A stretch of DNA of 64,000 bases, from positions 1 to 64,000 of the IMG/VR virus record IMGVR_UViG_3300025655_000033; one strand, written 5' to 3'. The translations under genes and the position numbers were made by a program. The notes below the pieces were generated by a model. The model was not told the origin of the DNA. It did not search any database and worked only from the letters and a program-made list of their open reading frames with translations. Positions 1-64,000 of the stretch are shown here, in pieces (positions within the stretch are counted from its first letter, which is position 1; the number at the start of each line of letters is the position of its first letter). This stretch comes from a virus.

Positions 1-1
1 G

Positions 2-625
2 GAACTTGATGAAGAGCGAGATGTAAGAAAAAGAAAACTCGCTTATAAAGAAGAAGTTGCAAAAGCTAAGAACTATCTTGAAGATCTTAAGGGTAAATAT
101 TACGAGGAAATCAAGTTGAGACCTGGTGTTACCCAAGAGCAAAAGAAAGCACTTGACTTTTTTAACCGATACAATGAAGAGCAAAGCATAGCTGCTGAGC
201 AACACGAGAAATTTAAAGCTGAAACTAAAAGGCTTTTTTCTGATGATTTCAAAGGTTTTGACATCAATGTAGGAGAAAAGAAATTTAGGTATGGCATTCA
301 AAATGTTGAAAAAGTAGCTGAGAACCAATCAAACATCAACAACCTAATTAAGAAGTTCTTAAATGATAAAGGTGAAGTTGTAGACGCGAAAGGTTATCAT
401 AAGGCTATGTATGCTGCTGATAACATCGACAAAATAGCATCTCACTTTTACGAGCAAGGTAAAGCTGACGCAGTAAAAGAAGTTGTTACTAATTCAAAAA
501 ACCCTAGCACTGAAAAAAGACAAGCAGCTGCTGGTGATGTTTATGTTAATGGATTAAAAGTCAAAGCTATTAGTGGTTATGATTCTTCGAAACTTAGAAT
601 TAAAACAAAAAAATTTAACAATTAA
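2..625 (+). CDS. Putative scaffolding/head protein (5' end outside window)
   Basis: The frame is open from the window edge, so the N-terminus is missing; a TTG at 116 is only an internal codon. The visible 207 residues are almost all charged and helical (rich in Lys, Glu, Ala), with coiled-coil character and no recognisable enzymatic motif. It lies 11 bases upstream of the major capsid gene. In tailed phages the gene just before the capsid gene usually encodes the internal scaffold, sometimes fused to a protease. The role is inferred from composition and position only. A minor head protein is the main alternative. Confidence 0.55.
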   Translation, partial: ELDEERDVRKRKLAYKEEVAKAKNYLEDLKGKYYEEIKLRPGVTQEQKKALDFFNRYNEEQSIAAEQHEKFKAETKRLFSDDFKGFDINVGEKKFRYGIQNVEKVAENQSNINNLIKKFLNDKGEVVDAKGYHKAMYAADNIDKIASHFYEQGKADAVKEVVTNSKNPSTEKRQAAAGDVYVNGLKVKAISGYDSSKLRIKTKKFNN

Positions 626-636
626 AAAAATTTATT

Positions 637-2082
637 ATGGCAGTAGTCGCACCCGTTTATGGGTCAATTAAACCATCTCAGAAACAACAACTTCTTGAGA
701 GCAATTATTTAAACTTTACAGACGGATCTGGAAATGATTTCGCACAACAGTACTTACCTGAGATTTATGAGGCAGAAGTAGAGCGCTATGGAAATAGAAC
801 TTTATCTGGTTTCTTAAGAATGGTTGGAGCTGAAATGCCAATGTCTTCTGATCAAATCGTATGGTCTGAGCAAAACAGATTACATATCGCTTACGATACC
901 GTTACAAAAGCAACAGAAACTACTTTAACATTCGCTTTGAATGCTACAGCTGGACCAACTTTTGTACAAAACGTTATTTCTAAACACCAAACTTTAGTAG
1001 TTATTGATCCTGCAACAGGACAAGACTTAAAAGTTTTTGTAACAGATAGTGTTAACACTTCTCCTACATTAGCTACTATTACAGTTAAGCCTTACACTGC
1101 TGCTGACATGACTGCTTTGTCTGCAACAGCTGGAGCACTTAAAATCTTTGTTTACGGTTCTGAATACAAAAAAGGAACTACAGATGCTGATATTAAGTCT
1201 GTAACACCTTCTTTCACTCAGTACTCTAACTCTCCAATCATTATCAAAGAGAAGTATGCTATCTCTGGATCTGATACTGCTCAAATTGGATGGGTTGAAG
1301 TTGCTACTGAAGACGGTGCTTCTGGATACTTATGGTATTTAAAAGCTGAATCTGAAACTCGTTTACGTTTTGAAGATTACTTAGAAATGTCTGTAGTTGA
1401 AGGAGAATTAGTTTCTGGAGGTTCTACATTAGGTACTGTTGAGGGAATTAAAGGTACTGAAGGTCTATTTGCAGCTGTACAATCAAGAGGTAACGTGTTA
1501 AACAACTTTACCGCTGCTGCTGGATTAGCTGACTTTGATAGCATCTTGAAAAACTTAGACACTCAAGGAGCAATTGAAGAAAACATGTTATTCTTAAACA
1601 GACAAACTTCTTTAGATTTTGACGATATGCTTGCTGGTTTATCTGCTGGAGCTAACGGAGGTACTGCTTATGGATTATTTGAAAACTCTGCTGAAATGGC
1701 GTTAAACTTAGGTTTCACTGGATTCAGAAGAGGTTCTTACGATTTCTATAAGACTGACTGGAAATACTTAAACGATGCTTCTACTCGTGGTGCTTCTAAC
1801 GGAGCTGGACAAGTAGGATCTGGTATCGATGGTGTATTAGTACCTGCTGGAACTTCTACAGTATACGATCAAATCTTAGGAACAAATATCAGAAGACCAT
1901 TCTTACACGTGCGTTATAGAGCTTCTCAAGCTGACGACAGAAGAATGAAATCTTGGATCACTGGTTCTGTAGGTGGAGCTTACACTTCTGATCTTGATGC
2001 TATGGAAGTACACTTCCTATCTGAAAGATGTCTTGTAGTTCAAGCAGCTAACAACTTCGTATTGTTTACTGCATCTGCATAA
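637..2082 (+). CDS. Major capsid protein
   Basis: A 481-residue protein, typical in length for an HK97-fold capsid protein with an insertion. It is preceded by the scaffold-like gene and followed by its own terminator at about 2098-2132, an arrangement expected for the most highly expressed virion gene. Codon use is strongly biased (GCT, TCT, GGA, AAC), unlike neighbouring genes, which also fits very high expression. The N-terminus carries the polar helical stretch usual for these proteins, and no enzymatic motif is visible. The start follows TTATTATGGC, with no Shine-Dalgarno sequence. I infer the function from order, length and codon bias, not from a signature motif. Confidence 0.82.
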   Translation: MAVVAPVYGSIKPSQKQQLLESNYLNFTDGSGNDFAQQYLPEIYEAEVERYGNRTLSGFLRMVGAEMPMSSDQIVWSEQNRLHIAYDTVTKATETTLTFALNATAGPTFVQNVISKHQTLVVIDPATGQDLKVFVTDSVNTSPTLATITVKPYTAADMTALSATAGALKIFVYGSEYKKGTTDADIKSVTPSFTQYSNSPIIIKEKYAISGSDTAQIGWVEVATEDGASGYLWYLKAESETRLRFEDYLEMSVVEGELVSGGSTLGTVEGIKGTEGLFAAVQSRGNVLNNFTAAAGLADFDSILKNLDTQGAIEENMLFLNRQTSLDFDDMLAGLSAGANGGTAYGLFENSAEMALNLGFTGFRRGSYDFYKTDWKYLNDASTRGASNGAGQVGSGIDGVLVPAGTSTVYDQILGTNIRRPFLHVRYRASQADDRRMKSWITGSVGGAYTSDLDAMEVHFLSERCLVVQAANNFVLFTASA

Positions 2083-2095
2083 CAACAACTTGTAA

Positions 2096-2134
2096 TTATT
2101 ACCCTCGTTGTACTGACGGGGGTAATTTTTACTT
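2096..2134 (+). terminator. Rho-independent terminator after the capsid gene
   Basis: TTACCC...GGGGTAA forms a hairpin whose stem extends through TCGT/ACG, with a short loop and a following run of T residues. It lies 15 bases after the capsid stop codon. It probably separates the abundant capsid transcript from the connector genes, with partial read-through. Confidence 0.8.
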
Positions 2135-2161
2135 TTATAAACTATTTAATCTTATTATATT

Positions 2162-2995
2162 ATGGCTAAAAAAGCTACCGCTTCTACAGAAGAAGTATTT
2201 GAAGAAACTATGGTTGTTGAACAACCCAAAAAAGAAACACCAAAAGCACTTGCTAAACCAGAATGGGAAATAAAAGATAGAACGTATTATTTAACTGGAG
2301 CACATAATCCGTTAACATACACCTTATCTTCAAGACACACGTCAAGATATCCATTATTATGGTTTAACAAAGAAACTGGTGATCAAAAAGAAATTAGATT
2401 TGCAACTAATCAAAACTCTCCTTTTGTAGATGAACAAAAAGGCGAAGCAACATTAGGGCACATCATGTTTAAAAATGGTACTTTATTTGTGCCAAAAGAA
2501 AAACAAAACTTACAAAAATTATTATCTCTTTACCATCCAGGTTTAAATATTAAGTATGCTGAATTTGATGCTATTTTAACAGCTAATAACGAATTAGAAG
2601 ACTTAGATATTCAAATAGATGCTTTAGTAGCAGCAAGAGAAATAGATATTGATCAAGCTGAAGCTATTTTAAGAGTTGAAATTGGATCCGCTGTTTCTGG
2701 AATGAGTTCTAAAGAAATTAGAAGAGATTTATTGTTATTTGCAAGAAGAAATCCAGGATTGTTTATTGAATTAGCTAATGATGAAAATGTACAATTAAGG
2801 AATTTTGCAATTAAAGCTTCCGAAGCTGGTATTATAAAACTATCACAGGATCAAAGAACGTTTATGTGGGGTACAAACAACGCTAAACTAATGACTGTTC
2901 CTTTTGATGAAAACCCATACTCAGCTATGGCAGCATTCTTTAAGACTGATGAAGGTGTAGAAATCTTCAAGTCTATAGAGAAAAAATTTAAATAG
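2162..2995 (+). CDS. Structural protein downstream of capsid, function unknown
   Basis: A 277-residue acidic protein beginning with a low-complexity Lys/Glu/Thr/Pro tail (about residues 1-30), then a mixed alpha/beta region and a helical C-terminal half. Its position between the capsid gene and the first connector gene suggests a head-associated role (head completion, decoration or a connector adaptor). I recognise no domain. Hairpins flank it on both sides (after the capsid gene and at 3013-3036), so it may be a separately tuned transcription unit. Confidence 0.6.
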   Translation: MAKKATASTEEVFEETMVVEQPKKETPKALAKPEWEIKDRTYYLTGAHNPLTYTLSSRHTSRYPLLWFNKETGDQKEIRFATNQNSPFVDEQKGEATLGHIMFKNGTLFVPKEKQNLQKLLSLYHPGLNIKYAEFDAILTANNELEDLDIQIDALVAAREIDIDQAEAILRVEIGSAVSGMSSKEIRRDLLLFARRNPGLFIELANDENVQLRNFAIKASEAGIIKLSQDQRTFMWGTNNAKLMTVPFDENPYSAMAAFFKTDEGVEIFKSIEKKFK

Positions 2996-3012
2996 TACGT
3001 AATATTAATATA

Positions 3013-3036
3013 TGGGGTGATTAATTTCACCCCTAT
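3013..3036 (+). terminator. Hairpin, possible terminator or attenuator
   Basis: GGGGTGA and TCACCCC pair as a perfect 7-bp stem around a 6-base TTAATT loop, in the 59-base gap between two structural genes. The downstream sequence is A/T-rich but lacks a clean T-run, so termination may be partial. Confidence 0.55.
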
Positions 3037-3054
3037 ATTATAATAAAAAATAAA

Positions 3055-3786
3055 ATGGCAATAAACGTAGATACAGTTTACAAAACAGTTCTGTTAATAC
3101 TCAATAAAGAACAAAGGGGTTATGTAACGCCTGATGAGTTTAATAAGATAGGTACGCAAGTTCAATTAGAAATATTTGAAAAGTACTTTGAAGATCTCAA
3201 TCAACAACTACGCGTGCCACAAGCTGACAGTGAATATGCTGACAGACAAAAAAACATTGACAATAATATATCCATATTTAAAACCATGGGTGATTGTACG
3301 TATAATGCTGGTGGTTATTTTTTGCCGCCAAGCAATACACACAGAATTGGCACGGTTATATATAAAGATGAAAAAGAATTGCAAAGAGTTCAAAGAAATG
3401 AACTTCTTAATATAAATCTTTCTCCATTAACAAAGCCAACTACAACTTATCCTATATACGTTTATGAAGACGGAACTACTACAAATCCGCCACGTATATA
3501 TGTTTATCCAAAAACTATAACTACAGCTTCTGATATAACGGTTTCTTATGTAAGAAAACCAGCTAATGTTGTTTGGAACTACCAACAATTAGGAGGGGGA
3601 ACCTGGACATCAGGTCCATACATATATAATCCTGCCACATCTGTTCAATTTGAATTAGATGCTACAGAACAAACTAATGTAATAACTAATGTATTATTAT
3701 ACATGGGCATTGTTATTAAAGATCCTCAAATAATACAAGTAGCAGCGCAACAAGCACAAGCAGAAGAAGTAAATAAAAAAAGCTAA
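3055..3786 (+). CDS. Head-tail connector / ring protein
   Basis: A 243-residue protein. The N-terminus contains EQRGYVTPDEFN, a pattern I associate with the first connector protein after the capsid gene in crAss-like and other Bacteroidota podoviruses. A helical N-terminal part is followed by a beta-rich C-terminus (about residues 100-200) and a charged tail. It lies 7 bases before the next structural gene. The likely role is binding the portal to form the head-tail connector. The assignment is from resemblance and order. Confidence 0.6.
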   Translation: MAINVDTVYKTVLLILNKEQRGYVTPDEFNKIGTQVQLEIFEKYFEDLNQQLRVPQADSEYADRQKNIDNNISIFKTMGDCTYNAGGYFLPPSNTHRIGTVIYKDEKELQRVQRNELLNINLSPLTKPTTTYPIYVYEDGTTTNPPRIYVYPKTITTASDITVSYVRKPANVVWNYQQLGGGTWTSGPYIYNPATSVQFELDATEQTNVITNVLLYMGIVIKDPQIIQVAAQQAQAEEVNKKS

Positions 3787-3792
3787 TATATT

Positions 3793-5016
3793 ATGGCAAA
3801 ACCAAATAACGGTTTAATAACCGAAACTAATGGCCAATACTACGCTGGTTCTCAAAGTTTTACAACAACAAGTAGCCAAGCATCGTTTACCACTACGTTT
3901 AATACTGATTTAGTTTTTGGTGCTTATAGCCCTAATACATCAGACTACGGTTTAAATAACTTTGTGTTATATACTAGTGCGTCTGGACTACCTGGTACAT
4001 TTACAGAATACATATCTGCTTATACTGTTGTTGACAATGTTATAACTTTAGGAACTGCCTTACCTGCTAATAGTTATTTAGTAGTACAACTTAAAAGTAA
4101 CAGTGGTGGAAACTATGGCAATGAAAATGCTTTTGGTGATGCTGTTGAAAATAACTATGGTGGATATGCTTACGTGACGTTGAATGATGTTATAAATAAT
4201 TTCTTAGTAGCTTATGTTGGCGCTGGTAAATTAATATCTGATGTTAAAAGAACAGATGTTATATTTCACGCTAAAAGAGGTTTACAAGAGTTTAGTTATG
4301 ATACTTTAAAAAGTATTAAATCACAAGAATTATCTATACCTCCAAGCTTGAGTGTTATATTACCTCAAGACTATGTAAACTATGTTAAGATATCTTGGGT
4401 GGATCAATTAGGTGTTAAACATCAAATATTACCAACTCAACTTACAAGTAATCCTTATACGACACCACTTCAAGACAACGAAGGAGTTCCCATTCAAGAT
4501 AACTACGAAGAAAACTTACAAGGTTCTTCTCAAACAGAAGAAAGATGGGAAGTAGCAAATACCAGATTAATAAACAATATAGCTTCATTAGCGGATTATA
4601 ACAACGGATTAGATCCTAACAATCAATATTGGGACAATGGTAACTTTTATGGCAGAGCTTACGGCTTAGATCCACAAAATGCTAATATTAACGGTACTTT
4701 TACTGTAAACGAAAGAGAAGGTAAAATATCTTTTTCAAGCGACTTAGTTAACAAGCTTATTATATTAGAATATATTTCTGACGGTTTAGCTTATGATATG
4801 GACACGAAAGTTCCTAAAATGGCTGAAGAAGCTATGTACTTACATTTAGTGTATAGCATACTTGCTACAAAAGCAAATCAACCAGAATATGTAGTACAAA
4901 GATTTAAAAGAGAAAGATCTGCAGCACTTAGAAATGCTAAAATAAGATTATCAAATATAAAGCTTAGTGAGATAGTTCAAGTAATGCGAGGTAAATCTAA
5001 GTGGATTAAACACTAA
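3793..5016 (+). CDS. Tail tubular/connector protein
   Basis: A 407-residue protein. The N-terminal 110 residues are Ser/Thr/Asn/Gly-rich and beta-structured. The central part (about 130-230) contains a stretch around RGLQEFSYDTL and LPQDYVNYVKISW that recurs in connector or tail-tube-like proteins of Bacteroidota and marine podoviruses. A helical Arg/Lys-rich tail follows. It sits between the ring-like protein and the giant tail-hub gene, which fits an adaptor between connector and tail hub. The specific tail-tube label is an inference. Confidence 0.6.
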   Translation: MAKPNNGLITETNGQYYAGSQSFTTTSSQASFTTTFNTDLVFGAYSPNTSDYGLNNFVLYTSASGLPGTFTEYISAYTVVDNVITLGTALPANSYLVVQLKSNSGGNYGNENAFGDAVENNYGGYAYVTLNDVINNFLVAYVGAGKLISDVKRTDVIFHAKRGLQEFSYDTLKSIKSQELSIPPSLSVILPQDYVNYVKISWVDQLGVKHQILPTQLTSNPYTTPLQDNEGVPIQDNYEENLQGSSQTEERWEVANTRLINNIASLADYNNGLDPNNQYWDNGNFYGRAYGLDPQNANINGTFTVNEREGKISFSSDLVNKLIILEYISDGLAYDMDTKVPKMAEEAMYLHLVYSILATKANQPEYVVQRFKRERSAALRNAKIRLSNIKLSEIVQVMRGKSKWIKH

Positions 5017-5020
5017 TTAA

Positions 5021-8000
5021 ATGGCTGAAATTAAAAATACTTTTATAAAAGCCAAGATGAACAAGGACCTGGATGACAGGTTAGTTCCTCCTGGAGAATA
5101 TAGAAATGCTCAAAATGTTTCAATAAGTAGATCTGAAGGTTCAGACGTAGGTGCTTTAGAAAACATATTGGGTAACTCTGTTATATCTTCAACTATATTA
5201 AATACACCTAATATAGATGTTGTTGGTTTTTTAGCTGACAATGCTACAAATTATATATATTTATTTCTAAGTGATTACACGGATCCTTATACAGGTGGTA
5301 AACCAACGTTTGCACCTATTGGATCTAATTGTATTATAGCTAGATATAATACTGTTTCTAACATATACACTAAATTAGTTCAAGGAAGGTTTTTAAACTT
5401 TTCTAAAAACAATCCTATAATTGGCGTAAACTTACTGGAGACGTTGTTATTTTGGACTGACAATAGAAATCAACCTAGAAAAATAAATGTAGAACTTGCT
5501 AACCCAGGTAGAATAGCAATTCCAACTTATTACTTAACAGAAGATACTGTTTCTGTAGCAAAACCAGCGCCTTTAAAATCTATAAAACTAACCAACATAG
5601 CTCAAGGTTTACCGCTTCAGTCTACAATGACTAATCCAGCGCAAGAGTTTATGCCTGATGGCACAACTCCTAATCCAGACTATAGCGCTACATGGGCTGG
5701 TGATCCAAACTTTTTACAAGATAAATTTGTAAGATTTAGTTACAGATATAAATTTGATGATGGAGAGTATTCTATAATTGCTCCGTTTACGCAACCATGT
5801 TTTATACCTAAACAACAAGGTTATTTTTTGAACGGAGATCAAGATGAAGCCTATAGAAGTACTATAGTACAATTTGTTGAAAACAATGTAACACAAATAG
5901 GTCTAAATATACCTTTTGAAACAACATCACCAGGTAGTGATTTACATATAACTGACTTAGAAATACTATATAAAGAATCAGATGGTTTAGCTATAAAAGT
6001 AGTAGAGTCTGTTCCTATAAATAGTGTCTTAACAAAAATGCAATCAAATGTAGATAAAACTGTTTACGATTTTACTTATATATCTACAAAGCCTTATAAA
6101 ACTTTACCAGCTGATCAAACAACTAGAGTGTATGATATGGTACCAGTTAAAGCATTGGCTCAAGAGGTATCTGGTAATAGGGTTATGTATGGTAACTTCT
6201 ATGATAGAATGTCTCCTCCTAAATCAATAGACTACGGAGTTGGTTACTCAACTAAAGCTACAAGTAGTCAAGCTGAATATCCAAATCACACTGCTAAACA
6301 AAATAGAAACTACCAAGTTGGTATTGTATTATCTGATAAATTTGGTAGACAATCATCAGTTATATTATCTTCAAAAGATACTGCAAACGATGAAGAAGGT
6401 GTGCAGTACGGTGGGTCTACTATATATTTGCCTTACTACGAAGGAGCTTTAAGCGATATATTAAATTGGCCTGGTTACGCGCTTAGAGTGTTATTTAGTT
6501 CGCCAATACCATCTACTTCTAATATAGAAGGTTATCCTGGTTTATATAACGAAACAAATCCATTGGGATGGTACTCGTATAAGATAGTTGTAAGACAACA
6601 AGAACAAGATTATTACAATGTATTTTTACCAGGTATACTAAACGGTTATCCTAGTGGAACAACTAACTTTGGTACAGAAACAGGGCAGACGGCTAATGTT
6701 GTTTTGATAAATGACAATATAAATAAAATACCTAGGGACTTAACTGAAGTAGGACCAGATCAAAGACAATATAGAAGTAGTGTTCAAATATTTGGTAGAG
6801 TAACACCAGATCCTTTGAATTCTACATTAAATAAACAATATACGCCTGGTATACTTTCAGATACAGTTGTCTCTATATCTACAATAGCAGATACAAATTA
6901 CAATGAAACACAAGGTGTTAATTTGATATATCCTGAATTCTATCAAAGTGAAACAAATCCTTTAATAGGTAGAATAAGTACACAACAAAGTATTGGTACT
7001 TTAGGTAGCGCAAGTTACAGTATAACGCTTGGTGTTTATGAAACTTCACCAGTGGTTTCATTGTTAGATATATACTGGGAAACAAGTTCTACTGGATTAA
7101 TATCTGAATTAAATACAGCTATAAACGAAGGGTTTGCTGGGCCTTATGTTATAAACTTAAATGGTGGGTATTCTCAAAACGAAGGTATGGTCACTGGAAC
7201 TAAAGTGGTAACTGGTGCTTATACTGAAGATAGCGCTAATGTACCTATAACAACACTTGTTAATTTTAGTATTGCATCGGTTATAGATGGAAATGGAGTG
7301 AATAGAACAAGTGAGTTTACATTATCTAAAACACTTAATTCAGCATATCAATTTGATATAGCTACAAATGCTTTGTTTTATTATGGAGATAACTCTTCTT
7401 TCGACGTGGCTAATAGATCTTTTACCTTTACAATAAACTGTCAAGACACTGTTGGAGGTACAACTGAGCAATTACAATTTACTGGGTCTGTTGCTAATAT
7501 AGCTCCTAGTATAACTAATTGCCCTGCGTCACAAATACTATTAGAAGGATTAACTTCTCCTTGGGAAGTTTACACGATGCAAGGAAATAATGGATCAGCT
7601 TCTGGAGTTGATCAAACACAAGGATTAACTTGGAGTATACAAAGTGTTAGTTATAATGGAACGTTAATAGAAAATCAAGATCTATTTACAATAGATGAAA
7701 TATCTGGGGTTATTAATCAGCCAAACGGCAATGCACAAAAAACAGGTAATTATCAATTAGTCATAGGGCTACAAGATGCTGGAGGATTAACTTCATCTAA
7801 TTGTGATCTTTATGTTTCTTTCGGAGTACCACAAGAAATTTCTTTAGAATTTTATTTAGAAACACCTTATGCAGACGATTGGAATGTTGAATGGATTACC
7901 ATTGATGGCACTAGACAACAATCGTTGCCTGGTCCTTGTAATTCTGGATGCGAAACAATTAACACTAGATCAGTGCCAAGTAATAACACGATGACAGCTA

Positions 8001-8173
8001 GAGTAAGTAATATTTCTAATCCACTATCAGATATAGCTCAATATTCATTTATAGTTGATAATGTAGTGGTTAATACACAAACAAAACAACCTCCATTCGA
8101 TGCATCTGTGGAATATACTTTTACAAATGTTCAAGCACAGTCTGAATATAGAGTAGAAGTGTACTATGGTTAG
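5021..8173 (+). CDS. Tail stabilisation/hub protein with Ig-like C-terminal domains
   Basis: A 1050-residue protein starting 4 bases after the upstream stop. Residues 1-50 show the pattern MNKDLDDRLVPPGEYRNAQN with EGSDVGALENILGN, typical of phage stabilisation/tail-hub propeller proteins (P22 gp10-like or T7 gp12-like role). The C-terminal third (about 660-1050) is Ser/Thr/Asn-rich and resembles Ig/cadherin-like repeats, for example the segment around ENQDLFTIDEISGVINQPNG. The protein probably forms the distal tail hub and displays adhesive domains. The next gene may encode the rest of the same ancestral hub. Confidence 0.66.
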   Translation: MAEIKNTFIKAKMNKDLDDRLVPPGEYRNAQNVSISRSEGSDVGALENILGNSVISSTILNTPNIDVVGFLADNATNYIYLFLSDYTDPYTGGKPTFAPIGSNCIIARYNTVSNIYTKLVQGRFLNFSKNNPIIGVNLLETLLFWTDNRNQPRKINVELANPGRIAIPTYYLTEDTVSVAKPAPLKSIKLTNIAQGLPLQSTMTNPAQEFMPDGTTPNPDYSATWAGDPNFLQDKFVRFSYRYKFDDGEYSIIAPFTQPCFIPKQQGYFLNGDQDEAYRSTIVQFVENNVTQIGLNIPFETTSPGSDLHITDLEILYKESDGLAIKVVESVPINSVLTKMQSNVDKTVYDFTYISTKPYKTLPADQTTRVYDMVPVKALAQEVSGNRVMYGNFYDRMSPPKSIDYGVGYSTKATSSQAEYPNHTAKQNRNYQVGIVLSDKFGRQSSVILSSKDTANDEEGVQYGGSTIYLPYYEGALSDILNWPGYALRVLFSSPIPSTSNIEGYPGLYNETNPLGWYSYKIVVRQQEQDYYNVFLPGILNGYPSGTTNFGTETGQTANVVLINDNINKIPRDLTEVGPDQRQYRSSVQIFGRVTPDPLNSTLNKQYTPGILSDTVVSISTIADTNYNETQGVNLIYPEFYQSETNPLIGRISTQQSIGTLGSASYSITLGVYETSPVVSLLDIYWETSSTGLISELNTAINEGFAGPYVINLNGGYSQNEGMVTGTKVVTGAYTEDSANVPITTLVNFSIASVIDGNGVNRTSEFTLSKTLNSAYQFDIATNALFYYGDNSSFDVANRSFTFTINCQDTVGGTTEQLQFTGSVANIAPSITNCPASQILLEGLTSPWEVYTMQGNNGSASGVDQTQGLTWSIQSVSYNGTLIENQDLFTIDEISGVINQPNGNAQKTGNYQLVIGLQDAGGLTSSNCDLYVSFGVPQEISLEFYLETPYADDWNVEWITIDGTRQQSLPGPCNSGCETINTRSVPSNNTMTARVSNISNPLSDIAQYSFIVDNVVVNTQTKQPPFDASVEYTFTNVQAQSEYRVEVYYG

Positions 8174-8208
8174 TACTAAATGTTTACAAAAATAAGTGAT
8201 TATAAATT

Positions 8209-9606
8209 ATGGCAGCAGCAATAGAAATATCTTACTTTAATTCGTTTTGGCTAAAACAGGTGCTTGATAGTGGAAGCAATCCTGTATGGCCAAATGGTTA
8301 TCCTTCTACAACTGGTTTTCCAGGAACTGCTGTTACTGGAGACAATAATTGGTTTATAGAAGAATCAAGAATTAGAGGAGGTTACAACAACACACAAGTG
8401 GACTTAGGTGTTAAAGCTTACATAGTAGAAGAAGAACCTAGGCAACAACGTAGATCAAACGCTTTAATATATTCTGGTATATTTAACTCTAGAACAGGTG
8501 TTAATAATACTAATCAGTTTTCTGTAGGTGAATCTATAACTAAATCAACTGATCCAGCAAATGGATCAATTCAAAAGTTATATGCTGAAGATACAAACTT
8601 AATAGTATTCCAAGAAAACAAAGTAAGTAGAGCTTTAATAGATAAAGACGCTATATACTCTGCTGAAGGAAACGCAGCTGTAACTTCAACTCAATTAGTT
8701 ATAGGGCAAATTGTTCCTTACGCTGGTAACTATGGTATTAGTAGAAACCCAGAAAGCTTTGCTGTCTATGGTTATCAAAAGTACTTTACAGATAAAGATA
8801 GAAACGCTGTTTTAAGACTCTCTATGGATGGTTTAACAGAAATATCATCTTATGGTATGCTTGATTATTTTAGAGACAATCTAAGCAGTATAGGAGAGTC
8901 AGGTAAAATAATAGGTGGTTATGATATTCATAATAAAAACTATACTTTATCTTTACAGAAAACACCAGCTTGGCAAGGTAATTCAGACGATGCTTCATCT
9001 TACGCTACTTTAACTTTTGATGAATTAGTTAAAGGTTGGAGTAGTTTTTACACCTATAAACCTACTTTTGTAACAAGTCTTAAAAACAAATTTTATAGTT
9101 TTAAAAATGGATCTATATACGAACACTATAGTAATCCAGGTGGAGATAATAGAGGTACTTTTTACGGATTATACGCTCCTTCAAATATAACTTTTGTATT
9201 TAATGATAATTCAAATGTTTCAAAAAATTTCCAAACTGTAAACTACGAAGGTGATAATGGATGGCAAGTAACTAGTTTCGTGTCTGACAATCAAAGATTT
9301 GATTACGTTAATAGTGGTTGGGTTAGTTATGATGATACAACAGCTCAAATACCAAGTTACAGTCAAACATATAATGATGGTGGAGTTATTTATAGATTAG
9401 GCTTTGATAGAAAAGAAAACAAGTACTTTGCAAACTTAATAAATAATAGTCCAGCTAGAGATGGTGAGGTTGTATGGGGTAATGAAATGTCTGGTATTAA
9501 AGGGTATTTTGCTACTGTTACTTTTTCAACTGACGCTATAACTGACGTAGGTGGTCCAAAAGAACTTTGGAGTGTTGGATCAAATTTTGTAGTATCTTCG
9601 TATTAA
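8209..9606 (+). CDS. Tail hub protein, second half
   Basis: A 465-residue beta-rich protein. Segments such as NWFIEESRIRGGYNN and SIQKLYAEDTNLIVFQENKV recur in tail-hub or stabilisation proteins of Bacteroidota phages, where I recall them in the same polypeptide as the N-terminal pattern of the preceding gene. The repeated aromatic/Gly strand pattern fits a beta-propeller. It is a virion tail component by context; the exact role is inferred. Confidence 0.6.
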   Translation: MAAAIEISYFNSFWLKQVLDSGSNPVWPNGYPSTTGFPGTAVTGDNNWFIEESRIRGGYNNTQVDLGVKAYIVEEEPRQQRRSNALIYSGIFNSRTGVNNTNQFSVGESITKSTDPANGSIQKLYAEDTNLIVFQENKVSRALIDKDAIYSAEGNAAVTSTQLVIGQIVPYAGNYGISRNPESFAVYGYQKYFTDKDRNAVLRLSMDGLTEISSYGMLDYFRDNLSSIGESGKIIGGYDIHNKNYTLSLQKTPAWQGNSDDASSYATLTFDELVKGWSSFYTYKPTFVTSLKNKFYSFKNGSIYEHYSNPGGDNRGTFYGLYAPSNITFVFNDNSNVSKNFQTVNYEGDNGWQVTSFVSDNQRFDYVNSGWVSYDDTTAQIPSYSQTYNDGGVIYRLGFDRKENKYFANLINNSPARDGEVVWGNEMSGIKGYFATVTFSTDAITDVGGPKELWSVGSNFVVSSY

Positions 9607-9616
9607 ATTAAATTTT

Positions 9617-10075
9617 ATGTCAAAAGAATTAACGAAATCTGTAAAAGAAAAAAGACAAGAAATAATAGATTTAGAAAAATCACTAGTATCAATGGTTGGC
9701 ATGGCAGATGGAGTTTACTTAGGTGACAATCATAAGTATCCGCTAAAACATGTTTTTACAGAAGGATTATATTTAAGAGAGTTAAGATTAGAAGCAGGAA
9801 CAACAGCTATAGGTAAAATACATAAAGAAGATCATATAGTTTTTTTGCTTCATGGAACAGTAGCCGTAGCCACAGATAGCGGAGTTGAAGAGTACACTGC
9901 TCCTTGTTATATAAAATCTCCAGCTGGAATAAAAAGAGTTGCTCACGCTTTAACTGATATTATATGGGTTAACATTCACGCTAATCCTACTAACACTCAG
10001 GATTTAGAAGAATTAGAAAACAATATAATAGCTAAAGATTATTTAGAATATGAAGAATTTAAAAAACTTAAATAA
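9617..10075 (+). CDS. Cupin-fold virion-region protein
   Basis: A 152-residue protein. The middle (about residues 50-115) has the cupin beta-barrel layout: LYLRELRLEAGT, then KIHKEDHIVFLLHGTVAV with metal-ligand-like His/Glu residues, then a second strand set ending near RVAHALTDIIWV. The second motif lacks the full His set, so catalysis is uncertain. Single-domain cupins occur within structural modules of marine podoviruses. A role in host sensing, virion assembly or sugar binding cannot be chosen from sequence. Confidence 0.65.
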   Translation: MSKELTKSVKEKRQEIIDLEKSLVSMVGMADGVYLGDNHKYPLKHVFTEGLYLRELRLEAGTTAIGKIHKEDHIVFLLHGTVAVATDSGVEEYTAPCYIKSPAGIKRVAHALTDIIWVNIHANPTNTQDLEELENNIIAKDYLEYEEFKKLK

Positions 10076-10081
10076 AACAAT

Positions 10082-10810
10082 ATGTCATTTGTAGCGGTAG
10101 CAGTAGCTGGTGCAGCGGTTATTGGTTCAACAATAGGTGCTGTTTCTTCTGGTAAACAAGCTAGAAGAGCTAGATTAAAAGCAAAATCTTTAACAGGGGA
10201 GTTAGAGTCTTTAGAGAAGAAAAGACAAACAATAATAAATCCTTTTGAAGGAGTTAGTGATTTGTCATCTATGATAACCGATGTTAGCGGTATAGCTTCA
10301 AATCCATACGCTAATTTAGGTGTAGCTACTCAAGCTGCCGAAATACAAATTGAAGAAGCTGACGTATCTTTAGCTAATGCACTAGACACTATTAGAGCTA
10401 CTGGTTCTGGAGCTGGTGGCGCTACTGCTTTAGCGCAAGCTGCTTTACAAAGTAAAAAAGGAGTTGCAGCCAGCATAGAACAACAAGAAGCAAATAATGA
10501 ACAGTTAAGAGCTCAGGGTGAAGCAAACTTACAAAATATTAAAATGTCTGAGGCGCAAAGAGTTCAAGGAGCTCTTATTGGAGAACAAGGTAGGTTGCAA
10601 CAAGCTGATGTTTCTGGAAGACAATTTGTTTATGGTGAAAAAGAAAGAAGAGAAACAGAACAACTAAATAGAAAACAAGCTCAAATAACAGGTCAACAAC
10701 AAGCTCAAGTAGCTGCTAATCAAAACCAAGCTTCTTATATAGGTTCTGGCATAAGCGCAGTTGGTAATATAGGGGCAGCTGCTGCTAGTAATCCTAACTT
10801 TGGTCAATAA
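10082..10810 (+). CDS. Internal virion protein (T7 gp14-like position)
   Basis: A 242-residue protein. The first 20 residues (FVAVAVAGAAVIGSTIGAVS) form a hydrophobic Ala/Gly/Val helix, followed by long Gln/Ala/Glu-rich helices with coiled-coil character. This composition and the position just before two larger internal proteins match the small ejectosome proteins of podoviruses (T7 gp14, P22 gp7/20 analogues), which insert into the host envelope on DNA ejection. The assignment is by architecture; sequence identity to T7 is not evident. Confidence 0.6.
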   Translation: MSFVAVAVAGAAVIGSTIGAVSSGKQARRARLKAKSLTGELESLEKKRQTIINPFEGVSDLSSMITDVSGIASNPYANLGVATQAAEIQIEEADVSLANALDTIRATGSGAGGATALAQAALQSKKGVAASIEQQEANNEQLRAQGEANLQNIKMSEAQRVQGALIGEQGRLQQADVSGRQFVYGEKERRETEQLNRKQAQITGQQQAQVAANQNQASYIGSGISAVGNIGAAAASNPNFGQ

Positions 10811-10822
10811 TAAAAAAACACA

Positions 10823-12313
10823 ATGGGAGCATACGAAAATCCAATTACAGTAATAGATACTGAATCATCTAAGATATTTGCAAATGCAATATCAAATGTT
10901 GGTAAGACAGTAGCTGGTATTATAGACCAAGATAGAGAAAGAAGATCAAAAGCTAAAGAACAAGAAAGAGAGTGGCTTGATTGGACTTTTAAATATACCA
11001 ATGAAAACTTAGATAAAGTATACGATCAACTACAAAGCGTAGGCGTTAATAATACTGAAGCTTTTAATGCTGTTAAAGGGTTAATAGACGAAAAAACTAG
11101 ATTTGGTATCGCTGCAAAAAGAGCGTCTACTATTGAAGAACAAAACGAATTGTTATCTAAGTCTGGAATGTATGAAAAAGGTATAAGATCTTTTATTAAT
11201 ATTCAGAAAGGTTTTCAAGAAAACGATGGTATATTTAATACTGAATTTGTAGAGAATATAGATAAAGTAGGAAAAGAAGGTGGAGTACCATTAATGGGTG
11301 GCAGAAACAAAGAATATAATTTAGGCATGTCGATTAGAAGTGGTATCAATCCTGGCAAAGAAGAGTTTTATTTTGATTCTGAGAAAGGTAATTGGAGAGT
11401 TAAATACACTGGTCCTGAGATAACTAAAGCTGGATTAGAAGAAATAGATATGGATGCTGCGGTATTTGCTAGTTATGATCCAGGCACCATACCTGAAATA
11501 TCTAAAAATATTTATAGTTTATTTTCTGAAAAATCAGAAAGCAATCCAAAAGGATTAGGATTTTTAGGTAAAGACGGTCAGTTATCACAACAATACGTTA
11601 ACACTGAAGATATAAAATACCAATACTCTAAAGACGGTAAACTAAGAACAGAGATATTCCCAGCTAAAGTTGGTGAAATGACAGCGCAAGCTACAACGTT
11701 CTTAACTGCACAAGCAGAGGGTTTACTTAGATCTGGAAATCAAGCACAAGTTGTATGGCAAAATGTATTGTCAAGTAGTGATGATGAATTAAAACCAGGC
11801 GCAAGTGGTAGTGGTATATATGAAAAAGAATCTGAAGAAAAATTTATAAAAGCATACGTAGAAAAAGGTTTACAGTCTATACCAAAATATAAAGTTGGTA
11901 AAACATCTGATGCTCCAGTTGTAACCAAAGGCGTTACAAAAGAAGGCGCTGCTCAAGCAAAAGTTTACAATAAAGCTAAAACTTTAACAGACGACATACT
12001 TAGAGCAAACTCAGGTAAAAATTCTAGATTTTTTATAAATAAAGAATTAGATGGTATGTCAATATCTTCTGCTCAATGGAGTGGTGACACTTTAAATCTT
12101 GTTTTAGACAAACCTTCTGGTGATGGCATAACAGAAATACCTAGAAAGTTTGAAATGAATAGAAGGGAAGACGTAGAAGATCTAGTAGCTTTGTTAGCAC
12201 AAGAAAGATACGGTAAAGACGCTAGCGCTGAGGAAATAAGAGATATGACCTCTATGATACTTAGAGAAAGACAAGCAGATAGACAACCTAAAATAAACAC
12301 TTCATACGAATAA
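10823..12313 (+). CDS. Internal virion/ejection protein
   Basis: A 496-residue soluble, charged, largely helical protein between the small membrane-inserting internal protein and the 2084-residue internal protein. I recognise no catalytic motif. In podoviruses this slot holds the middle ejection protein (analogous to T7 gp15). Stop and next start are separated by only 2 bases, suggesting translational coupling. The function is inferred from order. Confidence 0.52.
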   Translation: MGAYENPITVIDTESSKIFANAISNVGKTVAGIIDQDRERRSKAKEQEREWLDWTFKYTNENLDKVYDQLQSVGVNNTEAFNAVKGLIDEKTRFGIAAKRASTIEEQNELLSKSGMYEKGIRSFINIQKGFQENDGIFNTEFVENIDKVGKEGGVPLMGGRNKEYNLGMSIRSGINPGKEEFYFDSEKGNWRVKYTGPEITKAGLEEIDMDAAVFASYDPGTIPEISKNIYSLFSEKSESNPKGLGFLGKDGQLSQQYVNTEDIKYQYSKDGKLRTEIFPAKVGEMTAQATTFLTAQAEGLLRSGNQAQVVWQNVLSSSDDELKPGASGSGIYEKESEEKFIKAYVEKGLQSIPKYKVGKTSDAPVVTKGVTKEGAAQAKVYNKAKTLTDDILRANSGKNSRFFINKELDGMSISSAQWSGDTLNLVLDKPSGDGITEIPRKFEMNRREDVEDLVALLAQERYGKDASAEEIRDMTSMILRERQADRQPKINTSYE

Positions 12314-12315
12314 AT

Positions 12316-15300
12316 ATGAATCAAATCTATATCAACCCAGAAACTGGTGAAAAATTTAGTGTTAGTTCTGAAAAATTAGATCAGTTCTTACAAGACTTTC
12401 CTAACGCTGTTTTAGAACAAGAACAAGAGCAACCAGAAGAAGTTGTTACTGAAATGTTTGTTAATCCAGACACTGAAGAGCAATTTAAGGTTAGTGTAAA
12501 TAAAAAAGATCAGTTCTTAAAAGATTTTCCTAACGCTATTCCAATTGATCAAGCGGGAAAGGAAACATCCCCAACTCTGGATGCGGTTGCGGGAAAAGAC
12601 AAAGCATCCGATATGGATTTACCATTGGAGGATGGTTTATCGGAATTGAAAGAAGATGATGGCCAATGGGATTGGGGTATAGTAGATTATTTTTCTGATT
12701 TAGCTAGAGCAGCTAAAGAAGGTTGGAGACAAGGTGAACTTGCTGATGATGCTTTTGAAGTTATAAATAAAGGAGCTGATGTAGAATCTAAAGATATTTT
12801 AAAGTTTCTTAAAAGACAAAAAGAAGTTGGTGCTAAAAACATAGGATCAGATGAAATGCGGTCTTGGCAAAAAACTTATGATAAAAATGGTAAAAGTACT
12901 TGGGGTGCTATAAAAGGTATATTAGAAAATCCATCTGTATTAAGCACCTTATTAGTTAGTTCTTTGTCATCACAGTTGAGTGCTATAGTAAACTCAGGTG
13001 AAGTATTAGCTTCTGGTGTTGCAGGTGCAGCCGCTGGAGCTGGAGCTGGTGCAGCTGCTGGAGCAATTGGAGGTCCATTAGCTACTTTAACAGCCGCAGG
13101 TGGTGCATTAACAGGTGCTATGACTGGTAGTATGGCAGCTATGGAAACTGGATTAACTTTTGGTGAATTACTTCAAGAACAAGTTGGAGACGATCTTAAT
13201 GACGATGCAATAAAAGAATTTTTAAATGATCCAGAAAGATTAGCTGATCTAAAAAACAAAGCACTTAAAAGAGGTTTAACTATTGGAGCTATAGAAGGTT
13301 TAACAATGGGTGTTGCTAAAGGTGTTGGTAGCAAGTTAGCTAAAGCTGGATTTAAAAAGATGGCTATAGGTACAGCCACTGGAGTCATAGAGGCTGGTGG
13401 TGGTTCTCTTGGAGAAGTAGGTGGAAGATATGTAGCAGGTCAAGAAATGGATCCTGGTGAAATAGTATTTGAAGGTGTTGCTGGATTTGGAGGAGCTCCA
13501 CTAACATTAGCTTCTCAGGCTAGTAAGCTTAGTAAAACTATAGATAAAGCTACTATAAACAAAATAATAAAAGATACTGATTACAAAGATGTAACAGATG
13601 CTTTTAAAACAGCTGATGTTGGTGAAGCTGAAATCAATATTGCTAAAATTAAAAACTCTACTAAAATATTAGATGAACAAGTAGACTCTAAGGTTGAATC
13701 AGCTGATATAACAGAAGAAGAGGGTAATGAAATAAAACTTAATTTTAGAAAAACTCAACAAGCTGTAAACAAAATAAGTTCATTAAATTTTCCTAAAGAA
13801 GAAGAAGTTAATGCCGTTAGTCTATTAAAAGAAAAAGAAACACTAGAAAACAAAATAAAAGAAGTTGGTGATTCTAGTTTAACTACTATTGAGTCTGATA
13901 GAGTTGATGAAATAAACAAATCATTAAGTGGAATTAGATTAAAACAAAGTATTTCTTTTGCTGAAAAACAAGGTAAAAAACTTGGTTTAGATGTTGAAGT
14001 TTTATCTCAAGAAGAATATGATAAAAAATTCGGTGATAAAGCTAAAGGATCAGAAGGAGTATGGGATAAAAAAAATAATTCTATAACAATCAATAAAGAT
14101 AGAGCTTTAGAGGTTGAAGCTGTATCTGTTGGTAGTCACGAACTATTACATGGTATTTTATCTAAAGGTTTAAAAGGTAAAGATGCTTCAAAAATAGTAG
14201 AGGATTTTAAAAACATATTAAGCGAAGAACAAAAAGCAGTTGTAGATAAAAGAATTAAAGAAAACTATACACAAGATTATTTAGATAAAAATCCAGATGA
14301 GTATTTAACTGTTTTTTCAGATGCAATAACTAAAAAAGAAATTAAATTTGAAGAAAACTTATTTACAAAAATAGGTGATTTTATAACTCCAATACTTAGA
14401 TCCGTAGGATTTAAAAATATAAAATTTAACACTGGTAAAGATGTTTACAATTTCATGCGTGAATATCAAAAAAGCGTTGCAACTGGAGAACTAAGTAAGG
14501 ATATAATAAAATCTGTTGAGTTAAAAGATACTGAAGCTTCAGAAGGATTAGCTACATCTATTACAGATAATCTTAATGAGAAAGTTGATAATCTTGTAGG
14601 AAAAAAAGATGAATCAGGAAATTATCAGTATAAAAGTAAAACAGAATTTCAATCATCACCTGAGTTTGTAAACGTATATGATAAAATAATTAGTGGAAAA
14701 ATGATTGATCCATTAATTAGAAGAGGCATAGAAGGTGATCAAGTTTATGGCAAACCAGTTGAAAACTTTATTGAAGAAGTTAAAGATGGTTTGACAGAGG
14801 TTTTAATGCGTTTTGATCCAACTGAAAATAATAGTTTAATTGGATTTATAAACAGTCAATTAAAATTTAGAAAAGGTGACGTGCTTAAAAAATATAAAGC
14901 GCAACAAACTAAATCAATTGATACAGCAGCTGGTGAAGTAGGATCTATAGCTGAATTAGAAGCTGAAGATACATCCGAAGCTTTACTAGAAGAGTCTATG
15001 GCTGAAGAAAGACGTCAAAGTGATCTTATAAAGGCAGAGGAAATAATCGGTTCAGATGATTTTGTTAAAGCAGCTAAAGAAGAAGTTGCTAGTAAATTAG
15101 ATCAAGTTAAACCTGGAGAATCAACTTTTAAAAATGTAAAAGGATTAGTTGCAGATACATTAGCTAAAGAAATAGGTATACCAGCTAAGAAAATAATGGA
15201 CACTACTGCTAACATGTCTAGTCAAGAGATGGGTGTGTCTATAAATTGGATTAAACAAAACGCCAATATGATTGCTAAAATAATGCCACAAGGCGCTGTT

Positions 15301-18300
15301 TTAGATTCAGCTAGTGAAAAACTACTTGGTACCGCAACTGGTATTGCAAACTCAATACTTAAAAATCCAAAACTATACACTAAAGACTCAAGAATAAAAA
15401 AAGGAGCTGGATTATCGCCATTTGTTAAAAACAAAAACATAACCGGTGAAGACGTATTAAATGCAGTAGGAATAGTAGATGGTGAACCAAAACCAGGTAT
15501 TGGACCTAGAACACCGGAAGGACAAGCTGTAAAAGGTGTACTAGCCATGTATGAGAAACTTGTTTCTAATTCCTTATTAAGACAAGAACTAATTGAACAA
15601 GGTGAATCATCTAATATTATTCAAGATATTGGAGCTGGTAAAGGAGATTTGATGTTTAGTATGTCATCAGAAGACATTAAACTATTAAATGAGTACGATA
15701 TAGATGGATACAAACTTGAATCAAAAGCAGACATTAATAAATATATATCTGATTTAAGAAAATTAATACCATTACTAAACACGGATGATTTTAAAATACT
15801 AAATGCCACAGTATTACAGTTTTCTAATTTAGACACAAAAGAGCTTGTAAAATATCTTCAAAGTGAATTAAAAAAACTAAGCAAGTCAAAAGAGTTAACT
15901 AGATTTGTTACTATAAGTAGAACTCCAGTTAGAAAACAATTTGGAAGTACTTTCGAAGAATTACAAGATAAGATACAAATACCAGGTTATGTAGAAGAAT
16001 ACAATGACAAAAACTCATTAGTGTTTGAAAAAATGTGGTATACTATAAATGACATATTAAGTGATTCAAAAAATAAAGATTTAGCTGTACCTATAGTTAC
16101 TTTCTTAGCTAATTCTCAAATTGAAAAAGCAAATCCGCATAGATTAGGAGCTCCATTAATAGCATATGAGTTATCTAGCGGTAGAATAGATAGTTACGAA
16201 CACGCTATGCCTTCTGTTGAAGCTTATAGAAGATTAATAAAAGCTGCTTTAGATCCTAACATTGATTTCTTTAAAGAGTTTGACTTTGTAAAAAATAATT
16301 ACAAGCTCATGGCTATAACAAAAGAAACTGATTTAAAATTACTAGCTAATGGTAGTAATAGTTTCTTTGATCCTAAGTGGAAAAATTGGTGGCAAAGATA
16401 TTTTAACGACAAAGTAGCTAAAGATAAAGGTGGTATAGATCCTAATAATATAATTTCTATAGAAAACAAAATAAGTTTAGCTGAAGAATTTAATATTGAT
16501 AAAGAAGGAAATGAAGATCTTGCTTTTAGTAAAAACTTAAACAGAGAATTTAACGATATACTTCAAACAACAACTGGTGTTGATTCTAAAAAAACATACA
16601 GTAAGATCGGTGCTGAAATGGCGGGATCTAAAAAAGGTAGGTTTGATTTCTTTATACCACCTGGAGCTGAAGACTTTATAGGTTTAATATACAAAACTTT
16701 AGGTAAAGGTGAAATAGGTGATATGCAATTAGCTTGGTACAAGAAAAACTTCTTTGATCCATACGCTAGAGCTATGGCTGCTGTTACTAAAGATAGAGTT
16801 GTAATGGCTCAGAAGTTTAAAGATCTTAGAAAAGAACTTAAGATAGTCCCTAAAAACTTAAGAAAAAAATTACCAGGAGAAGGTTTTACGCAAGAACAAG
16901 CTGTTAGAGTTTATATATGGACGAAACAGGGTGAAAAAATACCTGGTTTAAACGAAGGTGATTTAAGTACGTTAAATGACTACGTAAACAAAAATCCTGA
17001 ATTAAAAGAATTTGGTGACAGACTTATAGCTATAACTGGAAAAGATGCTTACGTTGGTCCAAGAGAAGGTTGGACTGCTGGTACTATAACTACAGATCTA
17101 CTAGATACTGTTAATGGTAGCAAGAGAGCAATGCATTTGGAGCAATGGCAAGACAATGTTGATGCTGTGTTTACCGAAGAGAACTTAAATAAACTAGAGG
17201 CATTATACGGTAAGTCTTATAGAGTAGCATTAGAGAATATACTTAAAAGAATGAAGAGCGGTAGAAACAGATTGTTTACATCGGACTCTTTAACTGGTAG
17301 GTTTGTTGATTGGATTTCTAATTCAATTGGTAGTATCATGTTCTTTAACAGTAGATCTGCTATACTACAAACAATATCTTCTATTAACTTTATTAACTTT
17401 ACGGATAATAATATAATAGCCGCTAGTAAAGCATTAGCTAATCCAAAACAGTTTGCTTCAGACTTTATGACGCTTATGAACTCTGAGTTTCTAGTAGACA
17501 GACGTAATGGTCTTAGAATAAATGTCAATGAAGCTGATATTGCCAACATTGCTGCTACATCTAAAAACAAAGCTAAAGCTTTTATAAGTGAAATGCTTAA
17601 ACTAGGTTTCTTACCTACCCAAATAGCGGACAGTTTTGCAATAGCTTCTGGTGGCGCAGCATTCTATAGAAACAGGATTAACACTTACTTAAAACAAGGG
17701 TTAAACGAAAAATCTGCAGAACAAAATGCTATGAGAGACTTTAGAGAAATTGCTGAAGAATCTCAACAATCCAGTAGACCAGATAAAATATCACAACAAC
17801 AAGCTGGGCCATTAGGACGTATTATATTAGCTTTTGCCAACACACCAGCTCAGTATGCTAGAATTATTAAAAAAGCTGCCTTAGATCTTAAGAATGGACG
17901 AGGGGATAGAAAGACAAATATATCAAAGATAGTATACTATGGAGTAGCACAAAACTTATTGTTTAGTGCAATGCAAAATGCTTTGTTCGCTTTAATGTTT
18001 GATGGAGATGATGACGAAGAAAAAGCAGAAGAAGAAAACAAGAAGTACGGTAGAGTTGCAAACAGTATGGCGGACAGTTTACTACGAGGTATGGGATTTG
18101 CTGGTGCTGTGACTTCTGTAGTTAAAAATGCTGCATTAAAAATAGTAGAAGAAAGCAACAAGGACATACCTAAGTATGAAAAAGCTGCTGCTGAATTAAT
18201 AAAAATATCACCACCTATATCTTCTAAACTATCTAAAGTTGAATCAGCATTAAGATCAGCAAGCTGGGATAGAGATAAAATAAAAGAAGCAGGTTTAAGC

Positions 18301-18570
18301 ATAGACAATCCTGCTTATATGATTGGTGGAAAATTATCATCTGCAGCTCTTAACATACCACTAGATAGAGCGCTAACTAAAGTAGATAACATACAAAACG
18401 CTATGTCAAAAGAAACAGAAATTTGGCAAAAATTTGCGTTGTTGGCTGGTTGGCAATCTTGGGAATTAGGTATTGAAGACGAAGATGATAAAACTAAAAG
18501 AGGATCAACTAAAAGAAAAACATCAGAAAGAAAAACAGTTAAACGCAAAACAGTAAAAAGAAACAAATAA
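12316..18570 (+). CDS. Giant internal virion protein with HELLH metallopeptidase-like motif
   Basis: A 2084-residue protein, by far the largest here, at the place of the large ejection protein (T7 gp16 analogue). The N-terminus repeats a module twice (around residues 5-30 and 47-75), each ending DQFL-DFPNA. Residues about 225-285 are a long Ala/Gly-rich hydrophobic segment likely to enter membrane. An HELLH motif at 608-612 (HExxH zinc-peptidase pattern) is followed by a helical region. The C-terminal part contains QQQAGPLGRIILAFANTP and a hydrophobic stretch near 1875-1895, then ends in a very basic Lys/Arg/Thr tail. It probably opens the envelope and translocates DNA; the peptidase activity is inferred from the motif alone. 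Confidence 0.68.
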   Translation: MNQIYINPETGEKFSVSSEKLDQFLQDFPNAVLEQEQEQPEEVVTEMFVNPDTEEQFKVSVNKKDQFLKDFPNAIPIDQAGKETSPTLDAVAGKDKASDMDLPLEDGLSELKEDDGQWDWGIVDYFSDLARAAKEGWRQGELADDAFEVINKGADVESKDILKFLKRQKEVGAKNIGSDEMRSWQKTYDKNGKSTWGAIKGILENPSVLSTLLVSSLSSQLSAIVNSGEVLASGVAGAAAGAGAGAAAGAIGGPLATLTAAGGALTGAMTGSMAAMETGLTFGELLQEQVGDDLNDDAIKEFLNDPERLADLKNKALKRGLTIGAIEGLTMGVAKGVGSKLAKAGFKKMAIGTATGVIEAGGGSLGEVGGRYVAGQEMDPGEIVFEGVAGFGGAPLTLASQASKLSKTIDKATINKIIKDTDYKDVTDAFKTADVGEAEINIAKIKNSTKILDEQVDSKVESADITEEEGNEIKLNFRKTQQAVNKISSLNFPKEEEVNAVSLLKEKETLENKIKEVGDSSLTTIESDRVDEINKSLSGIRLKQSISFAEKQGKKLGLDVEVLSQEEYDKKFGDKAKGSEGVWDKKNNSITINKDRALEVEAVSVGSHELLHGILSKGLKGKDASKIVEDFKNILSEEQKAVVDKRIKENYTQDYLDKNPDEYLTVFSDAITKKEIKFEENLFTKIGDFITPILRSVGFKNIKFNTGKDVYNFMREYQKSVATGELSKDIIKSVELKDTEASEGLATSITDNLNEKVDNLVGKKDESGNYQYKSKTEFQSSPEFVNVYDKIISGKMIDPLIRRGIEGDQVYGKPVENFIEEVKDGLTEVLMRFDPTENNSLIGFINSQLKFRKGDVLKKYKAQQTKSIDTAAGEVGSIAELEAEDTSEALLEESMAEERRQSDLIKAEEIIGSDDFVKAAKEEVASKLDQVKPGESTFKNVKGLVADTLAKEIGIPAKKIMDTTANMSSQEMGVSINWIKQNANMIAKIMPQGAVLDSASEKLLGTATGIANSILKNPKLYTKDSRIKKGAGLSPFVKNKNITGEDVLNAVGIVDGEPKPGIGPRTPEGQAVKGVLAMYEKLVSNSLLRQELIEQGESSNIIQDIGAGKGDLMFSMSSEDIKLLNEYDIDGYKLESKADINKYISDLRKLIPLLNTDDFKILNATVLQFSNLDTKELVKYLQSELKKLSKSKELTRFVTISRTPVRKQFGSTFEELQDKIQIPGYVEEYNDKNSLVFEKMWYTINDILSDSKNKDLAVPIVTFLANSQIEKANPHRLGAPLIAYELSSGRIDSYEHAMPSVEAYRRLIKAALDPNIDFFKEFDFVKNNYKLMAITKETDLKLLANGSNSFFDPKWKNWWQRYFNDKVAKDKGGIDPNNIISIENKISLAEEFNIDKEGNEDLAFSKNLNREFNDILQTTTGVDSKKTYSKIGAEMAGSKKGRFDFFIPPGAEDFIGLIYKTLGKGEIGDMQLAWYKKNFFDPYARAMAAVTKDRVVMAQKFKDLRKELKIVPKNLRKKLPGEGFTQEQAVRVYIWTKQGEKIPGLNEGDLSTLNDYVNKNPELKEFGDRLIAITGKDAYVGPREGWTAGTITTDLLDTVNGSKRAMHLEQWQDNVDAVFTEENLNKLEALYGKSYRVALENILKRMKSGRNRLFTSDSLTGRFVDWISNSIGSIMFFNSRSAILQTISSINFINFTDNNIIAASKALANPKQFASDFMTLMNSEFLVDRRNGLRINVNEADIANIAATSKNKAKAFISEMLKLGFLPTQIADSFAIASGGAAFYRNRINTYLKQGLNEKSAEQNAMRDFREIAEESQQSSRPDKISQQQAGPLGRIILAFANTPAQYARIIKKAALDLKNGRGDRKTNISKIVYYGVAQNLLFSAMQNALFALMFDGDDDEEKAEEENKKYGRVANSMADSLLRGMGFAGAVTSVVKNAALKIVEESNKDIPKYEKAAAELIKISPPISSKLSKVESALRSASWDRDKIKEAGLSIDNPAYMIGGKLSSAALNIPLDRALTKVDNIQNAMSKETEIWQKFALLAGWQSWELGIEDEDDKTKRGSTKRKTSERKTVKRKTVKRNK

Positions 18571-18573
18571 ACT

Positions 18574-18846
18574 ATGAAACTATTACTTATTATTTTAGGA
18601 ATGTCACTATTAGCTAACTTTATTTTAGGTCTTATGCACCTAAAGAAAATAAAAGATGAAGATAAAAACTTCATACCAGATGTTATAGAAGACAAAGCAA
18701 AGAAAATTAAAGAAGAAACTAAACATCGTGCTAAAAGAATTAAAGAAGAACTTAACGATGTAGGAGCTGCTATCAAAGAAGTTGGCAATCAAATTGGTGA
18801 TTTACCAGACGCAGCAAAAGGTAAAACTAGAAAAGGTAGAAAATAA
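18574..18846 (+). CDS. Small membrane-anchored coiled-coil protein
   Basis: A 90-residue protein with one N-terminal hydrophobic helix (about residues 2-21) followed by a Lys/Glu-rich amphipathic helix and a basic tail. It begins 3 bases after the giant internal protein and its stop overlaps the next start (TAATG). It could be a spanin-like, holin-accessory or ejection-accessory protein. The sequence does not decide between these. Confidence 0.5.
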   Translation: MKLLLIILGMSLLANFILGLMHLKKIKDEDKNFIPDVIEDKAKKIKEETKHRAKRIKEELNDVGAAIKEVGNQIGDLPDAAKGKTRKGRK

Positions 18847-18968
18847 TGGCAAGAAAAAAAGCAGTAAAAGCCTGCTGGTCAGGCTACGAAGCAATAGGTT
18901 TTAAAATGAAAGGCTCTAAAAGAGTACCTAATTGTGTACCTATTAAAAAGAAAGGAACAAAAAAATAA
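18846..18968 (+). CDS. Small two-cysteine basic protein
   Basis: A 40-residue protein starting at an ATG that overlaps the previous stop. It has the pattern CWSGYEAIGFKMKGSKRVPNCVP with one Cys at each end, a layout I recognise from small proteins scattered through marine phage structural modules. It is very basic (Lys-rich ends), so it may bind DNA or pack with the internal proteins. It is the last gene before the terminator that ends the left structural operon. Function unknown. Confidence 0.6.
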   Translation: MARKKAVKACWSGYEAIGFKMKGSKRVPNCVPIKKKGTKK

Positions 18969-18998
18969 TGGGCACCATACCCAATCGTTCCTGTAACC

Positions 18999-19033
18999 AA
19001 AAAGGGGAGGCCATTACGGCTTCCCCTTTTTCA
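18999..19033. terminator. Bidirectional terminator between convergent operons
   Basis: AAAAAGGGGA and TCCCCTTTTT flank a short GC-rich loop, giving a stem with a T-run in both directions. It lies between the end of the plus-strand virion operon and the 3' end of the minus-strand nrdA gene, where a terminator serving both would be expected. Confidence 0.85.
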
Positions 19034-19086
19034 TTGATAACTAATAAAAATAAAATAACTAAACAATACCTGGCAAATGGTATATT

Positions 19087-20856
19087 TTATCCATCACAAG
19101 AAATACAGTCTGGATCCATAGCTTTTGCTGCAATATCTCCTCTTAAAACTGATTCAGTTCTTGTGTAATACAAAGTCTTTACTCCTTTCTTCCATGCTTC
19201 AAAGTGAACTTGATTAATCCATTTTGGTGTAGCAGTACTTGGAAAAGCCAAGTTAAGACTTACTGATTGATCTATATATTGTTGACGTATACCAGCTTGA
19301 CTAACTAACTCTAACTGATTTATTTCCTTGAAAGTTTTAAATACATCTTTAACCGTATCATAACCAAGTAGCATGTCTTGCTCTGATGCGTCTGGTAAAT
19401 ATACTAATTTTTTATTAATATATCCCCAATCATCTAAAATATTTAAATCTTGAATACTTCCTCCATCTTCAAGTATCTTGTTCCAGGTTTCCTCTGTATC
19501 AATCCCTACTTTCTTTAAAACTTTAATAAGTTCTTTATTCTTTCTAATAAACGTACCTTTTGCAGATTGCTCTGTAAAAACATTAGCAGCCCAAGGCTCA
19601 ATACCTGGACTAACATTACCAGATAGTTTACTATTTGATACAGTAGGTGCAATAGCCCTAAGGTGAGTATTCCTAAGTCCAGTATCACGACACCAAAGAG
19701 GTTCTCCGTATACCTCGGCAAGTTCACGTGAAGCCCTTTCGCTTTCGATTTTAATCTGGCTAAATATTCTCCTAGTCTCAAACTGAGCTTGAATCCCTTC
19801 GAAAGGTATTCCATTTTGTTGGAGGTAAGTGTGCCACCCAAGGACTCCAAGACCAAGCGCTCTTCCTTTTTCCGCAAAACGAACTGAGTTTTCAAATCCT
19901 TTAAGGCCTTTAGCCTTTTGTATAAATTCTTCAAGTACTCCATCTAAAAACCATATTGCGTGGTAGATTAAATTAGTATCTTTCCACTCGTTATACTTAC
20001 TTAAATTAAGAGAAGATAAACAACAAACAAAACTATGGTTTTCATCTGTATGCAATGTAATCTCACTACATATGTTTGTCATATGCACTTTTAAGCCATT
20101 TTTCTTGTATGCTTCAGGATTAGATTTATTTGTATTTCCTTTAAATAAAATATAAGGTTCTCCAGTTGCTTTACGCTTCTGTAGTAATTTACTCCACTTT
20201 CTTCTTGCCTCAGCATCTCCTTCTTCTAGTTTCCTCATAAACTTATCACCAACAACAGCACATTGATGTAAGTTTAAAGACTGACGATTAACATCTCCCT
20301 TAGGCTCTCTTATTTCTAACCACTCTTCAAAGTCACCGTGATCTATGTTAATGTTAACACTAGCTGCTCCTCTTCTAACTGATCCTTGATTTGTTGCAAG
20401 TATAGTAGAATCGTATACTTTACAGAAAGGTACAACACCATCTGATGTACCGTTACCTGTGATTTTAGCTCCAGCTGGACGTATCATATTAATACCAATA
20501 CCAACTCCACCACCGTGTTTAGCTAACAACATCATTTCAAGGTTCTTACCACCAATCTCTTGTATGCTATCACCAACATCAATACCAAAACAACTAATAG
20601 GTAAACCTCTATCTGTACCAGTATTAGAAAGCACTGGAGAAGCTAAGTTTAACCAACCGTTCCATATATACTCAAAAAACTTTTCAGTTAATTCTGGCTT
20701 ATATAAACGCTTAGCAACAGTTGATGCTACTCTCATATAAGCATCCTTTGGTGTTTCATTTGGTAATAAATAACCACCAATGATGGTTTTCTTATATACT
20801 TCTGTATTACCCCACGTAGGATAATCAACTCCTTTTACCCAATCATTATTCCACAT
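19087..20856 (-). CDS. nrdA: Ribonucleoside-diphosphate reductase, large (alpha) subunit
   Basis: Class I ribonucleotide reductase alpha chain, which reduces NDPs to dNDPs for phage DNA synthesis. From the ATG at 20856 it has 589 residues, and all active-site residues are visible: SCFG (Cys about 89), the NICSE triad Asn-Cys-Glu (261-265), the partner Cys in VCCLSSLNL (278), the radical-transfer YY in TLYYTRTES, and a C-terminal CISCDG thiol pair. It is shorter than the 761-residue E. coli protein because the N-terminal ATP-cone is missing, so dATP feedback through that domain is likely absent. A TTG two codons upstream is a less likely start. It overlaps the upstream gene by 11 bases and lies in an operon with nrdB. 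Confidence 0.95.
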   Translation of the reverse strand: MWNNDWVKGVDYPTWGNTEVYKKTIIGGYLLPNETPKDAYMRVASTVAKRLYKPELTEKFFEYIWNGWLNLASPVLSNTGTDRGLPISCFGIDVGDSIQEIGGKNLEMMLLAKHGGGVGIGINMIRPAGAKITGNGTSDGVVPFCKVYDSTILATNQGSVRRGAASVNINIDHGDFEEWLEIREPKGDVNRQSLNLHQCAVVGDKFMRKLEEGDAEARRKWSKLLQKRKATGEPYILFKGNTNKSNPEAYKKNGLKVHMTNICSEITLHTDENHSFVCCLSSLNLSKYNEWKDTNLIYHAIWFLDGVLEEFIQKAKGLKGFENSVRFAEKGRALGLGVLGWHTYLQQNGIPFEGIQAQFETRRIFSQIKIESERASRELAEVYGEPLWCRDTGLRNTHLRAIAPTVSNSKLSGNVSPGIEPWAANVFTEQSAKGTFIRKNKELIKVLKKVGIDTEETWNKILEDGGSIQDLNILDDWGYINKKLVYLPDASEQDMLLGYDTVKDVFKTFKEINQLELVSQAGIRQQYIDQSVSLNLAFPSTATPKWINQVHFEAWKKGVKTLYYTRTESVLRGDIAAKAMDPDCISCDG

Positions 20857-21073
20857 CTCCAAGATCTAATTTAGTTTCTGATTCTTCTTTTATTTTTTCT
20901 TTCAACTGCTCTATAGCTTCTTCATAACCAGGCATTAACTTAACAGCCTCTAAAGTACCTACAGATAGATCTTTTAAATAAGTATTTTCACTTAATAATT
21001 GTTGTACAACATTAATTAATGCTTGTATCTTTTTTTCTAGTAGATCTTGTCTACTTTGTTTTTCACCTTTCAT
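20846..21073 (-). CDS. Small coiled-coil protein between nrdB and nrdA
   Basis: A 75-residue, highly charged protein with heptad-like Leu/Ile spacing over residues 10-40 and a Glu/Lys-rich C-terminus. Its stop overlaps the nrdA start by 11 bases and nrdB ends 20 bases upstream, so the three genes are cotranscribed. I recognise no family. It could be an accessory or regulatory factor of the reductase or simply an inserted small gene. Confidence 0.6.
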   Translation of the reverse strand: MKGEKQSRQDLLEKKIQALINVVQQLLSENTYLKDLSVGTLEAVKLMPGYEEAIEQLKEKIKEESETKLDLGDVE

Positions 21074-21093
21074 ATTATTTAATTTAATTTAAT

Positions 21094-22062
21094 TTACCAA
21101 ATATCTTCAAAATCTTCACCTTCTCCAGCTTTCGAGTAATCAGTCGGACGAATAGCAAAAAAATCAGTATGAGTAATCCCCCCGGTAAGATGATAGAACC
21201 AGTCAAGATTGCTTGCTGCCTTTTTGTCAAATTCAAAGTATTCCCCGCTGTCCCTGTAACCGAGTTCAATAATTTTTTCATTGAGTCTTTTTCTAATGAA
21301 TTGTTTGAGGTCGTAAGCTTTAAGGTTTTCGATGTCTCCAAGCTCAAACATTTTATCAATATAGTTTTCTTCTGCTTTAAGCATTGATTCTGCTGCATCT
21401 AACACTTCTTCTTTACAATCGTTTAATAATGTAGGATTTTCTTCACACATGTGTCTGAATAATTGACAACCCATTTTAGAATGCAGTGATTCATCACGTA
21501 CGCTCCATTTCATTTGTTGTCCTACACCTTTTAAAAGATTTCTAAGCTGAAAGCTATAAAGCACAGCAAAAGCAGAATAAAGAGAAACACCTTCAGCGAA
21601 AGCCGAAAATATTGCAAGAGACCTAGCAATGCCACCAACTTCACTACCATCGTAAGAAACGAGGGCTTCGAATCTCTCCATAGTGGCCTCATCTTGTAAA
21701 AAAGCTTCAAAATTTTCAAGTCCAAGTGTTTCATTTAAATAAGAATAAGCTACAGCGTGTATTGTTTCTTGTGATCCAAACATCATAGCCATTTGTTGTA
21801 TCTCATGTTTTGGAAACCAACCAACTACTTTTTGCGTCCAGTAATCAGACACAGCGCATTCTGTTTGAGCAAAACCTAAAAGTATATTACCTACTAGGTT
21901 TTTTTCTTTTTCATTTAACTTTTCATTCCAATCTTTTACATCACCTGACATAGATATTTCAGTATGTAACCAAAAAGCTTGAGCTTGTTTTAACCAACCT
22001 TCTGTGTAGTAAACTGGGTATTCAAATGGTTTATATGGTATTCTAGGAGTAAATAATGACAT
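21094..22062 (-). CDS. nrdB: Ribonucleoside-diphosphate reductase, small (beta) subunit
   Basis: A 322-residue ferritin-like subunit that generates the radical used by NrdA. Metal ligands are visible: Glu68 in FAQTECAV, Glu99 and His102 in SQETIHAVAY, and further Glu/His in the second helix pair. Tyr106, four residues after His102, matches the radical Tyr122 of E. coli NrdB (ETIHxxxY). By spacing (31 residues before Glu99), Glu68 takes the place of Asp84 of the E. coli enzyme. The length is slightly shorter than in the host-type enzyme. Operon with nrdA. The metal type (Fe/Fe, Mn/Fe or other) cannot be settled from sequence. Confidence 0.94.
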   Translation of the reverse strand: MSLFTPRIPYKPFEYPVYYTEGWLKQAQAFWLHTEISMSGDVKDWNEKLNEKEKNLVGNILLGFAQTECAVSDYWTQKVVGWFPKHEIQQMAMMFGSQETIHAVAYSYLNETLGLENFEAFLQDEATMERFEALVSYDGSEVGGIARSLAIFSAFAEGVSLYSAFAVLYSFQLRNLLKGVGQQMKWSVRDESLHSKMGCQLFRHMCEENPTLLNDCKEEVLDAAESMLKAEENYIDKMFELGDIENLKAYDLKQFIRKRLNEKIIELGYRDSGEYFEFDKKAASNLDWFYHLTGGITHTDFFAIRPTDYSKAGEGEDFEDIW

Positions 22063-22067
22063 GTTTA

Positions 22068-22226
22068 TTAGTTATTTAAAGATTTAATAGTTTGTAGTGT
22101 ATTTATCCATGAATTACAATAAGAAATTATATCTTGTTTTCTATGTGATCCACTTGTAACTGACTTCATTTCAAATATTAAATCATCTAAAAAGAAATCA
22201 ATAGCTTCGTTTTGTTTATACATCAT
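22068..22226 (-). CDS. Small hypothetical protein
   Basis: A 52-residue ORF from ATGATG (22226), with a mixed acidic and helical composition (FFLDDLIFEMKS, then CNSWINTLQTI). It ends 5 bases before nrdB and its start overlaps the 3' end of the next upstream gene. Such tight packing supports it being real. I recognise no domain. Confidence 0.5.
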   Translation of the reverse strand: MMYKQNEAIDFFLDDLIFEMKSVTSGSHRKQDIISYCNSWINTLQTIKSLNN

Positions 22227-22356
22227 GATATACAGTAAAGCATAGTTCTAAAATAGGTAGGTACAATACGTGATCAGTTGCTTGCTCTGATTCATATGAT
22301 CTAATACCAATCAATATGCCTGGATATAATCCAATACTTAATTCCCAGTTTTTCAT
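22216..22356 (-). CDS. Small conserved phage protein (WELSIGLYPGI type)
   Basis: A 46-residue protein beginning MKNWELSIGLYPGILIGIRSY and ending LYLPILELCFTVYHDV. I recall this short pattern as recurrent in phages of Bacteroidota and other marine hosts, next to nucleotide-metabolism genes. It overlaps the downstream small gene by 11 bases and abuts the upstream gene. Function unknown. Confidence 0.6.
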   Translation of the reverse strand: MKNWELSIGLYPGILIGIRSYESEQATDHVLYLPILELCFTVYHDV

Positions 22357-22527
22357 TTATTCTATTTTTATGTTATATTTATCTTGCATTTCAACAAGTT
22401 CTCTATATTTAATCTTACCTCTTATTTCCCAACTCCATTTAATCCACTTATCAATTTGACGCTGGGCATATTTCTGTCTAGCTACTTTCTTCGCTTTTCC
22501 AGGATCAATTGTACTGTTCGATCGCAT
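22357..22527 (-). CDS. Small basic Trp-rich protein
   Basis: A 56-residue protein starting at an ATG inside the 3' end of the nuclease gene (46-base overlap, different frame) and ending one base before the next gene. Lys/Arg-rich N-terminus, then an amphipathic segment with WIKWSWEIRGKIKYREL. The composition suggests nucleic-acid binding, but no fold is recognisable. Confidence 0.5.
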   Translation of the reverse strand: MRSNSTIDPGKAKKVARQKYAQRQIDKWIKWSWEIRGKIKYRELVEMQDKYNIKIE

Positions 22528-22934
22528 TCGTTTTGATTTTGTGGTTTATATAAAGTAATATTAGGAAATTGTTCTGAAACTAATCTTTTAAATAACTTCC
22601 ATCTCATTGGAAAAGACTCATTTGCTCTACCTTTTGTTTCTATTATAAAATCATCTCCAATAAAATCAGGTGTATACTTTATTGGTAGTATTCTTTTGCT
22701 ACCTCTATTAACGTAATCACCTTTACCATTTGCTTGTCTTTCATATACTTCGTTTTCAAAATGAAAACCATTTAACAGAACAAACGTTTCTCCTTCATAC
22801 TTAGATCTTATCTTAGCTTTTTTTAAAGCCATATACATATAGCGTTCTAGTCCTGAAGCAAAATTATGTCCATCATAAGATATTTTTTTAGAAACAACTG
22901 GACCTCTTTTTTTTGATCTTTTTTTCTTAATCAT
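22482..22934 (-). CDS. DUF1064/PD-(D/E)XK endonuclease
   Basis: A 150-residue protein from the ATG at 22934 (a TTG at 22964 is less likely). Core motifs are visible: SGLERYMY early, then the nuclease signature YTPDF followed by IIETKGRANESFPMRWKLFK, i.e. E...PD...ExK of the DUF1064 / T7 endonuclease-like superfamily. A very basic N-terminus (KKKRSKKRG) would bind DNA. The family role is cutting branched or foreign DNA, such as Holliday-junction resolution or host DNA degradation. The start overlaps the upstream gene by 8 bases. Confidence 0.82.
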   Translation of the reverse strand: MIKKKRSKKRGPVVSKKISYDGHNFASGLERYMYMALKKAKIRSKYEGETFVLLNGFHFENEVYERQANGKGDYVNRGSKRILPIKYTPDFIGDDFIIETKGRANESFPMRWKLFKRLVSEQFPNITLYKPQNQNECDRTVQLILEKRRK

Positions 22935-23220
22935 AATGTTCCCCTGTGTTGCCGTTTTGGGCAATAATATCCATTCTAGCTATTAAAGCTTCTTCTTTTA
23001 AGTCTTGAACTTCTTCTTTTGCTGCTTGCAAATAAAGTATTGCATCCATTAACTCTTCTTGTACATCGTTTAAATAACCAAAAAGATCTTTGTGACCACC
23101 TTTTCTTTCATTGTCTAATGTTCTACCGTATTTAGCAAAACCTAAATCTGATCTTGATACAAACTTGTCTACTACTCTTTCAACAACTGGATCTCTAAAT
23201 GTAACCTCTTTCTTTTTCAT
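22927..23220 (-). CDS. MazG-like nucleotide pyrophosphohydrolase (short form)
   Basis: A 97-residue helical protein with KYGRTL near residue 30 and YLNDVQEELMDAILYLQ at about 49-65, the EELxD-type helix of MazG-like (all-alpha NTP-PPase) proteins. Members hydrolyse (d)NTPs or the alarmone ppGpp; in phages they help tune nucleotide pools. It sits between a nuclease and a second MazG-containing gene, inside the nucleotide-metabolism block. The substrate is unknown. Confidence 0.72.
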   Translation of the reverse strand: MKKKEVTFRDPVVERVVDKFVSRSDLGFAKYGRTLDNERKGGHKDLFGYLNDVQEELMDAILYLQAAKEEVQDLKEEALIARMDIIAQNGNTGEHYD

Positions 23221-24017
23221 TACAATGTTTGTTTTACAAAAGTTCCATTAATCATTTTACCTTTTCTACTTTTAATAACATTGTAAGCAGAATCAACACA
23301 ATCTTCTATTTTAAGGTTTTCAAGCTTAGCTAGATTAGTTAATACAACCACTATATCACCAATAGCATCTATAATCTCTGGTTTATCATTGTTAAGCAAA
23401 GCTTTAGCAAGTTCACCAGTTTCTTCAAGTAGTTTTATATATTGTGTTTTGCTGTCACCTTTAGTGTATATACCTTTTTCAGCGGCCCACAATCTAATAA
23501 GATCATATATATTTTTTTCAATACCATTCACAAGACCTTCGTGTAAGCCTGGTTCAGCTACAAAAGCTTCATGAAAAGCCTTGTTATATACAAAACACCT
23601 GTCTTTATCATACATAGATGTTACTGAGTTGTGAGCTAACCAATTTAATTCTTTTTTTGACTTTAATTCAAAATCACCAAAAGAAGTTTCCCATTTAAAA
23701 CCAATACCAAGTTCTTTTTTAAGAAATTTCTTTAAATCAATTAATGGTACTGGAAAAGTTGTTGTTTGTTCTGTTACGTTTAATTTCATTTTATTTGATT
23801 TTTTATTCATTAGATCTCTATATGTTTGTCTATCAACCTTATAGCCATAAGACTTTTGAAGTTCTATCTCCTTAGATGATATATAACTTATATCTTCACT
23901 TGAATCAAGAACTTCGTACTCACCTGGTTTATACCCTTGGGCAACCGTAACTCTTCTATCAAGATCACGTGTAACCCCTATTTTTTTACCCGGGATATGG
24001 TATAAATAGTACATCAT
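23220..24017 (-). CDS. GIY-YIG-like domain fused to a MazG pyrophosphohydrolase
   Basis: A 265-residue protein. Residues 1-25 (YYLYHIPGKKIGVTRDLDRRV) resemble the start of a GIY-YIG nuclease fold (Y-x-Y followed by xIG-T-DL--R), though the following catalytic Glu is not obvious. The middle (about 90-165) is unassigned. The C-terminal part (about 190-260) is MazG-like: LLEETGELAKALL, then EIIDAIGDIVVVL, the EExxE and ExxD metal ligands. The MazG part probably hydrolyses nucleoside triphosphates. The start is shared with an ATGATG that overlaps the stop of the thymidylate synthase gene. Confidence 0.75.
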   Translation of the reverse strand: MMYYLYHIPGKKIGVTRDLDRRVTVAQGYKPGEYEVLDSSEDISYISSKEIELQKSYGYKVDRQTYRDLMNKKSNKMKLNVTEQTTTFPVPLIDLKKFLKKELGIGFKWETSFGDFELKSKKELNWLAHNSVTSMYDKDRCFVYNKAFHEAFVAEPGLHEGLVNGIEKNIYDLIRLWAAEKGIYTKGDSKTQYIKLLEETGELAKALLNNDKPEIIDAIGDIVVVLTNLAKLENLKIEDCVDSAYNVIKSRKGKMINGTFVKQTL

Positions 24018-24664
24018 AATTTGTTGTTATATAAGTGTAAGTTGTGTGCGTGATGGTAATAAGTACCAACTGGCAAACTAAGCTCTCTAGCAACCAATTG
24101 TTGTAACATTGAAAAACAATATTGATCATTACAGAAACCATACCAGAGGTCATTAGAACGCATATAGACAGACATATTTAATCTATTGTCTAATATCGTA
24201 AATTGAACAGCATAAGTACAAGGCGTATCGTTTTGATAAGTGTTATGTTCTTTTGCATCGTAAATAGAAATCGCAGCTTGACGCGTTGATGCGTTAGAAC
24301 GCAAAGCGTGTATAGCATAATCGAGCTGGCCGTTTCTATTCCACTGCCAACCATAGTTAGATCTAACATTACCGTTATCATCTTGCATTTTCTCCCATAT
24401 AGGAGGAACTTTACCGTATATCTCTTTGAGTTTATTTAAACTAGGATCTCCAGATAAATACCATTGCCACTCTGCTGCTGCGTAAGCTTCGTTAAAGTTT
24501 CTTTCTTTATTTGCTATTGAAATATTTTTAGGATATTCCATAGTAAAGCCTACATTGAATAAAGCTTTTGTACCAGCAAACTCAACACCATCTGTCCTTA
24601 TTTTTTGATTAAAGTAATCAAATGCTTCTGATGCGTTCTTAAAATTTGTTTTTATATTTTCCAT
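24014..24664 (-). CDS. thyA: Thymidylate synthase family protein
   Basis: A 216-residue protein from the ATG at 24664 (a TTG further upstream is unlikely). It shows the active-site segment DTPCTYAVQFTI with the catalytic Cys, then MRSNDLWYGFCNDQYCFSMLQ corresponding to the RSxD...N region, and HHAHNLHLYNN at the C-terminus. It would make dTMP from dUMP with methylenetetrahydrofolate; dCMP hydroxymethylases share the fold, but an Asn is kept at the FCN position that favours dUMP. It is shorter than the 264-residue E. coli ThyA. It is in the same operon as nrdAB and MazG. Confidence 0.85.
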   Translation of the reverse strand: MENIKTNFKNASEAFDYFNQKIRTDGVEFAGTKALFNVGFTMEYPKNISIANKERNFNEAYAAAEWQWYLSGDPSLNKLKEIYGKVPPIWEKMQDDNGNVRSNYGWQWNRNGQLDYAIHALRSNASTRQAAISIYDAKEHNTYQNDTPCTYAVQFTILDNRLNMSVYMRSNDLWYGFCNDQYCFSMLQQLVARELSLPVGTYYHHAHNLHLYNNKL

Positions 24665-24866
24665 AATAATAAAGATAATACTCAAATAATTTCTCCCATA
24701 TAACTACTTTTTTGTAAGTCTCAGGGGATCTGTTTGTTTTGTTGTTAATTGTGATTTCTATAAACCAGTTGGTTTCGTCTTTAGCTCTTGGCGATATGTG
24801 TATATTATTTTTAATACACCAACTATAAGCTTCGTGTTCTTCATCAGTGAAAATGTATTGACCCAT
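24639..24866 (-). CDS. Hypothetical protein between helicase and thymidylate synthase
   Basis: A 75-residue protein from the ATG at 24866 (MGQYIFTDEEHEAYSW); an upstream TTG would add eight residues and overlap the helicase gene. Mixed composition with a C-terminal Tyr-rich helix (LFEYYLYYYGKYKNK). Its 3' end overlaps the thymidylate synthase start by 26 bases. The TDEEHEAYSW segment looks like small conserved proteins in other phage replication blocks; function unknown. Confidence 0.55.
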   Translation of the reverse strand: MGQYIFTDEEHEAYSWCIKNNIHISPRAKDETNWFIEITINNKTNRSPETYKKVVIWEKLFEYYLYYYGKYKNKF

Positions 24867-24877
24867 TGGGTCTTTCT

Positions 24878-26596
24878 TTATAACTCCCAAGGTAATGAAT
24901 TTTCTTCTAACTTAACAGGATTTATTGGAATAAAACAACCTGACTTATGTTCCCACTTAAAATGAGCTTCTTCACCATTTTGACCTAGGTTTTGAAACTT
25001 AACTTTAAGTACTTTACATTTAACTGTTTTATTAACGTAATCCCTATGAACTAATAGACCATGATAAGAAGCATCGTACCATTCACCACCACCTTTTATA
25101 TTATACATAGTTGGTTCTTCTATTTTACCATCTTTGTCCTTATACATCTTTGTAGGGTGAGCTACTATAATAACTAATACATCATACTTTTTAGCAAATA
25201 CTTCTATCTTAGTTAAATACTCCATAGTGTACCTGTTTACATCTTCTGTTTTAGAATCTGTGTCACGAACTTTATTAAATGGATCTATAATAAGGCATTT
25301 AATGCCTTTACGTTTAACAAGCTCAGCACCCTTACGAAGTACTGACTCAAGTGTATAACGTTCCATGTCAATAAAAAAGAAGTTATCATTTACATGATTA
25401 GCTATTTGGTTCCATTTGCTAGAACCAATGTCTTCTTTAGTGGGCATGCCTTGCCATACCTTTCGCATAAGCTTATGTGCGTGAAGATAAGTTGGCGCAT
25501 TCTCAGGACTAGCATATGCCGCCTTCCATCCATACTTAGCGTTATATCCGACAACCATTTGATCGACGAAATCACTTTTACCGGAAGAAGGTATACCAGT
25601 GACAGTAATAAATTGACCAGTGTAAGTTGAAAAGATTTCATCAAAGTTAGATAAGCCAACTTGAAATCCGGGCTTAAAGCCATTTGTGACGAAATCAGTA
25701 ATCTCCCCTTCAATGTCCTTAAAAGTGGTGACGTGTTCAAGAGGTACTGGTTTTGCTGAGGTAATACGCTGCGATAGTTTTTCTTTTCCATACTTTAATA
25801 AATATTCGTTTGCATCTTTGCAGTCTTCAAAACTAGCCATGTAACAAACCTCAGCGCCAAGACGTCTTATTAATTCTTGTTGTAAAGCTTGACCAGCTTC
25901 ATCTGAATCTGTAGCTAATATTATTTTATTTTTATCTACAAAGTAATCAATGCAATTATCTAGGTAATCTAAATTGTTAGATGTAAGTGTAGCACCATTA
26001 GGTACTGAAACAACGTTTGGTATTCCAGCTTCGTGTAGTGCAAGCACATCCATTTCACCTTCTGTTATGACGCAATATTCATAACCCACTATTGCATTTA
26101 TGTTATAGAAGACTTTCTCAGCCCCTTTAAATAATTTAAAGTTCTTTCTTCCGTCTCGATACTTGATATTAACAAGATCTTCACCAACGAAATAATTAAA
26201 CTTTATAACATTCTCGGCCTTACCGGTTTGTGGCATCCATTCAGATCCTTCAGTAACTTTTAAAGCTGATAGAGTGGAGGCAGAAATACCTCTACCTTTA
26301 AACCACTCTTCAACTTTAGTTCCAGGTACATTTATAACAAATGGCTCTGGCTTTATGTATACCTTATCTACATCACCTTTTCTTTGGTAAGTGTGTAGTT
26401 GAAATGAATTGTTGCAGTTATGGCAAGTACCGAGACCCCGTTCCCAATCATAAGATGCACATTTAGAGTTCTTATTCTCAGGTTTCCTATCGTGAGAACA
26501 TAAAGGACAAGTCCCTTGTGTTTTACCCACTTCTAGGTCATATTGATTAAACTGGTCGATCAAAAATCCATTGATCTCCGTACTGTTAACTTGCAT
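24878..26596 (-). CDS. Bifunctional DNA primase-helicase (T7 gp4/Twinkle-like)
   Basis: A 572-residue replication protein. A zinc-binding domain lies at residues 30-61 (CPLC ... CHNC), a TOPRIM primase core follows with VITEGEMDVL (Glu179) and LATDSDEAG (Asp230/Asp232), then a RecA-type helicase with Walker A GIPSSGKS (334-341) and Walker B CLIIDPFNK. This matches T7 gp4, which unwinds and primes at the fork. Length agrees with the 566 residues of T7 gp4. No family A or B DNA polymerase gene is visible in the window, so synthesis may depend on the host enzyme or on a gene outside it. Confidence 0.93.
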   Translation of the reverse strand: MQVNSTEINGFLIDQFNQYDLEVGKTQGTCPLCSHDRKPENKNSKCASYDWERGLGTCHNCNNSFQLHTYQRKGDVDKVYIKPEPFVINVPGTKVEEWFKGRGISASTLSALKVTEGSEWMPQTGKAENVIKFNYFVGEDLVNIKYRDGRKNFKLFKGAEKVFYNINAIVGYEYCVITEGEMDVLALHEAGIPNVVSVPNGATLTSNNLDYLDNCIDYFVDKNKIILATDSDEAGQALQQELIRRLGAEVCYMASFEDCKDANEYLLKYGKEKLSQRITSAKPVPLEHVTTFKDIEGEITDFVTNGFKPGFQVGLSNFDEIFSTYTGQFITVTGIPSSGKSDFVDQMVVGYNAKYGWKAAYASPENAPTYLHAHKLMRKVWQGMPTKEDIGSSKWNQIANHVNDNFFFIDMERYTLESVLRKGAELVKRKGIKCLIIDPFNKVRDTDSKTEDVNRYTMEYLTKIEVFAKKYDVLVIIVAHPTKMYKDKDGKIEEPTMYNIKGGGEWYDASYHGLLVHRDYVNKTVKCKVLKVKFQNLGQNGEEAHFKWEHKSGCFIPINPVKLEENSLPWEL

Positions 26597-26606
26597 TTAT
26601 TTTATA

Positions 26607-26966
26607 TTAAAAAGGTAAATCATCTGCTACTTGTGCTGTTGGTGGCGCCGCTTGAAAACTAGTTTGTGGTCTAGCTGATCCAGCTTCGTTTTTCCAAACT
26701 TGAGTAACTCCTTCACCTACAAATAAAGCCTCTGCTTTGTTTTGTCTTTCTTCTTGCGTTTGTTGTTTGATAGCAAAATGAGTTTTTACTAATTGAAATT
26801 TCTCGTGATCATAAACTACTTTTTGAGACTCTGGTTTCATCTCAACAAGATCAAATTTAATTTCTTTAATTGCTACTTCATTACCTGACTTATCTTTATA
26901 AGATCTGTTAGATAATAATTCTCTTGCTTTGTCTGCGTCGATTGACACTGAAATTTTTGTTGCCAT
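26607..26966 (-). CDS. Single-stranded DNA-binding-like protein
   Basis: A 119-residue protein with a beta-rich body, a Gln/Ala/Pro-rich linker and a C-terminus ending ADDLPF, the acidic, Phe-terminated tail typical of SSB proteins that recruits partners. It lies 10 bases upstream of the helicase gene and just after the recombination nuclease. The fold itself is not recognisable as a classical OB-fold from sequence, so the call rests on tail and context. Confidence 0.68.
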   Translation of the reverse strand: MATKISVSIDADKARELLSNRSYKDKSGNEVAIKEIKFDLVEMKPESQKVVYDHEKFQLVKTHFAIKQQTQEERQNKAEALFVGEGVTQVWKNEAGSARPQTSFQAAPPTAQVADDLPF

Positions 26967-26976
26967 AATTTAATTG

Positions 26977-27708
26977 TTAAAGTGTTTGATTTAAAAAATA
27001 TTGTTCTGGATCGAAATCCTCTGATTTAAAAAAAAGCCTATAAGCATCGATTGCTTTTAAAACTTTATCTTCTCCTGATCTTAAAAACGCATCTGAGCAA
27101 TCAAATATACCTAATTGCAATGTGTTTTTATCTATCACTATGAATATCATTTCATAACCAAATAATTGGCTATATATGTAAGCTTGACTATCGTAGTTGT
27201 ATTTCTTAGCTGAGTATCTAAATTTAGATATGTCTCCACTAGTTTTAAGGTCTACAACTAGCTTTTGATTGTGGTTTATAATATCAGCTTTACCTTTCCA
27301 CATCTCACCATGTATCTCTTTAATACCTGGTACCTCATATTCATTGCCAACACTTCTTATAAGATCTTTACAAATATCATTGTTAAGCATCTTGCCAGTC
27401 ATAAGATCTATTTGATCAACTTCTTTTTGTAATAAATAAACTTCAGGATCTTCAAGCGCTTTAAAAGCGTTTGTGTTTCTACTACCTACATCGATAATTT
27501 TATACTTACCTAGTTTTTCAGGTTCTAGTATTGCTGTATGAAAATAACCACCAATAAGAAAAGCACTTATCATAGGTTGTCTTTCACCAAGTAACAAAGG
27601 GTTTGTAAGTAGCGTAGATATATCTGAGTTGCTTAGGTACTTTTTACCAAATTCACCGTAATAGTCTTCGTCGTTCTCTAGTTTTTTTAATACCTCTTTT
27701 TTTTTCAT
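26977..27708 (-). CDS. PD-(D/E)XK exonuclease, RecE-like (DUF3799 type)
   Basis: A 243-residue protein. It begins with YLSNSDISTLLTNP and FLIGGYFHTAILEPEK, the N-terminal hallmarks of RecE/Cas4-like nucleases (SxS...G...H). The catalytic core is GKADIINHNQKLVVDLKTS (D...DxK), followed by YDSQAYIYSQLFG, the conserved Q-Y motif. It likely resects double-stranded ends to give 3' single strands for the annealing protein encoded next to it. Stop and start of the pair overlap by one base. Confidence 0.85.
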   Translation of the reverse strand: MKKKEVLKKLENDEDYYGEFGKKYLSNSDISTLLTNPLLLGERQPMISAFLIGGYFHTAILEPEKLGKYKIIDVGSRNTNAFKALEDPEVYLLQKEVDQIDLMTGKMLNNDICKDLIRSVGNEYEVPGIKEIHGEMWKGKADIINHNQKLVVDLKTSGDISKFRYSAKKYNYDSQAYIYSQLFGYEMIFIVIDKNTLQLGIFDCSDAFLRSGEDKVLKAIDAYRLFFKSEDFDPEQYFLNQTL

Positions 27709-28262
27709 TATAATGTACTTAGTTCTTTTACTTGTGAAGCTGTAAGCGTATACTTAGATTTAATAGCATCTATGTTTCCACCTGATTTAACGTATTCTTT
27801 AGCTTTAATCAATTGATCTTTAGTAATAGCAACCTTAGCAGCGTAAGTTCTACCACTGTGATCATTAGTTGCATCGCTATCTTGCGTGTCATCTATTAAA
27901 AGTAAATTACCAAGGGAATATTTCTTCGCATAACTGGAAGCGCTACCAAACTGCTGTGGTACTTGCATACCTTTTTGAGCTAGATCAACACCAACTATAG
28001 ACTTAGCGGCTATAGACATACCACCTTCTGAATCCATAATAGTAGCAGTTGACTCTATAATAGGCATACCATCTATATTTACAAGTTGCTCATCAACAGT
28101 AAATAATACACCATACTTTTCGTTAAATGGTTTTAATGCTTCAAGTATATCTTCAGCTGATCTAAAGTTGTACTTACCAAAAGAATTGTATCTACTTTTT
28201 TTAGCCTTAAACTCTTTTTGGATTTTGCTTAATTTTTGATAAATGGTTAACATCTCTTTCAT
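27708..28262 (-). CDS. ERF-family single-strand annealing protein
   Basis: A 184-residue protein. N-terminal helices with KYNFRSAEDIL, then the hallmark ERF segment GSASSYAKKYSLGNLLLIDDTQDSDATN at about 110-137. ERF-type recombinases anneal complementary single strands. With the overlapping RecE-like nuclease it makes a two-component recombination system, probably for repair, concatemer formation or recircularisation. The C-terminal 45 residues are basic and helical. Confidence 0.88.
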   Translation of the reverse strand: MKEMLTIYQKLSKIQKEFKAKKSRYNSFGKYNFRSAEDILEALKPFNEKYGVLFTVDEQLVNIDGMPIIESTATIMDSEGGMSIAAKSIVGVDLAQKGMQVPQQFGSASSYAKKYSLGNLLLIDDTQDSDATNDHSGRTYAAKVAITKDQLIKAKEYVKSGGNIDAIKSKYTLTASQVKELSTL

Positions 28263-28310
28263 TTTTAAAGGAATTTAGTTATTATTATAATTACATATTT
28301 TTGCCTTAAT

Positions 28311-29075
28311 CTACAGATAGTCAATTACTTGCGATGGTTCTACGTTAGCAATTAACTTCTCTACAGCTTGCTTTTTAATCTCAGATATTCTAACGTAAGC
28401 ACTAGGTCCTTCGATGCCTAAAATATCTGCAATTTGATTTGCTGAATGCTTATCACAGTTTAATCCATAACTTAATCTAAGCACTTCAAACTCTCTTTCG
28501 TTTAAATGTTTTTTCAATAAACTAGTTAAGTATAAGTTTAATAAACCTATATTATATGGTTCAGACTGATCAGGTATTTGATGCATGGTGTTATCTTCAT
28601 CATCATCATTTATTTGCTCGTCAATACTAAGGAATATAGAATTAAAAAACATTGCAACCATTTTCTTATCTTTACCATTGTCTTTCCTAATTTCATTTAG
28701 TTTATGCTCTGGTATTCTAATATCTCCCCTGTTTATGTCTATGGCTCTTCTAATGGCTCCTTTTATTCGTTTAGACAGGAAAGACTTTAATGTTTTTTCC
28801 TCGTCTTCTGAGTTGTCTATTGTGTCCCATATTATTTTGTCAACAGCCTTAATCAATCCTAAACTTCCGTCTTGTATTAAATCTGTAATGTCCATAACAC
28901 CGGAAGCTTGTTGTGATGTTGAAAACTTCCTTGCTATGTTTTCTACTAAAGGCAAGAACTTAATTACAAGTTCGTCTCTAGTATACTCGTTAAATGATTT
29001 TTCGCCGACACGTTCAATTGAAGACTTTACATCTTCTTTATATCGTACGTAATTCTGAATGTTGTACTTTTTCAT
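28311..29075 (-). CDS. Phage-encoded RNA polymerase sigma factor (sigma-70 family)
   Basis: A 254-residue protein with sigma region 2 in the N-terminal half (LPLVENIARKF, DLIQDGSLGLIKAVDK, then the KGAIRRAID helix) and region 4 at the C-terminus (LNEREFEVLRLSYGL, NQIADILGI, VRISEIKKQAVEKL). A 40-residue insertion of charged residues separates them and region 3 is reduced, as in small alternative sigma factors. It should redirect host RNA polymerase to phage promoters; the AATACG-N10-GATAAT elements described here are the obvious candidates. The start overlaps the upstream HTH gene by 38 bases. Confidence 0.92.
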   Translation of the reverse strand: MKKYNIQNYVRYKEDVKSSIERVGEKSFNEYTRDELVIKFLPLVENIARKFSTSQQASGVMDITDLIQDGSLGLIKAVDKIIWDTIDNSEDEEKTLKSFLSKRIKGAIRRAIDINRGDIRIPEHKLNEIRKDNGKDKKMVAMFFNSIFLSIDEQINDDDEDNTMHQIPDQSEPYNIGLLNLYLTSLLKKHLNEREFEVLRLSYGLNCDKHSANQIADILGIEGPSAYVRISEIKKQAVEKLIANVEPSQVIDYL

Positions 29076-29691
29076 ATCCGTTGTTTAATAGTTCCTTCTC
29101 TTTTTTGAGTTCATTGGTCATATTACGGTATATGGTTCTTGGTGTACAATTCAATTGTTTAGCTAAATTAGCTACTGTTATTTTATCACCGCAGTCGTTT
29201 ATATATAACATAACATCGTAGATGTCTGACTCGGTAATTTTTTTACTTCTTCCTACAAGTTGTCCTACAATACTTAGTTTATCTGACAAATCTAGTTTAC
29301 AGTTATAATTAAATATAACTTTACGGGTCTTATTAGATGGATCTTGCTCTAAATCGCACATGCTTATTTCATACACGATTTTATTTAGTAAGTCATCATT
29401 TACAGTAAATGTAACAAATCCATTTTTAATATTGCATATAAATTTAGATAAATTTAAAAAATTATCAGGATCAAGTTTTGGATTAAGATACCATAGAACT
29501 AATAGATGCCACTTTAAAGACTTGTATGTATTGATCTTAGCTTTACTTCTAAATAGATCATAACACTCTCTGGTACCCTGTTCATAAAACCAACCCCACT
29601 CATAAGTTGAAGTTGGTTTATCTTTAACTGGTAACCTTCTGTAAAGTATTCTGCTTCGATGTAAATAATCGAGACGACGTTCGTATGACAT
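29038..29691 (-). CDS. Helix-turn-helix DNA-binding protein, possible regulator
   Basis: A 217-residue protein. The C-terminal part has a clear helix-turn-helix, KITVANLAKQLNCTPRTIYR at about residues 170-190. The N-terminal 140 residues are mixed and unassigned. The gene overlaps the sigma-factor start by 38 bases and is cotranscribed with it. Its own start codon (29691) lies inside a 44-bp inverted-repeat element (29686-29729), which suggests autoregulation. It could be a repressor, an activator or an origin-binding protein. Confidence 0.7.
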   Translation of the reverse strand: MSYERRLDYLHRSRILYRRLPVKDKPTSTYEWGWFYEQGTRECYDLFRSKAKINTYKSLKWHLLVLWYLNPKLDPDNFLNLSKFICNIKNGFVTFTVNDDLLNKIVYEISMCDLEQDPSNKTRKVIFNYNCKLDLSDKLSIVGQLVGRSKKITESDIYDVMLYINDCGDKITVANLAKQLNCTPRTIYRNMTNELKKEKELLNNGYEKVQHSELRTI

Positions 29692-29729
29692 TAGCCTATT
29701 ACCCCTTTATATTAACTACCTATTGTCAC
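29686..29729 (-). promoter_or_regulatory. Inverted-repeat operator-like element, copy A
   Basis: A 44-bp element with outer arms TGACATTAG and TATTGTCA and inner TAGCCTATTACCC. It is related base for base to copies at 36290-36332 and 37933-37975. It overlaps the start codon of the HTH gene, so a bound protein would block its translation start or transcription. Confidence 0.7.
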
Positions 29730-30077
29730 GTTGTGACTGTTTATTAATCTAATGGAAACATTATTCCATTTTCCATATTTTACTTTTTTGTTAACCAAAA
29801 AATCAATTTTTTTAGTCCAACGTTTATTCATGCGATCACGAATATACCAAATGCCATTCATAGGTCCAGCATTCTCTACGCAAATTGTTTTACCCATAGT
29901 AAAACCTATTTTTTCAAGATCTCTTGATACTGCCACTATTCTATGCTTTTCAGCAGCATCTAAATCAATAACAAATCCTGTCGCTGTTATATTCGGAGTT
30001 TCATCTGTTTGACCAGGTACTGCATTGTAAACAGTTGCTGTTACGCATGCTACTATACTTGCTATTAATGTTTTCAT
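29712..30077 (-). CDS. Secreted protein with 3D/RlpA-like double-psi beta-barrel
   Basis: A 121-residue protein from the ATG at 30077; an upstream ATG at 30107 lies before the signal. Residues 1-18 (MKTLIASIVACVTATVYN) make a signal peptide. The mature part has TATGFVIDL, then AVSRDL and a GxxxYIRDRMN...IDF segment, the layout of 3D-domain or RlpA-like barrels that act on peptidoglycan. It may be an envelope-remodelling or lysis-accessory protein; the Asp residues of the 3D family are only partly visible. It ends 20 bases before the sigma/HTH operon start. Confidence 0.6.
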   Translation of the reverse strand: MKTLIASIVACVTATVYNAVPGQTDETPNITATGFVIDLDAAEKHRIVAVSRDLEKIGFTMGKTICVENAGPMNGIWYIRDRMNKRWTKKIDFLVNKKVKYGKWNNVSIRLINSHNVTIGS

Positions 30078-30113
30078 AATTTTTAATTTATATATATGTG
30101 TAAACATATTGGT

Positions 30114-30284
30114 TTACTCACTATCAAAAAATTCCTCTACTGTATCTGTACCCCAGCCTGCTGCTAATGTTATTTTTCTTAAAAGTTCTACGTACTCTGT
30201 AAAGTGTATGTCTGAATGGTCTACTTCTACCGAGTATTTATACTCGTACTGTTCTATTGTTATTCTGTAAGGTTGTTTTTTCAT
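30114..30284 (-). CDS. Small hypothetical protein
   Basis: A 56-residue protein with a Tyr/Glu-rich N-terminal half (EQYEYKYSVEVDHSD) and an acidic C-terminus. Its start codon overlaps the stop of the YD-repeat gene, suggesting translational coupling. I recognise no domain. Confidence 0.5.
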   Translation of the reverse strand: MKKQPYRITIEQYEYKYSVEVDHSDIHFTEYVELLRKITLAAGWGTDTVEEFFDSE

Positions 30285-30694
30285 TATTTTTTGATTTTAA
30301 AATTGTGTCCTAATTTTTTTATTAGTTCTTCCATTGTGTACTCTTTTATTTCGAAGCCTCTCTTAACTCCGTCTGAGTTCTCGAATGTTAACCGATTACC
30401 ACTTGTGTCGTATGTGTATTTACTCCAATCTCCGTCTGAGTTCTCGGATGTTAACTCATTTCCGTTTGAATCATAGGTTGATTTACTCCAATAGCCTTTT
30501 GAATCCTCGAATGTTAACCGATTTCCGTTTGAATTGTAGGTGCATTTACTCAAATAGCCATCTGAGTTTTCAAATGTTAACTGTTTACCATTTGAATTGT
30601 AGGTGTATTGGTGGTTTTTGTTATACTTATACCTCAATACTCCTTTATTGTCTCTTAGTTCTAACTCCTCTGTTGTTCCGAATATGTTTTTCAT
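30284..30694 (-). CDS. YD-repeat (RHS-like) protein
   Basis: A 136-residue protein with five tandem repeats of about 20 residues, each roughly YNSNGN-LTFENSDG-WSK-T, the YD/RHS repeat pattern. YD repeats form beta-rich shells or spirals, usually in large secreted toxins or carbohydrate-binding proteins. Here only a short array is present, without a toxin domain. The nucleotide repeats are similar but not identical, so it has diverged. Among minus-strand early genes it could be an internal inhibitor or a structural scrap. Function unknown. Confidence 0.7.
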   Translation of the reverse strand: MKNIFGTTEELELRDNKGVLRYKYNKNHQYTYNSNGKQLTFENSDGYLSKCTYNSNGNRLTFEDSKGYWSKSTYDSNGNELTSENSDGDWSKYTYDTSGNRLTFENSDGVKRGFEIKEYTMEELIKKLGHNFKIKK

Positions 30695-30742
30695 TTGTTT
30701 TTATTTTGTTAAAAAAAGATGAAACTTTATATATTGTTGTTT

Positions 30743-30886
30743 TCATAAAAATTCTATTATAACATTTTTGTTATAGTCTTTTAATATTCTTTCAACTGCC
30801 GCATCTTGCACGTGATCAGCAACGACACCGTTAATTAAATAATCGTTAGTGTCGCTGCCGTCAATTATACGCATTGTGTATAGCAT
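30743..30886 (-). CDS. Small hypothetical protein
   Basis: A 47-residue protein beginning MLYTMRIIDGSDTNDYL and ending NVIIEFL, with a plausible small alpha/beta arrangement. It is followed by a 48-base gap before the YD-repeat gene and abuts the UVR-motif gene upstream. Function unknown. Confidence 0.5.
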   Translation of the reverse strand: MLYTMRIIDGSDTNDYLINGVVADHVQDAAVERILKDYNKNVIIEFL

Positions 30887-30888
30887 AA

Positions 30889-31179
30889 TTACTTTTTAAG
30901 ATCATTAAGCTTTTTAACAACTTTATTTATCTTGTTGTTTAATATAGCTGCTTTACTATAGTCTTCGTCTTGTTCATAACGTGACAATAGCTCATTAAGT
31001 CTTTTAAGTTCTATCTCTAACAACTCTTGTTCAGATATAACATACTGACCACTAATTTCAGCATCGTCACCTAATGTTTCTTGCATGTTGTCAATAAACT
31101 GTTTATCAAACTCTTCTTGACGAGCATATATTTTGTCTACTATAATGTCAGCTAATTGATTCATTTCTTGTTCAGTCAT
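30889..31179 (-). CDS. Helical protein with UvrB/UvrC (UVR)-like motif
   Basis: A 96-residue acidic, fully helical protein. The C-terminal region LNELLSRYEQDEDYSKAAILNNKINKV resembles a UVR motif (ED[YF]xKAAxLxxxI), a small helical hairpin used for protein contacts in UvrB, UvrC and ClpC-type partners. The first half is an amphipathic helix of unknown role. It could bind a host repair or protease complex. It overlaps the upstream gene by 8 bases. Confidence 0.6.
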   Translation of the reverse strand: MTEQEMNQLADIIVDKIYARQEEFDKQFIDNMQETLGDDAEISGQYVISEQELLEIELKRLNELLSRYEQDEDYSKAAILNNKINKVVKKLNDLKK

Positions 31180-31402
31180 TTTGTTTAAGATCTTTTTTAA
31201 TTAATGTATGTATATATTTCCAAACTTGCGCATCTGTTTCCTGATGTTTTAATACCATTTGTAACTGTTCTTTAGTTACACCAGCCCAACGCTTTTGTTT
31301 TATATCATCAACAGTATTTCTAATATCTATATCAGACATAATAATTTTTGCGTTAGCTTTATCTAAAGCGCGTTGTTTAGTATCAAAATCAGTGTCTATC
31401 AT
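31172..31402 (-). CDS. Small charged hypothetical protein
   Basis: A 76-residue Asp/Lys-rich helical protein, 8-base overlap with the downstream gene and one-base overlap with the KTSC gene. I recognise no domain. Tight packing indicates cotranscription with its neighbours, likely from the promoter-like element at 31652-31686. Confidence 0.5.
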   Translation of the reverse strand: MIDTDFDTKQRALDKANAKIIMSDIDIRNTVDDIKQKRWAGVTKEQLQMVLKHQETDAQVWKYIHTLIKKDLKQND

Positions 31403-31629
31403 TATTTAATTCTTTTATATGAAAAAAGATTTATTACATTTCTATTTAAATATCTACCTTTTGAAACTGCTGATCTTAAACCTTCAAATGTACCGCTGTC
31501 TACATCTAAATAAACATATTTAGAACCTGAACTGAATTTAACTAGTAATGTTTTTTTCATTGGCGAGTAAGTAATTGATTGTACCATGCTTGAGAATACG
31601 TCGATCTTTTCTTTTAAAATTTTTTCCAT
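31402..31629 (-). CDS. KTSC-domain protein
   Basis: A 75-residue protein matching the KTSC domain: SITYSPMKKTLLVKFSSG, then YVYLDVDSGTFEGLRSA and SKGRYLNRNVINLFSYKRI. KTSC proteins occur in many phages and plasmids and are thought to bind nucleic acid or partner proteins, but their biochemical role is unclear. A promoter-like element lies about 25 bases upstream of its start. Confidence 0.78.
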   Translation of the reverse strand: MEKILKEKIDVFSSMVQSITYSPMKKTLLVKFSSGSKYVYLDVDSGTFEGLRSAVSKGRYLNRNVINLFSYKRIK

Positions 31630-31651
31630 TGTGTTTGTTTTAATTGTTATA

Positions 31652-31686
31652 TAATTATTATCTAGCTTATTGCGTATTGATTTTGT
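31652..31686 (-). promoter_or_regulatory. Phage promoter-like element, copy 1
   Basis: On the minus strand the element is AATACG, 10 bases, then GATAAT followed by A/T-rich DNA. It overlaps the stop codon of the DnaA-like gene and lies about 25 bases upstream of the KTSC gene, whose operon it would drive. It is the left-most and least perfect copy: the 3' part reads GATAATAATTATA instead of GATAATATATAT. Confidence 0.6.
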
Positions 31687-32135
31687 AATTTGTATCTATT
31701 GTTTTCTACAGTATTTTTAGAAATATGCTTAGCGCTTATGTCTTCTTTCTTTTGTTCAAGTACAGCTATAGTATTTTTTAATTCTAATATTCTATCATTT
31801 ATCTCGTTGATAGTTTTAACTTCTTGAACCTCAGATACATATATGTTTTCTACTTTTCTGTATAATTCCTCTATATCTCTTTCGTATGGTAATTCATGTT
31901 CAAAGTTTTTTACACTGTGCAATACAGTTGCATGATCTTGACCCATACTTTTAGCTATTGCAGAACAACCTGCCGTAGAATAATCCATACATAATTTATA
32001 GTAAACCCAACGTAGCATTTTGTATTCACGCTTACGTGTATTTACTTTGTATGAGTACTCACCAGCTTCGTCTAGTATTTTATAGTAGAAGTAGTTTAGT
32101 ATTTTTTTATTTGATGGTGTGATTCTTGGTGTCAT
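31662..32135 (-). CDS. DnaA domain IV-like DNA-binding protein
   Basis: A 157-residue protein. Residues 57-80 (CSAIAKSMGQDHATVLHSVKNF) match the DnaA C-terminal signature, in which the GxDHxTVxH helix-turn-helix reads the DnaA box. The preceding helices resemble the rest of domain IV, and the AAA+ ATPase domain is absent. The C-terminal 60 residues form a coiled coil. Stand-alone domain IV proteins could direct the host initiator or replicon to phage DNA, or block host initiation. Confidence 0.78.
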   Translation of the reverse strand: MTPRITPSNKKILNYFYYKILDEAGEYSYKVNTRKREYKMLRWVYYKLCMDYSTAGCSAIAKSMGQDHATVLHSVKNFEHELPYERDIEELYRKVENIYVSEVQEVKTINEINDRILELKNTIAVLEQKKEDISAKHISKNTVENNRYKLQNQYAIS

Positions 32136-32145
32136 ATTTTTGTCT

Positions 32146-32406
32146 TTAATCTAATAATATCATGTAAGCTTCTGCGTTTGAATGCCTAAACCAGTCTAGT
32201 CCTTTTCTAAATTCAGAGTCTATTTTTTTATTAGACTTACGCATTTCAATTAACCATTGAGCACCGAGTATAAAATCATACATAGACAATTCGTTGTTGT
32301 TTAATTCCGCTTCTGCTCCTGTAAAAGGATTTTTAACAGTATCACCAGTTGTGTATACTGTGCCTTTAAACCATTTGGGTAAACCCATTTTTTCTTTTGT
32401 TTTCAT
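32146..32406 (-). CDS. Hypothetical protein with WFKGTVYTTGDTV segment
   Basis: An 86-residue mixed protein. The segment GLPKWFKGTVYTTGDTVKNPFTGAEAELNN reads like a small beta-hairpin module seen in other small phage proteins, followed by a helical half ending in NAEAYMILLD. It ends 10 bases before the DnaA-like gene. Function unknown. Confidence 0.55.
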   Translation of the reverse strand: MKTKEKMGLPKWFKGTVYTTGDTVKNPFTGAEAELNNNELSMYDFILGAQWLIEMRKSNKKIDSEFRKGLDWFRHSNAEAYMILLD

Positions 32407-32408
32407 AA

Positions 32409-32756
32409 TTAAAATTTGTGTGACATTTGATTATTTACATACCACTCATTCCATAAGTATTCCCAACTGTCGCTGTCGTCGTCTAATTCGCATGCGTCAA
32501 GTATGTATTGATCAACATATATATCAGATCCTAAATTAATAGCGGATTCAATTTCAGATTGGAGCATAGCAGCTTCCAAGTATATATCTCTATCAGGTAT
32601 AATATTACCCCAATCAGCTTGATCCATAGCTACATATATATCATGACCGTCTGCTGTCATTATTGATTCAAAAGATACATCATATCCAACTCCACCGTGC
32701 TCGGTATCAATTGTTGATCCTGATTTTTCAAGTACTAGTTTTTTGTAATGTGACAT
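32409..32756 (-). CDS. Hypothetical acidic protein
   Basis: A 115-residue, very acidic protein with repeated Asp/Glu/Tyr clusters (YVAMDQADWGN, ELDDDSDSWEYLWNEWY). This low isoelectric point recalls small phage proteins that mimic DNA or bind host enzymes, but no family is recognisable. It lies 2 bases upstream of the next gene in the same transcription direction. Confidence 0.52.
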   Translation of the reverse strand: MSHYKKLVLEKSGSTIDTEHGGVGYDVSFESIMTADGHDIYVAMDQADWGNIIPDRDIYLEAAMLQSEIESAINLGSDIYVDQYILDACELDDDSDSWEYLWNEWYVNNQMSHKF

Positions 32757-32759
32757 AAT

Positions 32760-32858
32760 TTAAAATATTAAGTTAAACATTGATTTAAATACTACAAACA
32801 CAAGTAGTATTACATTCATAATTATCCAGGCCATTATTATTTTTTCTATTGGTCTCAT
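32760..32858 (-). CDS. Small single-pass membrane protein
   Basis: A 32-residue protein: a short charged start (MRPIEK), then a hydrophobic helix (IIMAWIIMNVILLVFVVF) and a polar end. It fits exactly into the gap between the acidic gene and the GP88 gene. Possible membrane microprotein; function unknown. Confidence 0.5.
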   Translation of the reverse strand: MRPIEKIIMAWIIMNVILLVFVVFKSMFNLIF

Positions 32859-32859
32859 A

Positions 32860-33465
32860 TTAATGGTATATTAGTCCGACTTTATTAGTCTTATTAAACC
32901 ATCTGGTTGCATATAGATCATTCTCAGATGCATTAGCATAACCAGCAGCAACTAATTCGTCTGCGGTTTTAAAGATCTCTGTATGACGATCTATGGACTT
33001 GTCTATAAGATCGACTTGCTTGCCTGAATTGCTAAATATAAAGTCATAGTTATTAGGTATATCGGCTTTTTTAACCATGTCGATCATATTGGTATAACTA
33101 TAAAAATTTACTTGTGGATTTTGCTTTGCAATTTGAAACCACTTAGCTAAATACTCACGTGAATAATAATCACCGCTGTCGTGCACTCGTACAAACTTAG
33201 GTTTTTTGCGCTGTATCTCGGCGTGTATAGCACTTATGAAGTCGTCTGTTTTACTGAGCTCATAACGTTTCTCGAACGCAGGCTTAACATTACCCCATAT
33301 GTACGCGCCTTTACGCGCATAACAGAACTTAATACAACCATCTGCCATAGGACAAATAACTCTACCTGTTATACTTTTGTAAGCTGGTAGGCCAAAGTTA
33401 ACTACTTTAACACCCATAAGCTTGCTAGTCTTTTTTAATTTACCGTTTTGTGTTAATAACTGCAT
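32860..33465 (-). CDS. GP88-family (Gene product 88) protein
   Basis: A 201-residue protein with a Cys cluster C38-x5-C44-x3-C48 (CPMADGCIKFCYA) and a conserved segment FVRVHDSGDYYSREYLAKWFQIA near residues 91-113. This is the GP88 family of phage proteins, first seen in actinobacterial phages and related in look to radical SAM or metal-binding proteins; the enzymatic activity is unproven. It is preceded by an overlapping 110-residue gene (13 bases). Confidence 0.75.
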   Translation of the reverse strand: MQLLTQNGKLKKTSKLMGVKVVNFGLPAYKSITGRVICPMADGCIKFCYARKGAYIWGNVKPAFEKRYELSKTDDFISAIHAEIQRKKPKFVRVHDSGDYYSREYLAKWFQIAKQNPQVNFYSYTNMIDMVKKADIPNNYDFIFSNSGKQVDLIDKSIDRHTEIFKTADELVAAGYANASENDLYATRWFNKTNKVGLIYH

Positions 33466-33785
33466 AATACTTCTTGTAACTTATTTGTTAATTCATCTAT
33501 AAAATCAGATGGCTCTGTTTTACCGCCGATACTCCATGTTGTTAGATCTTTTTTAGTATAGCTTTCACTGTATGTTTTCCAATCGTACAATGTATACATA
33601 TTATCATTGAACTCAAATACCCATTCGTATTGAACTTTGCCATCACCTGAATCATCTGGTGAATAAGTTGGTGCGCCAAAGACAAGTATTAGATCATTGT
33701 AGTAGTAGCCGTGTAATGAACCTACTTTGTGAGTGCCATGTGTTGCTGATCTCCAGTCGGATTCGTGTTTAGTTAGTTTTTTCAT
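33453..33785 (-). CDS. Conserved hypothetical protein, Trp/Tyr-rich
   Basis: A 110-residue protein with a polar beta-rich body (FGAPTYSPDDSGDGKVQYEWVFEF) and a helical C-terminus. It overlaps the GP88 gene, suggesting coupled expression. The segment DWRSATHGTHKVGSLHGYYY is distinctive but I cannot name a family. Confidence 0.55.
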   Translation of the reverse strand: MKKLTKHESDWRSATHGTHKVGSLHGYYYNDLILVFGAPTYSPDDSGDGKVQYEWVFEFNDNMYTLYDWKTYSESYTKKDLTTWSIGGKTEPSDFIDELTNKLQEVLCSY

Positions 33786-33786
33786 G

Positions 33787-33975
33787 TTACCAAGTTTTAG
33801 TTAAATGTGTGTTATAGTATTGCTTTAATGTTTTGTTGAATAAATCCATTGCAGCATTGTCTGTTTCTTTGATTAAATCTTTATCGTAAAGCATTTCTAA
33901 TAACTGCTCGCTAACAAAGTCACATGTTAACTCATAAAGATCACTAGATAATTCTTGATACAGTTGCTTGTTCAT
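33787..33975 (-). CDS. Small helical hypothetical protein
   Basis: A 62-residue helical protein (LYELTCDFVSEQLLEMLYDKDLI). It starts 24 bases from a promoter-like element at 33999-34032, within TATAACTATG, so it may head its own transcription unit. Function unknown. Confidence 0.52.
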   Translation of the reverse strand: MNKQLYQELSSDLYELTCDFVSEQLLEMLYDKDLIKETDNAAMDLFNKTLKQYYNTHLTKTW

Positions 33976-33998
33976 AGTTATAATATTTAATTGTTATA

Positions 33999-34032
33999 CA
34001 TATATTATCGTTAGTGCTACGTATTATTTTTG
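33999..34032 (-). promoter_or_regulatory. Phage promoter-like element, copy 2
   Basis: Minus-strand AATACG-N10-GATAATATAT with an A-rich upstream stretch. It overlaps the 3' end of the 34017-34247 gene and lies about 25 bases before the next start, at 33975. Confidence 0.7.
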
Positions 34033-34247
34033 CAATACTTTTCTTCATAAGCTAATAAGTATTCAATTTGCTCTTTAATATCACGGAACTTTCTTTTTAC
34101 CTGATAGATCAATGGACCTTGGTGGTATGGATTGTCTTGATTAGTTTTAAATCTTACGTACTTGGTTTTAGGGTAGATACCTGCCCATTTACCGTTTGAT
34201 AGTGTTACGTATATATTACCTTTTTTTGTTACTTTAGTTATTTCCAT
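34017..34247 (-). CDS. Hypothetical protein, small beta-rich then helical
   Basis: A 76-residue Lys/Tyr-rich protein: a beta-like start (TKVTKKGNIYVTLSNGKWAGIYP) then a helix (IKEQIEYLLAYEEKYCKN). Its stop region carries promoter copy 2. I recognise no family; nucleic-acid or small-ligand binding would fit the basic composition but is not shown. Confidence 0.52.
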   Translation of the reverse strand: MEITKVTKKGNIYVTLSNGKWAGIYPKTKYVRFKTNQDNPYHQGPLIYQVKRKFRDIKEQIEYLLAYEEKYCKNNT

Positions 34248-34249
34248 AA

Positions 34250-34405
34250 TTATTTTATCTTGTTTTTGCGTGTGTATAGCACTTGTAATAGATCTGAAGC
34301 TTTATACATATCTAACTTTTCGTTAGTGTCTCGCTTGTGATCTACTAGTAAATGCAAGCCATCTATTAATGAGTCTAGTTGTTCTGAGTTAAAAAATAAG
34401 TTCAT
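34250..34405 (-). CDS. Small helical hypothetical protein
   Basis: A 51-residue protein taken from the ATG at 34405 (MNLFFNSEQLDSLIDG). A longer reading frame to 34483 exists, but it would overlap the zinc-ribbon gene almost completely. Helical, with polar ends; function unknown. Confidence 0.5.
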   Translation of the reverse strand: MNLFFNSEQLDSLIDGLHLLVDHKRDTNEKLDMYKASDLLQVLYTRKNKIK

Positions 34406-34499
34406 CTTCGTCTTCGTTATAAAATTCAGCGTGTTCTTTGCAGTCGGAGCAAATATCCGTTTCAAACCATGGCGATGCGCCACAACAGTTACTTTCCAT
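34389..34499 (-). CDS. Zinc-ribbon microprotein
   Basis: A 36-residue protein with Cys at the start (NCCGASPWFETDICSDCKEHAEF): a CxxGAxxxx...CxxC arrangement that can bind one zinc ion. The C-terminus is Asp/Glu-rich. Similar tiny zinc ribbons are common in phage early regions. It overlaps the downstream gene by 17 bases. Confidence 0.6.
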   Translation of the reverse strand: MESNCCGASPWFETDICSDCKEHAEFYNEDEDELIF

Positions 34500-34501
34500 A
34501 A

Positions 34502-34801
34502 TTAATCTTTTAAATATTTACGTAATTCTCTATCTTCTACTTGTAATAAGAAATCCCACAATAAATTATAAAAATCTTCCATATTATCCCATTCACATTC
34601 GTCGTGGATAAAATTCCACTTATCAGATAATGGTACGCCAACATATCTTTCTATAGTTTCTTTATCAAAGTGAAAATCATATGTTATCTTTAGGTATATA
34701 TCTCTTAACACTTCGTCAGCGTCATTGAAGGATAACCATTTTAATAAATGTCTTTTTAATATTTTTCGTTCTTCGTTATTTAATAAAATTTCTTTAGTCA
34801 T
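34502..34801 (-). CDS. Hypothetical helical acidic protein
   Basis: A 99-residue protein, rich in Leu, Asp and Trp, predicted to be mostly helical. It starts in TATAATTATG, about 25 bases downstream of promoter copy 3. Function unknown. Confidence 0.52.
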   Translation of the reverse strand: MTKEILLNNEERKILKRHLLKWLSFNDADEVLRDIYLKITYDFHFDKETIERYVGVPLSDKWNFIHDECEWDNMEDFYNLLWDFLLQVEDRELRKYLKD

Positions 34802-34826
34802 AATTATATTGTTTTAATTATTATAC

Positions 34827-34860
34827 ATATATTATCTTAGGTGCTACGTATTATTATTGT
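34827..34860 (-). promoter_or_regulatory. Phage promoter-like element, copy 3
   Basis: Minus-strand AATACG-N10-GATAATATAT. It overlaps the stop of the small membrane-protein gene and precedes the start at 34801. Confidence 0.7.
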
Positions 34861-34979
34861 AAATTAGCAAGGATCATTTCTACTAGAAAATATGCGCCTG
34901 ATATTATAGCTGAGGTTGCAGCGACAAATAGTACGCATGACCACGTGTATAGCATAGCGTTAGTTATCTTATTCTTCAT
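34854..34979 (-). CDS. Small membrane protein
   Basis: A 41-residue protein with one hydrophobic helix (WSCVLFVAATSAIISGAYFLV). Its 3' end overlaps promoter copy 3 and its start overlaps the stop of the 34969 gene. Single-pass membrane microproteins can be holin-like or inhibitors of host functions; neither is shown. Confidence 0.5.
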   Translation of the reverse strand: MKNKITNAMLYTWSCVLFVAATSAIISGAYFLVEMILANLQ

Positions 34980-35133
34980 CTTGTATTTCTTTTATTATAT
35001 CTGTTAATTCTTCTAAGTTATTTAAATGGTAGTGTGAATGGTATTCATCACCTAGTTTAATAGTGGTATCTATTAAGTCATTATACTCTGATCCAGTGAA
35101 CCAGATTTCTATGTTTAATTTCTTTGTTAACAT
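34969..35133 (-). CDS. Small acidic hypothetical protein
   Basis: A 54-residue protein with His/Tyr cluster HSHYH near residue 33 and a Glu-rich helical tail. Its start overlaps the stop of the next upstream gene by 7 bases. Function unknown. Confidence 0.5.
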   Translation of the reverse strand: MLTKKLNIEIWFTGSEYNDLIDTTIKLGDEYHSHYHLNNLEELTDIIKEIQDEE

Positions 35134-35396
35134 GACGCCCAACCTATAAAGTGATATTTATCTTCTGTTTCAAAGTACACACACTCGCGTTTGCTTATTT
35201 TATCTAAAGCATCATCGTAGTGCTCATCGCTTTCGGGTTCTTTAATTTCGCCTGATAAACTGCATGTAGCTATAGTGCCAGAGTAAGGATCGTGGCCATA
35301 CTCATATACTGCGTCTTCTACTAGTTCTCTAAACGCTTGCTTTGCGCTTTCATAATTCTTTTTTAATACTGATTGGTGAAAGGATGTTGCTCCCAT
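35127..35396 (-). CDS. Hypothetical protein, conserved small phage type
   Basis: An 89-residue protein. Helical start (SVLKKNYESAKQAFRELVEDAVYEYG), then a segment GTIATCSLSGEI and a C-terminus ending YHFIGWASC. I recall this layout (a helix, then TIxxC, then a GWASC-like end) from unnamed phage proteins but can give no function. Confidence 0.55.
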   Translation of the reverse strand: MGATSFHQSVLKKNYESAKQAFRELVEDAVYEYGHDPYSGTIATCSLSGEIKEPESDEHYDDALDKISKRECVYFETEDKYHFIGWASC

Positions 35397-35415
35397 AGTT
35401 ATATTATTTTAAGTG

Positions 35416-35577
35416 TTAGAAATAATCTTGTCTAATAAAGTTATTAATTATATTGTGTACTTTAATTTGATTAGTTAAAGCTAATGAGTTAAACTCTTCA
35501 TCGTGTTTCCAATTCTTTAAGTCGCTTTTATCTTGCCACTTAGTGTAAATCTTGCGTGCGATTTCTTGATTTGTCAT
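35416..35577 (-). CDS. Small hypothetical protein
   Basis: A 53-residue protein from the ATG at 35577 (MTNQEIARKIY), preceded by TATAACTATG, the preferred start context here; a longer frame lacks such a start. Helical, moderately basic. Function unknown. Confidence 0.5.
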   Translation of the reverse strand: MTNQEIARKIYTKWQDKSDLKNWKHDEEFNSLALTNQIKVHNIINNFIRQDYF

Positions 35578-35584
35578 AGTTATA

Positions 35585-35761
35585 TTATTTAGTATTGTTA
35601 TCAAGTGCTCCGTTATAAAATTCTTCTTCAAGTATATTAACTATTGCTTCCATAGCTAATACTGCTTCGTATGGCGTAGCATAAGGTGTATTCTCATACG
35701 CTATAGCTACTTTACCTATAGATTCTATTATTTGTTCTTCAGTCATAGGACACTGTCTCAT
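35585..35761 (-). CDS. Small hypothetical protein
   Basis: A 58-residue helical acidic protein (EEQIIESIGKVAIAYEN...). Its start overlaps the upstream stop in an ATGA arrangement (4 bases), implying translational coupling. Function unknown. Confidence 0.5.
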   Translation of the reverse strand: MRQCPMTEEQIIESIGKVAIAYENTPYATPYEAVLAMEAIVNILEEEFYNGALDNNTK

Positions 35762-35919
35762 AGTTTATTTATTTTATTAGATAAAGCGTATGCATCTAGT
35801 GCTTGCTCTATAATATTTATAATTTCTAATTTACTTGCATTATTTTCTTGTGCTTTATATAATATATAGCGTATATCACTGATTAATTCTTCAGTTTCTG
35901 TAAGATTTTTAGTGGACAT
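35758..35919 (-). CDS. Small helical hypothetical protein
   Basis: A 53-residue all-helical protein (TETEELISDIRYILYKAQEN...). It starts in ATAACTATG and overlaps the next gene by 4 bases. Function unknown. Confidence 0.5.
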   Translation of the reverse strand: MSTKNLTETEELISDIRYILYKAQENNASKLEIINIIEQALDAYALSNKINKL

Positions 35920-35921
35920 AG

Positions 35922-36125
35922 TTATTTAATGTATGTTAGTGATAAAAATGCGGCGGATATAAAGGTTAAGCCATTGTAGTTAAACCACTCGCGAACTGCA
36001 GAATCTTTTGCTACTTCGGCGAAATTATTAGGTAAGTTAGATACAGTGAAACCTATGTAACGCTTGCGATTTGAGCGTATTAGAGGTAATTTAGAGATTT
36101 TAGTAGTTTTAATAGTTAAAGACAT
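35922..36125 (-). CDS. Small basic protein with C-terminal hydrophobic segment
   Basis: A 67-residue protein: Lys/Arg/Ser-rich first half (TTKISKLPLIRSNRKRY) and a C-terminus ending FISAAFLSLTYIK that could insert in membrane. It lies about 34 bases downstream of promoter copy 4, at 36159. Function unknown. Confidence 0.5.
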   Translation of the reverse strand: MSLTIKTTKISKLPLIRSNRKRYIGFTVSNLPNNFAEVAKDSAVREWFNYNGLTFISAAFLSLTYIK

Positions 36126-36158
36126 AGTTATATATTTTAAGTTATTAATTAATGTATA

Positions 36159-36192
36159 TTTATATTATCAATACTATAACGTATTATTATTG
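36159..36192 (-). promoter_or_regulatory. Phage promoter-like element, copy 4
   Basis: Minus-strand AATACG-N10-GATAATATA, upstream of the start at 36125. The 10-base spacer is a different sequence from other copies, so only the flanking hexamers are conserved. Confidence 0.7.
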
Positions 36193-36289
36193 TAATGAAG
36201 GTGGTTTATTATTTATTAATAGAGAAGGGTAGAGGGATATAATACTCTGTCTCTCTACGCAGAGATATAATTCTCCTTACAGAAAAGTG

Positions 36290-36332
36290 TGACATTAGCT
36301 AGTTAAATAGTAGGGTAACAGGCTATTGTCAC
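36290..36332 (-). promoter_or_regulatory. Inverted-repeat operator-like element, copy B
   Basis: A 43-bp element (plus strand TGACATTAG ... GGCTATTGTCAC) related to copies A and C. It overlaps the stop of the small gene at 36329-36439 and lies about 98 bases upstream of promoter copy 4. Confidence 0.68.
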
Positions 36333-36439
36333 CCCTTTAATTTGTCTAGTGATTTCTCTAATTCCATTATATATTCCACTAACTCGTTTTTATCCCACTC
36401 CATTAGTGCTGAGTATTCGCTTAAGATCATTGCTTGCAT
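36329..36439 (-). CDS. Small hypothetical protein
   Basis: A 36-residue helical protein (MQAMILSEYSALMEWDKNELVEY...). It starts in AATAATTATG and lies about 15 bases from promoter copy 5. Its 3' end lies in operator-like copy B. Short, so supported mainly by context. Confidence 0.45.
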   Translation of the reverse strand: MQAMILSEYSALMEWDKNELVEYIMELEKSLDKLKG

Positions 36440-36453
36440 AATTATTTATTTTA

Positions 36454-36490
36454 TATATATATTATCTTATGGTGTACGTATTATTTTTGT
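36454..36490 (-). promoter_or_regulatory. Phage promoter-like element, copy 5
   Basis: Minus-strand AATACG-N10-GATAATATATATATA, with ACAAAAAT immediately upstream. It precedes the start at 36439. Confidence 0.72.
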
Positions 36491-36509
36491 TGAGCGCAAG
36501 TGTATAGCA

Positions 36510-36740
36510 TTAAGAGATAATTTCCCTTAACGCTACTGGAACACTTGTTGAAGAAGTATAGCTTTTATATTTAATAAAGCAAGGCATCACTTCGAGTTTC
36601 GCTTGCATAATTTTATACGCTTCGTCGTGATTGTAAGTTACTTCTTTTCCACTTTTGAATTTCACTTTAATAATAGTGTTAGAGCCAATAAGTGATTTTC
36701 TAATTAAGAATCTTTTTGAGTTTAAAGTTGAATTTTGCAT
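36510..36740 (-). CDS. Small protein, paralog 1 of a tandem pair
   Basis: A 76-residue basic protein containing KRFLIRKSLIGSNTIIKVKFKSGKEVTYNHDEAYKIM and ending in a SYTSSTSVP segment. It is clearly homologous to the 80-residue protein at 37241-37483, with about two thirds of residues identical over the core, so one arose by duplication. Start context AAATAACTATG; promoter copy 6 lies about 45 bases upstream. Function unknown. Confidence 0.62.
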   Translation of the reverse strand: MQNSTLNSKRFLIRKSLIGSNTIIKVKFKSGKEVTYNHDEAYKIMQAKLEVMPCFIKYKSYTSSTSVPVALREIIS

Positions 36741-36783
36741 AGTTATTTAATTTAAGTTATTAATTATTATTTTTTAGTTACAT

Positions 36784-36817
36784 ATATATTATCTTGTAGC
36801 GAACGTATTATTTTTGT
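36784..36817 (-). promoter_or_regulatory. Phage promoter-like element, copy 6
   Basis: Minus-strand AATACG-N10-GATAATATATAT; upstream of the paralog-1 gene start at 36740. A T-rich stretch separates it from the start. Confidence 0.72.
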
Positions 36818-36907
36818 CGAGCGTAGCGAAGTGCTATACACGCCTGGCTGCGTTAACTATATTGCATGACGGAGTCTACTCTTCCGACGCTATTTCAAAG
36901 TCAGGCC

Positions 36908-36943
36908 TTATATATTATCTTAGTAGCAGCGTATTACTTTTGT
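36908..36943 (-). promoter_or_regulatory. Phage promoter-like element, copy 7 (no ORF directly downstream)
   Basis: Minus-strand AATACG-N10-GATAATATATA. About 90 bases separate it from copy 6 and no reading frame is visible in that gap, so it may drive a leader or a short RNA. Confidence 0.66.
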
Positions 36944-36974
36944 AATCAAACGCTCCTGTAGAGTTTGTGAGGTC

Positions 36975-37154
36975 CTATTTAAAAGACCTCAACCATTCTG
37001 AAATACCATCATAGTATTCCTTCATTACAGGTGACTCAGCACATGTATAATAAGGTTTAGAGAACATTGCTTTAGTTTCTCTACCTAGAGCATTACTATA
37101 GGTTATAGAGTAATAGTTTGATCTTGGATTGTCGGTGATTTTAAATGGTATCAT
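36975..37154 (-). CDS. Small hypothetical protein
   Basis: A 59-residue protein (MIPFKITDNPRSNYYSITYSNALGRE...) starting in ATAATTATG, 14 bases downstream of promoter copy 8. Polar, with Tyr and Ser clusters. Function unknown. Confidence 0.5.
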   Translation of the reverse strand: MIPFKITDNPRSNYYSITYSNALGRETKAMFSKPYYTCAESPVMKEYYDGISEWLRSFK

Positions 37155-37167
37155 AATTATTTATTTG

Positions 37168-37202
37168 TATATATTATCTGAAGTTAAACGTATTCTTTTT
37201 GT
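37168..37202 (-). promoter_or_regulatory. Phage promoter-like element, copy 8
   Basis: Minus-strand AATACG-N10-GATAATATA; precedes the start at 37154. Its upstream flank carries the GTGAGGT-type extension seen in copies 7, 9 and 10. Confidence 0.7.
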
Positions 37203-37240
37203 AACCAATTGCGCCTGTTCGCGCTGTGAGGTGTTAAGTA

Positions 37241-37483
37241 CTAAGAGACTGATTTGTCCCTTAGCACTGTTGGTATTGAAGTACTTGATGTATATGATTT
37301 GTATTTGATGAAGCATGGCATTGTATCAAGCTTGTCCTTCATGATTTCATATGCTGCATCATGGTTGTATTCATATTGCTTACCTGATTTGAATGTGACT
37401 TTGATGATCGTGTTTGTACCGATTAGAGATTTTCTGATTAAGAATCTTTTGCTTTCCATAACTTTTTGAGTTGAATTTGACAT
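37241..37483 (-). CDS. Small protein, paralog 2 of a tandem pair
   Basis: An 80-residue basic protein with KRFLIRKSLIGTNTIIKVTFKSGKQYEYNHDAAYEIM and CFIKYKSYTSSTSIP, closely matching the gene at 36510-36740. The start sits in AACAATTATG. Two promoter copies lie upstream. The pair may be small DNA- or protein-binding modules; the function is unknown. Confidence 0.62.
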   Translation of the reverse strand: MSNSTQKVMESKRFLIRKSLIGTNTIIKVTFKSGKQYEYNHDAAYEIMKDKLDTMPCFIKYKSYTSSTSIPTVLRDKSVS

Positions 37484-37527
37484 AATTGTTTGATTTAAAT
37501 TTATATTAATTATTAATTATTTATTAT

Positions 37528-37563
37528 ATATATATTATCTATATGCAAGCGTATTTTTTTTGT
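37528..37563 (-). promoter_or_regulatory. Phage promoter-like element, copy 9
   Basis: Minus-strand AATACG-N10-GATAATATATATA, about 45 bases upstream of the 37483 start. Confidence 0.72.
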
Positions 37564-37611
37564 TCGCAGTCAAAATGCTCAACAATACTCGTGAGGTTGC
37601 TTCGCTGCTTA

Positions 37612-37648
37612 CATATATATTATCTACTCGCAAGCGTATTTATCTTGT
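37612..37648 (-). promoter_or_regulatory. Phage promoter-like element, copy 10
   Basis: Minus-strand AATACG-N10-GATAATATATATA, 85 bases upstream of copy 9. The two are tandem, suggesting additive promoter strength for the right end of the minus-strand early region. Confidence 0.7.
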
Positions 37649-37840
37649 AACGCACATACTGGAATCAAAACGCGCAGTAATAGTCGTGAGGTTGTTTGTC
37701 AACTAGTATATCTCCAGGAAAAAAGCTAAAAGCTAGGGGTATTTCAACGTAAAAGGCAAAACATAAAACGCAAATCATATAAAACACGGGGATCCCGGTC
37801 ATTTTGAAACGCAAAAGGTTTTTGATTGATGTTGTAGAAA

Positions 37841-37860
37841 AGTAGGGGTAACACCCTACT
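37841..37860. other. Perfect hairpin AGTAGGG/CCCTACT
   Basis: A 7-bp perfect stem with a 6-base loop in the main intergenic region, next to the CTACTCCTATATTT direct repeats. It could be a weak terminator for minus-strand transcription, since the reverse strand continues with TTTTCT, or a protein-binding site. Confidence 0.45.
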
Positions 37861-37914
37861 CCTATATTTGTTACAACTTTTTTACTCTACTCCTATATTT
37901 CTAACAATTTTTTT
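37856..37914. repeat. Two CTACTCCTATATTT direct repeats
   Basis: CTACTCCTATATTTGTTACA followed by T-rich DNA, and 31 bases later CTACTCCTATATTTCTAACA followed by T-rich DNA. A tandem arrangement in the only large intergenic gap suggests a binding site or a duplicated promoter region. Confidence 0.6.
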
Positions 37915-37932
37915 TTAAAAAATAAAAAACTA

Positions 37933-37975
37933 TGACATTAGGCTGTTATATTAATGGGTAATAGGCTATTGTCAC
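37933..37975 (+). promoter_or_regulatory. Inverted-repeat operator-like element, copy C
   Basis: Plus-strand TGACATTAG at one end and GGCTATTGTCAC at the other. It ends 5 bases before the AAAATACG of the plus-strand promoter-like element, so a protein bound there would touch that promoter directly. Confidence 0.68.
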
Positions 37976-37976
37976 A

Positions 37977-38010
37977 CTGTAAAATACGATGCTTTCGTGT
38001 GAATATATAA
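37977..38010 (+). promoter_or_regulatory. Plus-strand promoter-like element driving the fibre operon
   Basis: AATACG (37983-37988), exactly 10 bases, then GTGAATATATAA, compared with GATAATATATAT in minus-strand copies. It is the only near-consensus copy in the plus orientation and lies 24 bases before the first gene of the fibre cassette. This supports a shared sigma specificity for early accessory genes and fibres. Confidence 0.68.
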
Positions 38011-38033
38011 AGTATACAAAAAAACACTAAAAA

Positions 38034-38129
38034 ATGGCAGCAAACTTAGGAAACGAGGCAGTTACAGAGATGTATTTAGGAAGCGAGACGGTTACAGCTG
38101 TGTATTTAGGTACAGAACAAGTATTATAA
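38034..38129 (+). CDS. Short fibre-leading repeat protein
   Basis: A 31-residue protein made of units like EMYLGSETVTAVYLGTEQV, i.e. tandem YLGxExVxAVYLG repeats. Such repeats occur in phage tail proteins as short beta strands, and a related segment (KLGSTSINKIYFGSNFVWP) appears in the 43727 gene. It is the first gene after the plus-strand promoter-like element. Possibly a fibre-associated peptide. Confidence 0.5.
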   Translation: MAANLGNEAVTEMYLGSETVTAVYLGTEQVL

Positions 38130-38132
38130 CAC

Positions 38133-38387
38133 ATGGCAAAGCAAAAATTATCAGCAGAAGCGCTAAAAGCTAAAAGAAGACGCGATTTAGCGGCGGCAAA
38201 TTCACCGTTTAGGCGAGAATTACGTGCAGATAGCCAAAGAAGGAGAAGAGCTGCTGAAAAAGCTGGTAAAGACATCGAAGGAAAAGACTTTGACCACAAT
38301 ACGGGTAGGTTTGTTTCATCTAGTTATAATAGAGGAGGCACACAAGTAGGTGGTACCGATGGTACTAAGGCAGAAAGCAATAGATAA
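38133..38387 (+). CDS. Small basic Arg/Lys-rich protein
   Basis: An 84-residue protein. Residues 1-45 are strongly basic (AEALKAKRRRDLAAANSPFRRELRADSQRRRR), followed by KDIEGKDFDHNTGRFVSSSYNRG. I recall the RRELRADSQRRRRAA...DFDHxTGRF pattern from conserved small phage proteins of unknown role. It could bind nucleic acid. It lies between the short repeat gene and the first fibre gene. Confidence 0.58.
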   Translation: MAKQKLSAEALKAKRRRDLAAANSPFRRELRADSQRRRRAAEKAGKDIEGKDFDHNTGRFVSSSYNRGGTQVGGTDGTKAESNR

Positions 38388-38404
38388 ATTAAGAAAAATA
38401 TAAA

Positions 38405-41113
38405 ATGGCAATAGTATATAGTTATCAGGAAGAAACACAACCAGCGTTTGGTGACCTATTATTAGGTACAGATGTTAGTGCATCGGGAAAACCGACAAAA
38501 TCGTTTTCAATACAGAGCATTGTAGACTTAGTGCAAACAGGTGTGCCGGGTGGAGGTACTGTTACTAGTATTGCGACGAATGCTACTAACTATATTACTA
38601 TGTCAGGTGGACCTATTACAACAACAGGTACGCTTACTGCTTCTCTTTCTGCTACAGGTGTTCCATCAACAACTACTTTTCTTCGTGGTGATAACGTATG
38701 GGCTACACCAGTAACTAGTTTAAACACTACTTACACTGTTGATGCTGCACAAGTTGGTGTTAACAGTAACATTAGACTAAACGGTAGTGATTCCACGCAG
38801 TCTATTATATCTTTAATTGCAGGGCCTAATATTCAATTGACTAACAATGGTTCTAGTAATATTACAATTGGGGTTACCGGACTACCTGAAGGTACAGTGA
38901 CAAGTGTTACTGCTGATGGTGGATTATATATATCTGCTGGGGTTGCTACAGTGAACCCAACACTATCAGTTGACTTGACTGGATTGAATAACTATATCAA
39001 TTACGGTAAAAGTCAAACTACTGCAATAAGTGAGGACTTTATAGCTTTTAACCAATCATCTACTACTAATGTAAAGACTACAACGCTTGGCGCTATTACG
39101 CCTTCTGCGTTATCGCTGGTTAAAAATTACATTGATGCAGGAGATGTTGGAGATGTTAGAAACAACACTGACACTTACACCGATGTTGCTAATGTAGACC
39201 AAATTGTTAGTTTAAGTGACGCTGAATACGCAGCGCTTGCTAATAAGAATGCAAACACGCTTTACGTTGTAGTTACACCAGCTGTAGAATATACTACTAC
39301 GTTGGCATTTACAAATAACATATCTGGTACAGAGTATACGATTACTGGTGATCAAGCTGGCGCTACCAGAACAGGTATTGCTGGGGCATCGTACGGTTAC
39401 AATTCTAATGTTGTACCAAATAGTGGATTTTACTTTTCATCAGGGCCATCGATTACAAACGCTGTTGGATTGTTTAGTGCAAATGAAACAGTTTACACTA
39501 TATTATCAGGTACAGTATCAGCTGTAGCGCAACCTACTATTACAGCAACTCTTGCGGTATCAACTGCTGGTGTTCAAGGAACACAATTTACTTTAGGCGG
39601 TGATTTAGCTGGTTCAACACAATCAGGAACATCACCTCTTAATTACGCATTTAATACTACAATAACACCAACGTCTGGATATGTATTTACATCAGGACCT
39701 ACTATAACAAATGCAACTGGAACTATTAGCGGTTCACAAACAGTTGTTACTACAATATCAGGTGTTATAGAACAAGCTTCTCAAAATACAGTTACTGTTA
39801 CAGCACAGGTAAATGAAAGTTTTACTGGTAGTGCTGCTGCTCAGGCATATGCTACTGTATCTCCTGGATCATTCTCTGGAAACGATTCGGTTTCATATAA
39901 CTTTGATGTTAACGCATTTACAAATAGCGGTTACTACTTTGCTAGTGGACCTACAATTACAGGCGATATATCTGGAACATCGTCTTCTACAAGAAACGCT
40001 GTTATAAATGTTTCAGGTCAAGTAGAGCAATTGCAAAACGAAGCTATTGTAAATCTTCTTGTACAAAACACAATAGATGGACCAACAGCTGGTTATACGA
40101 TCACAGGTGATCAAACTGGAGCACAAAAAATTGGAACAGTGCCATTTAGTTACGCGTTTAGCACGGGTGTATCTTTAAATGAAGGTTACGAATGGGTTTC
40201 TGGTGTAGCGCCAACTATTCAAAATGCAACTGGTGTTACAAGTACAATAGGTGAGCAAACGGAAATTACAACAATATCAGGAGCTCAAGTGGTAGAATCT
40301 GTTTCTAATACAACTGCTACTCTTAGTATAACATATAATATAACAGATCCTTACGATGTTTGGTTCCCTGTTGGATACTTGGATGGAGCTAGTAAATCAG
40401 GATTACCAGGTGCTTCTTACTCTTTTGCTGATCAAACACCTAGCATATCTATACCTAGTGGCTATGGTTACTCTGTTCCACCAAACACTGTTGGAGATTT
40501 AACAGGTACTTTTGACGCTACAAATAAAATTATACCAGTTACTGTCACTGCTACGGTTATAGAAATAGCACAGACCGGTACGGTTAATTTAGCTTTTGAT
40601 AATAACATACAGTTTAACGGAGGCGCTGATGGTTCTGGCGTACCTTATGTAACAACAAGTTTAAATCCGCCTGTAGCTTCGTTTAGCGGCAATGTAGGTG
40701 ATCCATATTCTTGGACACATAGTGTTACTGCAAATGAAGGGTTTGCAATAGAAACAGAAACATGGATACCTAACGCTACAATATCTGGAACTATTCAAGC
40801 AGGAAACTATTATGTAAATCAAGAACTAAGAGGTAATGTTATATCATCGCTTGGTCAGTTCTTAGGTAGTACACAAACAGGCACGTTTAATCAAGCATGT
40901 AGTTTATTTGTAAATCAAAACTATTATCATAATGGATCTGGTGAACTGCCAGCTGAATTTGATAGAGTTTATTCAGATGCTGCAGGAACACAAGCTTTAC
41001 CGGCTGGTTATTATGGTATGGCAACAAATAATGGAAGTTACTACGGATGGTTTAGAATAGTATCATCTTCTACTGGTGAGGTTACATTAACAGGCGAATG
41101 TGGTGGATTTTAA
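38405..41113 (+). CDS. Tail fibre/adhesin with Ig-like repeats
   Basis: A 902-residue protein. The N-terminal 50 residues (MAIVYSYQEETQPAFGDLLLG) match the start of the 41145 gene, pointing to a shared attachment domain. From about 300 to 850 it holds roughly six repeats of about 85 residues, each with TITGDQAG...SGPTITNATG...TTISG, an Ig-like or adhesion beta-sandwich pattern. Ser/Thr/Gly-rich linkers separate them. Probably a host-recognition fibre or side-tail adhesin. Confidence 0.75.
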   Translation: MAIVYSYQEETQPAFGDLLLGTDVSASGKPTKSFSIQSIVDLVQTGVPGGGTVTSIATNATNYITMSGGPITTTGTLTASLSATGVPSTTTFLRGDNVWATPVTSLNTTYTVDAAQVGVNSNIRLNGSDSTQSIISLIAGPNIQLTNNGSSNITIGVTGLPEGTVTSVTADGGLYISAGVATVNPTLSVDLTGLNNYINYGKSQTTAISEDFIAFNQSSTTNVKTTTLGAITPSALSLVKNYIDAGDVGDVRNNTDTYTDVANVDQIVSLSDAEYAALANKNANTLYVVVTPAVEYTTTLAFTNNISGTEYTITGDQAGATRTGIAGASYGYNSNVVPNSGFYFSSGPSITNAVGLFSANETVYTILSGTVSAVAQPTITATLAVSTAGVQGTQFTLGGDLAGSTQSGTSPLNYAFNTTITPTSGYVFTSGPTITNATGTISGSQTVVTTISGVIEQASQNTVTVTAQVNESFTGSAAAQAYATVSPGSFSGNDSVSYNFDVNAFTNSGYYFASGPTITGDISGTSSSTRNAVINVSGQVEQLQNEAIVNLLVQNTIDGPTAGYTITGDQTGAQKIGTVPFSYAFSTGVSLNEGYEWVSGVAPTIQNATGVTSTIGEQTEITTISGAQVVESVSNTTATLSITYNITDPYDVWFPVGYLDGASKSGLPGASYSFADQTPSISIPSGYGYSVPPNTVGDLTGTFDATNKIIPVTVTATVIEIAQTGTVNLAFDNNIQFNGGADGSGVPYVTTSLNPPVASFSGNVGDPYSWTHSVTANEGFAIETETWIPNATISGTIQAGNYYVNQELRGNVISSLGQFLGSTQTGTFNQACSLFVNQNYYHNGSGELPAEFDRVYSDAAGTQALPAGYYGMATNNGSYYGWFRIVSSSTGEVTLTGECGGF

Positions 41114-41144
41114 TAAAAAATAAAAAACTAACTAAAAACATAAA

Positions 41145-43727
41145 ATGGCAATAATATATAGTTATCCACAGGTAAAACCTAAAGCCTCAGACTTACTGAT
41201 AGGTACAGTTACTTACGATAGTACAGGAACTAATCCTGTAGAGGGTAATCCAACTAGAACATTTAGTGTACAAGACGTAGCTAATTTAGTTGCGTCATAT
41301 GAATTATCTACGACACAGAACGGTACTAACGCTACTTTAAGATTAACTAATGATATAGGGGATTTAAGTGTAGTAAATTTAGTTAAAGGTAATGGTATAA
41401 CATTAACCAGTAATGGTTCAAACGCGATAACTATAGCAAACTCTGGTTTAGTAAGTGTCAATGCTACCGACACTAATTATATAGATACAAATGCTTCAGT
41501 AGTATCTGGTGTATTAAATATATCTTCAAGTTTATCAGCTACAGGATCCGCTACATCATCTAGTTATTTAAGGGGTGATAACAAGTGGTCTGTGCCTGTT
41601 AATAGTATTACCGCAGCTAGTTCTACATTTATAAATGTTGGCCCTACAGTTGCTTCTAATGGCAATGTTATTATTACGGCCGCTCTTTCAGCAACTGGAG
41701 CACCTAGTTCTTCAAGCTTTTTGAGAGGAGATAATACATGGGCTGTACCTGCTGGTGGTGGAACTATTACTTCTGTAAATGCTGGAACAGGAATTGCGGT
41801 TGATAATTCAAACCCTGCTGATCCTATAATCAGTAACACAGGAGTTATTAAAATAATAGGCGGGACAGATATATCGGTTACACCTGTTGATGGAACGGGA
41901 ACTGTTACTATAAATTCTACATCACAGGGTGGTGTTACAGATATTATAGCTGGTAATAATATTTCTATATCTCCAGTTTCAGGTTTAGGTAGTGTAACTA
42001 TTAATGCTTTAGACACTATATACACTGCTGGTAATGGTATAGGTATAAATAATGACATAATATCTAACACTCTTCCAGATCAAGTTGTTTCATTATTAGG
42101 CACAGGTGCTGTTAACGTTACTGGATCATATCCTGACTTTACTATTGATGTTACACCAGGAGAAAACGGTGTAATGACTAAAGATTCTTTTATTAGTAAT
42201 GGAATACAGGTAGATTATGTTTTATCTCAAATACCAGTCTCTTCTACTTATATAGAAGTATTTATAAGTGGTGTATATCAAGAAGATTCTACTTATACGT
42301 TAAGCGGAAATACAGTAACTTTGTCTACTGCAGCAGATGCGGGAGATACTATAGAAATAGTTACATTTAATTTAGGTGCCGCTAATGGTGGTGGCGGAGG
42401 CAGTGGTGTTGATTCACTTTCTGCTGGCACTGGTATTTCTTTAACTGGTAATACAGGAGATATAACAGTAACAAATACATTTCCAGATAAAACAGTGGTA
42501 TTAAATGCTAGTGGTGCAACTACAGTTACAGGTACATATCCTGTATTTAATATATCTTCTGTAGACACTACATATACGGCTGGTACTGATATTAGTGTAG
42601 TTGGGACTATTATATCAAACACTGCCCCTGATCAAACCGTTACATTAACTGAAGGAACGGGTATAACTACAAGTGGCACATATCCCAACTTTACAATAGC
42701 AAACTCTTTGCCGGATCAAACGGTAACATTAACTGGAAGCGGTTCTACAGTAATATCTGGCACTTATCCAAGCTTCAATGTAGATTCTACAAACACAACA
42801 TATACTGCGGGATCTGGTCTTTCTTTAGTTGGAACAGAATTCTCAAATACAGCACCTGATCAAACGGTGGTTATAACTGGTAGTAATGCCTCCACGGTAA
42901 CTGGGACATACCCTAATTTTAATGTTAGTTCTCCTAGTATATCTGCCGGTACATCTATAAGCTTAGATGTTACAAATCCAAATGATATAGTAATAAACAA
43001 CACCGCTCCAGATCAAGTTGTTTCATTAACAGCTTCTACTGGAATACAAATAACAGGTACATATCCTAGTTTTACTATAACAAACACATCGGATCCAGCA
43101 ATAGTTGATTCTGTAAATGGGCAGATAGGCGTTGTTGTTTTAGATTCAGATAATATTTCAGAAGGGGTTACAAATTTATATGATAAGACAGTTGCAATAA
43201 CAGGTGGCGGTGCAACCACTGTTACTGGTACATATCCTAACTTTAGTATCACATCAACTGATACCAACACGCAGTATACTGCTGGATCTGGTTTATTGTT
43301 AGTTGGACAGCAATTTTCAAATACTGCACCAGATCAATTAGTTACTATAACAGGAGGTGGTGGAACAACCGTAACAGGATCATACCCAAACTTTACAGTA
43401 TCATCATCAACTAGTGGTGCTGGTCTTGATTCTGTTGTTGCTGGTACTTCTATAAGTATTGATAATACAGACCCTGCAAATCCAATAATTACAAATACTG
43501 CTCCAGATCAAACGGTTGTTTTAACCGGCTCCGGTGCCGCAACTGTTACAGGCACTTATCCAAGTTTCAACGTAGCTACACCAGTTGTTAATACAGCTGA
43601 CTTTATAACAAACGCAAATGATGTTTACCCTAGTGTAAATAAAGTTACTGATATTATATCTTTAACACAAGCAGAATATGATGCGCTTACCCCAGACGAA
43701 AGTGCAATTTACATAATAGTAGGATAA
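41145..43727 (+). CDS. Tail fibre with beta-repeat modules
   Basis: An 860-residue protein with the MAIIYSYPQVKPKASDLLIG start shared with the previous fibre. The body repeats NTAPDQTVVLTGSGAATVTGTYPSFNV many times, a beta-helix or beta-solenoid-like pattern with Gly/Thr/Ser richness, and inserts of SxxLSATGxxxSTxFLRGDN. The C-terminus ends ISLTQAEYDALTPDESAIYII, the same tail-end pattern as the small 51404 gene. The stop overlaps the next start by one base. Confidence 0.75.
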   Translation: MAIIYSYPQVKPKASDLLIGTVTYDSTGTNPVEGNPTRTFSVQDVANLVASYELSTTQNGTNATLRLTNDIGDLSVVNLVKGNGITLTSNGSNAITIANSGLVSVNATDTNYIDTNASVVSGVLNISSSLSATGSATSSSYLRGDNKWSVPVNSITAASSTFINVGPTVASNGNVIITAALSATGAPSSSSFLRGDNTWAVPAGGGTITSVNAGTGIAVDNSNPADPIISNTGVIKIIGGTDISVTPVDGTGTVTINSTSQGGVTDIIAGNNISISPVSGLGSVTINALDTIYTAGNGIGINNDIISNTLPDQVVSLLGTGAVNVTGSYPDFTIDVTPGENGVMTKDSFISNGIQVDYVLSQIPVSSTYIEVFISGVYQEDSTYTLSGNTVTLSTAADAGDTIEIVTFNLGAANGGGGGSGVDSLSAGTGISLTGNTGDITVTNTFPDKTVVLNASGATTVTGTYPVFNISSVDTTYTAGTDISVVGTIISNTAPDQTVTLTEGTGITTSGTYPNFTIANSLPDQTVTLTGSGSTVISGTYPSFNVDSTNTTYTAGSGLSLVGTEFSNTAPDQTVVITGSNASTVTGTYPNFNVSSPSISAGTSISLDVTNPNDIVINNTAPDQVVSLTASTGIQITGTYPSFTITNTSDPAIVDSVNGQIGVVVLDSDNISEGVTNLYDKTVAITGGGATTVTGTYPNFSITSTDTNTQYTAGSGLLLVGQQFSNTAPDQLVTITGGGGTTVTGSYPNFTVSSSTSGAGLDSVVAGTSISIDNTDPANPIITNTAPDQTVVLTGSGAATVTGTYPSFNVATPVVNTADFITNANDVYPSVNKVTDIISLTQAEYDALTPDESAIYIIVG

Positions 43728-43981
43728 TGAATTTTAAACAAGGATCAAACTCATTTGCTTTTGGAAAAATAAAATTAGGATCTACTAGTATAAATAAAAT
43801 ATACTTTGGAAGCAATTTTGTTTGGCCAGAAGCTGCTCCAATACAATCGGAATGTTATGTAGAATGCGATGCCGTGGCAACGCTTCCAATTCCTGGCGAA
43901 TGTTATGTAGAATGTGATGCGGTAGCTACTCTTCCAATACCAGGAGAATGTTATGTAGAATGTGATGCTATAGTTAATTAA
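43727..43981 (+). CDS. Cys-rich tandem-repeat protein
   Basis: An 84-residue protein. The N-terminal 35 residues (FAFGKIKLGSTSINKIYFGSNFVWP) look like a short fibre segment; the rest is three near-identical 16-residue repeats, ECYVECDAVATLPIPG, each with two Cys. At nucleotide level the three 48-base units are almost the same, so the array is young or gene-converted. It could be a disulphide-linked or metal-binding tip peptide. Confidence 0.6.
   Translation: MNFKQGSNSFAFGKIKLGSTSINKIYFGSNFVWPEAAPIQSECYVECDAVATLPIPGECYVECDAVATLPIPGECYVECDAIVN
43855..43975 (+). repeat. Three near-identical 48-base tandem repeats
   Basis: GAATGTTATGTAGAATG starts each of three units encoding ECYVECDAVATLPIPG (third one truncated). 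Differences are mainly third-position changes. Slippage could change copy number between strains. Confidence 0.7.
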
Positions 43982-44004
43982 TAAATAAAAAAATAAAATA
44001 AATA

Positions 44005-45195
44005 ATGACAATAAATGTAACTTTAAAAGCTTCTGGAATAGACTCAGGCCCTTTTTCAATTTATCAAGATTCTGATAATTTTGCTACAGCTCTTGCAACT
44101 GGTGTCACTACTAATTTATTAACAATAGGATTTGAAGTGGATGCAAATATAAATACAAAATTTGTAAAAGTTTTTAGCGAATCAAGCTGCAACGCTGTAG
44201 CGATGGTAAGCGCTAAATTTGCCGATACAACTCCTTCGGTTGTTTCTTCAACTGTTGCTACTATTCCAAATGGCAACATAGCTAAATACGTTACAACAGC
44301 AACGGATAATAAAGATGGAATTATTGTTTCAGACGGCGGAAATACATTTATTTCTGTAGATACTGGCGATACTTTTGTTAATAATGCAGAGATGACTAGC
44401 GTAGATGCTAGATGTGTTACTTATGATTCTGTTTCTAGTAAATTTTTTGTTATAGGATCTATAAATAATGAATGGTGGGAAGTAACCATATCAGGAGCGA
44501 CAGTTACTGTTACTCCGCAGACAGCATCTTTACCTGGGTCGCAAAGAGGTTCAGCATTTTTTCACAATGGAGTTCTTTATATAAAAGATTTATTGGGTGT
44601 ATATAGATCTGAAGATTTAATTACTTTTGTAAAAGTTGCAAATTTTGATTTTACACCTACAAGTTCACAATATACGCAGGCAAAATCTTTTGCTGGTTAC
44701 GCAAAAACAGTTTTTTGTGCTGATAATAGAAATGGTTTATATAGATCTACAGATAATGGTTTGAATTGGAGTAAATTAACAATTCGTCCAAATCCAATTG
44801 AAGTTCAAATAGATCAAGACGGCAGGGTTTTTCTTTTAAGTAGTGATCCAGGCTTCGGTACTCAATTGCTTTATTCGGATGATCTTGGTTCAACGTGGTT
44901 GCTTTATGATGGTTCTACTAATTTACAGCAGCCATTTGAAATGAATAAATATGGAAGATTATGGTTTCTTACAAAAAACCCCGGTAACGGCTCTAGATCT
45001 TTAGCATATAAAATTGATGTAGTGAGTTCATCTACGGAAACATTGTTGCCAGACACTAATTTAGCAACGCAGCCAGCTAGCTCATATACTGATTTTTCAA
45101 AATATTCAATATTTTCTTGTAAGGATAGAACGTTTTTAATGGGTCAAAGCGGTTCAAATACGCTTATAATAAAAAATATAATAGCATATACCTAA
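44005..45195 (+). CDS. Tail-associated BNR/Asp-box beta-propeller protein
   Basis: A 396-residue protein. Its first 65 residues form a beta-rich attachment domain. From about 100 onward it has repeated Asp-box/BNR-like motifs (for example GLYRSTDNGLNWSKL and LLYSDDLGSTWLLY), as in sialidase-type propellers used for carbohydrate binding or cleavage. Classical sialidase catalytic Arg/Tyr/Glu positions are not clearly visible, so binding is safer to assume than hydrolysis. Independent fibre tip or receptor-binding module. Confidence 0.68.
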   Translation: MTINVTLKASGIDSGPFSIYQDSDNFATALATGVTTNLLTIGFEVDANINTKFVKVFSESSCNAVAMVSAKFADTTPSVVSSTVATIPNGNIAKYVTTATDNKDGIIVSDGGNTFISVDTGDTFVNNAEMTSVDARCVTYDSVSSKFFVIGSINNEWWEVTISGATVTVTPQTASLPGSQRGSAFFHNGVLYIKDLLGVYRSEDLITFVKVANFDFTPTSSQYTQAKSFAGYAKTVFCADNRNGLYRSTDNGLNWSKLTIRPNPIEVQIDQDGRVFLLSSDPGFGTQLLYSDDLGSTWLLYDGSTNLQQPFEMNKYGRLWFLTKNPGNGSRSLAYKIDVVSSSTETLLPDTNLATQPASSYTDFSKYSIFSCKDRTFLMGQSGSNTLIIKNIIAYT

Positions 45196-45246
45196 TTAAA
45201 AACCCATTAAACCAAGTAATAATAATATATAACTAACAAAAAATAA

Positions 45247-48200
45247 ATGGCTACAACTAAAGTATCTAAAGGACTTATAAAAGACGGTGCCGTAACTATA
45301 GAAAAGTTAAACAGCGCACTAGTAGTTACAGAGGCTGAAGGTATAGTAAATAACGATAACGATATTACGGTTCCTACTTCGGCTGCTGTAAAAAACTATG
45401 TTGATAGTTCAGTTGTTGGTGGATTAATATATCAAGGAGCGTATGATGCTTCTACAAATACGCCAGTTCTTGACAGCAGAGGCACTCAGATAGCTGTTAC
45501 TCAAGGTTGGACATATACGGTTACAGTGGACGGAACGTTTTATGGTGAAACGGTTAGAATAGGTGATGTTTTAATTGCCGAAACAGATTTAGCTGCTGGT
45601 ACAGGGGCTTTAACTGATTGGACTACGGTTCAAAGTAATATTGATTTAGCTACAGCTGGTACTGATGCCACAGCTGTAAGAGGTTTAGCTGGTTTTGACG
45701 CGGACAATTTTACTGTTGCCAATGGATTTGTAAACTTAAAAGTAGGTGATATTATACCTTCTAATATTGTGCAGTCTATAGTCGCTGGAAGTGGAATAAC
45801 AGTGGACAACACTGATCCTGAAAATCCTATTGTAACAAACACTGCTCCAGACCAAACTGTTGTAATTACGGGAACAGGTGGAGCAACAGTAACAGGTACA
45901 TATCCTAGTTTTAATATAGATACTACTGATGCTACCGGGGTGGATAGCATAATTGCTGGGACAAGTATAAGTATAGATAATACAGATCCAGCTAATCCTA
46001 TAGTAAATAATACAGACCCTGATCAAACAGTTGTTTTAAATCAAGGTAATAATATAACTATAACAGGTACGTACCCTAGCTTCACTATAGCTGCCGCAGA
46101 TGCACCAGCTCAATTAGTTACTTCCGTTAATACACAGGTTGGAGCAGTTGTATTGGATACTGATGATATAGCTGAAGGTACTACAAACCTTTATGATAAA
46201 ACTGTTGTGATTACGGGTTCTGGAGGTGCTACAATAACTGGAAATTATCCTAATTTTAATATAGACACTACAGATGCTACTGGAGTAGACAGCGTAGTTG
46301 CTGGCACAAATGTTACCGTAGATAATACAGACCCTAAAAATCCTATAGTAAGTGCATCTGGAAATCCAATACCAGTATCTGAAGAAGGTGTGCAGGTTAC
46401 GCCAAGCGTTGCTTCATTTAACTTTACTGGCACAGGTGTTACCGCTACAGCTGTTGGAAACGATGTTACTGTAAATGTTGCACAAGCACAATCGGTTAGT
46501 AACTTAGTTTATGATGTAAGAAACCAAACAGGTACTGAAATACCAGCTGGTTCTGCAGTATATATTGTTGGAGGCTCTGGTGCTAGTGATCACGTAAATG
46601 TTGTTTTAGCATTAGCTGATAACGATGAGCATTCATCTAAGACATTTGGTATAACATCAGTTGCAATACCTGATAATTCAATTGGACCAGTAACACTAGA
46701 GGGTTTAATTGAAGGTATTGATACTGATTTATGGAATAATGGTGATACATTATGGTTATCGCCAACGGTTCCAGGTGGTATTCAAAATACTATACCTCCT
46801 ACTCCAGCCCACGCTGTATTTTTAGGCTATGCTGTTAGAATACAACAAAACAACGGATCTATATTTGTTAAAATACAAAATGGTCCAGAATTAAGCGAAT
46901 TACACGATGTACTTATAACTAACGTACAAAACAACCAAACCATAACTTGGGATACTACTAATAGTTATTGGAAAAATACAAATATAGCTAATTCAGTTAC
47001 AGGTGCTAATAGTACTTTTATAAATACTTCTACAGATGTAACAACTGGGGCAGTTACTATAACTTCTTCATTAAATGCCACAGGCACACCAGGATCTACT
47101 AATTTTTTAAGAGGTGATGACACTTGGTCTACCGCTGTAACAAGCATAACTGCTGGCACAGGTTTAGATGGTGGCACTATAACTACAACTGGAACATTTG
47201 ATTTATCAAATACTGCTGTAACACCTGGCACCTATACAAATGCAAATATAACAGTTGACCAACAAGGTAGGATTACTTTGGCGTCAAATGGTGATCCAGG
47301 CGGCGTAACTTCATTCACAGCTTCTAATGGCACTTTTATAACGCTAACGCCTAATACTACACAATCCGGTGCAGCAACCATTACTGCTGATCTATCGGCT
47401 TCTGGGACTGCAGATTCAACTACGTTCTTACGCGGTGATAACCAATGGGTGACAGTTGCTGGTACAACATATGATTATTCTAGTGCACAATCTGGAAGTG
47501 ATGTAGATTTAAACTTAATACCTTCTACTGGTACAACTGATACAGTTAAGCTAGTTGCTGGTTCTGGAGTTACTATTACTGATGACGGTAGTAACAATGT
47601 AACTATTGCTGCGTCATCTTCGAGTTCAATTGCTAAAGATGATTTTGTAGGTGATGGTACAACACAAGCTTTTGCACTTTCTGTAACACCATTCTCTACG
47701 TTATTTACAAGTGTTTATATTGCAGGTGTATACCAAGAAAAAGAAACATACTCAATAACTGATAGTACACTTACGTTTACTACGGCTCCTCCTGATACGG
47801 CTTCAATAGAGGTTATGTCGGTAGTTGTTTCAAATATAACTCCTGGTTCAAATACAATTACAAGGAATGATTTTACTGGAACTGGTAGTCAAACAGATTA
47901 CACGTTATCAGTTGCCCCATCAAGTATTAATTTTGTTGACGTATATGTAAGTGGTGCATATCAAAATAAAGATGGTTTTAGTATTGTAGGTACAACACTA
48001 TCTTTTTCTGAAGCTCCAGCAAGTGGCGACGAAATAGAGGTGATGATTATATCTAACCTTTCTGTGTTAGATCCTGTAACTTCTGTTAATGGTCAAACAG
48101 GAGCTGTAATTATAGATATACCTGTAGATTCAGTAAATGGTCAAACAGGAGCAGTTTCTACTAATTACGATGCTCAAGTTATTTCCGCTAGTACTACTGC

Positions 48201-48438
48201 TGTAAAAAATACAGTTTATGTGCTAACGGCTGATCTAACTTTGGCACTACCTGCATTACCCACAAATGGTGATTCAATTAAAATAAGTAACTTATCGGGT
48301 GTTGCCACTTGTATATTAGGGGCTAATGGTAGTTTAATAATGGGTGTTGCGTCAGATTTAACTTTAGATACGCCTTCTGCATCTTTTGAGTTAATTTACT
48401 CTGGAGCAACAAAAGGTTGGGTAATAATAGGATTATAA
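45247..48438 (+). CDS. Large tail fibre protein
   Basis: A 1063-residue protein beginning MATTKVSKGLIKDGAVTIEKLNSALV, then long Thr/Asn/Gly-rich beta-repeats such as TAPDQTVVITGTGGATVTGTYPSFNI that match the 41145 fibre. Blocks with FVGDGTTQAFALSVTPFSTLFTSVYIAGVYQEKETY recur near the C-terminus, as do TSVNGQTGAV linkers. It is the longest fibre in the cassette and probably extends from the tail hub. Several sections duplicate sequences from the 860-residue fibre. Confidence 0.75.
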   Translation: MATTKVSKGLIKDGAVTIEKLNSALVVTEAEGIVNNDNDITVPTSAAVKNYVDSSVVGGLIYQGAYDASTNTPVLDSRGTQIAVTQGWTYTVTVDGTFYGETVRIGDVLIAETDLAAGTGALTDWTTVQSNIDLATAGTDATAVRGLAGFDADNFTVANGFVNLKVGDIIPSNIVQSIVAGSGITVDNTDPENPIVTNTAPDQTVVITGTGGATVTGTYPSFNIDTTDATGVDSIIAGTSISIDNTDPANPIVNNTDPDQTVVLNQGNNITITGTYPSFTIAAADAPAQLVTSVNTQVGAVVLDTDDIAEGTTNLYDKTVVITGSGGATITGNYPNFNIDTTDATGVDSVVAGTNVTVDNTDPKNPIVSASGNPIPVSEEGVQVTPSVASFNFTGTGVTATAVGNDVTVNVAQAQSVSNLVYDVRNQTGTEIPAGSAVYIVGGSGASDHVNVVLALADNDEHSSKTFGITSVAIPDNSIGPVTLEGLIEGIDTDLWNNGDTLWLSPTVPGGIQNTIPPTPAHAVFLGYAVRIQQNNGSIFVKIQNGPELSELHDVLITNVQNNQTITWDTTNSYWKNTNIANSVTGANSTFINTSTDVTTGAVTITSSLNATGTPGSTNFLRGDDTWSTAVTSITAGTGLDGGTITTTGTFDLSNTAVTPGTYTNANITVDQQGRITLASNGDPGGVTSFTASNGTFITLTPNTTQSGAATITADLSASGTADSTTFLRGDNQWVTVAGTTYDYSSAQSGSDVDLNLIPSTGTTDTVKLVAGSGVTITDDGSNNVTIAASSSSSIAKDDFVGDGTTQAFALSVTPFSTLFTSVYIAGVYQEKETYSITDSTLTFTTAPPDTASIEVMSVVVSNITPGSNTITRNDFTGTGSQTDYTLSVAPSSINFVDVYVSGAYQNKDGFSIVGTTLSFSEAPASGDEIEVMIISNLSVLDPVTSVNGQTGAVIIDIPVDSVNGQTGAVSTNYDAQVISASTTAVKNTVYVLTADLTLALPALPTNGDSIKISNLSGVATCILGANGSLIMGVASDLTLDTPSASFELIYSGATKGWVIIGL

Positions 48439-48452
48439 AATAACAAAAAGAT

Positions 48453-49028
48453 ATGAGTAATTTAACAGATTTTTTTCCATCGGGAGGCGGTGGAGGTTTA
48501 ACTCCTAAGTTTCAAGAGTTTAAAGAAACGGGATTTTTTACGCCATCTCAAGCATTAATTGATGCTGGTGGATATATAGAGGTACTTTTAGTTGGCGGGG
48601 GAGGTAAAAGCTCTAGCCAATACTATGGTGGCTGTGGTGGCGAAGTGTTAATTGAACAAATGTATTTAACTATAGCCCAAAATAATGGGGTTACAGTAGT
48701 TATTGGGAGCGGGGCAACAGCCGCAGGTAGTGGAGGTAGTAGTGAATTTGCTGCTTCTTTTGGAGCTGGGGGTATTGACTTAATTGCCTCTGGCGGAAGT
48801 TCTAATAGAACTCAAAACAACATAGCAAGCTCAAGCTGGGGGGGCTATGGTGATAACAGCTATGCGGCTGCCGCTGGAAATGGTGTTTTTGGTTACGGAG
48901 CGGGTGGCGGAACTAACGCATTTTCTTTTGCTGGCGTATATGGGGGCAAAAATAATTCTGGCCAAGGGGCAAGTAGTGGAGGCACAACTTCAGGCTCAGG
49001 TTATTGTTTAATTAAATGGTACGAATAA
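48453..49028 (+). CDS. Glycine-rich fibre-tip protein
   Basis: A 191-residue protein with strongly Gly/Ser-biased sequence (GGGGLTPKFQEF, then VLLVGGGGKSSSQYYGGCGGE, then GYGAGGGTNAFSFAGVYGGKNNSGQG). Similar Gly-rich C-terminal tips occur in phage adhesins, where Gly loops contact the host surface. Its stop is followed by 2 bases and the next start. Confidence 0.65.
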   Translation: MSNLTDFFPSGGGGGLTPKFQEFKETGFFTPSQALIDAGGYIEVLLVGGGGKSSSQYYGGCGGEVLIEQMYLTIAQNNGVTVVIGSGATAAGSGGSSEFAASFGAGGIDLIASGGSSNRTQNNIASSSWGGYGDNSYAAAAGNGVFGYGAGGGTNAFSFAGVYGGKNNSGQGASSGGTTSGSGYCLIKWYE

Positions 49029-49030
49029 AA

Positions 49031-49378
49031 ATGGAAAACTTAATAGCTATAATAAAAGAAGGTAAAGTAGATAATGTAATAGTAGCCTCAGATGAGTTTG
49101 CTGCAACTTTACAAGAAGAAACAGTTAATGTAACAGGGCAACAAGTTGCAATAGGATTTAGCTATGCTAATGGTATGTTTGCTGCACCTGTAAAAACTTT
49201 AGAAGAAAAAACTGCTGAAGAAAAAGAGTGGAGATATATGGAGCTTAAAGCAAGTGATTTCATTGTTCCATTAACTGATCATCCAAAGCACGCTGCTTAT
49301 ATGACATACAGACAAGAGTTAAGAGATTACCCTTCACAATCAGATTTTCCTAATGGTACTAGACCAGTAAAACCTTAA
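49031..49378 (+). CDS. Tail-fibre assembly chaperone-like protein (copy 1)
   Basis: A 115-residue protein from the ATG at 49031 (an earlier in-frame ATG at 49016 lies inside the previous gene). The C-terminal half contains ASDFIVPLTDHPKHAAYMTYRQELRDYPSQ and ends FPNGTRPVKP, the Phage_tail_APC (PF16778-like) pattern, R[NQ]xLRDxP followed by a W/P-rich end. Such proteins help assemble or trim tail fibres. Two more copies follow in the cassette. Confidence 0.7.
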   Translation: MENLIAIIKEGKVDNVIVASDEFAATLQEETVNVTGQQVAIGFSYANGMFAAPVKTLEEKTAEEKEWRYMELKASDFIVPLTDHPKHAAYMTYRQELRDYPSQSDFPNGTRPVKP

Positions 49379-49381
49379 TAT

Positions 49382-49885
49382 ATGGCACTAACAAGAATAT
49401 CAAACGATACTTTACAAGACACCGCAGTTAGCACTTCAAAACTACAAGATTTAGCCGTGAGCACTAGTAAATTACAAGATGCTGCGGTTAGTACTTTAAA
49501 ACTGCAAGATTTAGCTGTAAGTAGTGGTAAGTTACAAGACGCTACTATTACGCAATCAAAACTTGGAGCTGAGTTTACCGATATAGTTGTATTAAATAGT
49601 GCTAATTCATCACTAGATATAGACTTTTCTTTAGGCACTTCGTTTACTTTATTAGCAGATCAAGGTAATTTCTATACATTAACTTTTACGAATTATAATA
49701 TAGGTGATGTTAAAAGTATATCCTGCACAGTCGCCTCTACGTTTGGGTTAAGTTTTAATGCAACAGGTAAAACAATAGTTATATTAAATGGCGAAATAGA
49801 CCCTAATGTAGACTTGAATTTTATACAGGTTTTATGTGTAGATACTAATACTTTTTATTTAACAATATCTAGTTTAACCCCATAG
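49382..49885 (+). CDS. Short fibre with SKLQD repeats
   Basis: A 167-residue protein. It begins MALTRISNDTLQD and carries TSKLQDLAVSTSKLQDAAVSTLKLQD-type repeats in residues 10-55, followed by a beta-rich domain (DQGNFYTLTFTNYNIGDVK...). This pattern of xxKLQDxAV repeats is typical of short fibre stalks in Bacteroidota and T4-like phages. It begins 3 bases after the APC-like gene. Confidence 0.65.
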   Translation: MALTRISNDTLQDTAVSTSKLQDLAVSTSKLQDAAVSTLKLQDLAVSSGKLQDATITQSKLGAEFTDIVVLNSANSSLDIDFSLGTSFTLLADQGNFYTLTFTNYNIGDVKSISCTVASTFGLSFNATGKTIVILNGEIDPNVDLNFIQVLCVDTNTFYLTISSLTP

Positions 49886-49888
49886 AAT

Positions 49889-50347
49889 ATGAAAGCAATA
49901 GAAATAAACGGAGAAATAAAGATTTTTTCTAAATATCCTAAAAACTTTAAATATGGGGATAACTTATATTTAATTTTAACTGACGAAAAAGCTAAAGAAA
50001 TAGGATTTAAAGATGTTATCACTCCTGAGTATAATTATTTAACTGAGGAGCTTTCTGAAATTAAACTTGTCGGCGATGTATATACTTACGATGTAATTGA
50101 AAAACCTATCAAGGAAACTTTAGCTGAATTAAAAGAGCAAAAAGTAAGTCAATTAAAATCTATGGTAGGTAGTGAATTATCTGCAACAGATTGGTACATT
50201 ATTCGTGAAGCAGATAGCGGAGAACCTACGCCACAATCTATTAAAGATGAAAGAGCAGCGTTAAGAACACAAAGTGATTCAATAGAAGCAGAAATAAATG
50301 CTTTAAAAAGCAAGAAAGATGTAGTATTGTTTGACATTAATCTTTAA
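49889..50347 (+). CDS. Tail-fibre assembly chaperone-like protein (copy 2)
   Basis: A 152-residue protein. The C-terminal segment SELSATDWYIIREADSGEPTPQSIKDERAALRTQ matches the tail-assembly APC pattern (LxxTDWYxxRxxExGxxxP), and the coiled C-terminus follows. The N-terminal 70 residues are a separate alpha/beta domain (IKIFSKYPKNFKYGDNLYLILTD). It lies between two fibre genes as expected for a dedicated chaperone. Confidence 0.68.
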   Translation: MKAIEINGEIKIFSKYPKNFKYGDNLYLILTDEKAKEIGFKDVITPEYNYLTEELSEIKLVGDVYTYDVIEKPIKETLAELKEQKVSQLKSMVGSELSATDWYIIREADSGEPTPQSIKDERAALRTQSDSIEAEINALKSKKDVVLFDINL

Positions 50348-50357
50348 AATATAAATT

Positions 50358-51320
50358 ATGTCTTTTTGTGATAGGTTAATAAGTACAGGTTCAGGGGCAG
50401 CCCCATTAACAGATGGTTCTGTTATTCAAGCCGTTTCAACCACAGGCGATAGTACCCCTCAACAATCATCTTATTCACTTGATGGAGGAAATAGTTGGAC
50501 TGCAGGTGATTCGGATACTTTTATATATGGACTCGCTATTAATGGTGTTGGTAATGCAGGTGTCTCAGGAGGTAGGAACAATGGATTGCAAACAGGAGAT
50601 TATGGAGCATCTTGGGGTGGTTTTCAAGGTGGTTATAATTTAACTAATTGGGGTCAATCCGCTATTAGTTATGATGGTTCCTATAAATTGTTTACCAATT
50701 TTCAGCAGTATTGGGGATCTTTGTGGCCTTCAGCTACAGGATATACAAGAATAACTAATGGTACAGGATATTTTGGGGCATGTATGAGCCATAATGGTCA
50801 ATATCAATTCGGTATTGATGCTAATGGAACTCGATATTCAAGGTCTACAGATTATGGAGCTACTTTTACAAATGGAACACTTCCTCAAAGTACATATAGA
50901 GGAACAATGATATGTAGCGGTACAGGTCAATATGTAATATTTCAATCTTATGGTTGGATATATAGATCTACAAATTATGGAGTTTCTTTTGGTAGAATCA
51001 TAAACAGCTTATTTAATGATTATTTTAGTTTTGGAGATTCAAGCTATAGTGGTCAATATATGTATATGGCGATTGGGGCTAACGTACTTAAATCTTCTAA
51101 TTATGGTGAGACTTGGAGTTCAATAACATCTACTGTTGGTGGGTTTGGATTTTATTCTTCAGTAGGTTGTAACGCTTCAGGTTCTGTAGTTGCAACAGCA
51201 GATAGTGGAAGCAACATAAAAATTTCAACTGATTATGGTGCTACTTGGGTAAGTAAAGCTACAACTATTCCTTCTTACACGAGACAACACAAAGCTGTCG
51301 CTGTAAATAAAATAATTTAA
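50358..51320 (+). CDS. Tail protein with BNR-like repeats
   Basis: A 320-residue protein with repeated segments such as YRSTNYGVSF, RSTDYGATF, KISTDYGATW and KSSNYGETW, i.e. Asp-box-like S-x-D/N-x-G-x-[TS]-[WF] motifs of beta-propellers. Each occurs roughly every 40-50 residues. Catalytic sialidase residues are not evident. Probably a carbohydrate-binding tail tip. Confidence 0.65.
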   Translation: MSFCDRLISTGSGAAPLTDGSVIQAVSTTGDSTPQQSSYSLDGGNSWTAGDSDTFIYGLAINGVGNAGVSGGRNNGLQTGDYGASWGGFQGGYNLTNWGQSAISYDGSYKLFTNFQQYWGSLWPSATGYTRITNGTGYFGACMSHNGQYQFGIDANGTRYSRSTDYGATFTNGTLPQSTYRGTMICSGTGQYVIFQSYGWIYRSTNYGVSFGRIINSLFNDYFSFGDSSYSGQYMYMAIGANVLKSSNYGETWSSITSTVGGFGFYSSVGCNASGSVVATADSGSNIKISTDYGATWVSKATTIPSYTRQHKAVAVNKII

Positions 51321-51325
51321 AAACT

Positions 51326-51403
51326 ATGGGACTTTACAATAAAATATCATTCATTAGCGGCTTAAAAAAATAACATGGCATTAACAAAAGTAACAAATAA
51401 CAA
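51326..51403 (+). pseudogene. Remnants of a small fibre-start gene
   Basis: Two short frames, MGLYNKISFISGLKK (51326-51373) and MALTKVTNNKWQQQKY (from 51374), precede the intact small gene at 51404. MALTKVTN resembles the starts of the 49382 and 45247 fibres (MALTRISN, MATTKVSK), so these are probably broken copies of a fibre-start module left by recombination. Confidence 0.5.
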
Positions 51404-51559
51404 ATGGCAACAACAAAAGTATTAGGCGAATTAATAGCTGACAACACTATAGCTAGCAACAACGTAGATAATTCAGTTGTAAAAACTATTACATTAACAC
51501 AAGCAGAATATGATGCACTGCCTTCGTATTCAGCATCAACAATATACATAACAACTTAA
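51404..51559 (+). CDS. Minimal tail-fibre adaptor protein
   Basis: A 51-residue protein: start MATTKVLGELIADNTIASNNV, like the beginning of the large 45247 fibre, and end ITLTQAEYDALPSYSASTIYITT, like the end of the 41145 fibre (ISLTQAEYDALTPDESAIYII). It thus joins a fibre N-terminus directly to a fibre C-terminus, with the central repeats missing. It may be an internally deleted fibre or an assembly intermediate. Free-standing status is supported by its start context, AACAAATGGCA. Confidence 0.6.
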   Translation: MATTKVLGELIADNTIASNNVDNSVVKTITLTQAEYDALPSYSASTIYITT

Positions 51560-51569
51560 TACATAAAAA

Positions 51570-53333
51570 ATGGCAATATATTTAGGAGCAAATGAATTAG
51601 CAACTGGTGGTGGAAGTTCAGTTGGATTAAATGGAATATCTCAATTTGCTAACGTACCTGCACTTTATACAGATGAAACGGATTCAACGTGGTTAAAAGC
51701 TGGTAACTTGCTTTTAGACCCTGCGTCTTATCCAAATGCTGCAACATCAAAATATAATATAGATATTTCATCATTAGCTGGCACATATGCTACAGATTTA
51801 TATCAGAGTTCGCCTAGATGGATGCAATTTAGTAGCGATGGAACTAAATTCTTTTTAAGTGGTTTAGACCCATACCAAATTCAAACATTTAATTGTTCAA
51901 CCGCCTGGGACATATCAACCGCTGTTTATTCAAGTTTTATTAATAATGGGGCTAGTAATTCACCAAACGCGGGGCATTGGTTTAATAATGATGGTACTAT
52001 ATGGTATACTCACGTTTCAAGTAGTAGATATATTGCATCATATAACGTAGGAACTCCTTATGATTTAACAACATTATCTTATATATCGCAAACAGGCAAC
52101 CTTACTGGCTATGGAGATGAGGGGAGGGGGATAGCATCAAATGAGGCTGGTACTAAAATGTACTATATGTCAACCAACAGTGATCAGATTGTAGAATTTA
52201 CACTTACCACACCATATTCTCCATCTACGTATTTAGCAGGTCCTGCTCCTGTAATCAAAAGCATAGCAGCGCAAGACAGCCTGCCAAACCAACTATTTAT
52301 TAGTGATGACGGTACTAAGCTTTATACGTTAGGTGATGCTAATAATAAAGTATATCAGTATTCTATGTCTGCTTATAATATAAGCACCCTATCTTTTGTA
52401 AGAGATTTAGATATTTCAGCTTACGAAACTTCTCCAGCCGCTCTAACCTTTAAAGCGGATGGAACTAAAATGTATATATCAGGCCCTTCAAATGATACCA
52501 TATATGAATTTGATTTAGGTACTGCTTGGAATATAAGCACCACTACATTGAATCAATCTTATAGGGTAGGGAGTCCAGATAACGCCCAATGGGGTATATA
52601 CATTAATTCATCTGGATCTAAAATGTTTACAACTGGTGATGATACTAATTCTGTTTTAAGTTGGAATATTGGCACACCTTGGGACATTACTACATCTTCC
52701 TATATTGAATCGTTTGACATATCGGCACAAGACACTTCTCCTAGAGGAATATTTTTTAAACCCGAAGGAGATAGAATGTTTGTAATTGGAGATGTGAATA
52801 ATAATGTTAATCAATATGATTTGTCAGTTGCATTTGATATTTCTACTTCTGTGTTTACACAATCACTTAATTTACCATATACAGCACCGATGGGATTATT
52901 TTTCAAGGAAGACGGCCTTAAAATGTACGTTGTTGATGCAACCAGTGATGTAGTAGGCCAATATAATTTATCCTCTGCTTGGGACATAAGTACCGCCTCA
53001 TTTTTACAAAGTTATAGTATTAATTCATTAGACACTACACTCCGAGGGATTTATTTTAGTTCGGATGGAAGTAGAATGTTTATAACCGGAGACGCAAATG
53101 ACTTAATTTATGATTTTGATTTAATAACACCGTGGGATATATCCACATCTATATTTAAACAATCTAAAGCAGCTGGAGCAAACGCTATGGGTATTTCTTT
53201 TAAACCAACTGGAGATTCATATTATATACTAAACTATAACGCAAAACAAGTTGATCAATATGATATTCCAATAGGAGTAGGATTATTAGATATAACAAAT
53301 TTAGACGCGCAAAGCTATGTAAGAATTAATTAA
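51570..53333 (+). CDS. Large beta-propeller tail protein
   Basis: A 587-residue protein with about ten repeats of roughly 47 residues, each like MYVVDATSDVVGQYNLSSAWDIST (G-x-Y-[DN]L-x-x-[AP]WDIST), forming a multi-bladed propeller. The repeat resembles seven-bladed WD/Kelch-type adhesion proteins in phage tail modules. The start follows ATAAAAAATGGC. It probably binds host surface glycans or proteins. Confidence 0.7.
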   Translation: MAIYLGANELATGGGSSVGLNGISQFANVPALYTDETDSTWLKAGNLLLDPASYPNAATSKYNIDISSLAGTYATDLYQSSPRWMQFSSDGTKFFLSGLDPYQIQTFNCSTAWDISTAVYSSFINNGASNSPNAGHWFNNDGTIWYTHVSSSRYIASYNVGTPYDLTTLSYISQTGNLTGYGDEGRGIASNEAGTKMYYMSTNSDQIVEFTLTTPYSPSTYLAGPAPVIKSIAAQDSLPNQLFISDDGTKLYTLGDANNKVYQYSMSAYNISTLSFVRDLDISAYETSPAALTFKADGTKMYISGPSNDTIYEFDLGTAWNISTTTLNQSYRVGSPDNAQWGIYINSSGSKMFTTGDDTNSVLSWNIGTPWDITTSSYIESFDISAQDTSPRGIFFKPEGDRMFVIGDVNNNVNQYDLSVAFDISTSVFTQSLNLPYTAPMGLFFKEDGLKMYVVDATSDVVGQYNLSSAWDISTASFLQSYSINSLDTTLRGIYFSSDGSRMFITGDANDLIYDFDLITPWDISTSIFKQSKAAGANAMGISFKPTGDSYYILNYNAKQVDQYDIPIGVGLLDITNLDAQSYVRIN

Positions 53334-53343
53334 TATAATACAT

Positions 53344-53574
53344 ATGATACTAACATACAAACAATCTCAAGAAAATAAAAAAAATTCAATAATTAATAAT
53401 AGGGCTGAAAACACTGAAAAAGAATGGAGAGATTTAGAATTACAAGCAACAGACTATATTGTTGCGGTAACCGATCATCCAAACCATTCTAAATATATAA
53501 CCTATAGGCAGGAACTAAGGGATTATCCGGCACAACTAGATTTTCCAAATGGTGAGCGCCCTATAAAACCTTAA
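53344..53574 (+). CDS. Tail-fibre assembly chaperone-like protein (copy 3)
   Basis: A 76-residue protein: the C-terminal LELQATDYIVAVTDHPNHSKYITYRQELRDYPAQ and FPNGERPIKP closely match copy 1 at 49031. It follows the propeller gene at 10 bases. The pairing of each adhesin with its own chaperone supports that the cassette evolved by duplication of adhesin-chaperone units. Confidence 0.68.
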   Translation: MILTYKQSQENKKNSIINNRAENTEKEWRDLELQATDYIVAVTDHPNHSKYITYRQELRDYPAQLDFPNGERPIKP

Positions 53575-53615
53575 AACGCAGTATCAAGATTATTTTTATT
53601 ACTTAAAAAAACTAA

Positions 53616-53650
53616 AAAATACGTAATCTTATAACTATTAACAATAAACC
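53616..53650 (+). promoter_or_regulatory. Degenerate promoter-like element before the chaperonin operon
   Basis: AATACG followed by 10 bases and then ACTATTAACAATA. The first hexamer matches the other copies, the second half poorly. It lies 8 bases before the small gene at 53658, in an 83-base gap, so a weaker relative of the phage promoter is possible but not established. Confidence 0.4.
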
Positions 53651-53657
53651 AAAACCA

Positions 53658-53948
53658 ATGACACTTTTTTACCGCACTCATTCGTGGAGTAGTGAACCAC
53701 AAATTACCGATGAAACCAAAAAGTTATGGAGGCATATAGCTGAAAAAACTAACTGGAGAATCACCCAATTACCAAACGGTTTTTTTCAAACCGAATACCA
53801 AGATCTAGAAAAAGAAGATACTTGGAACGACGTAACCAGAAGAGAAACAGTTGCTGGCGCTGAAGCTGCTATTGATTCAACAGTAGAGCATTACGCTAAA
53901 AAGCTGGAATTCTTAGATGGACCTAAAGTCGTTAAGACCTTTAAATAA
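53658..53948 (+). CDS. Hypothetical protein conserved near phage chaperonins
   Basis: A 96-residue protein: WRHIAEKTNWRITQLPNGFFQTEYQD near the middle and a helical, acidic C-terminus (AAIDSTVEHYAKKLEFLDGPKVVKTF). I associate this sequence style with small proteins in marine phage genomes, often next to nucleotide or protein-folding genes. It may be part of the groEL-groES operon. Function unknown. Confidence 0.58.
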   Translation: MTLFYRTHSWSSEPQITDETKKLWRHIAEKTNWRITQLPNGFFQTEYQDLEKEDTWNDVTRRETVAGAEAAIDSTVEHYAKKLEFLDGPKVVKTFK

Positions 53949-53978
53949 AATACTACTTCAATCAAATTAAATTAAATT

Positions 53979-55535
53979 ATGTCAGACGCAATTGTCAAGA
54001 ACCTAAGTTTCGGTAACGAAGCTAAGGACAAAGTATTTGAAGGTATTACAAAACTCACAAAAGCCGTTAGCTCCACGCTCGGGGCTAGCGGTAAATGTGT
54101 GATGCTAGAAGATGGAAATGGAAGACCAATCATAACTAAAGACGGTGTAACAGTAGCAGATAGTATTATACTATTAGATCCTGTTGAAAATATGGGGGCT
54201 ACACTTTTAAAAGAAGCTGCTAGAAAAACCGTAAGTGAAGCGGGGGACGGTACAACAACCGCAACTGTATTAGCACACGCTATATTAACTGAAGCTTACA
54301 ATGTAGCTGATAAGATTAGCTCAAGAGATTTAAAAATCGGTATAGACAACGCTGTTGAGAAAGTAGTTAAATACTTAGAATCAATTTCAGTTAATATACA
54401 AGGAGATATGATAGATCAAATAGCTACTATATCTACTAACAACGATGCAGAACTTGGTAAATTAATTGGTGATGCTTTTAGATCTGTTGATGAAACAGGT
54501 GTAGTTATGATGGAAACATCGTCAGATGGTACTACAGCAGTAGAAATAGTTGACGGAGTACAATACAACAAAGGGCTAACGAACTCACATTTTGTTACAA
54601 GCAAAAGCCAAAGAGTTGCTGAATTAGAAAATCCTTATGTATTATTAGTTGAATCACCAATTGATAATATAAGACAAATTCAAAGCGTGCTAGAGTTTGT
54701 TATAAAAGGTAATAAGTCTTTACTTGTAATCGCGGACGTAGACCAACCAGTACTTGCAACTTTAGCAATGAATAAAGTCAAAGGTAATTTAAAGATTAAT
54801 GTTATCAATGCGCCAACATACGGTGTAGCTAAAAAAGAAACATTAGATGATCTTGCAATGCTAACTGGTGCTACTATTATAAACGAAGACTTAGGAGATG
54901 ATTTAGATTTAATTAATCCTCAATACCTAGGTAATTGTATAAAAAGTGTAACTACAGACGAAGAAACAATATTACAAGTTGGAGAAGTTTCAGAAGAGGT
55001 TCAAAATACTATAAAAGGTATTAAAGAAAAACTTGTTACAACTAAAGAGCCTTACGAAATAGTAAAGCTTGAAAAAAGATTAGCAAGACTAGCAGCTAAA
55101 ATAGCTATAGTAAAAGTAGGTGCTAATTCAGAAATAGAATTAAAAGAAAAGAAAGATAGAGTTGAAGATGCTATCTGCGCAACTAAAGCCGCAATCAAAG
55201 AAGGTATTGTACCTGGTGGTGGAATTGCCCTGTTAAACGCATCGGAAACAGTTAAAGCTAATACAATAGGTGAAGAAGCGCTGCTAGAGGCTATTAAGGC
55301 GCCATTTAAGACCATTTTAGAAAATGCAAGTATAGAATACCAAGAATCTAAAAGAGGCAAAGGAATGGGTTTAAATGTGATAACTGGTAAAAAGGTTAAT
55401 ATGATCAAACACGGGATTATTGATCCACTACTAGTTACTAAAAGTGCACTTAGAAACGCTGCTTCAGTTGCTACAACTATTTTATCTACGGATTGTGTAA
55501 TTAATAACTTAAGGATTAATGAAGGCAATAGGTAG
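53979..55535 (+). CDS. groEL: Chaperonin GroEL
   Basis: A 518-residue GroEL. The ATP site is intact: KDGVTVAD (Asp55), GDGTTTATVLA (Asp90) and a VEDAICATKAAIKEGIVPGGGIALL segment with the catalytic Asp of the equatorial domain. The intermediate and apical regions follow the usual order. Compared with the 548-residue E. coli protein the C-terminal Gly-Gly-Met tail is absent; the protein ends DCVINNLRINEGNR. It folds phage capsid or internal proteins. The gene overlaps groES by 17 bases. Confidence 0.93.
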   Translation: MSDAIVKNLSFGNEAKDKVFEGITKLTKAVSSTLGASGKCVMLEDGNGRPIITKDGVTVADSIILLDPVENMGATLLKEAARKTVSEAGDGTTTATVLAHAILTEAYNVADKISSRDLKIGIDNAVEKVVKYLESISVNIQGDMIDQIATISTNNDAELGKLIGDAFRSVDETGVVMMETSSDGTTAVEIVDGVQYNKGLTNSHFVTSKSQRVAELENPYVLLVESPIDNIRQIQSVLEFVIKGNKSLLVIADVDQPVLATLAMNKVKGNLKINVINAPTYGVAKKETLDDLAMLTGATIINEDLGDDLDLINPQYLGNCIKSVTTDEETILQVGEVSEEVQNTIKGIKEKLVTTKEPYEIVKLEKRLARLAAKIAIVKVGANSEIELKEKKDRVEDAICATKAAIKEGIVPGGGIALLNASETVKANTIGEEALLEAIKAPFKTILENASIEYQESKRGKGMGLNVITGKKVNMIKHGIIDPLLVTKSALRNAASVATTILSTDCVINNLRINEGNR

Positions 55536-55779
55536 AAACTTAATAATAGAAAAAGTAAAAGAAGGTACCACTGAAACAAAAGGTGGTTTACTTCTTGCTG
55601 AAAACCAAAGAGAAGACATTAGGTATATTATGGCTACTGTTGTTTCTGTTGGTGATGAAACAGCTGGAATAAAAGAAGGTGATCAAATTTATTATGATCG
55701 TCATGCTGGACATAAAATAGAGGTAGATAAAGATATTTACCATATTATAAAAATTCAGGATGTAGTTGTTGTTCTATGA
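55519..55779 (+). CDS. groES: Co-chaperonin GroES
   Basis: An 86-residue GroES. The start MKAIGRNLIIEKV, the mobile-loop segment EGTTETKGGLLLAENQREDIRY with GGLLL (contact with GroEL), and the DQIYYDRHAGHKIEVDKDIYHI beta-barrel end are all in place. Slightly shorter than the 97-residue bacterial protein. The gene begins inside the groEL 3' end. In bacterial operons the order is groES-groEL; here it is reversed. Confidence 0.9.
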   Translation: MKAIGRNLIIEKVKEGTTETKGGLLLAENQREDIRYIMATVVSVGDETAGIKEGDQIYYDRHAGHKIEVDKDIYHIIKIQDVVVVL

Positions 55780-56222
55780 AAAGGCTAGAAGCAAGTGATA
55801 TTAAAGAATTGAACTTGTTAAAACATTATCGGATAATAAGACAATGGGCTTGTAGAAACAACGACTTAACTGATGCGGATTTAGAGTTACTGATCTACTT
55901 TGATTGTATGGGTTTTTTTACCAAACAAGATTATAAAATCGGTACGTATGCTTATAGTTGGGATAACACGCGCTGGAACAGATTATTGAAAGAAGGGTGG
56001 ATTACGGTTTGGAGAGAAAGAAACCACACCACTCAAAAATATCATATATATAAAGTTTCATTTAAGTGCAAACAACTTATAAGTAGAATGTATCGTATTA
56101 TGCTTGGTGAAGAAGATATACCTACAAGTCATAGAAGAAACAAAATAATGCAAGGTAAAACTTACATGGATACTGTTCTAAAGACTGCAATTGATAATGT
56201 AAATAAAGATAAAAATAGATAA
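55776..56222 (+). CDS. Winged-helix-like DNA-binding protein
   Basis: A 148-residue basic protein. Residues 30-110 contain NNDLTDADLELLIYFDCMGFFT, then SWDNTRWNRLLKEGWITVWRERN, then THQYHIYKVS-like strands, which fits a winged helix-turn-helix of the MarR type. The stop of groES overlaps its start by 4 bases. It may control transcription of the lysis/packaging genes or contact host RNA polymerase. Confidence 0.6.
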   Translation: MKRLEASDIKELNLLKHYRIIRQWACRNNDLTDADLELLIYFDCMGFFTKQDYKIGTYAYSWDNTRWNRLLKEGWITVWRERNHTTQKYHIYKVSFKCKQLISRMYRIMLGEEDIPTSHRRNKIMQGKTYMDTVLKTAIDNVNKDKNR

Positions 56223-56223
56223 T

Positions 56224-56535
56224 ATGAACAACACAAGAGGTGGTATATTTAGTACATTAAATCCTGCTCAACAACAAGAGGTATTAGATCCTATGACTGG
56301 TATGCCAGTTCAGCAAACTGCTGTTCCACCAGCACCTAGTAACACACTTGGTATGGCTAAACCTGTTTTTAATGATATGACTCAAACTGCTGCTCAAGGT
56401 CTTTACGGTGATGTAGAGCAAAGACAAATGTCTATGGGTAATAGAACTCCTATGTTTATGAAAGATCAAACTGGTGATGGTAAAATCACTAGAGCAGATG
56501 TTATAAAGGCAAGAGTAGAAGGTTACAAAGAATAA
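56224..56535 (+). CDS. Hypothetical protein with a C-terminal EF-hand-like loop
   Basis: A 103-residue protein; the C-terminus has DQTGDGKITRADVI, a D-x-x-x-D-G-x-[IL]-x-x-x-[DE] calcium-binding-loop pattern as in EF-hands or dockerins. The N-terminal two thirds are Gln/Pro/Ala-rich and likely flexible. It may bind calcium in the virion; context is the small structural/lysis gene cluster. Confidence 0.6.
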   Translation: MNNTRGGIFSTLNPAQQQEVLDPMTGMPVQQTAVPPAPSNTLGMAKPVFNDMTQTAAQGLYGDVEQRQMSMGNRTPMFMKDQTGDGKITRADVIKARVEGYKE

Positions 56536-56777
56536 TGATTAAACTAATAAAAAATATTATGAAAAAAACTACAACACCAGCTGTAAGTAAAATAGAAGCT
56601 CACGGCACTACTGGAGCTAATGCTTTGTGGGATGGGCCGTTAGATACTACTGGTTTTCCAATGGGTAAAGGCTCTAGCAGTGGAAAAAATGGTATGAAGG
56701 TTAATATGTCAGATGTACCTTATTCAGAAGGACCTATTACGTCTAAGACTTATGCTAAGGGAAATGGCAGGGGCTGA
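56535..56777 (+). CDS. Small hypothetical protein
   Basis: An 80-residue polar protein with many Gly/Ser/Thr residues (GAPNALWDGPLDTTGFPMGKGSSSG-like), following the previous gene by TAATG overlap. A virion protein is likely by position, but there is no recognisable domain. Confidence 0.5.
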   Translation: MIKLIKNIMKKTTTPAVSKIEAHGTTGANALWDGPLDTTGFPMGKGSSSGKNGMKVNMSDVPYSEGPITSKTYAKGNGRG

Positions 56778-56916
56778 TATTAAGCTTTATGCAATAAACG
56801 CAATATCTTTATTAGTTTCTATGACGAGCATCGAGCCTGTATTGAAGATCATGTTATTAGTAGTTACTATAGGGTATACTGTTAATAAGTGGTATCACTT
56901 GTATAAGAAGAAATAA
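56764..56916 (+). CDS. Small membrane protein, holin candidate
   Basis: A 50-residue protein from the ATG at 56764 (an upstream ATG at 56713 would overlap the previous gene more). It contains two hydrophobic stretches (AINAISLLVSM and VLKIMLLVVTIGYTV) and a Lys-rich end (YHLYKKK), as small holins do. It is immediately followed by the M15 peptidase gene, the usual holin-endolysin order. Confidence 0.55.
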   Translation: MAGADIKLYAINAISLLVSMTSIEPVLKIMLLVVTIGYTVNKWYHLYKKK

Positions 56917-56917
56917 A

Positions 56918-57373
56918 ATGATTAGTAAGCATGTATCTGACAAAGAAGGTGTTTATTCAAGAACTGCACTAAGACTTGATATAGACAACACGCCTGAACC
57001 ATATCACTTGGTTAACATGCAGATAATTGCTGAACTTGTTTTTGAACCGCTTAGAGAATGGGTTAATGGACCTATTAAAATTAATTCATTTTACAGATGT
57101 AAAGAATTAAATTCAGCTATAGGCGGAAGCAATAGATCTCAGCATTGCGAGGGTAGAGCGATTGATATTGACGATACCTTTGGTCACAAGACTAATGCAG
57201 AAATGTTTGAGTATATAAAAAACAACTTAGATTTCGATCAATTAATTTGGGAATTTGGAAACGATAATAATCCTGACTGGGTGCATGTTAGTTATGTTTC
57301 TTCTGATGAAAATAGAAGAAGAATTATGAAGGCTTACAAATTAAATGGCAAATCAAAATACAAACTAATATAA
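56918..57373 (+). CDS. M15-family peptidase, probable endolysin
   Basis: A 151-residue zinc peptidase. The ligand set is visible: His76 and Asp83 in SQHCEGRAIDID and His123 in DWVHVSY, as in the M15 D-Ala-D-Ala carboxypeptidase/L-Ala-D-Glu endopeptidase family. The conserved INSFYRCKELNSAIGG lies just before. No signal peptide is present, so export would depend on a holin. It probably cleaves host peptidoglycan at lysis. Confidence 0.85.
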   Translation: MISKHVSDKEGVYSRTALRLDIDNTPEPYHLVNMQIIAELVFEPLREWVNGPIKINSFYRCKELNSAIGGSNRSQHCEGRAIDIDDTFGHKTNAEMFEYIKNNLDFDQLIWEFGNDNNPDWVHVSYVSSDENRRRIMKAYKLNGKSKYKLI

Positions 57374-57615
57374 TGGCATACGTACAAAGTAAATCTCCTT
57401 TTTTAAGGACCAAACCATACAAAGCAGGTATGTCTGCTGAGGAAAGAAGAAAGTACAACAGGGAAACTGGTGGAAACTTACAAGCACCTCAACCAGAAGG
57501 TGGTAGTAGAAAAAAATCATACTGTGCTAGATCAGCTGGTATTAAAAAATGTAAAAATCCAGATAAAAACGGTGACTGTCCAAACGACATTGCAAGACGT
57601 AAGTGGAAATGCTAA
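57373..57615 (+). CDS. Small Cys-rich basic protein
   Basis: An 80-residue protein. The C-terminal half KSYCARSAGIKKCKNPDKNGDCPNDIARRKWKC has four Cys and resembles conserved small phage proteins (SxCARxxGxK...C...RRKW[KR]C). A zinc- or DNA-binding role would fit the basic charge. The start shares the last base of the M15 stop. Confidence 0.65.
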   Translation: MAYVQSKSPFLRTKPYKAGMSAEERRKYNRETGGNLQAPQPEGGSRKKSYCARSAGIKKCKNPDKNGDCPNDIARRKWKC

Positions 57616-57633
57616 TAATAAAAAAATAAAACT

Positions 57634-58239
57634 ATGCCATTTAAAATGAAAGGTTCTCCATTAAATGCAATTGGAGACACAAAAGACGGAATTATAAAAA
57701 GAGCTTTAACAGGACAAAAAGCTAACATAGAAACGTCTTCTCAAAGACAATCTAAGGGAATATACACTAAAGCTGAGTTAGCTAGTAAATCTTCTACTAA
57801 AAACTTATCTAATGAGTTTACAGCTAGTTTATCTAAACCAGGTAATAAAGCTAACAATCCTTTTGTGAATGGTGTAGATACTAGTGTGGCAAAACCTACA
57901 CCTGTTAAACCAATATCTACAGAAAAAACACCTACTAAAAAAACAATAGAGCAAAAAAAAGAAGTTAAACTAAAAACTTCTGAAAAAAGTGTTAAGCTAG
58001 CTGAAACTAATCCTAAGATAAAAGCTGGAATGGCTAAGCCAGTTTCTGAAACAAGAAAATCTGGAACAACAAAGCAAGAAGCTAGACTAGCTAAAACAAA
58101 AGATAAAGCTGCTAAAGTTAAATCTGATTACAATACTGGTTCTAGAGGTCAGATGGAAGGTAAAGCAGCAAGAGCTAAACATGACAGGTTAAACAAGAGA
58201 GCAGCAAGAATAGAAAAAAGAATCTCAAAAAAGAAATAA
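57634..58239 (+). CDS. Small virion-like protein with MPFKMKGSP start
   Basis: A 201-residue, very Lys/Ala/Ser/Thr-rich protein, low complexity after residue 20 and probably disordered with coiled sections. Its first nine residues MPFKMKGSP are shared with or resemble other genes in this cluster. The composition suggests DNA or capsid binding, as an internal or decoration protein. Function unknown. Confidence 0.6.
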   Translation: MPFKMKGSPLNAIGDTKDGIIKRALTGQKANIETSSQRQSKGIYTKAELASKSSTKNLSNEFTASLSKPGNKANNPFVNGVDTSVAKPTPVKPISTEKTPTKKTIEQKKEVKLKTSEKSVKLAETNPKIKAGMAKPVSETRKSGTTKQEARLAKTKDKAAKVKSDYNTGSRGQMEGKAARAKHDRLNKRAARIEKRISKKK

Positions 58240-58241
58240 TT

Positions 58242-58451
58242 ATGCCAAACATTAGTAAAAAAACAGCTTACAACGTTAAAGAAGCAAGCAACCAATCACT
58301 TGATGCATCAGCTAGAAAAAACTATGCAAAAAACGCTCAAGCAGGAATGAAAGACGATAGTCCAATGTCTATGTATGGATCTCCAGCTAAAATGAGTTGT
58401 TCTCCTATGAAGATGACTGGATCTTGGATGAGTAAACACTGTTCTAAGTAA
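58242..58451 (+). CDS. Small protein with SPMKM motifs
   Basis: A 69-residue protein with KMSCSPMKMTGSWMSKHCS and three Met/Ser/Pro-type motifs, related in style to the MPFKMKGSP starts of the neighbouring genes. Its stop overlaps the next start (TAATGG). Function unknown. Confidence 0.5.
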   Translation: MPNISKKTAYNVKEASNQSLDASARKNYAKNAQAGMKDDSPMSMYGSPAKMSCSPMKMTGSWMSKHCSK

Positions 58452-58618
58452 TGGAATCCAAGGGGTTAGGTGACACTATAGAAAAGATAACTACAGCAAC
58501 TGGTATTAAATCTGTTGTTGATAAAGTATCAGAGGGTCTTAATATCCCTTGTGGTTGCCAAAAAAGAAAAGAAACTTTAAATAACATGTTCCCTTATAAT
58601 GGCGTTCAAACTAAATAG
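58451..58618 (+). CDS. Small protein with CGC and NMFPY motifs
   Basis: A 55-residue protein: helical beginning, then IPCGCQKRKETLNNMFPYNGVQTK. The pattern CGC...RKE[TK]LNxxFPY recurs in small phage proteins and may be a metal-binding knuckle. It overlaps the following gene by 20 bases. Confidence 0.55.
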   Translation: MESKGLGDTIEKITTATGIKSVVDKVSEGLNIPCGCQKRKETLNNMFPYNGVQTK

Positions 58619-58919
58619 TCCTCCTTACTTTATGGATAACACACCTATCTACAACGTAGACTTAGGTGATGGTGTCCTAGGTAAAGCTGACAGAAATGGC
58701 AGTATATTAATAAACAAAAATATAACTGACTCTAAACAAATAGATGATGTTATAAAGCACGAGAAAGTTCATCTTGATCAAATGAAAAGAGGTGATCTTG
58801 ATTATAATGATAGTGCAGTTTTTTGGAAAGGTAAAAAATATTCAAGAGCACAAATGGAAGAAGGTGCTAAAAATCTTCCTTGGGAAAAAGAAGCTTATAA
58901 CAAATCTAAAACTAAATAA
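58599..58919 (+). CDS. Small HEKVH metallopeptidase-like protein
   Basis: A 106-residue protein with HEKVH at residues 54-58 (HExxH zinc motif) and a later Glu in LPWEKEAY (96/98) that could complete a minigluzincin-type ligand set. The middle segment VFWKGKKYSRAQMEEG is distinctive. It may cut cell wall, scaffold or a host protein. Activity is inferred; the motif is only five residues long. Confidence 0.65.
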   Translation: MAFKLNSPPYFMDNTPIYNVDLGDGVLGKADRNGSILINKNITDSKQIDDVIKHEKVHLDQMKRGDLDYNDSAVFWKGKKYSRAQMEEGAKNLPWEKEAYNKSKTK

Positions 58920-58921
58920 AT

Positions 58922-59260
58922 ATGCCATTTAAAATGAAATACTCAAGTCCTTTGAGTAAAATAAACGAAGGACCTGGTGATGACACTAAAAAAAGTAAAG
59001 GTAAATTAACTGAATCTCAAACAGAGAATCTAGTTAACGCTATCAATGAGAAGTATGGTGAAAAAATACCCACACCAACAGGCGCTAATCTTGGTAAGTT
59101 TTCTAAATTTGTTAAAAGAGGTGCTAATAGATTACAAGAAGGTGGTGCTATTCCAACATACAAACCAGCTAAAGGAGTTACTCCACAGCAGTTTGAAAAC
59201 TACTCAAAGCAAATTCAAAAAGAAAACCCTGATATTAAAGCCCAATTTAAATACAAATAA
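58922..59260 (+). CDS. Small MPFKMK-type protein
   Basis: A 112-residue protein starting MPFKMKYSSPLSKINE, the same signature as the 57634 gene (MPFKMKGSPLNA). The remainder is polar and Lys/Gln-rich with no domain. It may share a targeting signal with its neighbours (see findings). Stop and next start share one base. Confidence 0.55.
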   Translation: MPFKMKYSSPLSKINEGPGDDTKKSKGKLTESQTENLVNAINEKYGEKIPTPTGANLGKFSKFVKRGANRLQEGGAIPTYKPAKGVTPQQFENYSKQIQKENPDIKAQFKYK

Positions 59261-59712
59261 TGAAAGATAAAAAACCTTTTAAAGAAACAGGATTAGGTAA
59301 GTTTCTACTAGGAGCTGGTTCTACTATAATAGATGTTGTAGGTGATGTGCTTCCAGATAAAGGTCTTTTAGGAGTGGTTAAAAAATTAATAGATAAAGAC
59401 CCAGACTTAAGTGCAGATCAGAAAGCTGAAGCTCATGATAGATTGGTAGAACTTTATAGATTAGAAGTAGAAGATAGAGACTCTGCTAGAAAAAGAGAGG
59501 TAAACTTAAGAAAATACGGAACAGACTGGATGTTTAATCTTACTGGCATAGTTGGATTATCAGCATTTGCTTTTTTAGTTTACACCGTAGTTACCACACA
59601 AGTACCAGAGTCAAATAAAGAAATTTTCATACATTTGATAGGAATAGTAGAAGGTGTTGCTTTGTCAATATTTGGATATTATTTTGGATCAGCAATAAAA
59701 GAAAATAAATAA
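59260..59712 (+). CDS. Holin-like membrane protein (GTA 3TM holin type)
   Basis: A 150-residue protein. An N-terminal amphipathic part (GKFLLGAGSTIIDVVGDVL) and a long charged helix (SADQKAEAHDRLVELYRLEVEDRDSARKREV) precede two membrane segments, about 95-112 and 120-140, the layout of the GTA/phage 3TM holin family. With the small holin candidate at 56764 there may be two holins or a holin and its partner. Confidence 0.72.
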   Translation: MKDKKPFKETGLGKFLLGAGSTIIDVVGDVLPDKGLLGVVKKLIDKDPDLSADQKAEAHDRLVELYRLEVEDRDSARKREVNLRKYGTDWMFNLTGIVGLSAFAFLVYTVVTTQVPESNKEIFIHLIGIVEGVALSIFGYYFGSAIKENK

Positions 59713-59738
59713 CAATTAATTAAATCAAATAAAATCAA

Positions 59739-59984
59739 ATGAAAAAAGTGCAAGAAATTACAAAAGAACAATTAACTAAAATTCAAGAACAGCAAAAAGA
59801 CCTGACTAATATTTTAAAAGATATTGGTTTTGTAGAAGTTCAAAAGCATGGTTTATTACATAAACAAGCTGGACTAAACGAGGAAATTGAAGCTTTTAAA
59901 GCTGAACTTGAGAAAGAGTATGGTGCTATTACTATTGATATAGAAACAGGTACTTATACTGAAATAGTTAAAGAAGAAGAGTAA
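59739..59984 (+). CDS. Small coiled-coil protein
   Basis: An 81-residue Lys/Glu-rich protein with strong heptad pattern (EITKEQLTKIQEQQKDLTNILKDIG, then LNEEIEAFKAELEKEYG). It could be a terminase or portal accessory protein or a virion spacer; position between the holin-like gene and the packaging genes favours packaging. Function unknown. Confidence 0.55.
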   Translation: MKKVQEITKEQLTKIQEQQKDLTNILKDIGFVEVQKHGLLHKQAGLNEEIEAFKAELEKEYGAITIDIETGTYTEIVKEEE

Positions 59985-60211
59985 TGGCTTCTGTTATAAG
60001 AAAAATAAGTATAGGTTCTGACTACAAGAATGACGCTATGCACTATGCTGTTGGTCAATCTGTTTATGGTGGCCATGAGATAGCCTATATATTATTCGAC
60101 GAAGAAGATAGCTCTTATAACATTCACATAAAGAAAAGCAACGAGGTAATGCCATGGAAGAAGTTTAATTCTAACATGGCAATATCTGTTGAGTATGATC
60201 TCGAGTACTAA
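59984..60211 (+). CDS. Small hypothetical protein
   Basis: A 75-residue mixed alpha/beta protein (KISIGSDYKNDAMHYAVGQSVYGGHEIAYILFDEED). It overlaps both neighbours by one base, so it is translationally coupled in the packaging operon. Function unknown. Confidence 0.52.
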   Translation: MASVIRKISIGSDYKNDAMHYAVGQSVYGGHEIAYILFDEEDSSYNIHIKKSNEVMPWKKFNSNMAISVEYDLEY

Positions 60212-60816
60212 TGAGAAGTATTTACGACTTCATTGTGAAGCCAGTCGGCAAGCGCTATGACAACGAAAAAAAAGTTGGCGATAAAACACTTGTTACAAAT
60301 TCGTCAATAGAGAGCTATAAATCTGTAAGTAATTACGCTGAAGTAATAGCAACTCCTTTAGCCTATAACACAGGCATTAGTGTTGGTGATATTGTGGTTA
60401 TACATCACAATGTGTTTAGGAGGTTTTATGATATGAAAGGAAATCAAAAAGATAGTAGATCAATGTTTATTGATGGATTATATTTTGTTGCTCCTGATCA
60501 AATATATTTATACGGAAAACCTAAAAAATGGAAAACGTTTAATGATAGATGTTTTATTATTCCAATTAAAAATAAAGATAGCTTCTCTCTTGAAAAAGAG
60601 CAAAAGCTTATTGGTATACTTAAATACGGTAATAGTTCCTTACAAGCGCTAGAAATCAATCCTGGGGACCTTGTAGGTTATACTCCTGGCGGAGAATTTG
60701 AATTCGTTGTTGATGAGGAAAGATTATACTGTATGAAATCTAATGATATTGTAATTAAATATGAATACCAAGGAAACGAAGAAGAATATAATCCTAGCTG
60801 GGCAAAAAGCAGTTGA
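60211..60816 (+). CDS. Conserved hypothetical protein upstream of terminase
   Basis: A 201-residue beta-rich protein (TPLAYNTGISVGDIVVIHHNVFRRFYDMKGNQKDSRSMFIDGLYFVAPDQIYLY...). Segments GDIVVIHHNVFRRFYD and PGDLVGYTPGGEFEFVVDEERLYC resemble GroES-like or chaperonin-10-fold barrels, i.e. a second small co-chaperonin-like fold is possible. It overlaps the small-terminase gene by 56 bases. Confidence 0.52.
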   Translation: MRSIYDFIVKPVGKRYDNEKKVGDKTLVTNSSIESYKSVSNYAEVIATPLAYNTGISVGDIVVIHHNVFRRFYDMKGNQKDSRSMFIDGLYFVAPDQIYLYGKPKKWKTFNDRCFIIPIKNKDSFSLEKEQKLIGILKYGNSSLQALEINPGDLVGYTPGGEFEFVVDEERLYCMKSNDIVIKYEYQGNEEEYNPSWAKSS

Positions 60817-61033
60817 GGAATTAATAAAAGTAGCTAGAGAAAAAATAGTTGATTCAGATGATGATATATCAGCTGATAGATTAAAAAACGCTGCTGCTAC
60901 AAAGAAATTAGCAATATTCGATGCTTTTGAAATACTTTCACGTATTGAACAAGAAGAACAATTGTTAAATGATGAATCTGCTGATTCACCACAAAAAAAT
61001 TTCAGAGGTTTCGCTGAAGGTAGATCTAAGTAA
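60761..61033 (+). CDS. Terminase small subunit (probable)
   Basis: A 90-residue acidic, all-helical protein located directly before terL and overlapping it by one base (ATG inside GTAATG). TKKNIILAGQKAVEELIKVAREKI at the N-terminus fits a helical DNA-recognition subunit; the C-terminus (SPQKNFRGFAEGRSK) is polar. Small terminase subunits diverge beyond recognition, so this call is by position. Confidence 0.6.
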   Translation: MNTKETKKNIILAGQKAVEELIKVAREKIVDSDDDISADRLKNAAATKKLAIFDAFEILSRIEQEEQLLNDESADSPQKNFRGFAEGRSK

Positions 61034-63258
61034 TGTACGAGCAAACACTATACAAAGTACTGCCTGATCACGTTAAGTCTAAAACCATAAAAACCCAAAA
61101 TAGATATAAAAAATGGGAATATGGTTATAACAAAGAACACGATGTTGTTGTTATAAGCAAGACTGGAAAGATTGGAGAAATATATGAAATACAAGGATTA
61201 AAAATAGCTTTACCTTACATAGATAAAGCTTATTCAAGATCTGAAAATAAATTAGATCAGTATTGGGAGTCTCATAAAATTCCAACAGAGTTATCAAAGA
61301 TTAAAACAATTTTTGAATGGGACACTTATCCTGATCACTTTAAAAACAAATGGTATGAATATATTGATCAAGAGTTTGAGTACAGGGAAAAAGGTTTTTC
61401 GTTTTATAACAAAGGTGTTCCTACTTATATCACTGGCACTCATTACATGTACTTGCAGTGGACCAAGATTGATGTTGGGCAACCAGACTTTAGGGAAGCA
61501 AATAGATTATTCTTTATCTTCTGGGAAGCTTGCATGGCAGATAGCAGATGTTTCGGAATGTGCTACCTTAAGAATAGGAGGTCCGGTTTTAGCTTCATGG
61601 CCAGCGGAGCAGCAGTTCATATGGCAACAATATCTTCTGATGCGAGATTCGGGATCTTATCGAAATCAGGAGCAGATGCTAAGAAGATGTTTACAGATAA
61701 GGTGGTACCTATATCAATCAACTATCCTTTCTTCTTCAAACCAATTCAGGACGGAATGGACAGGCCGAAGACCGAGCTCGCCTACCGTGTACCCGCGTCC
61801 AAAATCACCAGAAAGTCCGTCGATAAGGTATCCATTGCCAAAAACGAATTACAGGGACTTGATACGACCATCGACTGGAAAAACACCGGTGATAACTCGT
61901 ACGACGGTGAAAAGCTCAAGCTTTTAGTACATGATGAATCAGGTAAATGGGAGAGACCTGATAATATATTAAATAACTGGAGGGTTACAAAAACAACTCT
62001 AAGACTTGGTAGTAGAATTATTGGTAAGTGTATGATGGGATCAACATCAAACGCTTTAGATAAAGGAGGTGAAAACTTTAAAAAACTTTATTATGACTCA
62101 GACGTTACCAAGAGAAACCGCAACGGACAGACTAGTTCAGGATTATATTCTTTGTTCATACCTATGGAATGGAACTACGAAGGATTCATTGATACTTATG
62201 GAATACCTGTCTTCGACACTCCAGAGAAACCCGTTAAAGCAGCGGATGGATCGTTAGTTGAATACGGTGTTATAGAACACTGGCAAAATGAAGTTGATGG
62301 TTTAAAGAATGACCAAGATGGTTTAAACGAAATGTATCGTCAGTTTCCAAGAACTGAACAACATGCATTTAGAGATGAGGCTAAGCAATCACTGTTTAAC
62401 CTTACAAAAATATACCAACAAATAGATTACAATGAAGATCTTAGGAATACCTCTGTAGTAACAACAGGTAGTTTTGCATGGGAAAACGGTATGCCAGATA
62501 CTAGAGTAGTATTCAATCCGCATAAAGATGGAAGGTTTAAAATAACATGGGTACCACCTAAACATCTTCAAAACCAAGTGATAATAAAGAATGGTGCTAA
62601 ATGGCCAGGAAATGAACAGCTTGGTGCATTTGGATGCGATAGTTACGATATATCAGGTACTGTTGATCAAAGAGGTTCAAATGGATCTCTACACGGTTTA
62701 ACTAAATTTTCTATGGAAGATGTTCCACCGAATCATTTTTTCTTAGAATATATAGCAAGACCACAAACTGCTGAGATATTTTTTGAAGAAGTTTTAATGG
62801 CTTGTATTTTTTATGGTATGCCAATACTAGCTGAAAACAACAAGCCTAGACTTTTATATCACTTTAAAAGAAGAGGTTATAGAGGTTTTTCAATGAATAG
62901 ACCAGATAAGATTTGGAATAAATTATCTGTAACAGAAAGAGAGATAGGTGGAATACCTAACTCTAGTGAAGATATAAAACAAGCACACGCTGCTGCTATT
63001 GAAACCTATGTTGAATCTCATATTGGGTTGTCTGATACTGGTTACGGAGATATGTATTTCCAAAGAACACTAGAAGATTGGGCTAGATTTAATATAAACA
63101 ATAGAACAAGTCACGATGCGTCTATTAGTTCAGGTTTAGCTTTAATGGCTTGCAATAAACATAGGTATGTACCTATAAACAGAATAGAAAGACAACCTGT
63201 TAATCTAGGTATAAAAAGATACAATAATGATGGTAGTACCTCAAAAATTATAACGTAA
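61033..63258 (+). CDS. Terminase large subunit
   Basis: A 741-residue packaging ATPase/nuclease. The ATPase has a P-loop-like segment LKNRRSGFSFMASG (residues 179-192), in which the classical GK[ST] is replaced by GFS, as in several large terminases of Bacteroidota phages, and a Walker B LLVHDES (Asp301/Glu302). The nuclease core starts with FGCDSYDISGT (Asp536). It packages DNA into the procapsid. An unusually G+C-rich block lies at about 61741-61920. Confidence 0.88.
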   Translation: MYEQTLYKVLPDHVKSKTIKTQNRYKKWEYGYNKEHDVVVISKTGKIGEIYEIQGLKIALPYIDKAYSRSENKLDQYWESHKIPTELSKIKTIFEWDTYPDHFKNKWYEYIDQEFEYREKGFSFYNKGVPTYITGTHYMYLQWTKIDVGQPDFREANRLFFIFWEACMADSRCFGMCYLKNRRSGFSFMASGAAVHMATISSDARFGILSKSGADAKKMFTDKVVPISINYPFFFKPIQDGMDRPKTELAYRVPASKITRKSVDKVSIAKNELQGLDTTIDWKNTGDNSYDGEKLKLLVHDESGKWERPDNILNNWRVTKTTLRLGSRIIGKCMMGSTSNALDKGGENFKKLYYDSDVTKRNRNGQTSSGLYSLFIPMEWNYEGFIDTYGIPVFDTPEKPVKAADGSLVEYGVIEHWQNEVDGLKNDQDGLNEMYRQFPRTEQHAFRDEAKQSLFNLTKIYQQIDYNEDLRNTSVVTTGSFAWENGMPDTRVVFNPHKDGRFKITWVPPKHLQNQVIIKNGAKWPGNEQLGAFGCDSYDISGTVDQRGSNGSLHGLTKFSMEDVPPNHFFLEYIARPQTAEIFFEEVLMACIFYGMPILAENNKPRLLYHFKRRGYRGFSMNRPDKIWNKLSVTEREIGGIPNSSEDIKQAHAAAIETYVESHIGLSDTGYGDMYFQRTLEDWARFNINNRTSHDASISSGLALMACNKHRYVPINRIERQPVNLGIKRYNNDGSTSKIIT

Positions 63259-64000
63259 ATGAATATATACACAAATACCAATAGTTCTTTTCCAAGCCAA
63301 GTGGTTAGCGATGTGGAAAAAGCATCGTTAGAGTATGGTATTCAAGTGGCAAGAGCCATTGAACAAGAATGGTTTGATCAAGGAAGAACTAATGCTAACA
63401 GGTATCAAACAAATTATAATAACTTTCATCAGTTAAGATTATACGCTAGAGGTGAGCAGTCTATACAAAAATATAAAGATGAGTTGGCTATTAATGGTGA
63501 CTTGTCTTATCTTAATTTAGATTGGAAACCAGTACCTGTTATATCTAAGTTTGTAGATATAGTTGTTAACGGTATGACGCAGAAAGGTTATCAAGTCAAA
63601 GCAATGGCTACAGATCCTTTCGCATTAAAGCAAAGAACTAATTACGCGTTTAACGCTTTAAGAGATATTGAAAACAAAGCATACATAGATCAAATAAATG
63701 CAGAGTTTGGACAGAATTTATATGCTTCTGCTGAACCAGACAAACTACCAGATAACAAAGAAGAGTTAGATCTTTTTATGCAATTAAGCTATAAGCAGAG
63801 CATAGAGATAGCTGAAGAAGAAGTAATAAAGACTGTTTTAAATCAAAACAAGTACGACGAAACTAGAAAAAGAGTAGCTCAAGATTTAACGATATTAGGT
63901 ATATCTTGTGTTAAAACAAGCTTTAATGTTTCAAATGGTATTGTAGTTGACTACGTAGATCCAGCTTATTTAGTTTATTCTTATACAGAAGATCCTAACT
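63259..64000 (+). CDS. Portal protein (3' end outside window)
   Basis: The visible 247 residues begin MNIYTNTNSSFPSQVV one base after the terL stop. The central segment LNLDWKPVPVISKFVDIVVNGMTQKGYQVKA matches portal proteins of crAss-like and related Bacteroidota podoviruses. The portal is the DNA entry channel in the capsid. The gene runs off the window; the missing part and perhaps one gene would link to the scaffold gene at the left edge of the window. Confidence 0.8.
   Translation, partial: MNIYTNTNSSFPSQVVSDVEKASLEYGIQVARAIEQEWFDQGRTNANRYQTNYNNFHQLRLYARGEQSIQKYKDELAINGDLSYLNLDWKPVPVISKFVDIVVNGMTQKGYQVKAMATDPFALKQRTNYAFNALRDIENKAYIDQINAEFGQNLYASAEPDKLPDNKEELDLFMQLSYKQSIEIAEEEVIKTVLNQNKYDETRKRVAQDLTILGISCVKTSFNVSNGIVVDYVDPAYLVYSYTEDPN

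What the first reader, a model, noticed from the sequence alone, without database searches (positions are those of the whole stretch)
31652..37648. Array of ten phage promoter-like elements with a fixed 10-base spacer
Ten minus-strand sites share AATACG, exactly 10 variable bases, then GATAATATATAT (one copy degenerate in the last part), with A-rich DNA before them. Positions are 31652, 33999, 34827, 36159, 36454, 36784, 36908, 37168, 37528 and 37612. Nearly all lie 14-45 bases upstream of a small gene. The spacer content differs while its length does not, which is the mark of a protein-read two-box element. The window encodes its own sigma-70-family factor and the motif differs from the usual Bacteroidota promoter (TTTG with TAnnTTTG), so a phage-specific sigma/promoter pair is the simplest reading.
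Basis: partly seen in the sequence, partly recalled or inferred. Interest (0 to 1): 0.85.

Follow-up and report, generated by a model that had tools for sequence, protein, structure and literature searches.

The report
Phage promoter array, three fixed boxes
A marine virus of flavobacteria-like bacteria, and hundreds of its relatives, carry rows of near-identical gene switches with three fixed sequence boxes, always together with the virus's own RNA-polymerase guide protein, which probably reads them.

Summary
Confirmed and extended. Ten exact AATACG-N10-GATAAT sites lie on the minus strand at 31,657-37,640, none elsewhere in the 67-kb record and none in the reversed control. They are not two-box. 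An unbiased matrix from 80 relatives found through the sigma gene gives 478 sense sites, 2 antisense and 0 in the control. It shows three boxes at fixed spacing: TTACAAA (-38 to -32), AATACGA (-28 to -22) and GATAATA (-12 to -6), with a purine at the inferred +1 (99%). Motif and phage sigma travel together: 34 of 38 long contigs found by motif alone carry the sigma, and the other 4 end before its expected position. Five relatives without it lack the array. A distant relative (sigma 55% identical) has nine TTGCAGA-n3-ATAACGA-n9-TATAATA sites at identical spacing, so GATAAT is a -10. The best reading is promoters for host RNA polymerase plus the phage sigma. What reads the middle box is unknown: upstream boxes vary between phages without tracking sigma. 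A co-encoded HTH protein is the only candidate seen. Transcription was not measured. This is a new variant of a known kind.

The parts
37612..37650 (-). promoter 1: TTACAAG-ata-AATACGC-n9-GATAATA, inferred +1 G at 37612
37527..37565 (-). promoter 2 (GAACAAA-aaa-AATACGC-n9-GATAATA), inferred +1 A; ATG of 37241-37483 gene at +45
37166..37204 (-). promoter 3, inferred +1 A; ATG of 36975-37154 gene at +13
36907..36945 (-). promoter 4, inferred +1 G; next start codon at +168, after promoter 5
36781..36819 (-). promoter 5, inferred +1 G; ATG of 36510-36740 gene at +42
36454..36492 (-). promoter 6, inferred +1 A; 36-aa ORF at +16
36157..36195 (-). promoter 7, inferred +1 A; ATG of 35922-36125 gene at +33
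34824..34862 (-). promoter 8, inferred +1 A; ATG of 34502-34801 gene at +24
33997..34035 (-). promoter 9, inferred +1 A; ATG of 33787-33975 gene at +23
31650..31688 (-). promoter 10 (weakest copy), inferred +1 A; ATG of 31402-31629 gene at +22; heads the run of genes that leads to the HTH and sigma genes
28311..29075 (-). phage sigma-70-family factor, regions 2 and 4 present, about 253 aa; proposed reader of at least the -10 box
29038..29691 (-). F4: 216-aa protein with C-terminal HTH, overlaps the sigma start; co-travels with sigma; candidate co-reader

Best explanation
The ten elements are phage promoters recognised by host core RNA polymerase carrying the phage-encoded sigma factor (28311-29075). 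Sigma region 2 reads GATAATA as the -10 element and transcription starts 12 bases after its G, at a purine. Sigma region 4 contacts TTACAAA at the -35 position. A further box, AATACGA at -28 to -22, adds specificity and is bound by a partner, most plausibly a phage DNA-binding protein such as the neighbouring HTH protein F4. Each promoter fires a short transcript over one or a few small genes. The last one also feeds the run of genes that contains sigma itself, which would give positive feedback. Shown by computation: motif, spacing, strand bias, intergenic placement, +1 purine, co-occurrence with sigma and F4, and the same architecture with a TATAAT -10 in a distant relative.
For: Spacing: 230 of 232 sense-strand AATACG/GATAAT pairs in 80 sigma loci are exactly 10 apart. 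Unbiased matrix: 478 sense, 2 antisense, 0 reversed. Three boxes and the position-28 purine at 99%. 376 of 402 sites lie outside sense ORFs, against 26% of random points; median inferred leader 20 nt, close to the 24-nt median in Flavobacterium (PMC9723704). Motif-first contigs: 34/38 carry sigma, and the other 4 end before its position. The model finds 4-20 sites in each of 30 motif-bearing virus records and 0, 0, 0, 0 and 1 weak in five relatives without sigma. The sigma fold and regions are confirmed, with a full-length match to FliA; its region around 2.4 (KRIKGAIRR...RIPEH) is the most conserved stretch, as GATAATA is of the promoter. Out of sample, L301 (sigma 55%) has nine sense-only TTGCAGA-n3-ATAACGA-n9-TATAATA sites at identical spacing upstream of F4-sigma.
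Against: Upstream-box dialect does not track sigma distance or region 4 (Spearman near 0). L130/L131 share the window's sigma recognition helix but have lost TTACAAA, and L171/L182 change it to TTGCAAA with nearly the same helix as TTACAAA phages. The G-to-T change at -12 in L301 has no obvious residue change in region 2.4. The co-occurrence is within one clade and therefore not phylogenetically independent. No expression data exist.
Confidence: 0.74

Rival explanations
1. T4-middle-like: a phage activator (F4 or another) binds the 17-bp TTACAAA-n3-AATACGA element centred near -30 and recruits polymerase; the sigma (phage or host) reads only the -10.
For: The upstream 17 bp evolve as a unit and independently of sigma. 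F4 has an HTH and lies next to sigma in nearly every phage. F4 is missing from whole contigs only in L135/L158/L165, exactly the phages whose upstream box is TCGAAA instead of ACAAA.
Against: The F4 loss is a single evolutionary event. F4 recognition helices do not change where the dialect changes. L168/L176/L206 have F4 but no AATACG box. F4 matches no known fold.
Confidence: 0.3
2. Early promoters read by the host's own sigma factor; the phage sigma serves late genes.
For: The array sits over small genes in a position typical of phage early genes, and sigma lies downstream of it, so something else must start the cycle. The L301 -10 is a plain TATAAT.
Against: Flavobacterial sigma-A uses TAnnTTTG, and the three other mapped classes are sigma-54, TAnnTTGY and ECF CGT (PMC9723704). 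Related Flavobacteriaceae phages without the sigma lack the array. No convincing motif copy lies ahead of the forward (structural) genes.
Confidence: 0.15
3. Single-subunit phage or virion RNA polymerase promoters; AATACGA plus 9 bases plus G matches the layout of the T7 promoter.
For: The virion genes show crAss muzzle similarity, and some crAss-like phages carry a virion polymerase (own knowledge).
Against: No RNA_pol family match in 26 contigs (the control did not ring, so weak) nor in the window's large proteins scanned. No DFDGD-like motif. The variable part is where T7 is most specific. The L301 version keeps the spacing but has ATAACGA and TATAATA.
Confidence: 0.03
4. Operator or stoperator array for a phage repressor rather than promoters.
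For: Repeated, one-directional, intergenic sites.
Against: A -10-like box with a fixed +1 purine and leader length, and -10 variation G/TATAAT, fit initiation; no repressor-type palindrome.
Confidence: 0.04

Closest known systems
Phage 7-11 sigma SaPh711_gp47 and its late promoters GTAAtg-(16)-aCTA (PMC8948821)
   Same: Phage-encoded sigma-70-family factor directing host RNA polymerase to a repeated bipartite element.
   Different: Different sequence; eight promoters for late genes; no middle box; enterobacterial host.
phiEco32 gp36 promoters tAATGTAtA (PMC8948821, PMC4331800)
   Same: Phage sigma with its own -10-like element, start 6-8 bases downstream, used for middle and late genes.
   Different: Single box, sigma lacks region 4; here three boxes and a region 4.
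FliA/sigma-28 class (own knowledge: TAAA-N15-GCCGATAA)
   Same: Size, full-length sequence match (1rp3), GATAA-type -10.
   Different: Only distant similarity (FliA_WhiG score far below cut-off); FliA promoters have no box like AATACGA at -28 to -22.
T4 middle promoters, MotA box plus -10 (own knowledge)
   Same: Element centred near -30 at fixed distance from a -10.
   Different: No MotA or AsiA homologue seen; a TTACAAA block also lies at -35.

Membership tests
Phage-sigma-dependent promoter system | Sigma-70-family gene in the same phage | tested here: met
   34/34 motif-first contigs that reach its position
Phage-sigma-dependent promoter system | Repeated promoter element absent from relatives without that sigma | tested here: met
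Phage-sigma-dependent promoter system | Sigma holoenzyme initiates at the element | not testable with these tools
   needs in vitro transcription
Sigma-70 family | Regions 2 and 4 | tested here: met
   Sigma70_r2 above cut-off; r4 E=1e-4 but 22.3 bits against a 24.1-bit cut-off; TIGR02937 above cut-off over residues 32-239; fold
FliA/WhiG subfamily | Scores above the subfamily cut-off | tested here: not met
   TIGR02479 48.6 bits against a 189.6-bit cut-off
Canonical two-box sigma-70 promoter | Only -35 and -10 conserved, with 16-18 bp spacer | tested here: not met
   extra box at -28 to -22; TTACAA to GATAAT spacing 20
T7-type promoter | Single-subunit RNA polymerase gene present | tested here: inconclusive
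   no match, but control did not ring; no match among the large proteins scanned with Pfam
T4 middle promoter | MotA and AsiA homologues | not tested
   no specific search; family scans of nearby proteins showed none
Bacteroidota sigma-A promoter | TAnnTTTG at -7 | tested here: not met
   element carries GATAATA instead

The most novel reading that the evidence does not exclude
A three-box promoter class in which a phage sigma and a co-encoded DNA-binding partner jointly read -35, mid-spacer and -10 boxes at rigid spacing; the upstream half diversifies between related phages without matching changes in the sigma, giving each phage a private promoter dialect.
Probability: 0.35. Interest if true: 0.8.

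Novelty: new variant of a known kind. Interest (0 to 1): 0.62.

Why it matters
It gives a promoter code for a large, mostly uncultured clade of marine phages related to Flavobacteriaceae phages. Hundreds of natural sites and dozens of naturally varied sigma/promoter sets make sigma specificity testable. The box in the spacer has no known reader, and the upstream boxes shift between phages without matching changes in the sigma helix, which points to an unrecognised second specificity factor.

Tried and rejected
Sigma-dialect covariation by distance matrices and by gene family: no signal for sigma or its regions. The one strong correlate (29712-30107) looks by eye like an RlpA-type barrel and is probably phylogenetic. 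F4 as reader of TTACAAA: suggestive loss pattern, but one event and helices do not change with dialect. An arginine in region 2.4 reading the -12 G: not supported, since L301 keeps it with a T at -12. Opposite-strand copy at 37983 (AATACG-N10-GTGAAT): not found by the model at E up to 1. Short structured RNA after the 36,935 promoter: fold no better than shuffles; Rfam none. Host-type TTG/TAnnTTTG promoters in the divergent region: no clear site. Terminase-first 2x2 table: contigs too short. No paper found describing this motif.

Full report
OBSERVATION. They are far beyond chance at the exact-match level.

ANATOMY. The sigma gene (28311-29075) was used to pull 80 related loci from viral contigs. 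On the sigma's strand, AATACG and GATAAT occur at a 10-base spacing 230 times, at 8 and 9 once each and at no other spacing from 5 to 15; the other strand has 3. Iterating a matrix without forcing AATACG gave 478 sense sites, 2 antisense and 0 in reversed sequence. The profile has three blocks: TTACAAA at index -10 to -4, AATACGA at 0 to 6, GATAATA at 16 to 22. There is also a purine at index 28 (99%), usually preceded by T. If GATAAT is the -10 (-12 to -7), index 28 is +1, TTACAAA is the -35 (-38 to -32), and AATACGA is an additional box at -28 to -22. Sites are intergenic (376/402 outside sense ORFs, random 26%), with inferred leaders of median 20 nt and 31 of 391 start codons exactly at +1 (the repeated TA in the motif may inflate that peak, and 15 start codons lie before the inferred +1). 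Mapped Flavobacterium leaders have a median of 24 nt (PMC9723704). In the window, eight of ten have a start codon at +13 to +45.

WHO READS IT. Of 38 long contigs found through the motif alone, 34 encode the sigma. The four others carry true high-scoring sites that point towards a contig end 1-2 kb away, so the sigma position is cut off. A sequence model of the element finds 10 sites in the window's record, 4-20 in 29 other motif-bearing virus records, and none, or one weak hit, in five relatives without the sigma: Cellulophaga phi38:1 and phi19:3, Flavobacterium elemoB, Tenacibaculum Gundel_1, and MW202828, whose terminase is 63% identical to the window's. The empty sigma search in those five had no positive control in the same call, but the same query matched 34 contigs. 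The protein is a sigma factor with regions 2 and 4. It aligns with FliA over its whole length but is far below the FliA family cut-off. Its most conserved stretch covers region 2.4, as GATAATA is the most conserved part of the promoter.

OUT-OF-SAMPLE TEST. Nine sigma relatives in genome bins, mostly phage contigs binned with bacteria, were fetched afterwards. L300 (59%) has ACACAAA and GATAAT or GATATT sites with a mostly degenerate middle box. L301 (55%) scored zero with the matrix at the usual threshold. De novo word-pair counting then found nine sense-only sites upstream of its F4-sigma pair: TTGCAGA-n3-ATAACGA-n9-TATAATA, with the same spacings. The -10 there is the textbook TATAAT, which supports GATAAT as a -10 and the homology of all three boxes.

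WHAT DOES NOT FIT YET. Upstream halves differ between phages: TTGCAAA in L171/L182, TCGAAA in L135/L158/L165, GTT-RACACGA without TTACAAA in L130/L131, and no middle box in L168/L176/L206. These dialects do not follow sigma distance or region 4, and near-identical recognition helices go with different boxes. F4, an HTH protein overlapping the sigma start, accompanies sigma in 77/80 loci and in the nine later ones. It is missing from whole contigs only in L135/L158/L165, the TCGAAA phages (L105's contig ends before it); on the sigma tree this is one event. F4 has a confident predicted fold with no solved match. A second specificity factor is therefore likely but not identified.

KNOWN SYSTEMS. 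Phage sigma/promoter pairs are known: phiEco32 gp36 with tAATGTAtA and 7-11 gp47 with GTAAtg-(16)-aCTA (PMC8948821). This is the same kind of system, with different sequence, three rigid boxes and dialects across a large marine clade. Host sigma-A in flavobacteria reads TAnnTTTG, and the other mapped host classes do not resemble this element (PMC9723704). No single-subunit polymerase was found, though that negative is weak.

LIMITS. All evidence is comparative. The co-occurrence is within one clade. Timing (early, middle or late), the start site and the reader protein are inferred.

Noticed in passing
33223-36841 and 4849, 24308, 30876: GTGCTATACAC (one mismatch allowed) occurs 8 times against 1.0 expected, 7 on the minus strand, sometimes just upstream of the promoters; similar words precede sites in L130, L131, L182 and L301.
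   Followed up: partly
36510-36740 and 37241-37483: Two paralogous small proteins (KRFLIRKSLIGxNTIIKV...PCFIKYKSYTSST), each behind a tandem pair of the promoters.
   Followed up: no
8209-9606: C-terminal part matches the crAss phage muzzle protein, so this podovirus-like clade shares virion parts with crAss-like phages.
   Followed up: no
53979-55535: GroEL-like chaperonin encoded by the phage, also in its Cellulophaga and Flavobacterium relatives.
   Followed up: no
31662-32135: Small protein with a DnaA C-terminal helix-turn-helix match; similar proteins in L130 and L301.
   Followed up: no
37640-38030: Divergent region with two direct repeats of AAATATAGGAGTAGRGT and no copy of the promoter motif; possible site of host-read start promoters or origin.
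   Followed up: no

What the first reader, a model, noticed from the sequence alone, without database searches (positions are those of the whole stretch)
37977..38010. The same two-box element occurs once in the plus orientation, before the tail-fibre cassette
AATACG and GTGAATATATAA stand 10 bases apart in the only large intergenic region, 24 bases before the first fibre-cassette gene. If real, one sigma factor would switch on both the accessory minus-strand genes and the fibre operon.
Basis: seen in the sequence. Interest (0 to 1): 0.7.

Follow-up and report, generated by a model that had tools for sequence, protein, structure and literature searches.

The report
Phage late-type promoter, misread match
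The spot in front of the phage's fibre genes looks like a real start signal for transcription, but of a different type from the ten minus-strand signals it was compared with; this second type recurs across many related uncultured viruses.

Summary
The letters are as described: AATACG-N10-GTGAATATATAA at 37983-38010, 24 bases before the first cassette ORF. But it is not an eleventh copy of the minus-strand element. From 346 related sites that element is three boxes, TTACAAAcTAAATACGA-N9-GATAATATA. Under its matrix the ten minus copies rank 1-10 in the window (25-38 bits) and the plus site scores -26.9, a chance level. In most relatives the same divergent junction carries another promoter: (G/T)TAAA-N17-RATAAT with TG upstream of the -10, just after a conserved palindrome. 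The plus site fits this class (TGTAAA 37978, 17-bp spacer, TGT-GAATAT 37998-38006; 18.1 bits with its own lineage left out). AATACG merely spans the end of its -35 box and the spacer; of 47 junction promoters found, only two near-identical ones carry it (plus a third close relative, further upstream). The class also sits before other late genes and directly behind the phage sigma gene in 21 of 30 loci, and both classes were absent from 8 named relatives in which no sigma gene was found. Most likely it is a late-type promoter read by host polymerase with the phage sigma (inferred). In most relatives the predicted start falls on the ATG, implying leaderless mRNA.

The parts
37978..37984 (+). -35 box TGTAAAA of the class-2 (late-type) promoter
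   Evidence: conserved in aligned relatives as (G/T)TAAA(A/T)
37998..38006 (+). TGT plus -10 hexamer GAATAT, 17 bp from the -35 hexamer 37978-37983; predicted transcript start about 38012-38014
   Evidence: 18.1 bits with the class-2 matrix, window lineage left out of training
37983..37988 (+).
   Evidence: replaced in L245/L249; among 47 junction promoters only in L246 and L247; also in L248, 528 bases upstream of its 84-aa gene
37933..37974 (.). palindrome TGACATTAGGCTGTTA...GTAATAGGCTATTGTCA ending 3 bp before the -35; candidate operator
   Evidence: palindrome 2-11 bp upstream of the -35 in 27 of 47 junctions
38034..38129 (+). first cassette ORF (31 aa), similar ORF at the same place in L245
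38133..38387 (+). 84-aa cassette gene used to find the junction in relatives
28286..28315 (-). class-2 promoter directly behind the sigma gene, before ERF-type recombinase gene 27708-28262
   Evidence: 20.2 bits; same place in 21 of 30 sigma loci
45195..45224 (+). class-2 promoter before ORF 45247-48438
   Evidence: 22.6 bits
8175..8204 (+). class-2 promoter before ORF 8209-9606 (structural protein)
   Evidence: 13.4 bits; similar element before this gene in relatives
53602..53631 (+). weaker class-2 candidate before ORF 53658-53948
   Evidence: 12.6 bits
28311..29075 (-). phage sigma factor, 254 aa, regions 2 and 4
29038..29691 (-). HTH protein, 217 aa, upstream of and overlapping the sigma gene; candidate binder of the palindrome
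29686..29728 (.). second palindrome, over the start codon of the HTH gene
   Evidence: palindrome at the HTH gene start in 29 of 29 loci with that gene
36290..36331 (.). third palindrome copy, between minus-strand genes
37613..37640 (-). array-class promoter, strongest copy
   Evidence: 37.6 bits
37528..37555 (-). array-class promoter
37167..37194 (-). array-class promoter
36908..36935 (-). array-class promoter
36782..36809 (-). array-class promoter
36455..36482 (-). array-class promoter
36158..36185 (-). array-class promoter
34825..34852 (-). array-class promoter
33998..34025 (-). array-class promoter
31651..31678 (-). array-class promoter, altered third box but intact TTACAAA

Best explanation
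The site is the promoter of the plus-strand fibre cassette, of a second ('class-2', late-type) promoter class of this phage group: -35 TGTAAA (37978-37983), 17-bp spacer, TG upstream of a RATAAT-type -10 (here GAATAT, 38001-38006), start about 38013, 21-base leader. Shown by sequence comparison: the class exists, recurs at the same divergent junction in relatives, before other late genes and behind the sigma gene, and is distinct from the minus-strand array. Inferred: array promoters are used first and lead into the HTH-sigma operon; the phage sigma then directs host core polymerase to class-2 promoters, turning on replication genes (28315) and the late plus-strand genes (37978, 45195, 8175, perhaps 53602); the HTH protein binds the palindrome at its own gene and beside the fibre promoter, setting timing or strength. 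AATACG is a coincidence in this sub-lineage.
For: The class-2 matrix, trained on 25 deduplicated junction promoters without the window lineage, gives the site 18.1 bits (training members 11.4-28.0); the window's best three hits are 45195 (22.6), 28315 minus (20.2) and this site, all intergenic before genes. Independent places: behind the sigma gene in 21 of 30 loci; before homologues of ORF 8209 (exact GTRATAAT in 15 of the 20 IMG/VR loci whose gene start was covered, near matches in 4, none in 1, counted by eye); 16 of 23 and 26 of 36 hits lie upstream of genes in two other locus sets. Alignment with L245: TGTAAAA-N12-GTGTRARTATATA kept, AATACG not. The sigma has regions 2 and 4, as a -35/-10 promoter at 17 bp needs. 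Exact class-2 pattern in 30 of 31 records (30 array-bearing plus the window's own, 1 without), 0 of 8 named relatives in which no sigma was found. No TTG-TAnnTTTG host-type promoter before any gene in the window.
Against: No transcript data. The -10 here (GAATAT) departs from RATAAT, and the exact class-2 pattern misses this site. 22 of 69 junction loci gave no class-2 hit above 10 bits within 220 bases; at least one training member (L251) is probably false. Array promoters, not class 2, stand behind the sigma gene in 2 of 30 loci, and neither in 7. L248 keeps the whole 30-base element including AATACG, so a role for that box in this sub-lineage is not excluded. Two records with arrays show no sigma gene (G031, G049, arrays near contig ends), and G016 and G017 likewise.
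Confidence: 0.65

Rival explanations
1. One sigma, two architectures: the phage sigma reads both classes through the shared RATAAT-like -10; array promoters add ACAAA and AATACGA boxes for an activator, class-2 promoters use a -35.
For: Shared -10; both classes absent from 8 named relatives without detected sigma; class 2 and array swap places behind the sigma gene.
Against: Array promoters precede the sigma gene, so something must read them before sigma is made; different upstream boxes. Relatedness alone could make sigma and both classes co-occur.
Confidence: 0.3
2. One reading: the plus site is a true copy of the minus-strand element.
For: Exact AATACG(A) at exactly 10 bp; preserved in L246-L248.
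Against: -26.9 bits under the array matrix, no ACAAA box, GTGAAT for GATAAT; box not conserved in L245/L249 or in the other junction promoters; of 30 array-bearing relatives only one has a match to the variant at up to 2 mismatches, and that is an ordinary array copy.
Confidence: 0.04
3. Class 2 is read by a host sigma and the phage sigma serves the array.
For: No direct test separates this; arrays lie on the sigma's strand in nearly all records.
Against: Class 2 lacks the flavobacterial TAnnTTTG -7 box (PMC9723704 passages); class 2 was not found in relatives without sigma.
Confidence: 0.2
4. No promoter here; resemblance is chance in A+T-rich intergenic DNA.
For: One of 6 random windows reached 16.8 bits.
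Against: Synteny, palindrome and spacing conserved over dozens of loci.
Confidence: 0.04

Closest known systems
Phage 7-11 late promoters and their sigma SaPh711_gp47 (PMC8948821; abstract and passages seen)
   Same: Phage-encoded sigma; two-part late promoter with a GTAA-type upstream box (GTAAtg-(16)-aCTA) before late genes
   Different: Different -10; dependence shown by experiment there, only inferred here; no array class or palindrome mentioned in what I read
Sigma-28 (FliA) promoters, TAAAGTTT-n11-GCCGATAA (PMC2859248; passages seen)
   Same: TAAA upstream box and GATAA-like -10; the phage sigma's best PDB sequence match is Aquifex FliA
   Different: 17 rather than 18 bases between TAAA and (G/R)ATAA; no GCC before it
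T4 middle promoters with a MotA box (recalled)
   Same: An activator box replacing the -35 in front of a -10 would be a model for the array class
   Different: No MotA homologue was sought; sequences differ
Flavobacterium sigma-A promoters, TAnnTTTG at -12 to -5 (PMC9723704; passages seen)
   Same: Likely host lineage of this phage group
   Different: Neither phage class carries TAnnTTTG

Membership tests
   GTGAAT; A18 and T19 are 99-100% in 346 sites (sites chosen with up to 2 mismatches, so this is partly by selection)
   CACACTGTAA instead
   kept only in the closest relatives L246-L248
Class-2 late-type promoter of this phage group | (G/T)TAAA -35, 17-bp spacer, TG upstream of the -10 | tested here: met
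Class-2 late-type promoter of this phage group | RATAAT -10 | tested here: inconclusive
   GAATAT; total score 18.1 bits, but the exact pattern misses the site
Class-2 late-type promoter of this phage group | position at the divergent junction behind the palindrome | tested here: met
Promoter dependent on a phage sigma factor | phage encodes a sigma with regions 2 and 4 | tested here: met
   (Pfam region 4 slightly under its cut-off)
Promoter dependent on a phage sigma factor | transcription in vitro by the sigma holoenzyme | not testable with these tools
   none
Sigma-28 (FliA) promoter | TAAAGTTT-n11-GCCGATAA | tested here: not met
   consensus
Bacteroidetes sigma-A promoter | TAnnTTTG -7 box | tested here: not met
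T7-type single-subunit polymerase promoter | phage encodes a PF00940 polymerase | tested here: inconclusive
   0 of 31 records, but no control genome rang either

The most novel reading that the evidence does not exclude
A widespread group of uncultured viruses related to Flavobacteriia phages runs on one phage sigma that decodes two promoter architectures sharing a -10, tied together by a new HTH regulator (no PDB fold match) that binds a 43-bp palindrome over its own start codon and beside the late promoter, and starts its late operon with leaderless mRNA.
Probability: 0.25. Interest if true: 0.6.

Novelty: new member of a known kind. Interest (0 to 1): 0.4.

Why it matters
It corrects a false link (one element for both gene sets) and gives instead two separable promoter classes, a sigma and a candidate regulator site with explicit coordinates, for a virus group well represented in IMG/VR whose transcription I found no description of. 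The predicted start on the ATG in most relatives gives a direct test of leaderless late translation in phages of hosts that do not rely on Shine-Dalgarno sequences.

Tried and rejected
T7-like promoter idea: AATACGA recalls the T7 promoter start (recalled), but no PF00940 polymerase was found (control silent). Host-type TTG-N-TAnnTTTG promoters: none before genes in the window. A virion polymerase in the 2084-aa protein: no convincing PDB match, no Pfam match, no DxDxD motif in predicted genes. RNA-hairpin reading of the palindrome: the outer TGACA/TGTCA arms hardly vary (the search pattern favoured that) and inner pairing is patchy, which fits a protein site at least as well as a conserved hairpin; no formal covariation count was made. 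Variant GTGAATATATAA as a second form of the array class: absent from relatives.

Full report
What the window is. The window is 64,000 of 67,201 bases of one IMG/VR virus record. A structural protein (637-2082) is closest to phages of Flavobacterium, Cellulophaga and Maribacter and to one spring-water podovirus record, all under 60% identical. Minus-strand genes run from about 37,480 down to 19,087 (small accessory genes, then an HTH protein, a sigma factor, ERF, primase/helicase, ribonucleotide reductase). Plus-strand genes run outward from 38,034.

The observation. AATACG-N10-GTGAATATATAA is there and unique. The ten minus-strand copies are real: 11 matches against 0.82 expected, of which the plus site is the worst, with 3 mismatches.

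The minus-strand element. In 30 of those records, chosen because they hold it, there are 1 to 19 copies at up to 2 mismatches, nearly all on one strand, against 0-1 per strand for the reversed pattern. Stacking 346 distinct sites shows a third box upstream and a purine 12 bases after the G of GATAAT: TTACAAAcTAAATACGA-N9-GATAATATATaT(G/A). With that purine as +1 (inferred), GATAAT sits at -12 to -7 and AATACGA at -28 to -22. All ten window copies carry some form of the ACAAA box.

The plus site under that model. A 42-position matrix from 235 deduplicated sites puts the ten minus copies at ranks 1-10 of all positions in the window (25.2-37.6 bits), the next position at 7.0, and the plus site at -26.9; 274 to 317 positions per random 64-kb strand score at least as high. 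Pseudocounts are low, so invariant positions weigh heavily; without the upstream box the plus site scores -1.5 where the ten copies score 18.8-31.1.

The junction in relatives. Relative L245 (fibre gene 65% identical) aligns across the junction: TGTAAAA, twelve variable bases, GTGTRARTATATA, then AGTATAC are kept, AATACG is not, while its minus-strand promoters are of the array type, (A/G)ACACGA-N9-GATAATA. The 84-aa cassette gene found 69 loci. Most have array promoters facing away on the far side and, before the gene, (G/T)TAAA-N-TGTRA. A matrix from 25 deduplicated members, window lineage excluded, scores the window site 18.1; training members score 11.4-28.0. 47 of 69 loci have a hit above 10 bits within 220 bases; 22 do not. 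AATACG lies inside the element in only L246 and L247, which are nearly identical to the window; L248 (84-aa gene 81% identical) has the identical 30 bases 528 bases upstream of its gene.

Independent places for class 2. In the window the matrix also finds 45195 plus (22.6), 28315 minus (20.2), 8175 plus (13.4) and 53602 plus (12.6), each intergenic and before a gene; of 12 hits above 10, these four and the plus site are intergenic before a gene, one more is intergenic on the wrong strand, and six are coding, while 6.4% of the window is intergenic. One of six random windows reached 16.8, so the two weakest need confirmation. In structural-region loci 16 of 23 hits above 15 lie upstream of genes (10 hits in shuffles), in array loci 26 of 36 (3 in shuffles). 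Before homologues of ORF 8209, exact GTRATAAT stands in 15 of 20 IMG/VR loci whose start was covered, with near matches in 4 and none in 1 (my count). Behind the sigma gene class 2 stands in 21 of 30 loci, the array type in 2, neither in 7 (the window is one of the 30, and one record supplies two).

Sigma and co-occurrence. The sigma gene (28311-29075) matches sigma-70 region 2 and, just under cut-off, region 4, a PHROG of sigma factors, and FliA best among solved chains. A model (mean pLDDT 76) has both end domains with a poorly predicted middle and aligns along its length with sigma-A chains, with low overall TM-scores. It is present in 28 of 30 array-bearing records besides the window's own. 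Eight named relatives (Panino, MW202828, two elemo phages, four Cellulophaga phages) gave no sigma match, no convincing array (one 2-mismatch hit) and no exact class-2 match, against 30 of 31 other records (the reversed control matched 7 times in those 31 and 0 times in the 8). Relatedness could explain part of this, and two fragments (G031, G049) have arrays without a sigma found.

Leader. With +1 twelve bases after the first base of the -10, the predicted start is the A of the ATG or one base before in 18 of 26 deduplicated junction promoters (34 of 47 undeduplicated). Leaderless mRNAs are rare in Flavobacterium psychrophilum, 5.5% (PMC9723704, passage seen). In the window the leader would be 21 bases, because a 31-aa ORF stands first.

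Palindrome. A 42-43 bp palindrome, TGACAnTAG...CTAnTGTCA, occurs three times in the window. It ends 2-11 bp before the class-2 -35 in 27 of 47 junctions and lies at the start of the HTH gene, over its start codon in nearly all, in 29 of 29 loci that have that gene. The HTH protein has HTH Pfam matches, mostly weak (HTH_11 in 18 of 29 members), and no PDB fold match. That it binds the palindrome is inferred from this placement.

Verdict. The spot is a promoter of the fibre cassette, but of a different class from the minus-strand array. Searches of the open-access library for a description of these promoters found none (listings only, apart from the passages cited); subscription papers are mostly not held.

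Noticed in passing
29686-29728, 36290-36331, 37933-37974: A conserved 42-43 bp palindrome, near the class-2 promoter or over the start codon of the HTH gene; 179 distinct pattern matches in the loci held, some of them chance.
   Followed up: partly
29038-29691: 217-aa HTH protein conserved upstream of the phage sigma gene; no solved structure or named family beyond HTH matches.
   Followed up: partly
37500-37720: Two diverged tandem units of about 85 bases, each with an array promoter, and related copies elsewhere in the array region (self-matches).
   Followed up: no
36510-36740 and 37241-37483: Two similar small minus-strand ORFs, apparently a duplicated gene with its promoter (self-match).
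   Followed up: no
30284-30694: Minus-strand ORF with a repeated DNA unit encoding short repeats, reminiscent of YD-type repeats (read by eye, not searched).
   Followed up: no
53979-55535: GroEL-type chaperonin gene (Pfam Cpn60_TCP1), as also annotated in the elemo and spring-water relatives.
   Followed up: no
L224 and L239 (same record G024, 129,537 bases): One record carries two sigma genes and about twice the usual length; possibly two phage genomes or a duplicated assembly.
   Followed up: no
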